This document shows positions 1 to 29,745 of a DNA stretch of 29,745 nt, piece by piece; the first letter of the stretch is position 1, and the number at the start of each line of letters is the position of its first letter. The translations under genes and the position numbers were made by a program. The notes below the pieces were generated by a model. It saw only the letters and a program-made list of their open reading frames with translations, was not told the DNA's origin and searched no databases. The DNA is from a virus: positions 1 to 29,745 of IMG/VR virus record IMGVR_UViG_3300002144_000846, one strand, 5' to 3'.

Positions 1-300
1 ATTAGTTAAAAATGTTGTAATATAATTTATATCAATTACTCCATAATTATCATTAAATATTTGAACTACTTTTGGGTTTTTAGATAAAGTACCTGTTACA
101 GATAAAATAGATTTTGAAGGATCTTTTACAGCTACATTATATACTATAAAACCTATTTTTTTAGGTTTTACAAACCCCGGTGCTAATTTAGAATCGTCAG
201 AAGTATATAATAATACTCCATCATTTATTAAATCAGAAGCTTGATCTTCTTTTAATAGCTTTCCTTCAGCTAAGTATTTTTTTAAATCGAAATTATCCAT
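1..300 (-). CDS. Partial hypothetical protein (N-terminal 100 residues)
   Basis: An open frame of 100 codons with no stop runs from an ATG at 300 to the left window edge, so the C-terminus is missing. The translation begins MDNFDLKKYLAEGKLLKED and continues with a mixed alpha/beta composition and no signal peptide or membrane segment. The ATG overlaps the stop codon of the hydrolase gene upstream (ATGGATAA), which supports translational coupling and this start. An N-terminus of this kind (M-E/D-N-F-D-L-K/R-K-x-L) is, from memory, recurrent in proteins of uncultured marine phages. I do not know a function. Confidence 0.75.
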   Translation of the reverse strand, partial: MDNFDLKKYLAEGKLLKEDQASDLINDGVLLYTSDDSKLAPGFVKPKKIGFIVYNVAVKDPSKSILSVTGTLSKNPKVVQIFNDNYGVIDINYITTFLTN

Positions 301-778
301 TTTCGTATTTGTTATATATGTCAATAAATATGACGGGGTCTACCCTATGTCCCATTCCTTCAATTTCCTCAATATTACAATCAATAAAAGCATCATCAAG
401 AATCTCTTTTGTGAGTAAAGGATTAATAACTTTATCTTCCATACCTAAAACAACAACGGGAGTAAATCCAAGATCAGGATCAGCATTACTTAATTTGTTA
501 AAATTAGGATCAAATGTGCGTGAGTGAAACGCAGGATTAAAAGCAATAGTTTTAATATTAAAATAATTACCTAACAACATTGCAGAATAACCACCCATAC
601 TACTACCAATAATAACATCTGGTTTAAATGCTTTAACTATTTTTATTAATTGCTTTTCAATATTGGAGTCAGCATAACCCATAGCAGGGGCATAAACACA
701 AGCTTGACCTGCTAGAAAACCAACTTTTTCTCCGCCTTGTTTACTTTCAAGACCATGTAGATATAATATTTTTTTCAT
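293..778 (-). CDS. Alpha/beta-hydrolase fold esterase, YqiA/UPF0227-like
   Basis: A 161-residue single-domain alpha/beta hydrolase. The N-terminal strand ends in YLHG (residues 6-9), an oxyanion-hole type motif. The nucleophile elbow is GSSMGG with Ser60. Asp115 (GMEDKV) and His144 (GMGHRV) are placed as the other triad members, so the enzyme looks intact. Length and motif order fit the small YqiA/UPF0227 esterase group; the substrate is unknown. There is no signal peptide, so it should act in the cytoplasm. Its ATG overlaps the stop of the upstream small gene (TAATG), indicating a coupled operon. It is an accessory gene for a T4-like phage. It could modify a host metabolite or cell-envelope precursor, but that is only inference. 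Confidence 0.82.
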   Translation of the reverse strand: MKKILYLHGLESKQGGEKVGFLAGQACVYAPAMGYADSNIEKQLIKIVKAFKPDVIIGSSMGGYSAMLLGNYFNIKTIAFNPAFHSRTFDPNFNKLSNADPDLGFTPVVVLGMEDKVINPLLTKEILDDAFIDCNIEEIEGMGHRVDPVIFIDIYNKYENG

Positions 779-1008
779 TATCCTATCTCCATTTCATATC
801 CACGCTTTTCGTGATCATGCTCACTATAAACGTTTAAATTTAAATAATCACCTAAGTAATTATCAACAAAACTAAAATTAACTTTTTCAGTTTTATCATA
901 AGCAACGATGAAATTATATTCATCTTCGGTAACATACTCTTTGGTATTTACCAACATTTCAAAATAATTAAACTCTTGTTGGCATTCGTAAATTTCTCTT
1001 TCTGACAT
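778..1008 (-). CDS. Small hypothetical protein (76 aa; start revised)
   Basis: The frame is open from an ATG at 1125 (115 residues), but I prefer the in-frame ATG at 1008 (MSEREIYE, 76 residues). A strong promoter motif, TTCGTATATT with GG 15 nt upstream, lies at 1051-1077 inside the longer version. From that motif to the ATG there are 42 AT-rich bases, much like the 35-base leader of the SSB gene, which has the same promoter. The longer version would also overlap the upstream gene by 17 bases. The protein is soluble, rich in Glu, Tyr and Asn, and has no motif I recognise. Its stop overlaps the start of the hydrolase gene, so the two are co-expressed. Confidence 0.6.
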   Translation of the reverse strand: MSEREIYECQQEFNYFEMLVNTKEYVTEDEYNFIVAYDKTEKVNFSFVDNYLGDYLNLNVYSEHDHEKRGYEMEIG

Positions 1009-1050
1009 AACCTTTATTTTTATATTATTATTAACTCTTATTACATGGTA

Positions 1051-1080
1051 AATATACGAACAAATTTTGGCATCTCCACG
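1051..1080 (-). promoter_or_regulatory. Early/middle-type promoter (copy 1)
   Basis: On the minus strand the core TTCGTATATT (1060-1051) is preceded by 15 bases and then GG at 1077-1076 (context CGTGG). The same 10-mer with GG at the same distance occurs at four other places in the window. It lies 42 bases upstream of the ATG at 1008. Confidence 0.65.
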
Positions 1081-1108
1081 CAGGTGCGCGGAAGTCTTTA
1101 ATAAGTCT

Positions 1109-1378
1109 TTACTGTTGTATCCCATTAAGGAATACTAACCCCCCAGCAGCTACTATACCTGATTTGGCACTAGTAATATCAGTATAGGATTCACCTAAAG
1201 TTAAATTAATAGTTGCAATACAATTTGCTTCATTATCAGCACCATAAAATGCTATTTCATTTATAGCTTCACTATCCGGGAATGGGATAATATAATCTAC
1301 ATCATTTACGGCTTCAGCTCCTACTGTGTCTGGAGTTGTTGTTGAGATTGTGTTGTTTGTGTTTACTACGTAATTCAT
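1109..1378 (-). CDS. Small hypothetical protein, Thr/Asn-rich N-terminus
   Basis: An 89-residue acidic protein. Its first 20 residues are rich in Thr and Asn, followed by alternating strand-like segments ending in a Gly/Ala-rich stretch (AAGGLVFLNG). It has no signal peptide or clear membrane helix and no lysines apart from one near the C-terminus. The composition (Thr, Asn, Ala, Ile, beta-prone) is like that of a small virion or decoration protein, but I recognise no family. It starts 10 bases after the EF-hand membrane protein gene, so it is probably the last gene of that late transcript. A downstream promoter for the next gene lies just past its stop. Confidence 0.6.
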   Translation of the reverse strand: MNYVVNTNNTISTTTPDTVGAEAVNDVDYIIPFPDSEAINEIAFYGADNEANCIATINLTLGESYTDITSAKSGIVAAGGLVFLNGIQQ

Positions 1379-1388
1379 TTTTTTAAAT

Positions 1389-2528
1389 TTAATAAGTTAT
1401 TTGATTATCGTTTTCTTCATTTTTTAATTTTTGTAACCTTTTATAATAATTAAGGCGAATATTTTCTTCAGTGTCTAAAATACCATCTTTATTAATATCA
1501 AATTTTTTTTCTAATTCATCTAATATTTTTTTCTGCCTCCAAGAAGAAACCTCTTGAGATTTTACTATGTTAGATTTTTGGATTAAATCTTTTAATTCAT
1601 CTTCATCTTCATCCCATCCTTCTAATGGATCAATTTCATCTTCTGGTTTTTTAAATTCTTCACCTTCTTCATATAAGTTCCCATCTACAAATTTTTCACC
1701 ATAAATGTTTTCTTTTATTTTAGGACGTAATTTTTCGAAGGCAAAATTAGCTGCTATTACTAAAGCTATAGCTAACGGGTCAAATACAAATATAATTGTA
1801 AGTAAAAGATAATTTATAATTTGATCCATAGGGATACCTGTTAGACCTGATAGATACTTAAGTGGGCCTAATTCTCCTGCTATATCATTATTAATTGATA
1901 CTTCTACGATTTCAGTTTCATATTCAAATAGTTTAGTATTTAAACCATCTACTTTATTATTAATTATAGTTTGTCTGTCTACTGCCTGATCTAGTTGTTT
2001 TTCTAATGATTTTCTTGTTGAAGATGAAGTGGTGGTTATTAACACACCTTCGGCGTTAGTATACTGTATAACGTTGTTAGCTAAACCGGAACGTAAATCA
2101 GCCACGGCCTTGTTAATACTTTCCTTTTCATCGGTGTATACGTTAAGTTGTTCTTTAGTATTATCTCTTCTAGTTTCAATTAAAGCTATTTGTGAGTCAA
2201 TACTTCCAGCTTTAGCTGATGTTTCTTGATAAGCTGCAGAAAGGAAACCATAAATGCCCATACTAGTAATTAGTATTAGGACAAAACAAGCTATTGAAAG
2301 GTAATATTTAAGAAAGGTAGGGAGTGATTTTCTGTATTGATATAGAAGTGAAGCAATGACTAATTTAGCTACTTCTAAGGAGGCAGCCATTATTATAACT
2401 GCAAATGCCGCACCCGCAAATAATTTACTTAATCCGCTTACAGAGTAGAATGCCGCTGATGCACTTACCGATAATGCTGAGAAAGCAATTATAAATGGGA
2501 ATATTCGTTCTTGGATCTTTATCCACAT
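1389..2528 (-). CDS. Multi-pass membrane protein with coiled coil and EF-hand loop
   Basis: A 379-residue membrane protein. Three hydrophobic segments lie at about residues 10-32, 36-60 and 73-98. Next is a long charged coiled-coil region (about 105-215) rich in Glu, Lys and Gln heptads, then a fourth hydrophobic segment at about 235-265 and a highly acidic tail. Near the C-terminus a perfect 12-residue EF-hand loop runs from residue 344 to 355: D344, N346, D348, Gly349, D352 and E355. The layout recalls DUF4407-type membrane/coiled-coil proteins. It sits just downstream of the holin gene, in the lysis/late region. Possible roles are envelope disruption, spanin-like bridging or superinfection control; none can be chosen from sequence alone. 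Confidence 0.72.
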   Translation of the reverse strand: MWIKIQERIFPFIIAFSALSVSASAAFYSVSGLSKLFAGAAFAVIIMAASLEVAKLVIASLLYQYRKSLPTFLKYYLSIACFVLILITSMGIYGFLSAAYQETSAKAGSIDSQIALIETRRDNTKEQLNVYTDEKESINKAVADLRSGLANNVIQYTNAEGVLITTTSSSTRKSLEKQLDQAVDRQTIINNKVDGLNTKLFEYETEIVEVSINNDIAGELGPLKYLSGLTGIPMDQIINYLLLTIIFVFDPLAIALVIAANFAFEKLRPKIKENIYGEKFVDGNLYEEGEEFKKPEDEIDPLEGWDEDEDELKDLIQKSNIVKSQEVSSWRQKKILDELEKKFDINKDGILDTEENIRLNYYKRLQKLKNEENDNQITY

Positions 2529-2540
2529 ATGTTTAAGTTT

Positions 2541-3014
2541 TTATTTTCTTAAACCCTTATGCTTATCTATACGATCTAAAATTTTATTTAATTCTTCCAT
2601 TTTTATAAGACCGGCCATAGATGCATTTTTAAGGGCACTAATTAATTGAAATACCATGAACGGTATGATAATTGTTTCGCTCATCCAACCTGCTCCTGTA
2701 AATCCTTTCTCTACCATTAAGATAACCGTTAGGATTACAATCCAAGTTACAAGACTTTTTAATATTTTTAAAGCTTTATATGTTTTAAAGCCTTCTCGCT
2801 TACACCCGGCTATCATTCCAAATAAACCATCTAATAGTAAAACTCCTACTATAGCTAAGTACTGCTCAACATTATCCATTGTAAGTTTTAAAAAATAAGA
2901 ACATAAAAAGCTTGTGGTGGCAGTGCCAACTAATAATATTTTCATCCAGATGTTGTTAATTTCATTGTATTTCATTACTAAATATTGTAAATTATACCAA
3001 TTGTTTTTTCTCAA
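2541..3014 (-). CDS. Holin, phage_holin_4_1-like
   Basis: A hydrophobic protein of 157 residues with about three or four membrane segments: around 24-45, 53-72, 86-104 and 112-130. The stretch LLLDGLFGMIAGCKREGF, followed by K-A-L-K-I-L-K-S, matches the D-x(2)-x-G-[IM]...K/R-x-G-x-x-S/T-x-K signature of class II holins of the toxin-secretion/lysis family (holin_4_1). The gene follows the amidase endolysin, which it should release to the peptidoglycan by permeabilising the inner membrane. From the ATG at 3014 it overlaps the amidase by 23 bases. An in-frame ATG at 2975 (MKYNEINN, 144 residues) would start 16 bases after the amidase stop and is an equally good start. Confidence 0.75.
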   Translation of the reverse strand: MRKNNWYNLQYLVMKYNEINNIWMKILLVGTATTSFLCSYFLKLTMDNVEQYLAIVGVLLLDGLFGMIAGCKREGFKTYKALKILKSLVTWIVILTVILMVEKGFTGAGWMSETIIIPFMVFQLISALKNASMAGLIKMEELNKILDRIDKHKGLRK

Positions 3015-3702
3015 TTTCTTTAATCATTTCAAAATGGATTTTTGCAATCCTATCTCTTCCCTCTTCACTTAATAAATAGTTATGGCAATTACTATAATTA
3101 GTCATAAAGAAATTTTCACTTAATATAGCCGGCATTACTGTTTTTCTCAACACCCAGAAATTGGATTCTTTATCAGCATCACCATCTTTTGTATCTTTTC
3201 TCATTTTTTCATTTGGAAATTCGAGTTCTGCTTTAGCAGCTAGAACAGAAGCGACTTTATCTGATTTTGTTTCACCCTCAGAGGTGTATACAGACCAACC
3301 ATTTGCTGATTCTTGATCAAAACCATTAGCATGGATTGAAACATATATGGATTTTCCATCTTTATCTGCTCTTTTACGATGGATGTCATTTGCTTTATCA
3401 GTACGTTTACTTAGTGAGATATCTTCTTGAGTATCTACTAAATTAACACATTCTATTCCTTCTTCGGCACACATTTTAACTAAACGATTTACAATCGCTC
3501 TATTAAACTCACCTTCAAATAGTTGGGAACCATCATCCCAAACTGGGGATCTTTTACCTGCAGTTTGATATTTTCCATTAATTATACCCCCATGACCATT
3601 ATCTAATATCCATAAATAGTTAGATTTGGGAGTTGGGCAAATAGATGAAATTGATTTATCATATTTAGTTCCACATTTAGGACATTTTATCAATTTACTC
3701 AT
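2992..3702 (-). CDS. Endolysin: N-acetylmuramoyl-L-alanine amidase (Amidase_3) with N-terminal zinc-ribbon-like segment
   Basis: A 236-residue lysis enzyme that cleaves the amide bond between muramic acid and the stem peptide. The amidase_3 zinc ligands are visible as His37 (DNGHGG), Glu65 (GEFN) and His124 (SIHAN). The catalytic Glu is Glu196 (LSENFFM). Before the domain there is a short CPKCG...C segment (Cys7, Cys10, Cys22), like half of a zinc ribbon with no obvious fourth ligand. There is no signal peptide, so export depends on a holin, and a holin gene follows immediately. The start overlaps the stop of the upstream small membrane protein by 8 bases, so the lysis cassette is translationally coupled. 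Confidence 0.92.
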   Translation of the reverse strand: MSKLIKCPKCGTKYDKSISSICPTPKSNYLWILDNGHGGIINGKYQTAGKRSPVWDDGSQLFEGEFNRAIVNRLVKMCAEEGIECVNLVDTQEDISLSKRTDKANDIHRKRADKDGKSIYVSIHANGFDQESANGWSVYTSEGETKSDKVASVLAAKAELEFPNEKMRKDTKDGDADKESNFWVLRKTVMPAILSENFFMTNYSNCHNYLLSEEGRDRIAKIHFEMIKEIEKKQLV

Positions 3703-3928
3703 TTATATTTTTATTTTTTGTAAAAGATTTGATAGTTGAAACTCCTAACATGGTAGCAGAAAATATTAACATTGAGTTAAATAATTCTTGATTTACCTCA
3801 AACCAATGAAAACCATCTCCTATAAATGCAATACATACTAATATACCTGAAATTATCCCTAATGTTTTTTTAGATGAATATTTATCATCTCTTTTATCTT
3901 CAGTAAATATATCACTTATAAATTTCAT
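3695..3928 (-). CDS. Small two-helix membrane protein in the lysis cassette (holin-like)
   Basis: A 77-residue protein from the ATG at 3928 (MKFISDIFTED). It has a charged N-terminus (EDKRDDKYSSKK) and two hydrophobic segments (about 24-38 and 48-62) joined by a short polar loop, ending in a Lys/Asn-rich tail. The frame is open to an upstream ATG at 3970, but that version would start inside a terminator hairpin (3956-3982) and span a late-type promoter motif (3941-3955), so the shorter start is preferred. The next gene downstream is the amidase, overlapped by 8 bases. A second holin or antiholin role is plausible from position and topology, but there is no specific family signature. Confidence 0.65.
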   Translation of the reverse strand: MKFISDIFTEDKRDDKYSSKKTLGIISGILVCIAFIGDGFHWFEVNQELFNSMLIFSATMLGVSTIKSFTKNKNINE

Positions 3929-3940
3929 GATGGGTAGTTT

Positions 3941-3955
3941 AATGATAAATATGAA
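3941..3955 (-). promoter_or_regulatory. Late-type promoter, weaker copy, before lysis cassette
   Basis: The minus strand reads TTCATATTTATCATT, one mismatch from the copy upstream of the tape measure gene (TTCATATTTATAACA) in the core. It begins immediately after a terminator hairpin and ends 12 bases before the ATG at 3928. Confidence 0.45.
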
Positions 3956-3982
3956 AAAGGGGATGCTCATGCACCCCCCTTT
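3956..3982 (-). terminator. Intrinsic terminator
   Basis: The 7-bp stem AAAGGGG/CCCCTTT (3956-3962 with 3976-3982) has a 13-base loop that contains a further TGC/GCA pairing. Read on the minus strand it ends CCCCTTTTT. It follows the 70-residue gene and directly precedes a late-type promoter. Confidence 0.75.
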
Positions 3983-4006
3983 AAAGAATAGATTATATTT
4001 TTTTAA

Positions 4007-4219
4007 TTATTTACCTAATAAACCTTTTACCCAATTTTTGGCTAAATCCCAATTTCTTGTAGCAAATACACCAAATGCAAACCCGGCATATATTTTGTAC
4101 CCAAAAGACCATAAGATTAAACCTGCGATTAATCCTAATACTCCTTCGATTCCATTTGCTACAATCCAATCTTTAACAATTGTAAATATTGTTTTAATAA
4201 ATTTTAATACTTTTTTCAT
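4007..4219 (-). CDS. Small amphipathic/membrane protein, holin-like
   Basis: A 70-residue protein with a basic amphipathic N-terminus (MKKVLKFIKTIFTIVKDW) and a hydrophobic segment at about residues 26-52 (GVLGLIAGLILWSFGYKIYAG is its centre). It ends in Lys/Trp-rich VKGLLGK. Size and placement, just ahead of the lysis genes, suggest a holin-type or small membrane-active protein; no family is recognised. Its own late-type promoter is at 4237-4252 and a terminator follows its stop, so it looks like a single-gene late unit. Its first 15 bases (ATGAAAAAAGTATTA) are identical to those of both lipoprotein genes upstream. Confidence 0.65.
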   Translation of the reverse strand: MKKVLKFIKTIFTIVKDWIVANGIEGVLGLIAGLILWSFGYKIYAGFAFGVFATRNWDLAKNWVKGLLGK

Positions 4220-4236
4220 AATGATTTATATTTTGT

Positions 4237-4252
4237 GTTTATACATATTAAT
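4237..4252 (-). promoter_or_regulatory. Late-type promoter before the 70-residue membrane protein
   Basis: The minus strand reads ATTAATATGTATAAAC, sharing TTAATATGTATAA with the copies before the tail genes. It lies in the 35-base gap after the stop of the lipoprotein gene, 17 bases before the ATG at 4219. Confidence 0.6.
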
Positions 4253-4254
4253 AG

Positions 4255-4929
4255 TTACTTTAAATCAGATGGGATTGGAGTTCCTACTGGATACGGTTTG
4301 CCTTCTATGGCTGCTGTGATTGATTTCATGCCGGATTTAACTGGAATTGCTTTACGTAAGGGAACGGCTGCTTCATTTAATGGGCCAAAACATCTAGCTA
4401 ATATAATACCTGTTTCGGTAGTGTCAATGATTTGACAAGGCATACAGAACATATTACTTTCACTTGTATGTGGTGAATCTGTATTTACAATAAAAGCACG
4501 ATTATTAGGTTTCATCATTTCCCAACTAAGAGTAGATGGGTTGAATTGAGGAATAGAAGTTGATGTGTCAAAATAATGATATAATGACCAAACGGATTTA
4601 CCATCCCATCTTGTACTTCCATCGTTACCCGGAAATTGAAAATCTTTTTTGACATTAAATTGACCTTCAGTACCCATAATTTCACCCCAACTTGGACTTA
4701 CACCCTCCATTGCTAGATTTGAAATTGAGGTATCTGGGAATACAGGACATATAGCACATCCTTCCTCGAATTCAACACCTTGCACAATAATTTTTTTCCC
4801 GGTTGGTACTGCTCCTGATGCACCACAAAATGCATAGTAACCTTCGTGTAGTTTAACTACATTTTCTACTTTTTCAGTGCAACTAAACAACATTGTAGCT
4901 GCAACAATTGATAATAATACTTTTTTCAT
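4255..4929 (-). CDS. Predicted lipoprotein with two CxxC motifs, unknown function
   Basis: A 224-residue protein with a clear type II signal peptide: basic MKK, a hydrophobic core and lipobox LFSC, making Cys17 the lipidated residue. The mature part has two CxxC pairs, Cys58/Cys61 (CAIC) and Cys162/Cys165 (CMPC), plus Cys35 and Cys180. It therefore could bind a metal or form disulfides once outside the cytoplasm. I recognise no domain. It is the third gene of a unit with the 286-residue lipoprotein and a 178-residue unknown, which begins at a late-type promoter at 6430-6445. Its first 15 bases and leader peptide closely match the other lipoprotein. It may be displayed on the host envelope or carried in the particle; the sequence does not say which. 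Confidence 0.75.
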   Translation of the reverse strand: MKKVLLSIVAATMLFSCTEKVENVVKLHEGYYAFCGASGAVPTGKKIIVQGVEFEEGCAICPVFPDTSISNLAMEGVSPSWGEIMGTEGQFNVKKDFQFPGNDGSTRWDGKSVWSLYHYFDTSTSIPQFNPSTLSWEMMKPNNRAFIVNTDSPHTSESNMFCMPCQIIDTTETGIILARCFGPLNEAAVPLRKAIPVKSGMKSITAAIEGKPYPVGTPIPSDLK

Positions 4930-4964
4930 TTTTTTTTGTTTTGATTTTATTTTTATTTTTATTT

Positions 4965-5501
4965 TTATGCTGAACGATAGACTAAAAAGTCTTGTGCTGC
5001 GTTTTCACTGTCAGGTCTTGCAATTTTCCATAACGTAGATGCATCATCTTTTAGGAATACAGGACCACCCATAAATTCAATATGTCTAGTATTAGTACCA
5101 GCCCAACTAAAAGATGGACAAACATTAGAACAGAATCCTTCTCCAAACGTGCTAGTTATTTCACCATCTGACATTACGTCAAAATCACCTCTGTCTAAAT
5201 TACCTTCATGCCATTTTTCAAAACCTCCATCATTATCGTAGAAGTCTTTCATTTCAAGTTCACCAGGGAAATCAGGTTTACTGTTATTGGTTTTAGTCCA
5301 TTCGTGATTATCCCCATCACCTGTTGTAATACCCATAACAAAGTAGTCACCAATAGTAACGTGCCACTCATCCCATGATTTGGTTTCACCAGGTTTTAAA
5401 ACACCATTTTTTGTAGGTTTATCATTTAATTTAGGTGACTCATAAAGTGCGTACTCTACAGGTACCTGTGTCTTGTTTGTAATTTTTAATTCTACACTCA
5501 T
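4965..5501 (-). CDS. Hypothetical protein, beta-rich, no signal peptide
   Basis: A 178-residue acidic protein starting MSVELKITNKTQVPVEYALYE. The alternating polar/hydrophobic pattern through the first 60 residues and many Gly, Asp and Trp residues suggest an all-beta fold. There is one FCSNVCP segment (two Cys three residues apart) near residue 124. It has no signal peptide, unlike the flanking lipoproteins, so it is either cytoplasmic or a particle component. It lies 39 bases after the lipoprotein upstream and 35 bases before the next. A TAATATTTAAAA stretch just upstream (about 5530-5545) is a poor match to the late motif. I do not recognise the family. Confidence 0.65.
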   Translation of the reverse strand: MSVELKITNKTQVPVEYALYESPKLNDKPTKNGVLKPGETKSWDEWHVTIGDYFVMGITTGDGDNHEWTKTNNSKPDFPGELEMKDFYDNDGGFEKWHEGNLDRGDFDVMSDGEITSTFGEGFCSNVCPSFSWAGTNTRHIEFMGGPVFLKDDASTLWKIARPDSENAAQDFLVYRSA

Positions 5502-5540
5502 AATTTTATTTTTTATTTTTTACGTAAAATATTTTAAATA

Positions 5541-6401
5541 TTAAATTTCATCTTCAGCTATTACTCTAATGTTTGATATTTTAAAAGAACCATCACATAC
5601 ATTAGACCAACTTTTACAAGCTGGATCATTATAGTTATACCACTCTTTCCCATTAATCTGGTATTGGTCTGGTGAATATCCTGTCCAGTATGAAGAAACT
5701 ATAGACCATCCACTTTCCATAGCATCACTTAAACCTGTAAGATCATCAATGCTACTATCGTTAGCTTTTGTGTGTGATAAAAAGTCATACACTACAACAC
5801 TATTACTACCTTGAGAATAAGTAACAGTCATATTAGTATAAGCAGTATCAAATTCAATTACTATATCAAATGGTTTTGATGGATCAATTACAGTTGCATT
5901 ATTAACTCCATTTCCCGGATTAGATAGGTAATCTTGTTTCCAACAGCTATTTGTATTGATTGAATTTAAATAAGAAAATTCTAAACTTTCTTTATTAGCT
6001 GAGTTACTTGTACCTAAATGAACTGTGGTTTGAGAAAGTACATTTCCATTAGTTTCCATAAAATCAATCTCATTACAATATGTAGATGATCCACCAGCAT
6101 CACAATACCCAGGACCACCATTTATCATATAAAATGATGCGTTTACGAAATTTAAATTGTTTAAACCAGATAAATCTACAGTAGCTGTAATTTTACTTAC
6201 GTTTTTATACTTTTTAGTAGATTGAACTCTACCTTCTCTAAAATCAATTGACCCATCAGAGTTAATTGCAGGAACTAAACCACAGTACTGACCTTGAACC
6301 CCTGTAAATGTGGGTGTAAAAGTTGATGTGGTTGATGTTGTTTTGTTGTTACAACCTAATAACATTGTAGACGTAACTAATAATAGTAATACTTTTTTCA
6401 T
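5541..6401 (-). CDS. Predicted lipoprotein with concanavalin A-like, GH16-type glucanase features
   Basis: A 286-residue protein with a type II signal peptide (MKKVLLLLVTSTMLLGC, lipid Cys17) and a Thr/Ser-rich linker to about residue 33. The body has the order seen in GH16 enzymes: a strand with ASFYMI (about 88-93), then EIDFME with Glu111, Asp113 and Glu116 matching the E-[ILV]-D-x-x-E catalytic motif, then TTVHLG and FDIVIEFDT strands. Flanking Cys pairs (GYCDA and YCNE) also recall GH7 enzymes, so the exact family is open. If active it would hydrolyse a glucan-type polysaccharide at the cell surface. It is the first gene after a terminator and a late-type promoter. Confidence 0.68.
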   Translation of the reverse strand: MKKVLLLLVTSTMLLGCNNKTTSTTSTFTPTFTGVQGQYCGLVPAINSDGSIDFREGRVQSTKKYKNVSKITATVDLSGLNNLNFVNASFYMINGGPGYCDAGGSSTYCNEIDFMETNGNVLSQTTVHLGTSNSANKESLEFSYLNSINTNSCWKQDYLSNPGNGVNNATVIDPSKPFDIVIEFDTAYTNMTVTYSQGSNSVVVYDFLSHTKANDSSIDDLTGLSDAMESGWSIVSSYWTGYSPDQYQINGKEWYNYNDPACKSWSNVCDGSFKISNIRVIAEDEI

Positions 6402-6429
6402 TTTTTTGTTTTTATTAATTAATTAATTT

Positions 6430-6445
6430 ATATATACATATAACA
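6430..6445 (-). promoter_or_regulatory. Late-type promoter before the lipoprotein cassette
   Basis: The minus strand reads TGTTATATGTATATAT; the core TTATATGTAT matches the late motif, with a weaker right part. It lies directly after the nrdA terminator and 28 bases before the ATG at 6401. Confidence 0.5.
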
Positions 6446-6448
6446 TAA

Positions 6449-6472
6449 TGGGGGGGTAGCGAATCCCCCCCA
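6449..6472 (-). terminator. Intrinsic terminator after nrdA
   Basis: An 8-bp stem of seven G:C pairs plus one A:T (6449-6456 with 6465-6472) encloses the 8-base loop ATTCGCTA (minus strand). The following minus-strand bases are AT-rich but lack a pure T run. It separates the replication unit from the lipoprotein unit. Confidence 0.75.
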
Positions 6473-6480
6473 CCTGATTT

Positions 6481-6522
6481 CCGTTCACTATGAACGGTCC
6501 TAAGTGTGGTAATCAAACCACA
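6481..6522 (-). other. Two small inverted repeats in the nrdA 3' region
   Basis: CCGTTC/GAACGG (6481-6486 with 6492-6497, 5-base loop) and TGTGGT/ACCACA (6505-6510 with 6517-6522, 6-base loop) lie between the nrdA stop at 6543 and the terminator hairpin. The nrdA transcript would therefore end in three consecutive hairpins, possibly protecting the 3' end from exonucleases. Confidence 0.55.
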
Positions 6523-6542
6523 ATTTCAGATATGGCATCTCG

Positions 6543-8258
6543 TTAACCATCACAACTTAAGCAATCTTCACTTGTTCTAGAACCTAAATCACCTTTAATC
6601 ACACTGTCAGTTCTTAAATAATAAAGGGTTTTAATACCTAATTTATGTGCTTCCATGTGAACTTGATTTATCCATTTAGGAGAATCTGTTGGGTCAAAAG
6701 CAACGTTTAAGGATTGGGTCTGGTCAATATATTTTTGACGAATAGCTGCCTGTTGAACTAATGCTAATTGGTTGATTTCAGGGAAAGTTAAGAATATTTC
6801 TTTTTCATCTTCTGTTATAATATCATTAGATAAATTAGCTACTGATCCATTATCAACTAATATCTGATCCCACACCTTATCTTGGTTTTTGCCTTTACTA
6901 ATTAATAGTTTTTCAAGTTCTGGGTTTCTAACAATAAATGTTCCCTTAGCACCATTAAATACATAAACATTAGCTGGTTGTGGTTCAATTCCAGCTGAGC
7001 AATTATTAATACGAGAATTTGATACTGTAGGGGCAACGGCCATTACGTGAGTATTTCTCATTCCTGTTCCTTTACACCATAAAGGTTCGCCATATTCTAA
7101 AGCCATTTGCCTAGAGGCTGCTTCAGCCTTTTGTCTAATATCACTAAAGATAGTATGAGTCCAAGCTGTTGATGCTAGTGAGTTAAATGGTAGGCCTTTT
7201 TGTTGAAGGAATGTATGCCACCCCATTACACCTAAACCTAATGCTCTCCCTTTTTTAGCTGATCTATGTGAGCGTTCCATTGATTCTTTACCATTAGTTT
7301 TAACGATAAATTCTTCCATTACCCCATCTAGGAAATAAGTAGCCATTTCAACTACATCTGTATTTTTCCACTCATCATACTTAGCTAAGTTTAATGAGGA
7401 TAAACAACAAATAAACGAATGTTCCTCATCTGTATGTAAAGTGATTTCAGAACAAATATTAGTCATACTAACATTTAAATTATTCATTCTATATGCTAGA
7501 GGATTATCTTTATTAACGTTATCCTTAAACATTATATATGGTTCCCCGGTTTCTACACGTGATTTAAGTATTTCAAGCCATGTTGACATAGCTGCGCTGT
7601 CACGATCTTGTAGGCGCTTCATAAACGCATCATCTACAACAACGCATTGGTGTAAATTTAAACATTGTCTGTTAGGGTCACCTTTAGGTCTACGAATTTG
7701 TAAAAATTCCTTAATGTCCTTATGGTTGATATCTAGATTTACAGATGCTGCTCCTCTACGAACTGAACCTTGGTTAGTTGCTACAATAGTCGAATCATAA
7801 ATTTTAGCCCAAGGAACTATTCCTTCACTCTGTCCGTTTCCGGTAATACTTGATCCTCTTCCTCTAATTCGACTAAGGGATATTCCCACGCCTCCCCCAT
7901 AGGAAGTAAGTCGCATAAGCTCTGCGTTAGTAAGCCCAATACCACGTATCGAATCCGGAGTATCAATGCCAAAACAACTAATAGGCAAACCCCTATCAGT
8001 ACCTGTATTACTGAGAACAGGGCTAGCGAGACCAATCCATCCATTCCAAATGTATTTAAAAAATTTATTTGCTAAATCAGGACGATTTAATCTATCGGCC
8101 ACAGCATTAGCGACGCGTCTATACGCTTTTCGGGGAGTTTCCCCAGGTATTAAGTAACCTTTTGAAATTGTTGATAATGCTACATCATCAAAAAATTCAG
8201 GGTAATCTTTACCTCTCTCCCATTGGGAGTAATCTTCTACTAAACTATTATTATCCAT
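6543..8258 (-). CDS. nrdA: Class I ribonucleotide reductase, large (alpha) subunit
   Basis: A 571-residue catalytic subunit that reduces ribonucleotides to deoxyribonucleotides for phage DNA synthesis. The expected active-site residues are present: Cys95 (PISCFG), N267-x-C269-x-E271 (NICSE), Cys284 (ICCLSSLNL), the radical-transfer pair Tyr546-Tyr547 (LYYLRT), and the C-terminal redox pair Cys566/Cys569 (DCLSC). The N-terminus begins directly in the barrel-associated helices. There is no ATP-cone, so the overall dATP activity switch is missing, and the protein is clearly shorter than the roughly 750 residues of E. coli NrdA. It starts 2 bases after the nrdB stop, and the unit ends at the terminator at 6449-6472. 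Confidence 0.95.
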   Translation of the reverse strand: MDNNSLVEDYSQWERGKDYPEFFDDVALSTISKGYLIPGETPRKAYRRVANAVADRLNRPDLANKFFKYIWNGWIGLASPVLSNTGTDRGLPISCFGIDTPDSIRGIGLTNAELMRLTSYGGGVGISLSRIRGRGSSITGNGQSEGIVPWAKIYDSTIVATNQGSVRRGAASVNLDINHKDIKEFLQIRRPKGDPNRQCLNLHQCVVVDDAFMKRLQDRDSAAMSTWLEILKSRVETGEPYIMFKDNVNKDNPLAYRMNNLNVSMTNICSEITLHTDEEHSFICCLSSLNLAKYDEWKNTDVVEMATYFLDGVMEEFIVKTNGKESMERSHRSAKKGRALGLGVMGWHTFLQQKGLPFNSLASTAWTHTIFSDIRQKAEAASRQMALEYGEPLWCKGTGMRNTHVMAVAPTVSNSRINNCSAGIEPQPANVYVFNGAKGTFIVRNPELEKLLISKGKNQDKVWDQILVDNGSVANLSNDIITEDEKEIFLTFPEINQLALVQQAAIRQKYIDQTQSLNVAFDPTDSPKWINQVHMEAHKLGIKTLYYLRTDSVIKGDLGSRTSEDCLSCDG

Positions 8259-8260
8259 AA

Positions 8261-9247
8261 TTAAAATATACTTTCATCCCAACTCATATTTCCTTTAGAG
8301 TAGTTGGTTACTCGGTTTGCAAAAAAGTCTGTGTGTTGTTTACCCCCTGATAAATGGTCAAACCATTTCATTCTTTCAACAGCTGTTAAATCAATATCCG
8401 TAATAATTCCTTTATAACCTAAATCACCTAATTTAGTATTAATTCTATTTTTAATAAAATTTTCTAAATCATATTGTGAGCATCCCTCTAAATCACCTAA
8501 CTCATAACACTTTCTAATAAAATCCAATTCAAGTTGTAATGATAATAAAGCAGCTTCATTTATTGATGCTTCAAGTTCTGGAGTTTTGAGTTCAGGATTC
8601 TCTTCGATAAGTGTTCTAAATAACCAGCATCCGGCTTCGGAGTGTAATGATTCATCTCTAATAGACCATTCAACAATTTGACCCACTCCCTTAAGCTTGT
8701 TTCGCATCTTAAAAGATAAGAGGACGGCGAAGGAAGAGAATAAATTAACTCCCTCGGTAAATGCTGAGAATATAGCGAGTGATTTAGCAATTTCATGAGG
8801 ATCTTTTTCACCATTAAAACTATCCCTAACAGTAGTAAGATTTTCAATTTTAGCCATTGTAGCCTCATCTTCCATAAATTCATCGAAATTTTCAAGACCA
8901 AGTGTTTCATTTAATAGTGAATATGCTTCGGCGTGGATTGTTTCAAATGCACCAAATGTTGTAGCCATCATGATAACTTCTGGTTTTCTAAACCATTTAG
9001 TAACTAGTTGTGTCCAATAATCATTTACAACTGTTTCTGTTTGAGCAAAACCTTTTAGGATTGAACCTATAATGTTTTTTTCTGTTTCATTTAGATTTGA
9101 ATTCCAATCATTCAAATCAGACATCATTGGTACTTCTGTATGTAACCAATGAGCTTGTTGTTGTTTTAACCAATAATCTGCAGCCTCTTGATATTCAAAG
9201 GGTTTATAGACAACTCGTTCCTGCAATAGATTTTTTTTCTTCGCCAT
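8261..9247 (-). CDS. nrdB: Class I ribonucleotide reductase, small (beta) subunit
   Basis: A 328-residue ferritin-like radical-generating subunit. Metal ligands are visible as Glu71, Glu102, His105, Glu165, Glu199 and His202 (RDESLH). Tyr109 sits in E-x-x-H-x-x-x-Y, the position of the stable tyrosyl radical in class Ia/Ib. The first ligand, 31 residues before E-x-x-H as in E. coli, is Glu71 rather than Asp. The C-terminal tail (SWDESIF) should dock to NrdA. It is placed 19 bases after the helicase gene and directly before nrdA, so the replisome and nucleotide supply are transcribed together. There are no Shine-Dalgarno bases, only an A-rich leader. Confidence 0.95.
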   Translation of the reverse strand: MAKKKNLLQERVVYKPFEYQEAADYWLKQQQAHWLHTEVPMMSDLNDWNSNLNETEKNIIGSILKGFAQTETVVNDYWTQLVTKWFRKPEVIMMATTFGAFETIHAEAYSLLNETLGLENFDEFMEDEATMAKIENLTTVRDSFNGEKDPHEIAKSLAIFSAFTEGVNLFSSFAVLLSFKMRNKLKGVGQIVEWSIRDESLHSEAGCWLFRTLIEENPELKTPELEASINEAALLSLQLELDFIRKCYELGDLEGCSQYDLENFIKNRINTKLGDLGYKGIITDIDLTAVERMKWFDHLSGGKQHTDFFANRVTNYSKGNMSWDESIF

Positions 9248-9266
9248 TTTTAATTTTTGTATTTTA

Positions 9267-10631
9267 TTAGGAATTTAACTCAAAAAACTTATTAGATAAC
9301 ATCTTTTTATCAAATGTATCTACACCACCATAGCTATTAGATTGGTTAGTTGGTTCATCAGGTTCATAATCGTCTTCATTATAATCATGAACTTCAAAAT
9401 GGCCTGTAGATGTATCTGCTTTTACCCCGAATGTTAAACCATCCATACCATATCTATTCTTCATAATGTGAAATCTCCCTGTTCCATTTACCTTATCTTT
9501 AGCTTTTCTTGAAAGAGACATACAGAAATCAGTAATCATAATTTTATCATATGATCCTGCTGCTTTATCCCCTTCGATAACATCATCTTTTGCACCCGCT
9601 CTATTCACTTGTGAGACTGACCAAATAGGTATGTCTAGTTCACGAGCAAGTCCTTTGGTACTAGTATAAATATCATCTATTTCTCCTTTACGATCTGCTG
9701 TTCGTTTTTTTGTTGAAAGAAGATCAACATAATCAATTATAACTAAATCTGGTTTAACTCCCAAATCAGTAACCTTTCTAATATGTGACTCTATTGTACC
9801 AATAGTTGCACGTCCTGTAGGAAATTCTTTAATGATTAATTCACCTGGTAATTCTGGAAGTATTTCTTCAATTTTTTCTCTATTTTTAAGAATAGTATCT
9901 ACTGGGATATTTGAGAAGAAAGCATCATATCTACGACCAACATATGCTTCACCTAATTCTAAAGTATAATGTAAAACATTAAATCCTAATTTAACAGCAT
10001 GACCTCCAACTGCTACTAATGACCAAGATTTACCACCTCCAGGATTACCAAATATAAGACCAAAATCTCCATTTCCGAGACCCCCTTGAAGTATATCATT
10101 AACCCTCCCCCATGGGGTTGGTAAAACAGTTCTTGCATCTTCTCTAAAACGAGATTCAATATCTTTATTATATTCATGTCCTACATTTTTATCTTGACCT
10201 GCTTTTAAGGCGGATTCTACTAAGTATTTAATACCATCAAAATCCCCAGCTTTAAGTAAATCTACACTATTTAATAATGCTTTTTTTAATTGTTGATTTT
10301 TACAAAATTTAGAAAATTCTTCTCTAACATATTCTAAATCTTCATCTGAGGCCTGATACGCAGCTTTTAATTGTTCTTTAATTGATAGAGCAAGTACATC
10401 ATTATCAATACGCTTCATTTCAATCTTTAAGACATCCATGGAAGGAGTTGTATGGTACTTATCGTAATAGTTTAATATTTCTTTAATTATCCATTTTTGG
10501 GCTTGATTATCCCAATATTCTTCACTAATAATATCATGAATATTTGTAAGATATTCTTTATGGGTGAGTAAAGCTGATATTACCTTAATTTGGAAGGTAG
10601 GACCATACTGATTTAAGTTTACTAATGTCAT
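9267..10631 (-). CDS. Replicative DNA helicase, DnaB/gp41-like
   Basis: A 454-residue hexameric helicase for 5'-3' unwinding at the fork. The N-terminal helical domain (about 1-150) is followed by a RecA-type ATPase. Walker A is GNPGGGKS (195-202), Walker B is IIDYVDLL (298-305, Asp300), and a later motif WSVSQVNRAG matches DnaB motif H4 with its Gln/Asn sensor. The start MTLVNLNQYGPTFQ, 15 bases after the exonuclease stop, is preceded by an A/T-only leader. The C-terminal acidic region (DYNEDDYEPDEP) and tail may bind a primase or loader; no primase is in this window. It is one of the clearest assignments here. Confidence 0.94.
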   Translation of the reverse strand: MTLVNLNQYGPTFQIKVISALLTHKEYLTNIHDIISEEYWDNQAQKWIIKEILNYYDKYHTTPSMDVLKIEMKRIDNDVLALSIKEQLKAAYQASDEDLEYVREEFSKFCKNQQLKKALLNSVDLLKAGDFDGIKYLVESALKAGQDKNVGHEYNKDIESRFREDARTVLPTPWGRVNDILQGGLGNGDFGLIFGNPGGGKSWSLVAVGGHAVKLGFNVLHYTLELGEAYVGRRYDAFFSNIPVDTILKNREKIEEILPELPGELIIKEFPTGRATIGTIESHIRKVTDLGVKPDLVIIDYVDLLSTKKRTADRKGEIDDIYTSTKGLARELDIPIWSVSQVNRAGAKDDVIEGDKAAGSYDKIMITDFCMSLSRKAKDKVNGTGRFHIMKNRYGMDGLTFGVKADTSTGHFEVHDYNEDDYEPDEPTNQSNSYGGVDTFDKKMLSNKFFELNS

Positions 10632-10646
10632 AACTTTTATTTATTT

Positions 10647-11576
10647 TTATTTTATTTGTAAGGATTCAAAACAATCTTTTACCCAAAAATCTAGATTTCT
10701 AATTATTCCACCTAATTGATCCTGATTATACATTGATATGAATTGATCGGGAAGATACAAAATATCTTTGGATTTAACAACCGAATTTAAATATTTTTCA
10801 TCATTTTTATCAATCATAGGTTTAGATAAATCCATAATTTTAAAATTTGTTTCTATAGATGAAAAATTTTGAAGTATTCGGGCGTATATTACATTTTCTT
10901 TAAATTTCTCTTCACATATTTTATAGATATCATCTAAAGTTAAATCACGCTCACTTAATTCAGGAAATAGTTTATATAATTTTTTAGGTCCTAATCCTTT
11001 AATACCCGCAACCTTGTCAGAATTGTCTCCCATTAAGGTTTTGTATAAAATGAAATTATTGGGGGACATTTTGAATTTTTCAATAACTGTATCTACTGTA
11101 TAGTATTCTTTTTCCATAGGGCGGTATACAATTACATTTTCATTTATTAATTGTAAGAAATCCTTATCTGAAGATACTATGAATACTTTATCTTCTTTCT
11201 TTTGAGGAATTACATCACTTAAATAAGCGATAATATCATCAGCTTCAACTTTATCTAATGTTACTACTTTAACTGGTAGTGTTTTTAAATATTGGATAAT
11301 ACGAACCATTTGGTCTATTTTAGCATCATCTTCATCATCTTTATCATCAAAAGCATCCCAATTTGTAATACGTTGTAAATCTCTTCCAGATTTATATTCA
11401 GGGAGGAGGTTTTTTCTATTATTAGAAGAACCTGCCCCATCAAATATTACATAAACTTGAGTTGGTTGCATTTGACGTATCATCGCTCCTAAGGAACGAA
11501 AAAAACCACCTAAACCCCCAATATGTACCCCATCAGGATTAACCATATTAAGTATTGCGGGAACGAAAAAAACCAC
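10647..11576 (-). CDS. 5'-3' exonuclease / flap endonuclease (T4 RNase H-like), C-terminal part of a gene split by a tandem duplication
   Basis: The frame carries most of a FEN-family nuclease that removes RNA primers and 5' flaps. After a junk start (MVFFVPA, read across the repeat junction) come VIFDG and YKSGRD, then VEADDIIAY, SSDKDFLQL and MGDNSDKVAGIKGLGPKK (acidic metal-binding motifs plus the helix-hairpin-helix). The true N-terminus with the first catalytic Asp (LMIDGLNLFFR) lies in another frame at 11548-11742. The two parts are separated by a 67-bp tandem repeat. Deleting one copy gives a continuous protein of about 342 residues, so the native gene is 10647-11742. The helicase follows 15 bases after its stop. 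Confidence 0.88.
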   Translation of the reverse strand: MVFFVPAILNMVNPDGVHIGGLGGFFRSLGAMIRQMQPTQVYVIFDGAGSSNNRKNLLPEYKSGRDLQRITNWDAFDDKDDEDDAKIDQMVRIIQYLKTLPVKVVTLDKVEADDIIAYLSDVIPQKKEDKVFIVSSDKDFLQLINENVIVYRPMEKEYYTVDTVIEKFKMSPNNFILYKTLMGDNSDKVAGIKGLGPKKLYKLFPELSERDLTLDDIYKICEEKFKENVIYARILQNFSSIETNFKIMDLSKPMIDKNDEKYLNSVVKSKDILYLPDQFISMYNQDQLGGIIRNLDFWVKDCFESLQIK

Positions 11577-11625
11577 CTAAACCTCCAATATGTACTCCAT
11601 CAGGATTAACCATATTAAGTATTGC
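11493..11625. repeat. 67-bp tandem direct duplication inside the exonuclease gene
   Basis: Copy A, 11493-11558, and copy B, 11560-11625, are 66 bases each with a period of 67. By eye they differ at two positions, both C in copy A and T in copy B, and both are third-codon synonymous changes in Gly codons. Because 67 is not a multiple of 3, the duplication shifts the reading frame. Confidence 0.95.
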
Positions 11626-11742
11626 AAAATTTCTAAAAAATAGATTTAACCCATCTATCATTAGTATTCTTTCTCCTTCTACAGTCTCTTCTCCTTGCTC
11701 ATCCATGTTATTGAGGAGCTTAAGTAAATCTTTTTGTTTCAT
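11548..11742 (-). CDS. 5'-3' exonuclease / RNase H-like, N-terminal fragment of the split gene
   Basis: A 64-residue frame that holds the real start (MKQKDLLKLL) and the first catalytic strand ILMIDGLNLFFR (Asp30 in DGLN), typical of the PIN/FEN nuclease N-terminus. After GGLGGFFRS it runs out of frame into the repeated segment and stops three codons later. The remaining protein is in the frame 10647-11576. An early/middle-type promoter lies 20 bases upstream, within the terminator of the uvsX transcript. As written the gene could not give an active nuclease without a frameshift or repeat contraction. Confidence 0.85.
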   Translation of the reverse strand: MKQKDLLKLLNNMDEQGEETVEGERILMIDGLNLFFRNFAILNMVNPDGVHIGGLGGFFRSRNT

Positions 11743-11756
11743 GTGTATTTTATTAT

Positions 11757-11781
11757 GGGGGGAATATACGAAATTCCCCCC
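11757..11781 (-). terminator. Intrinsic terminator after uvsX, overlapping a promoter
   Basis: A 9-bp perfect stem GGGGGGAAT/ATTCCCCCC (11757-11765 with 11773-11781) has a 7-base loop. On the minus strand it is followed by ATAATAAAA. The hairpin's loop and one arm contain the promoter core TTCGTATATT for the next gene. Confidence 0.78.
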
Positions 11782-11791
11782 GGATAACCTA
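11763..11791 (-). promoter_or_regulatory. Early/middle-type promoter (copy 2) for the exonuclease-helicase-nrdB-nrdA unit
   Basis: The core TTCGTATATT at 11772-11763 (minus strand) has GG at 11789-11788, 15 bases upstream, in the context TTAGG. It is 20 bases upstream of the exonuclease ATG at 11742 and lies inside the terminator hairpin of the preceding gene. Confidence 0.65.
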
Positions 11792-11795
11792 ATCT

Positions 11796-12872
11796 TTATT
11801 TGGGTTCATCTGTATGAGACATGATGTCAGTATATGCTTCATCTTCTTCAGCAATTATAAAATCTCCACCACCTAGAATTTTAGTCCAAGCCTCTTTGTG
11901 TTCCTCTTTATAATCCTTTAAAGCTTTATCATCATCTAAGATAAAACCATGAGGTGTCATAACAATTTTACCTCTAGTAGTAACTCCATTAATGTGGTTT
12001 TTGTCAATTTGTAGATTAGTACGCTTTGCAAATTCTACCTGCTTACCATCTTTAATTGCTTTGATTTTAGAGGTTCCGGCTGACATTACATTACCAAATG
12101 TTACTACAAATGTTGAATCAAACCACATAGCATATCCACCCTTATTCATTAGTTTGGGTTGCCCCATAGGTGATTCTGCTTTTAATGTCCATACTTTATT
12201 AATACAAACTAATGTATTTGTGTAAGGATTACTCTCTTTACGAGACATTACTATGCGTTGATTAACGTTATTTCCAAATTGAGTTGACATTGCGCCGGCG
12301 TTCCACTCGTTGTTGTTTTTATTGGATTTTAACGACATTTCACATGGGACTGACCCAATTGAATCCCAACAGAACATCAAGTCATAAGGTAAATTACCAC
12401 TTTTCTGTTCATCCAGTAAATCTAGAATAAAACCTGCTACATCTTCAATTGAGTTAATAGTTTCTCTATCTACATAAATAAAATTACCATTATAATCTAC
12501 AATTTCACCCGTTTCTTTATCAACAACTTCATTAACTTCTAACCCCATCATTCTAGCATGTTCCCAGGACCACTTCATTTCTGTAATGATGAATACTGGT
12601 AAAATACCTCGTTTTTGGGCTGATACAGCTCCTTCAATCATTGCTGTTGTCTTACCTGTATCTGAATGACCACGAAGTAGTACAATATGCCCCATAGGGA
12701 TACCAGGTACAGAAGTTATCTCTTGATAAGCTTCTGATAGTGGTATCCATGATTGTTCTTTAAATTTTGCTTTAGAAGATAGTCCTTTCTTAGTTTTAAA
12801 GCCATCTAAATTGAAATTTGCTTTAATTTCTGAGGAGACTGCCTCCGATAGTGATTTTTTAGGTCTTGCCAT
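11796..12872 (-). CDS. uvsX: UvsX/RecA-family recombinase
   Basis: A 358-residue strand-exchange ATPase that acts with the SSB in recombination-dependent replication and repair. Walker A is GHSDTGKT (68-75). Glu98 (ITEMKW) is in the position of the RecA catalytic Glu, and Walker B ends at Asp170 (MFCWDSIG). The region MSTQFGNNVNQR and the GGYAMWFDSTF segment fit the L1/L2 DNA-binding loop area of RecA-like cores. The N-terminus is basic and Lys/Ser-rich, and the C-terminus is acidic (AEEDEAYTDIM), as in UvsX. It starts 9 bases after the SSB gene, so the two partner proteins are co-transcribed; a terminator follows its stop. Confidence 0.92.
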   Translation of the reverse strand: MARPKKSLSEAVSSEIKANFNLDGFKTKKGLSSKAKFKEQSWIPLSEAYQEITSVPGIPMGHIVLLRGHSDTGKTTAMIEGAVSAQKRGILPVFIITEMKWSWEHARMMGLEVNEVVDKETGEIVDYNGNFIYVDRETINSIEDVAGFILDLLDEQKSGNLPYDLMFCWDSIGSVPCEMSLKSNKNNNEWNAGAMSTQFGNNVNQRIVMSRKESNPYTNTLVCINKVWTLKAESPMGQPKLMNKGGYAMWFDSTFVVTFGNVMSAGTSKIKAIKDGKQVEFAKRTNLQIDKNHINGVTTRGKIVMTPHGFILDDDKALKDYKEEHKEAWTKILGGGDFIIAEEDEAYTDIMSHTDEPK

Positions 12873-12881
12873 ATTTATTTT

Positions 12882-13715
12882 TTAAAAAGGTAAATCGTCG
12901 GTTTTCTCATCATCATCAAATAGTGAATCGAATTTATCACTAGTTGATTGTTTAGGTTTTGCACTCAAAGAATAATTTGATTTTGGAGTACTTTTAACAT
13001 CATTATCAAAGGCAACCTCAGGTTCAGAAGTGATTTCTTCATCATCTTCAGGAGTTAACCACTCTTGTAGTGCTAATTTCATTTCATCATAGCTTAATGG
13101 TTTAAAGACTTTTTTAGGATCAACTTGATCTTCTAAAAATTTCTCAATTTCATCACTACTTTCAGATAATGGGGATGTTTTCATAGATGGACCTAATGTC
13201 GTACGGTTATAAGGAGTACCTGTAGATTCAGGACCAACCGTATTTAACTTAATGTCACGACCTTGAGAAAAATCAGTAAAATCACCTACTTCTTCATCAG
13301 CAGCTAATTGTAGAAATGCTTCGTAAATTTCTTTACCAAATTGCCACAATTTTACTCCTTCGCTTTCTTCACCACGTACAACTACAGGTGCAAATATACG
13401 AGTTTTAGCATCTAACTTTTTTGCTAATCTCCAATTTTCCTTGTCATTACTTTGACGTAGTTGTTTAGCAAACTCCATAATTGGGTCTTTTTCTCCCCAA
13501 TTAGTAGGTGATGCCATTACCTTTTTACTACCAATACCATAGTAAAATTTCATTTCAGTAAATGGGTTTTCTTTATTGTACTTAAAAGGTACAACTCTAA
13601 CTGTTTGTTTACCTACTGAGGGCTTCCAAAACATGTTTTTACCTCCCCCAGAACTCTGGTTTGATGAGGATTTTTGCATCTGATTAAGACGCTGTTTGAT
13701 TACATTCAAATCCAT
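12882..13715 (-). CDS. Single-stranded DNA-binding protein, gp32-like, without the zinc site
   Basis: A 277-residue protein that coats ssDNA and organises the replisome. The N-terminus, a short basic helix followed by a Ser/Gly/Asn linker, matches the cooperative B-region of gp32-type SSBs. Next is an OB-fold opening FWKPSVGKQTVRVVPF with aromatic residues (MKFYYGIG). The protein contains no cysteine at all, so the T4 gp32 zinc-binding His-Cys3 subdomain is absent. The C-terminal 80 residues are acidic and end DDEKTDDLPF, a tip like that of bacterial SSBs (DD-[IL]-PF) that recruits partner proteins. An early/middle promoter lies 35 bases upstream, and uvsX follows after 9 bases. Confidence 0.85.
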   Translation of the reverse strand: MDLNVIKQRLNQMQKSSSNQSSGGGKNMFWKPSVGKQTVRVVPFKYNKENPFTEMKFYYGIGSKKVMASPTNWGEKDPIMEFAKQLRQSNDKENWRLAKKLDAKTRIFAPVVVRGEESEGVKLWQFGKEIYEAFLQLAADEEVGDFTDFSQGRDIKLNTVGPESTGTPYNRTTLGPSMKTSPLSESSDEIEKFLEDQVDPKKVFKPLSYDEMKLALQEWLTPEDDEEITSEPEVAFDNDVKSTPKSNYSLSAKPKQSTSDKFDSLFDDDEKTDDLPF

Positions 13716-13750
13716 AATATAACTTATTTTTATTTATTTATTAATAACTC

Positions 13751-13780
13751 AATATACGAACAATAATTGGCGATGCCAAA
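13751..13780 (-). promoter_or_regulatory. Early/middle-type promoter (copy 3) for SSB-uvsX
   Basis: The core TTCGTATATT at 13760-13751 has GG at 13777-13776 in the context TTTGG. TTTG followed 20 bases later by TATATTGA is the best fit in the window to the Bacteroidota -33/-7 promoter form. It lies 35 bases upstream of the SSB start. Confidence 0.7.
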
Positions 13781-14251
13781 TTATACTTCGATAATTTTAA
13801 AAATCTTTGTATTTAGTTGTTTTAACTCATTATGCTGAGTAAGAAGAATACAGTTTCTATAATGCTGCCAATCAATTCTAAATTTAGAATCTACAACACC
13901 ACCATTTAACCCTTTAATTACTTCATTCAGGGCATTAATAGTGTATAATGTATTAGAGTCTTTTTTACGATGTACTAATATTGTGTTGTCTGGAATTGAA
14001 TTTATATTTCCTTGGTCCACATTATAAGTAACAACATATTCGTCATTACTCTTAACATGAAGAACAAACATCTTATTATACATTATCTTGTACTTAGAAG
14101 TAAGATTCTCAATTAAAGAATCTAAATCCTCTAAGGTTGTAAAGGTGCAAAAAAGTTTATTATTCAAATCGTTAATGTTTAGAGGAGTAGCAAAATCATA
14201 CTGTCCCGTATACATATAACTATTATTCTGTAAAATCGTAGGTATCTCCAT
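13781..14251 (-). CDS. Hypothetical protein downstream of DNA polymerase
   Basis: A 156-residue protein of mixed alpha/beta pattern with aromatic-rich N-terminus (SYMYTGQYDFATPL) and no signal peptide, membrane segment or recognised motif. From the ATG at 14251 it overlaps the polymerase by 29 bases; an in-frame ATG at 14215 would avoid this and start 8 bases after the polymerase stop, so either start is possible. A copy of the early/middle promoter motif lies inside the polymerase gene, 155 bases upstream of 14251. It may be a replication accessory factor judging only by its position between polymerase and SSB. Confidence 0.65.
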   Translation of the reverse strand: MEIPTILQNNSYMYTGQYDFATPLNINDLNNKLFCTFTTLEDLDSLIENLTSKYKIMYNKMFVLHVKSNDEYVVTYNVDQGNINSIPDNTILVHRKKDSNTLYTINALNEVIKGLNGGVVDSKFRIDWQHYRNCILLTQHNELKQLNTKIFKIIEV

Positions 14252-15494
14252 AACTTATTTTTGATGCTAATTTATAGCTTTTAATTATATTTTTAATAAC
14301 ATTTACAATATCTTTCTCCTCTTTATCTAAATCTAACAAAAAAGCATCATAAGTATATAATACTAACTTTGTTTTCTTACCTCGGAGCGATTTTAATATT
14401 TCCCACAATATACGAATGTTGGTTGAAGTTTCCAAGTTTTGAAGAACATAATTCAACAACTTTTGCGGCTTCATATCTTGTGTATCATCCTTCCTAAGTA
14501 TATACCCGGATTGCGGCATTTTTATCCAACCTTGATATTGAAATGTATCCCACAAATCATCCGTATATGCTTGCACCATTTTAAAGAACTCCAGGTTTTT
14601 ATATTGGTCAAATACTCCTCCATATAGTTGTTTAAATGTTAGTTCCTTAGCTTTTTTATAATCCACCCCATACATTTCGGAAAATGCTTTGTGGATATCT
14701 CCCTCCCCAAACTCATAACCAATTTCATTAGCTAGTAGAGTGGGGTGGTATGCACTAATGTCTAATTCGAGGAGAATATCATTACGTGGGATGAAACATT
14801 GTCTCGATCCATCTTCTTTATTAAGTGCTGCATAATTAACTCCATTAAAGGTATTTGAGGGACGAGTTGTTAGAGTTTTTAAATTATACTGCGTATAAAC
14901 ATACTCACCATCAATTTTATGAAATCTCTCCTCAAACAACTCTTTATTTACTCGAAGGCCATTAGATTCAATTGCGGAGAATACAATTGATGATCGTTTA
15001 TTAAACCATTGGCAATAATCATCTTTACAATCTATGTTAAATACGTTCAAATCACTAAAAATCGCCTCCGTGTATTCATAGTGCTTAACCACCGGAATTA
15101 TACGGTTTAAATCGCGTTTGCTACTATGGTGTTGGTAGAAGTGATTGTATGAGTGGGGTTGTGCTGGTATATATGTATTATGTGTTGGTTGAGTGTCAAA
15201 AAGAGCTTTTAGAGGTAAATATTGTAATGTAGACTTTTTATCTCTTACATATATTTTTTTTATCTTACTTAATATTTCTATTACCGCGTTTAATTCTAAT
15301 GATAGTGTCTCACTATGGTCAATACATAACATATAACCTTTATGCGCCTTTAAAGGGCGTACATACAATAATGATACGTTGTCAATGTTAGGATGAGTTT
15401 TAAAATTATAAGGAATTACCTCTAAAAACACTTCATCAAAACCTTGACAGCTAAAATCTTCTAATTGTTCGCTATCTTCTATTAACCAAAACAT
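14223..15494 (-). CDS. Short, divergent family A DNA polymerase
   Basis: A 423-residue polymerase. TTRPS (about 209-213) aligns with the TGRLS segment of Pol I. Motif A is LDISAYH (Asp245). The O helix K283-xxx-F287-xxx-Y291-G292 has the exact Pol I spacing. Motif C is YTYDAFLLDL (Asp383). Both catalytic aspartates are kept. Unusual changes are His250 in place of the Glu steric gate of motif A, and Tyr-Asp-Ala in place of His-Asp-Glu in motif C. The N-terminal ~150 residues have a faint exonuclease-domain pattern but no DxE signature, so proofreading is probably absent. The promoter motif ends only 6 bases before the ATG, suggesting a leaderless transcript. Confidence 0.82.
   Translation of the reverse strand: MFWLIEDSEQLEDFSCQGFDEVFLEVIPYNFKTHPNIDNVSLLYVRPLKAHKGYMLCIDHSETLSLELNAVIEILSKIKKIYVRDKKSTLQYLPLKALFDTQPTHNTYIPAQPHSYNHFYQHHSSKRDLNRIIPVVKHYEYTEAIFSDLNVFNIDCKDDYCQWFNKRSSIVFSAIESNGLRVNKELFEERFHKIDGEYVYTQYNLKTLTTRPSNTFNGVNYAALNKEDGSRQCFIPRNDILLELDISAYHPTLLANEIGYEFGEGDIHKAFSEMYGVDYKKAKELTFKQLYGGVFDQYKNLEFFKMVQAYTDDLWDTFQYQGWIKMPQSGYILRKDDTQDMKPQKLLNYVLQNLETSTNIRILWEILKSLRGKKTKLVLYTYDAFLLDLDKEEKDIVNVIKNIIKSYKLASKISYGDTYDFTE
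14407..14436 (-). promoter_or_regulatory. Early/middle-type promoter (copy 4), internal to the polymerase gene
   Basis: TTCGTATATT at 14416-14407 has GG at 14433-14432 in the context CTTGG, the same spacing as the intergenic copies. It lies in coding sequence (Asn-Ile-Arg-Ile-Leu-Trp) and would drive the 156-residue gene. Confidence 0.5.
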
Positions 15495-15500
15495 AGGGCC

Positions 15501-15530
15501 AATATACGAAGATAATTTTAAAATGCCTAA
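15501..15530 (-). promoter_or_regulatory. Early/middle-type promoter (copy 5) for DNA polymerase
   Basis: TTCGTATATT at 15510-15501 has GG at 15527-15526 in the context TTAGG. Only 6 bases separate the core from the polymerase ATG. The upstream GG overlaps the stop codon region of the 219-residue gene. Confidence 0.65.
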
Positions 15531-16186
15531 CTAACTTGGTAAAATTGAGAGTAATTTTTAAAATATCTAACTAAACCCCTAAATTTTAACTCACGCTCAA
15601 TACGAGATACTACACTTAAATTTACTTTAGATACTTCCTCAGGTGATGTACCCGTTAAAGTCCAAGTTATTTTAAATGGGGTATAAAGGGAAAATAAATA
15701 TTCGGGGTTTGCATTTAATAATCCATTAAAAGTTTCTTTATTTATTTCAATATAAATGTCTTGATTTGTTCTTTTACAAAAATATCTTGTAAAAGCTCCT
15801 AATTTATAGTCATCTAATGTTGGTTGAGGATGATAATATAATGGTATTTTTTTTATTGGTGGTTTATAGATATCTACACCTCGAAGTAAATCATATTTTC
15901 TAACAGAATTATAATCTAAATTATAAATAGTTTCATCCGGTGGAACCAATATATTTTCAAAATCTAATATTGAAACTGCAATTTGATCTTCAGATAATGG
16001 AGATAGGACATATTCAACCAAAACCAACTCTTCATAAGGTATATCTTGTGGGTTTTTTTTAGAGAAATATTGACCTGAAGATACTGCCCAATAAGACCCC
16101 ACATAGTTTTGATCTGTTGATTTAACAACAAATTCTCCACCACTAGTGTATAAATTAGTTCGTATTTGGGATTGAGGATAGTACAT
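15527..16186 (-). CDS. Hypothetical baseplate/tail-associated protein
   Basis: A 219-residue protein starting MYYPQSQIRTNLYTSGGEF. It is rich in Tyr, Pro and beta-prone segments, with no membrane segment or signal peptide. It follows the hub gene by 17 bases and is the last gene of the tail module before the polymerase promoter, so a tail or baseplate role is likely by position. From memory, similar N-termini occur beside baseplate genes in uncultured marine phages. Its middle part (residues 45-110) describes a position-like repeating pattern without known motif. No catalytic signature is visible. Confidence 0.65.
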   Translation of the reverse strand: MYYPQSQIRTNLYTSGGEFVVKSTDQNYVGSYWAVSSGQYFSKKNPQDIPYEELVLVEYVLSPLSEDQIAVSILDFENILVPPDETIYNLDYNSVRKYDLLRGVDIYKPPIKKIPLYYHPQPTLDDYKLGAFTRYFCKRTNQDIYIEINKETFNGLLNANPEYLFSLYTPFKITWTLTGTSPEEVSKVNLSVVSRIERELKFRGLVRYFKNYSQFYQVS

Positions 16187-16203
16187 ATTTTTATATAACT
16201 TGT

Positions 16204-19200
16204 TTAATTATCAAATTTTGGTTTTGGTCGGCTAAACAATGTCTTCCCTACTACCTGCCAACCCTTGGATCTCTTTTCCTGCGCAATTCTAGCGGGATTT
16301 GTACCTGGTGGTTTGTAGGCTTTTGGGTTGTTAGCAGTGAAACAATAGAAGGATTTTCCACTAGGAAAGAATTCTTCTACAGCTACAAATATTTGGTCTG
16401 CTGTTCTTTGTGATGCCATTTTGAAATTCTTTCCGGGCCCCTTCGAACCTCTTTTACCTGTAACTGCTTGGAATTGGTTTGGAGCTGTTAGAACAGTTAT
16501 AATACTAGTATTCCTAAATCTTGCTCTAGTTGCTATTACTTTCATGACCAATGCTCTTTCTTTAGGATCCTTACTAGCTTCAGCAGCAGTTGCTGCTACC
16601 AAATTATCCCATTCTTCATCAGTTATTGGTCTTTTAAGAAAAGTTTCAACCAATGCCCGAGCTCCAGCGCCTGTACCGTTTAATCTCAAATCAGTTAGTT
16701 CATCTGATGTAGCGTCATTAAAAATTTCTCCTTCTACTTGTTCTACCGAATAATTTGGTGGTGGTATGTCTGGGGATTGCGGTAAATTATCTACATTGGT
16801 AACTGTTAATGAATCAATTTTTGTTATCCACCCCTTACTATCTACAGAATGGCTTAATCCTTTAACTAAAAAGGACATTGTCTTTTCGTATGACTTTGGA
16901 AGTATTTCAGCTGAAATATAAAACTTTTCATAAATCCTTAAACCTGAGAATCCCATCATGTCTAAATTCATACTAAATGGGATAAATCCTTGACTACTTG
17001 GGATTTGATTACCACCTCGTTGATATAAATTTATCGTAGATACATAACGGTTAAAAGCTGATATTTGGGACTGAGATGATGTTATTAATTCTCCTGAAGG
17101 TACTCGACCGTTTTTATAAAAATAAGTTAATAATGATTCATTTTCATTTAAACTAGCTATTGTTTTAGCAAATACAACTGCAGGATCTTTTGAGGATTCT
17201 TTTGTTTTACTAGCAACTGCTTTACTTATCTTACTTGGGGTTACAGAATCTCTTAATCCTTTATTAAATTTGGTTAAAGATGTAGAATTTGATATATCGG
17301 ATTGGGAGCTGTCTTGTGCCCCAATTGAAATCATAGTAGCAAAAGCATTTGATAGTGTAGTACTAATTCCTACGTTTGTTATAAATGGACTACTTGGTTT
17401 ATTGGTCCCTGTATCTATCTTTTTATAACCAGTAACATTAAAGAAAGTACGATTATCTGGTGTTTTCTTTGTTTCCGTAACTACATTTGGATCTAAAGGT
17501 ACATCATCTCTAATTATGATTTTATTGGAATCATGGTCATATGTAACTGAGAATTTGTTTAGACTACCTAAAGCTACTTGAATACCCTGCATTAAATTTT
17601 CTAAAAATGGTAAAAGTTTAACAGCATTATTAGATGTTGTGCCTTGTAGGGTTTGTGCAACATAGTGTATATTTACGGGTATAGATAATAAATTAGCTAC
17701 GTAGTCTGATTTTTTCGGAGACTCTATATTAAAATTAATACCCTCTAAAACATCTTTCCAATATGTTATAACAGAGTTATCTGTGATTGTGTTTGGAAAA
17801 GTATTACCTTCAGATGCTTCTTTAGGTGTTGGGGGTGTTATTAGAGGTTTAGGGAATATAAATGGGATTATACACACGTTAGGATCAGATGATAGCTGTC
17901 CTGGTTGGGTGTACATATAATTGTTAGAATCAAGATCAAATTCAATATAAGGTGATGATTTATCATTTTCTTCACTAGCGGATTGCATTAATAGATTATT
18001 CTGGATGAATAATAAAATCTCTTCCAATTTTATATATTGGTAAGGTGAATTTTGAGCTAACTTTGGAGTTGTTCCTATCGTATTACTCGTACCACCTTGA
18101 ATTATAGTTCGTGAAGTTTTGGGTTGAACCATTATTAAATTTCTATAGTTACTGGTTTTAGCTCCATAAGTGTTTAAAGTTCTAATTTCACTTCCCGATT
18201 CAGAATTTGTTGAAATATCTTTTCCTGAACCTATATTATTAGTAAGCCAATTATAGTTACTATATAACCATTTATTAAAAATAGTTTTGTTTTTTGAAGT
18301 TATTAAAACATCATTTTCTAAAGGTGGTTCAGGTTCTAAGGTATTTGAGGGGCGAAATAGAGTAAACCTATCAATTGTTGCTTTGTAATTATCTTTATAA
18401 GTTTGAAACTCCTTAGTCGGGTTTTTATACCAGAAACCATCCGATTGCTTTTCAAAACCCTGCTCCTCCCAATATTCTCTATATTTTTTAGGGTCATCAG
18501 TTACTGTTACTGAATATTCTCCTAAATCATCTTTTAGATTGAAAGTGTGACTAGTTATATTTTTGGGATTGGGAGTATTGGTTTTAGGTTTAGAAGCTAT
18601 GGTGTCGGGTTCAGCAACATTATTTATTGTTAAAGATTCGATCACATCACCAATTGAAATTGCTTTTACTTCAATATTATAACTACCATCACTATCTAAA
18701 CCCCAAACAAAATTTGTTATTTTACCATAAAAACCATCATAATTTCCTTGAGTTCCATCGTCGGTTGAGTTATCATCAAATTCAAGATTAGAACCATTTC
18801 CTCGATCTGCGGATATTGATTTTAATATAGTAGATGATCCATATTCTACATCACCATTACCATCTAGAAACCTATTAAGTTCTCGAAAGGCTTTTGTGTT
18901 AAAGTTTGCGGTTTGGAAGGTTGGAGATTCTGGAGTGCCTTTAAAATACATAGTATGACCCCATTCAATTAATAAGGAATAACCAGGACGCATAAATAAA
19001 GCATCTAAAATTGCAAATTGTTCTCTACTATATGCTTTTATTTTTAATGAAGCCCTTCTTAAAGAACCTCTATTATATGTGTTTATATTTAAACTTTCAA
19101 TACCAGGCATTGGAACTAAACCTCGTTCAGCCGAGCTTACAAAACCATAAGCTGAGTCATTAATTTTATTTAATCTATCCCAGGAGGTATTAAGAACACC

Positions 19201-19512
19201 TGATTTTTGAACTGCTTCATATTCAGTAAAATTACCATCTTCATCAGTGTTTTCATAAAGGGCGGATGTGCCTGAGAATAACATAAATTCTTTTGATAAT
19301 GCCCCATCTTCATAATATGGGACTCCTGTTAATTCTTCACTTTTTGCAGACCCTGAAATGGAAACTGCAGATATAGCTCTAATCCAAGCTGTATTATTTG
19401 TACTCCAGGCTAAGGCTTCTGGTGTTTTATTTTCGAGTCCTAGCTGTTGTTCTCTAATTTTAACTTGATTAGATGCCCATTTTTTAGGATTATTTCCTAT
19501 TATATTTCCCAT
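16204..19512 (-). CDS. Baseplate hub protein fused to a SleB-type cell-wall hydrolase (tail lysin)
   Basis: A 1102-residue protein. The N-terminal half (about 80-300) has the strand-rich pattern RASLKIKAYSREQFAILDALFMRPGYSLLIEWG seen in contractile-tail hub proteins (shown here in two pieces: RASLKIKAYSREQ and FAILDALFMRPGY). A long Asn/Ser-rich middle follows. The last ~150 residues form a hydrolase_2/SleB domain: AATAAEA with the likely catalytic Glu, then KVIATRARF, TVLTAPNQFQAVTG and YCFTANNPKAY. T4 carries a lysozyme in gp5 at this place; here the lysin is of a different family and fused to the hub. It should open the peptidoglycan on injection. It starts 3 bases after the gp53-like gene. 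Confidence 0.8.
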   Translation of the reverse strand: MGNIIGNNPKKWASNQVKIREQQLGLENKTPEALAWSTNNTAWIRAISAVSISGSAKSEELTGVPYYEDGALSKEFMLFSGTSALYENTDEDGNFTEYEAVQKSGVLNTSWDRLNKINDSAYGFVSSAERGLVPMPGIESLNINTYNRGSLRRASLKIKAYSREQFAILDALFMRPGYSLLIEWGHTMYFKGTPESPTFQTANFNTKAFRELNRFLDGNGDVEYGSSTILKSISADRGNGSNLEFDDNSTDDGTQGNYDGFYGKITNFVWGLDSDGSYNIEVKAISIGDVIESLTINNVAEPDTIASKPKTNTPNPKNITSHTFNLKDDLGEYSVTVTDDPKKYREYWEEQGFEKQSDGFWYKNPTKEFQTYKDNYKATIDRFTLFRPSNTLEPEPPLENDVLITSKNKTIFNKWLYSNYNWLTNNIGSGKDISTNSESGSEIRTLNTYGAKTSNYRNLIMVQPKTSRTIIQGGTSNTIGTTPKLAQNSPYQYIKLEEILLFIQNNLLMQSASEENDKSSPYIEFDLDSNNYMYTQPGQLSSDPNVCIIPFIFPKPLITPPTPKEASEGNTFPNTITDNSVITYWKDVLEGINFNIESPKKSDYVANLLSIPVNIHYVAQTLQGTTSNNAVKLLPFLENLMQGIQVALGSLNKFSVTYDHDSNKIIIRDDVPLDPNVVTETKKTPDNRTFFNVTGYKKIDTGTNKPSSPFITNVGISTTLSNAFATMISIGAQDSSQSDISNSTSLTKFNKGLRDSVTPSKISKAVASKTKESSKDPAVVFAKTIASLNENESLLTYFYKNGRVPSGELITSSQSQISAFNRYVSTINLYQRGGNQIPSSQGFIPFSMNLDMMGFSGLRIYEKFYISAEILPKSYEKTMSFLVKGLSHSVDSKGWITKIDSLTVTNVDNLPQSPDIPPPNYSVEQVEGEIFNDATSDELTDLRLNGTGAGARALVETFLKRPITDEEWDNLVAATAAEASKDPKERALVMKVIATRARFRNTSIITVLTAPNQFQAVTGKRGSKGPGKNFKMASQRTADQIFVAVEEFFPSGKSFYCFTANNPKAYKPPGTNPARIAQEKRSKGWQVVGKTLFSRPKPKFDN

Positions 19513-19515
19513 TTT

Positions 19516-19818
19516 TTAGAACCTGTTTATGTTTGAATATTGTAAAAGTATTGAAGGGATGTTAGTGGGGATTCGAATTACGGTACCTGCTGGAGGCATC
19601 ATTGTATTTTGGGGTAATGTTTGATTAGCTATAGATATAATCCACCATAAAGTAGTATCCCCATAGTATTGGTTAGCTAATAAATCATATCTATCAGCAT
19701 CATCTACTATCACATATATATCACTTTCAGAAAGTGGAATTTCAGGGTAAAAGTTAGTTTTAAAGTAACGATCACCTGTGTTGCTCCTTAATATTTCTAT
19801 GTCTTGGTATCTATTCAT
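19516..19818 (-). CDS. Baseplate wedge protein, gp53/LysM-like
   Basis: A 100-residue protein with the pattern D-R-Y-D-L-L-A-x-Q-Y-Y-G-D-x-x-L-W-W-I-I-x-x-A-N (residues about 40-64), followed by a Pro-rich PPAGTVIRIP segment. This is the LysM-like fold of T4 gp53 and of small baseplate proteins in contractile tails and phage-like particles, which join hub to wedge. It sits between the tube-initiator gene and the hub gene, the expected place. Its start is 24 bases after the upstream stop, and the hub ATG follows its stop almost directly. No enzymatic role is expected. Confidence 0.85.
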   Translation of the reverse strand: MNRYQDIEILRSNTGDRYFKTNFYPEIPLSESDIYVIVDDADRYDLLANQYYGDTTLWWIISIANQTLPQNTMMPPAGTVIRIPTNIPSILLQYSNINRF

Positions 19819-19842
19819 TATATTAGTAATTTTACAAATTTA

Positions 19843-21222
19843 TTAAGCAAAAAATCCATCGAGAATCTTGGCTGCTTCAACAGTAACCTCACCACCCCCA
19901 GGGGTTATTATTCCTGTAGGATTTGCAACATCATATCCTATAAATTTAGATCCCTTTTGAGGTACAAAATTATGAATAGGGGAAAATTTAAAACCTTTTA
20001 CTGTTAAAGTATGGGGTAGTTGTGCTACAGCCTCTTTTTTATCTAAAGGGGAACCATCTGCTTTTTTAGCCGTTTCCCAAGATGAGTCTTCAAAGCCCCC
20101 AAAAGATAATCCTTGAAGTACCCCAGGAACATCTACTAAATAATCACCTACTGTTAAATAAATTAAATTGCCTCTCATAAATCCAGCTTTACTATAATCC
20201 GGAGCACATAAAGATGCTAAATATGTAATTTTTTCATATAGTGGAAATTGTTCTTGTCTTGATTGGACTGCTATTCTAAACTCTAAACTAATATCCCTAT
20301 CAAATCCCTTATATGTGTAAAAACTTTCACCTCTACCTACAAATTTATCTTCACCCCATGATGCTTTATAACTATCACTAAATGAATCTATGAAAGCTCT
20401 AAATGTAATCCAAGTTCTTTCTGAAGGGTTATCGTTATTTACAACTGAGATGCGGAATTTAATGAAATCGCTGTTGCTCACATCACTATCAACCCCATCT
20501 CTCCCACCAACAGAAGTGTATAAGGACTTCATAGCCATTTTATCTGCTGTGTCTTCGAATGGAACACCTACCTTATCTTTAGTATAAACAACATTAAAAA
20601 GTTGTTTTAAACCATCTTTAGATACTCCTCTTTTTCTTCTAATTGGGGTACCTATAGGATTTCCTAAAAGTGTACCTTTTAATAGTGGGTTTGTACCTAA
20701 TGCTGGGTTACCCATTCTATATACATCACTTTCTCCAGGTTTAAGTTTAGTTGATGATCTTAAATCTGTAGGACCAAGTGCTAAAGGATTTAGAAAATCC
20801 CCAAAGGATTCTGGGGATGGATTAAAAAATGCGGGGTAATGACCAACTCCAGGTATATTAAGTCCTGATTGTATAGATACTGCGAAGGGGTTCCATACTT
20901 GAAATGGATCTGCTAGTAAACCTTGAGCTATTTGTTTAGCATTAAATGATAACCCTACATTAGTTTTAGTATAAAGTTTGAATAACCTTTCTACATCTTC
21001 GGCAGCTGCCCCTGGTCTTAGTAAACCTCCTCTAATACCCCAATCATTACTTGAGGAAAAACCAACTTCACCTGTTTCCTCATCTTCATTTGATGGGATT
21101 ATAGGGTCTAGGGTTTTAAAGACAGCAAAAGCCCCCTTAGCATTTGCTGATGAAGCATTTGCAGGGCGATCGTTGCCAAATCTTAAGGATTTGAGATTGG
21201 TTTTTAATTCTATTAAGGGCAT
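19843..21222 (-). CDS. Baseplate tail-tube initiator/cap, gp48/gp54-like
   Basis: A 459-residue protein. The second half (about 230-410) has the tube-like beta pattern TFRAFIDSFSDSYKASW, then KFVGRGESFYTYKGFDRDI and PLYEKITYLASLCAPDYS. This resembles the gp48/gp54 family of T4-like phages, in which a tube-protein-like domain caps the baseplate and starts tube assembly. The N-terminal half is Gly/Pro/Asn-rich and probably binds the hub. The start at 21222 is 10 bases after the small Pro-rich gene. No metal or catalytic motif is seen. The assignment rests on the local pattern W-x(5)-G-R-x-E-x-x-Y-x-Y-x-G-x-x-R and on gene order. Confidence 0.78.
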   Translation of the reverse strand: MPLIELKTNLKSLRFGNDRPANASSANAKGAFAVFKTLDPIIPSNEDEETGEVGFSSSNDWGIRGGLLRPGAAAEDVERLFKLYTKTNVGLSFNAKQIAQGLLADPFQVWNPFAVSIQSGLNIPGVGHYPAFFNPSPESFGDFLNPLALGPTDLRSSTKLKPGESDVYRMGNPALGTNPLLKGTLLGNPIGTPIRRKRGVSKDGLKQLFNVVYTKDKVGVPFEDTADKMAMKSLYTSVGGRDGVDSDVSNSDFIKFRISVVNNDNPSERTWITFRAFIDSFSDSYKASWGEDKFVGRGESFYTYKGFDRDISLEFRIAVQSRQEQFPLYEKITYLASLCAPDYSKAGFMRGNLIYLTVGDYLVDVPGVLQGLSFGGFEDSSWETAKKADGSPLDKKEAVAQLPHTLTVKGFKFSPIHNFVPQKGSKFIGYDVANPTGIITPGGGEVTVEAAKILDGFFA

Positions 21223-21232
21223 ATATTATTTT

Positions 21233-21418
21233 TTATCCTGGAAGATTATTTACATACTGAGTAGGAGGAGTTTGTGGATCCAACTGTGAAGTCTGTAATG
21301 AATCTGGATTTAATGGGATTATTAAAGTAGGAGCATTAATGCCCTGTACTGGTGTAGCACCTCCATAACTCATTGGGGATGGGGTTGCTGTTAATTTGTT
21401 AATTAATGAATTTGCCAT
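21233..21418 (-). CDS. Small Pro/Thr-rich protein between tape measure and baseplate genes
   Basis: A 61-residue protein with 11 or so prolines and a low-complexity C-terminus (SLQTSQLDPQTPPTQY). It has no predicted helix or membrane segment. It has its own late-type promoter (21447-21462) and a 28-base AT-rich leader, and its stop is 10 bases before the tube-initiator start, so it is first in the baseplate transcript. Position suggests a small baseplate or tape-measure partner. No family is recognised. Confidence 0.6.
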   Translation of the reverse strand: MANSLINKLTATPSPMSYGGATPVQGINAPTLIIPLNPDSLQTSQLDPQTPPTQYVNNLPG

Positions 21419-21446
21419 GGTTGTTTATTTTAAATTTATGTTATTT

Positions 21447-21462
21447 TATTATACATATTAAA
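21447..21462 (-). promoter_or_regulatory. Late-type promoter for the baseplate unit
   Basis: The minus strand reads TTTAATATGTATAATA. It abuts the tape measure stop codon (21463) and lies 28 bases before the ATG at 21418. Confidence 0.65.
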
Positions 21463-24201
21463 TTATTGCATTCTATAACTACCTGCTACTAAGGCGTTAC
21501 CTACTTTTTGTCCGTCTAATATTACAGTACCACCAGCTTCTACAGCTTTTATTAATCTTTCAAGCAATTGGTTAGTTTTTTCACTATTAAAGACCAATTT
21601 AGGGTCAGATGAACCACCCCCAGTGGGTGAAGAGGTGTTTCCTCCACCACTACCCCCCCCACCTGAACCTTTTAGATTGGTTCCGGCTACAATAGTATCT
21701 TTATCGTTAAAGGATATTGCTCCTTCAGGACTAAACATTGTTCTAGAATATCCTGGTTTTCCTCCTCCAACAGGACCTTGAGTACCATCATTCATGTATT
21801 TTACGGCCATCGCAGCAACTGTTGCTGCTGCTGCTATACCTAAACCAATACCAACTACTGGGATTGCTGCTAGAGATGAAATTGCTCTCATTGCTGCTAT
21901 ACCTACATCTTTTACAAAAGAGGCTGCTTGTAGTGCTTTTTGGGAAAGCATTGCTGCTTTTTCAGCTACCCACCCCGCTGCTTTTTTAGCTTGTAATCCG
22001 ATCCATGCTGCTTTTTCAGCGGCCCAATGAGCTTTCTCTTTTATCCAATCGGTTGCTTTGATAGATTGAAGGGTTACCCAATCTTTAAATACTAGACCTT
22101 GGTAGCGAATATATGTTAAAGCATCACTATTTTTCATTTTATCCCAACCAGCCCCAATTCCTTTAGCTATATTAATAAGTTTCATTGTAGCTAATATACC
22201 TACATAAGCAATAGCAATACCTTTTACGACGTTATGGATTAAATCCACATTTCCATATATTTTCTCACCCTCTGTAGTCATAGTAGTAGTAGTACCTAAC
22301 CACTCAGCTAGAGATTCTGCTGTATCTGCTACTAGATCAAAAATAGGGGCAAATATTAGGTCAACCAGAGGTGTCATTAATTTTTCGATTTTTATCATTG
22401 CATTTTCAAACTTACTCATAGCCTTATTTATTTTATCTAATGCGAGGATTTGTGCTTCATCTTGAGCTGCTCTAGTTTCTTGGGCTGAAGCCATACTTGC
22501 TATTGCGGCTATGCCTTGTTTTTGTAGGTCAACCATATTAACATTTTCAGCTACATTTTCTTTTTGTGTAACCAACATATCAGCCATTTGACCTCTATTC
22601 ATCCCTAAAGCTTTAGCTAATGCTTCTTGTTGGATAACATTCATTTTGGAATAATCGGATGCATTTATTCCTTGATTAGCTAATTCTTCCATTAAACCAA
22701 CGTTATCACCGTTTAGGGCCGCTGTTCTTGCTTTTTCAAGATTTAATTCTTTACCTGTTAATAATTCAGCTTCCATTTCAGCAGCAATAGAGTCTTCAAA
22801 ATTCAAGAGAGATGAAGCAATACCTTCTACCTGGGACATTTCTAAACCTAATTTTTTGGCTTGTGCTACTGCTTTTGTAATACCTGCAGCAGAACCTCCC
22901 ATTGCTAACTTAACATTATTTGAAACTTTACCTACAGCAGTCATTAGAGTTTTCATGCTGGTATTAAGTTTTAGAGTTTTAATGGAATGTTTTGCGGTAT
23001 CAGCCATAGCATTTGCTACTTTACTTACTTCTTGACCGCTTAATTTAGATAAACTTTTAATATCCTTTATACTATCAGCAGACATCCCTGCATATTTATT
23101 TAATGTAATAAAGGTTTTTAATGTTTTATTTGATACTTTCTCAGCACCATCTAATGCACTATACACAGCACCAGCAGCTTGCTTAGCCGCTCCTGTAGTC
23201 ATACCCATAGCACCACCTATTGCTGTTGCTTGTCCGGCTAATTCTTTAGCTTTCGTGCCTGATACTCCTAATTCTCTACCCATTACCATGGTATCATGAC
23301 TCATGGCTCTCATGTGAGCAGCTCCTTCTTTACCTTTAGCTGCTAGTTTTTTCATAAACCCAATAGCCATAGTAATTAAAGCAAGAGGACCCATAGCTAC
23401 TTTTAAAGCCATTCCGAATCCTTTAGCTGCAATTTTCATTTTTGCAAATACTCCTATAGCTTTTTTACCACCATTAGTAGCTTCGTAGGCCATTCTTTTA
23501 GCAGATTCTGAAGCATTAGTAAATACTTTACCTATACCTGACATTCCTAGTTTGCTAAAGGCTTTTCCAAGAGCCTCTCCATTTTTAACCATACGCCCCC
23601 CAGCTTTTTCTAGATTTTTTTGGCGTTTTTCTTGTTCTACTAAGTGAGATACATTTCCGGCATTAGCCTCTTCAGCTTGTTCTATTAATAGAAGTTGTTG
23701 AGCTTCAGCAGTTAGGGTATTGTTAGATATATTTAATTGTTCTTGTTTTTTAGTGACTGTAGCTTCTGCTTGTTTATATAAAGATTCGTCTATTTTTTTC
23801 CCTAAAGCCTTTTGGCTATTCATTTGTGCCAGTTTAGCCTGTGCTTTGATTAAACTATTACTTTGTAAATTATATAAATCAACTTCTTTTTCTAATTCTT
23901 TACCTCCAGCTTTTATTATACCTTGTTTTTGTTTAGCAAGATCATTTTGTAGTTTTTCGTTTTTAGCAATATCTTTTTGTACATCTTTTACAGAGTCATA
24001 CTCTGATTTGAGTGATTTTGTTGCTTTTACCACATCATTAACTGCAGTTGCTGAAAGTTTATCTAATGTGCCTTTTTCCCTCATCGATTTGACTAAAAAA
24101 GACATACTATCATTAATCTGGGATACTAAACTAAGTTGTTCTCCTAAAGCAATATTTGCTTCTTCAATGTTTTGTTTTTGTATTTCTTCTTTAGTAGCCA
24201 T
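21463..24201 (-). CDS. Tail tape measure protein
   Basis: A 912-residue protein whose length sets tail length. Residues 1-215 are a charged coiled coil (Lys, Glu, Gln, Ala). Then come hydrophobic segments near 265-285 (ALKVAMGPLALITMAIGF), 680-700 (GIAIAYVGILATMKL) and 795-825 (Ala/Gly-rich), and a Gly/Ser-rich C-terminal linker (GGGGSGGG). Size, coiled coil plus membrane-like segments, and location between the chaperone gene and baseplate genes all fit a tape measure. At about 0.15 nm per residue it predicts a tail near 137 nm. A late-type promoter lies 15 bases upstream. Confidence 0.9.
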   Translation of the reverse strand: MATKEEIQKQNIEEANIALGEQLSLVSQINDSMSFLVKSMREKGTLDKLSATAVNDVVKATKSLKSEYDSVKDVQKDIAKNEKLQNDLAKQKQGIIKAGGKELEKEVDLYNLQSNSLIKAQAKLAQMNSQKALGKKIDESLYKQAEATVTKKQEQLNISNNTLTAEAQQLLLIEQAEEANAGNVSHLVEQEKRQKNLEKAGGRMVKNGEALGKAFSKLGMSGIGKVFTNASESAKRMAYEATNGGKKAIGVFAKMKIAAKGFGMALKVAMGPLALITMAIGFMKKLAAKGKEGAAHMRAMSHDTMVMGRELGVSGTKAKELAGQATAIGGAMGMTTGAAKQAAGAVYSALDGAEKVSNKTLKTFITLNKYAGMSADSIKDIKSLSKLSGQEVSKVANAMADTAKHSIKTLKLNTSMKTLMTAVGKVSNNVKLAMGGSAAGITKAVAQAKKLGLEMSQVEGIASSLLNFEDSIAAEMEAELLTGKELNLEKARTAALNGDNVGLMEELANQGINASDYSKMNVIQQEALAKALGMNRGQMADMLVTQKENVAENVNMVDLQKQGIAAIASMASAQETRAAQDEAQILALDKINKAMSKFENAMIKIEKLMTPLVDLIFAPIFDLVADTAESLAEWLGTTTTMTTEGEKIYGNVDLIHNVVKGIAIAYVGILATMKLINIAKGIGAGWDKMKNSDALTYIRYQGLVFKDWVTLQSIKATDWIKEKAHWAAEKAAWIGLQAKKAAGWVAEKAAMLSQKALQAASFVKDVGIAAMRAISSLAAIPVVGIGLGIAAAATVAAMAVKYMNDGTQGPVGGGKPGYSRTMFSPEGAISFNDKDTIVAGTNLKGSGGGGSGGGNTSSPTGGGSSDPKLVFNSEKTNQLLERLIKAVEAGGTVILDGQKVGNALVAGSYRMQ

Positions 24202-24216
24202 TAGATATTAGGTATA

Positions 24217-24231
24217 TGTTATAAATATGAA
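24217..24231 (-). promoter_or_regulatory. Late-type promoter for the tape measure gene
   Basis: The minus strand reads TTCATATTTATAACA, directly after a terminator hairpin and 15 bases before the ATG at 24201. Confidence 0.65.
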
Positions 24232-24257
24232 GGGGCACCAAAATATTGATACCCCTT
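24230..24257 (-). terminator. Intrinsic terminator before the tape measure gene
   Basis: A 6-bp stem AAGGGG/CCCCTT (24230-24235 with 24252-24257) has a 16-base loop. On the minus strand CCCCTT runs straight into the late promoter TTCATATTTATAACA. The T tract is short, so termination may be partial. Confidence 0.6.
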
Positions 24258-24267
24258 TATATGTTTA

Positions 24268-24507
24268 CTAAAATTTACTTCTATTGGGGTTAGCCCAATC
24301 TAAGTTTGTATTACCCCCATTTGACCCTTCATGTGATTTTTTTTCAGCATCATTCTTTTGATTAATTGAATCTTGGATGAATTTAAAGGTAGTTTTTCTT
24401 AACCACAAAGGCATATTATATACCGTATCATAATCATATCCTTTTCCGTAATAGATTATCTCGTGGATTTGTTTAAAAAGGTTAAACCTATATTCTTGAG
24501 TCAGGCC
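24268..24507 (-). CDS. Frameshifted C-terminal extension of the tail chaperone/hub-assembly gene
   Basis: This frame is open from 24561 but its upstream part lies inside the 251-residue gene and has no start signal of its own. The meaningful part begins at GGC (24507), just after the seven-T run at 24514-24508. It reads GLTQEYRFNLFKQIHEIIYY and then GKGYDYDTVYNMPLWLRK. Joined to the upstream frame after Phe245 by a +1 (or -2) shift it gives a 324-residue product. The pattern aromatic-rich helix, YGKGYDYDTV, NMPLWLRK looks like a conserved C-terminal domain, so the shift is probably real biology or a one-base homopolymer error. It ends 10 bases before the terminator stem. Confidence 0.75.
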   Translation of the reverse strand, partial: GLTQEYRFNLFKQIHEIIYYGKGYDYDTVYNMPLWLRKTTFKFIQDSINQKNDAEKKSHEGSNGGNTNLDWANPNRSKF

Positions 24508-25243
24508 AAAAAAACTGGACCTCAATGGGCACCGCGACCTCCTCCTCGCCATTTTTACCATCGTAGGTAAAAACCATCATAATATCTGGTTGTGTTAATT
24601 TTAAATGTTGTCTAAAAGATGATGAATCCCGGGCTAGCATATAACCGTCTACAAACTCACGTATTGTTTTTTTGCTATCATCCCCGTCAACCGCAATTAT
24701 TTGGTGTTTTAGACGTGTAGATATGTCAGTAGATGAATTTTTATTAATACGTTTAAGTCCCTTTATTTCGGCTTCAATCGCTTTTTCATCTTTCCCATTT
24801 AGGATTTTATATGTAATTTTATTTTTGGAATGAGGTAATTCATATTCAAACTCATTTACACCTTTAATAATTGAACTTTCATCTAATTCAACAGGTAGTA
24901 ATTCAGCAAGATCAACAATTACTTCTTCACCTTCATAAGTAAATGGATAGTCCTTACCATAACCTAATACACGAGCTGCAACCATAATTGCGTTTTTATC
25001 CCCAATTAATAAATCTGAATAATCAAATTCAGTAACTATTAATGATTGGAGTAATTTATCAATCACAATGCCTTGTTTAACGTAATTTAAATTAGTTAAA
25101 ATATCTTCTTCTCTAGCAGTCATGTATTTCATTTCTATCATACCTGAAGATAATGGGTGGCCTTCTGGATATAGTAATCCTTTAGAGGGTAAGGAAACAT
25201 GTTCCGTAGGGAATTTTGGTTTGGGTTTTTCTTGTTCTTCCAT
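24488..25243 (-). CDS. Tail assembly chaperone / gp26-like hub-assembly protein (zero-frame product)
   Basis: A 251-residue protein. The N-terminus has P-S-K-G-L-L-Y-P (residues 18-25) and a KYMTAREEDILTNLNYVKQG helix, typical of gp26/gp51-type baseplate hub assembly proteins of T4-like phages. It lies between the tube and tape measure genes, where tail assembly chaperones with programmed frameshifts are found in many phages. The zero frame ends VQFFWPDSRI and TAG right after a run of seven T bases (24514-24508). A late-type motif and terminator lie upstream at 25274-25324. I keep both interpretations (chaperone or gp26-like) open; position and the overlap favour a frameshifted chaperone-like gene. 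Confidence 0.78.
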   Translation of the reverse strand: MEEQEKPKPKFPTEHVSLPSKGLLYPEGHPLSSGMIEMKYMTAREEDILTNLNYVKQGIVIDKLLQSLIVTEFDYSDLLIGDKNAIMVAARVLGYGKDYPFTYEGEEVIVDLAELLPVELDESSIIKGVNEFEYELPHSKNKITYKILNGKDEKAIEAEIKGLKRINKNSSTDISTRLKHQIIAVDGDDSKKTIREFVDGYMLARDSSSFRQHLKLTQPDIMMVFTYDGKNGEEEVAVPIEVQFFWPDSRI

Positions 25244-25273
25244 AAATTTTTATTTGTTATAACTTAATTGTTC

Positions 25274-25288
25274 ATATATAAATATGAA
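25274..25288 (-). promoter_or_regulatory. Late-type promoter for the chaperone gene
   Basis: The minus strand reads TTCATATTTATATAT, matching the tape measure copy over its first 12 bases. It lies after a terminator hairpin and 30 bases before the ATG at 25243. Confidence 0.55.
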
Positions 25289-25293
25289 TATAA

Positions 25294-25324
25294 AAAGGGA
25301 GTTTGACATAGCCAAGCTCCCTTT
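25294..25324 (-). terminator. Intrinsic terminator after the tube gene
   Basis: An 8-bp stem AAAGGGAG/CTCCCTTT (25294-25301 with 25317-25324) has a 15-base loop that can pair further (TTGG with TCAA). On the minus strand it is followed by a T tract (CTCCCTTTTTATA). It is 22 bases past the tube gene stop. Confidence 0.8.
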
Positions 25325-25346
25325 AAAAATAATTGCAAAATTGTTA

Positions 25347-25835
25347 TTAGTAATTCAATACACAGTAATCCATACCTATAGTAACTGTTAAGTTTTGTGC
25401 TGCTGCTTCATTATCCCAGTTGTACTCACCAAATTCTGCGGCTTTAATAAAAGCTCCTTTGATAATCCATTCTGAAACAATATCACCTACAGGACCTAAA
25501 ACATCAATAGTTAAATCCTTTTTATAGAAATCACTATAACCATCTCTACCTGTTACAGACTCATGATGTAAACGAACCCATTCCATTACGGCTTGTGCAC
25601 CTGAAGGAGTGATTGGGTCGAACATAGTCATTGTTAAATCATTCCATTTTAATTTACCCTTAATTTTTCGATACGTGTTGATGTGATTAAGAACAATTTC
25701 TTCCTGCGAGAATCCGACGGATGAAATACCCTTAATTGTATACGATGGAACACCGTCAACATACATGATAAATCTATTCTGTACCTTAGGTTCAAAAGCT
25801 GTGAAAAATATTTCGTTTGGATCTATTACTGCCAT
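25347..25835 (-). CDS. Tail tube protein, gp19-like
   Basis: A 162-residue protein, the usual length for the tube of contractile tails. The pattern FEPKVQNRFIMYVDGVPSY, then GFSQEEIVLNHINTYRK and GKLKWNDLTMTMFDPI is typical: a two-sheet beta barrel with an N-terminal FxPK-x-x-NRF motif. The tube stacks as hexamers inside the sheath and carries the DNA. It follows the sheath gene with a 52-base gap that holds a strong late-type promoter, and a terminator lies after its stop, so it can be made in excess as a single-gene transcript. Confidence 0.93.
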   Translation of the reverse strand: MAVIDPNEIFFTAFEPKVQNRFIMYVDGVPSYTIKGISSVGFSQEEIVLNHINTYRKIKGKLKWNDLTMTMFDPITPSGAQAVMEWVRLHHESVTGRDGYSDFYKKDLTIDVLGPVGDIVSEWIIKGAFIKAAEFGEYNWDNEAAAQNLTVTIGMDYCVLNY

Positions 25836-25860
25836 TTTGCTTTATATTATATTGTTATTT

Positions 25861-25876
25861 TGTTATAAATATTAGA
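25861..25876 (-). promoter_or_regulatory. Late-type promoter for the tail tube gene
   Basis: The minus strand reads TCTAATATTTATAACA. It is 25 bases upstream of the ATG at 25835, exactly the same distance as the near-identical copy before the sheath gene. Confidence 0.75.
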
Positions 25877-25887
25877 TTTTTCTTTCT

Positions 25888-27606
25888 TTATGCTGGGAAA
25901 GTTGCTCCAGTTGGTAAAACATTAAAATCTAGGTAAATGAATTCAGCGGTTTTAGTTGGTTGTAAGTAAATTTGACCAATTAATTGGTTTCTATCGATTA
26001 CATCCGCTGTATTATTACTATCATCCATGATTACTTTAAACGCATACAAACCTTGTCTTTGTTGTACTGATTCTAAGTATGGGTTAACTTGACTTAAAAA
26101 TGCATTTCTAGTAGCAATAGTATTTTGTTCGAATACTAAATTATCTGCAACTTGTGAAATATAAGTTTTAAGTTGAATTAATAATCTTCTAACATTTACT
26201 CTATCTAAAGCCGAAGCTCTAGTTTGTAGTGTTTTTTGTCCAAATACTACTACACCTGATCCAGGGAATGAAGCTATTGGGTTTACTTTACCTTGGTACA
26301 ATGTATCTCTGTTTGATTGTGAGAATTTTCTTTCAGGACGTACTACTGTAGCTAATCCACCTCTATTCAAACCTGCAGGTGCAAACCATGCTTCTCCTAC
26401 TCTATCATTATAAGCATAAACTCCTGGAATCATTGTTGAAGCTGGAACCCATACTAATTCTCCGGTTTCTGGGCTTGTCGTTTGTAACCATGGGGCATAA
26501 ACGGCAGCGTAACTGGAATTATATGATGAAGCTTCTGATGTCATAGCATTAATTGTAGCACCATATGTTGAAGCATCTACAATTGCGATTGCATCTCCTC
26601 TTTCTTGTACCATATTAATTAATTTGGTAGTTGTTGAAGGTGCAGTTTCAATCATAATACCAGGTACTGTGATTGAGTTAAATAGATATTCATCTTGATT
26701 TGATAATAAATCAATTGAAGTTGTATAATTAGTATTATTTAAACCTTGAATATTCGCAGCGGTAGTAATTTGCTCATTAAATGCAGCTCCGGCTGTTTCA
26801 AAATAAACTTGACCTGTTGCGTTTTCAAATGAACCACTTGCTACTGCTGGTAAAGATGCTGTATATTCTCCTTTAAAATCTCCATTATTGTCAAAATATT
26901 GAGGAGTTTTGGCATTTACAGCTGAAACATATACGTATCTTGATCTGTTAGGATAAGTACCATTATCTTGAACATATGGTGTTGTATCACTAGTATTAAT
27001 TGATTTGTAACTATCACCTATTACTTTTGAAATATAATTTGGTGCCGTAGGATCTAATGATAAGTTAGCATATGATTCTAATACTGTTTTTGAATCTGTA
27101 GTATCATTACCTCTTCTAACTAATAATGAAAATGTACCTGAAGAAGTGCTAAATCCTGCTACTTCCCATCTTAAATTATCAATTGAACCTGAAACTAAAG
27201 CTCCATTAACTTCTGATCCTGAACTATTCATAATAGCACCTTCACCAAATGTTTTTAATGTAAATGAAGTTGTTACTGGTGCTTCACTACCTGAAATGTT
27301 GGTTGAAGTTGCGCTTGTAAATGATCCCGATACAACTCTAGTTACTAACAGTGTAGTTCCACCATTATTAAAGTAGTTATAAGCTGAATTTGAAGTTAAG
27401 AATTCTTGTTGCAAACTTGCGCTTAAGAAAGTTGTTCCGAATGCTTGAGTATATTCACTATATGAAGTTACTAAAGTTGGGATTCCAACTGGACCTTTAA
27501 CTGTTGGGCCTATAATAGCCGCACCTGCTTGAATTGGTTGAGCGGTTATTGCTGAAAGATCGTTCTCTCTAGCTAATACACCTGGGGATAATAATGTTTC
27601 TGCCAT
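25888..27606 (-). CDS. Tail sheath protein
   Basis: A 572-residue contractile sheath subunit. The N-terminus (ETLLSPGVLARENDLS) and the first domain motif GPTVKGPVGIPTLVTSYSEY followed by FG match the sheath family. The C-terminus (AEFIYLDFNVLPTGATF) matches the strand that is exchanged between neighbouring subunits. Variable Ser/Thr-rich insert domains fill about residues 95-300. It polymerises around the tube and contracts at injection. It is followed by the tube gene, as in T4-like phages, and preceded by a strong late-type promoter. This gene makes the myovirus assignment firm. Confidence 0.95.
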   Translation of the reverse strand: MAETLLSPGVLARENDLSAITAQPIQAGAAIIGPTVKGPVGIPTLVTSYSEYTQAFGTTFLSASLQQEFLTSNSAYNYFNNGGTTLLVTRVVSGSFTSATSTNISGSEAPVTTSFTLKTFGEGAIMNSSGSEVNGALVSGSIDNLRWEVAGFSTSSGTFSLLVRRGNDTTDSKTVLESYANLSLDPTAPNYISKVIGDSYKSINTSDTTPYVQDNGTYPNRSRYVYVSAVNAKTPQYFDNNGDFKGEYTASLPAVASGSFENATGQVYFETAGAAFNEQITTAANIQGLNNTNYTTSIDLLSNQDEYLFNSITVPGIMIETAPSTTTKLINMVQERGDAIAIVDASTYGATINAMTSEASSYNSSYAAVYAPWLQTTSPETGELVWVPASTMIPGVYAYNDRVGEAWFAPAGLNRGGLATVVRPERKFSQSNRDTLYQGKVNPIASFPGSGVVVFGQKTLQTRASALDRVNVRRLLIQLKTYISQVADNLVFEQNTIATRNAFLSQVNPYLESVQQRQGLYAFKVIMDDSNNTADVIDRNQLIGQIYLQPTKTAEFIYLDFNVLPTGATFPA

Positions 27607-27631
27607 TTTATTTTGAGTTATAAATGTGTTT

Positions 27632-27647
27632 TGTTATACATATTAGA
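27632..27647 (-). promoter_or_regulatory. Late-type promoter for the tail sheath gene
   Basis: The minus strand reads TCTAATATGTATAACA, one base different from the tube-gene copy, and is 25 bases upstream of the ATG at 27606. The rest of the gap to 27719 is AT-rich with no other clear element. Confidence 0.75.
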
Positions 27648-27719
27648 TTTTTTATCAAAATTTAAAACTATTATGATAATTCATTTAATTTTATTCCACA
27701 ATACATATGACATGGTTAG

Positions 27720-28916
27720 TTAAAAACATAATATATTTTGAATTGATTTTAAAACTTGACTAGGTTTTATTGATTTAGTACATTCAAAATGTCTTGGTGT
27801 GTCTTTATGATCCGGGCACCATTCCCAATCTCCAGGGTTTAACCACTCACGATTAAAACATCCAGTACAATTGCCTTCAGGTGTTGCTACTCGTTCACAA
27901 TCTTCAAATTCAGTATAAGATTCACTAAAACCTGAAATTAATACTACTGGGGTGTTTATAGCCCAGGCTAACCAAGATAATCCGCTACCTACACCTATAA
28001 AAGCTTCGGCATGTTTAATTTGATTCATTCTAGTTTCAATAGGAAAGTCACCTGTCTCATTAACCACATTTAACAATGTACCCCCTAGTTTTGAATCATG
28101 CCATTCATCATTTAAAGGTTCTTGAGTAATCATCATTACTTTATAACCTTTTACATTTAAAGTATCAATTATTTTCTGCCAACCCCCTGGGTAATTCCAA
28201 TACTTAGCATGTGCCGAAGCGTGTGGTGCTATTACAACGTACTTTTCTTCTATTGGACGTCCCTCATCTTGAAAGTCTAAAATTGGTTTAATTTCATTAT
28301 AATTTAAACCTAAAATTTTAGTAGATGTTTCTTGTAGAGGTAGTGGTTTAAAATCACAAGGTATCCTTTGAGAATTAAAAGTTTTATCATCATTGTAAAA
28401 CCATCCTAAACCATACATAGCATATAAATCTGGAACTGATTCACCTGGGGTTGTAAATTCTAATTCTGAGTATTTTGATTCAAACCATTTATTTTTAAAT
28501 GTAGAAACTACAACATGACAATTCCATTTTTTTCTAAATTCCTCAACATATGGAAACCAAGCTAAGGTATCACCAATGGCATCTGAATCTAAATGGATAT
28601 AAACACGTTTATCTTTAGGGTTGTATTGGTGTTCAAATACCAACTCATTAGTAGATAAATCATAAACTTTTATACCCCAACGAATAAAATATTTATCATT
28701 AGTTCTAGTCCACATATTATTACTAATAATAGTATTATGAATAACTTTATTAGTATCTAAATTTTCTATTAAAACTTTATATTGTTTATCCTGTTTACCT
28801 AAGATTTCAATAAATGCTCCTTCAATAAAATTAACATTAAATGTATTAGAAGGTACCTTAATAGGTAAATTAAGGTTTTTAATTGAGTTATATGTATTAA
28901 TTAATTCTTGTTTCAT
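27720..28916 (-). CDS. Heptosyltransferase-like glycosyltransferase with iron-finger Cys motif (TibC/autotransporter-heptosyltransferase type)
   Basis: A 398-residue GT-B type enzyme. It has an N-terminal beta domain (to about residue 95), then the GT9-like first Rossmann half with HLDSDAIGDTLAWFPYVEEF and HVVVSTFK. The second half has APHASAHAKYWNYPGGW and the donor-site GVGSGLSWLAWAINTPVVLISG. Near the C-terminus is a Cys cluster Cys340, C350-x2-C353, Cys367 and Cys379. This is the hallmark of the autotransporter strand-loop-strand O-heptosyltransferases (TibC, Aah), where it binds iron. It is a cytoplasmic protein glycosyltransferase by family. Its ATG overlaps the stop of the upstream glycosyltransferase (ATGA), so they are coupled. 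The likely substrate is a phage virion protein, but this is inference. Confidence 0.82.
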   Translation of the reverse strand: MKQELINTYNSIKNLNLPIKVPSNTFNVNFIEGAFIEILGKQDKQYKVLIENLDTNKVIHNTIISNNMWTRTNDKYFIRWGIKVYDLSTNELVFEHQYNPKDKRVYIHLDSDAIGDTLAWFPYVEEFRKKWNCHVVVSTFKNKWFESKYSELEFTTPGESVPDLYAMYGLGWFYNDDKTFNSQRIPCDFKPLPLQETSTKILGLNYNEIKPILDFQDEGRPIEEKYVVIAPHASAHAKYWNYPGGWQKIIDTLNVKGYKVMMITQEPLNDEWHDSKLGGTLLNVVNETGDFPIETRMNQIKHAEAFIGVGSGLSWLAWAINTPVVLISGFSESYTEFEDCERVATPEGNCTGCFNREWLNPGDWEWCPDHKDTPRHFECTKSIKPSQVLKSIQNILCF

Positions 28917-29745
28917 AACACTTGGTTGTATATTTTAAGTAATTCTATTGTTCTATTTTCCCAACTAAAATCAATACCGGTTTGGGTTGAGTCTTTTATG
29001 TATTTATCCCAATTATTTAATATATCATCTAAACCTCTTTCCATATCAAATATGTTACGTGGAGATCTCCACATTCCAAAAAAATCAGTTTCCATTTCAA
29101 TCCATCCAATAATAGGTAAACCACAGGCTGCGGCTTCTAATAAGGTAAGGTTAGGATGTCCGGCTTCCAACTCTGAAGGATGGAGGAATATATCGTGGTC
29201 TAAATAAACTTGTCTTAAATCCTCATTACTAGGTTCCCAAATGAATTTTAATTTTGGATAATTTAAAACCCATAAATTTTCATTTATCCAGTTTTGATTA
29301 TTTTTTGGACCTACAATAGTAAGAGGAAGATTACGTAACATGGCTAAACCTACACCATATGAAAATCCTTTTCTATCGTGTCCATTTTTACCACCCATAC
29401 CATTATTAGCAACCATTAATAGTTTTGGTTCTTCAGGTACTAATTTAGGAGTATTTTCAGGATAAAACCCATTAGTATTAACCCCATGAGCAAAATACAT
29501 ACACTTTGGATGGTTAAAGTAATCTACTAACCATTTAGCAGGCATTAATGAAATTAATGAACCTTCAATTGCTTCTAAATTTTCTTTAAATGTTGATGAT
29601 TCTTTACCATAATATTTTACATGGTGATCGTGTAGTTGGTAAATATATGGAATACCTCTATTTTTTAAACCTATTGCTAAATTAGCTACATGGCAGTGGA
29701 CTATATCAAACTCACCAGGTTTAATGTGACCTGCTAATTTGTGGG
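28913..29745 (-). CDS. Glycosyltransferase, GT4/GT1-like (5' end outside the window)
   Basis: The frame stays open to the right edge, giving at least 276 residues, so the ATG at 29545 is internal and the true start is outside. The extra N-terminal part reads D-I-V-H-C-H-V-A-N-L-A and Y-I-Y-Q-L-H-D-H-H, the usual D-x-V-H-x-H...H-D pattern of GT4 enzymes. The C-terminal half has FLHPSELEAGHPNLTLLEAAACG, whose E-x(7)-E motif binds the sugar nucleotide, and PIIGW. It should transfer a sugar from an NDP donor to a glycan or protein in the cytoplasm. The stop overlaps the start of the heptosyltransferase-like gene, implying a two-enzyme glycosylation unit. Confidence 0.88.
   Translation of the reverse strand, partial: HKLAGHIKPGEFDIVHCHVANLAIGLKNRGIPYIYQLHDHHVKYYGKESSTFKENLEAIEGSLISLMPAKWLVDYFNHPKCMYFAHGVNTNGFYPENTPKLVPEEPKLLMVANNGMGGKNGHDRKGFSYGVGLAMLRNLPLTIVGPKNNQNWINENLWVLNYPKLKFIWEPSNEDLRQVYLDHDIFLHPSELEAGHPNLTLLEAAACGLPIIGWIEMETDFFGMWRSPRNIFDMERGLDDILNNWDKYIKDSTQTGIDFSWENRTIELLKIYNQVL

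Follow-up and report, generated by a model that had tools for sequence, protein, structure and literature searches.

A tandem repeat that splits a phage 5'-3' exonuclease gene is very probably a false duplication from metagenome assembly

The virus record analysed here (29,745 bases, in the following called the window) contains a 5'-3' exonuclease gene which is divided between two reading frames, and this raises the question whether the gene is broken in a phage or only in the contig. The first-pass annotation had proposed that a tandem duplication breaks the gene. Indeed, the repeat was found, and the N-terminal open reading frame (ORF) and the remainder of the gene are in different frames. 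According to the ORF list, the N-terminal fragment (11548 to 11742, minus strand, 64 aa, with the MIDGLN motif) starts at the ATG at 11742 and ends with a stop just past the site where the two repeat copies meet. The remainder is an ORF of 309 aa at 10647 to 11576 on the minus strand. It matches the N-terminal resolvase-like domain PF02739 (E = 4.1e-30, profile positions 20-163), the exonuclease family PHROG 107 (E = 7.2e-37) and the C-terminal SAM-fold domain PF01367 (E = 3.2e-9), the latter with 37.6 bits, which just misses the curated cut-off of 40.

By its domain content and its location near uvsX-like, gp32-like and DnaB-like replication genes, the nuclease is an ordinary phage 5'-3' exonuclease, which has 341 to 343 aa in the relatives; unlike these, it is split over two frames, and this was seen in the present contig only. 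Since genes for ribonucleotide reductase and for a contractile tail are found in addition to the replication genes, the window represents part of the genome of a myovirus-like phage. The replication genes are also adjoined by a 423-aa ORF (14223-15494, minus strand), which has no Pfam match and whose residues 199-404 show a weak similarity to the PHROG 17 DNA polymerase (E = 1.2e-5). This ORF possibly corresponds to a short or split DNA polymerase.

A repeat search of the window revealed a direct repeat (11493-11558 and 11560-11625) with a period of 67 and 97% identity, which is the sole strong tandem repeat present (score 252; all others 61 or less). The period of 67 had been recognized before, while the copy length of 66 bases assigned at that time has to be corrected, since the natural registers comprise 67 bases each. 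Copy A, the first in the sense of the gene, extends from 11559 to 11625, and copy B, the second, from 11492 to 11558, both on the minus strand. Also, the copies had been described as differing at only two sites, both of them third positions of Gly codons. These two sites exist (GGA/GGG at 11596/11529 and at 11584/11517), but they are not the only ones: a third difference, CTA/TTA, is located at 11559/11492 and affects the first position of a Leu codon. All three of the 67 sites at which B is unlike A are synonymous in the frame of the gene. Base 11559, the frame-shifting "extra" base which seems to be a spacer between 66-base copies, is this third difference. The second copy shifts the frame, since 67 equals 3x22+1.

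The closest relative found is the contig IMGVR 3300020185_000265 (L039), which shows 93-99% identity to the window over most of the region 11626-14600. L039 harbors one copy of the stretch in an uninterrupted gene. This copy is identical to A at 67 of 67 positions including the strain-specific junction base 11559, and to B at 64 of 67, the mismatches being the three A/B sites. Past the junction base, L039 reads on as TAGGAGCG..., which is the rest of the gene, while the window jumps back 67 bases to the start of the repeat. That L039 carries A together with its junction base, after which the gene continues, argues that copy A, last base included, represents a normal allele of one strain, truncated at 11559. 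Copy B has the look of another allele, running on into the rest of the gene. These data support the proposal of the first-pass annotation that the copies stem from two different strains, each of them intact. The inferred join of the two strain haplotypes lies between 11558 and 11559 (minus strand). Comparison of the window and L039 on both sides of it revealed no microhomology at the breakpoint, and neither the join nor any other part of the window contains N, so that the copies are not separated by a gap.

The end of the L039 contig (at 6164) falls within this exonuclease gene, 97 nt beyond the repeat, and at least three further related contigs are present in its metagenome. Both observations are consistent with strain-rich samples breaking assemblies at this place. 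The gene is also cut on its 3' side in L007, L035, L036, L038, L040, L042 and L045, in some of them only through the locus boundaries.

The divergence between A and B is 4.5% (3 per 67 nt) and all silent. Over the adjoining 1,314 nt, the window and L039 differ at a mean of 2.94 sites per 67 nt (4.4%), and of the 48 codons that differ within the neighbouring uvsX-like gene, 42 are changed silently. Since the copies are as divergent as the window and L039 next door, where the differences are mostly silent, a two-strain origin fits both the amount and the kind of the A/B difference. The probability that three of three changes are silent by chance is 0.014 if changes in this stretch are random and 0.035 if only transitions are considered. 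All three sites vary among the relatives.

Comparison with related genomes, which had been recommended as a check, revealed a single copy at all 117 fetched loci covering the site (approximately 112 distinct contigs, as some loci overlap), and all of them align straight through. No tandem duplication of similar length and identity was detected in 1.0 Mb of related sequence. The first 44 loci, which were examined as DNA, each have one copy, and wherever the gene is complete it encodes 341 to 343 aa. The length of approximately 342 residues predicted earlier for the intact nuclease was confirmed by the genes of 342 aa in four of the closest complete relatives (L002 to L005). Thus, intact single-copy versions exist among the relatives examined, and in the real phages the nuclease is presumably intact.

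The junction motif was found in no other contig of the viral collection searched, from which close neighbours of the window may be missing. No separate contig of haplotype B was recovered either: a pattern left open at the two Gly sites gave only L039, which is of the A type, and more distant relatives. When strain B was sought on the downstream helicase side, no near-identical contig was obtained, the closest showing approximately 86% identity at the protein level. A search with the DNA of the gene gave no match to known phage records. There was no sign of a join of unrelated phages, L002 and L003 being approximately 88-90% identical to the window on either side of the join.

Based on these sequence comparisons, the apparent duplication is very probably an artefact, namely a false "heterotype" tandem duplication generated in metagenome assembly by concatenation of two strain haplotypes. 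We suggest that two strains of one marine myovirus-like phage co-occurred and differed by three silent changes in this stretch. The piece of haplotype A, coming from the uvsX-like side, would stop at base 11559, and the piece of haplotype B, which leads towards the helicase, would begin 66 bases earlier in the gene. If such contig ends, sharing a 67-base overlap with 3 mismatches, remained unmerged and were instead joined one after the other, the contig would acquire a second tandem copy and a shifted frame. The two copies in the window, the strain identity of A and the single copy of the relatives are observed, and from these we infer the assembler step. Some assemblers use a k-mer size of 67, the same as the length of the overlap.

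The emergence of illusory duplications from adjacent haplotype contigs is a documented mechanism (PMC2864568; PMC9516828), and chimeric contigs were common in simulated viromes (PMC4247695). The locus resembles the 'duplicated overlapping contigs' of Kelley and Salzberg 2010 (PMC2864568), a class recognized by the alignment of contig ends and by mate pairs, in that overlapping haplotype contig ends would lie side by side, the copies differ in a SNP-like manner and the whole looks like a recent duplication. Further, as in a false heterotype duplication, the copy differences match strain polymorphism, being three silent changes at naturally variable sites and of a strain-level amount, and one copy (A) occurs alone in an independent sequence. 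In contrast to the published cases, however, the haplotypes would belong to co-occurring phage strains in a metagenome and not to the two chromosomes of a diploid, and the overlap is only 67 nt long, with no N gap. Gaps between copies are listed in PMC9516828 as a common characteristic of false duplications; they are frequent, not required.

The first-pass annotation had offered an assembly join or recombination between variants as a pair of explanations. We favour the assembly join over an in vivo event because the breakpoint lacks microhomology, because a broken gene is unlikely to keep silent changes only, and because the L039 contig ends close to the repeat in a metagenome with several related contigs; against recombination in particular, the junction is absent from all other viral contigs searched. 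If a genuine 67-bp tandem duplication had arisen in a single phage genome by slippage or illegitimate recombination, and three silent substitutions had followed in the inactivated gene, the sequence would be the same as that of the artefact, and adjoining registers of exactly 67 nt each are what a simple tandem duplication gives. Nevertheless, we consider such a duplication very unlikely: it was seen in no relative examined, a divergence of 4.5% is too old for an otherwise clean broken copy, and the retention of silent changes alone (3 of 3, P about 0.014-0.035) is not expected of a broken gene. Out-of-register joining of two co-infecting strains in vivo would agree with A being a natural strain allele and with B differing from A as another strain would. 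However, such a recombinant would carry a broken replication gene and yet must have been sufficiently abundant to prevail in the assembly, and with a breakpoint devoid of shared bases and a junction found nowhere else among viral contigs it is very improbable.

It is very improbable that the repeat serves as a functional expansion-contraction switch, or that +1 frameshift read-through yields a nuclease with a 22-residue repeat, although the entire frame would become readable through a +1 shift towards the end of copy A. The copy-number variation between relatives expected of tandem-repeat phase variation was not detected, copy number being constant over the 117 loci, and the complete genes in the first 44 loci are of uniform length. 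Thus, the contraction-expansion on/off switch, previously named as the alternative, is unsupported, and a real two-copy allele that reversibly switches off the exonuclease in the phage population is extremely unlikely. Ribosome bypassing of the T4 gene 60 type was also considered, but was dropped because no insert that could be bypassed is present in the relatives.

The assembly join, if correct, is a reason for caution, since in contigs of viral metagenomes, short out-of-register joins of strain haplotypes can be mistaken for tandem duplications and pseudogenes. Such joins can be recognized by copies which differ by silent changes only, and by a frame-shifting base which is itself a strain polymorphism.

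Two other pairs of similar stretches were noticed in the window. The 67-nt stretches at 6352-6416 and 4880-4946 are 80.6% alike and are located at the 5' ends of the ORFs 5541-6401 and 4255-4929, both of which start with MKKVLL and have the look of a lipoprotein signal sequence. This pair probably represents a shared upstream region and signal peptide. The 56-nt stretches at 27597-27652 and 25826-25881, which are 78.6% alike, belong to the tail sheath and tail tube genes, of which they cover the upstream regions and starts, and may correspond to a shared promoter or ribosome-binding region.
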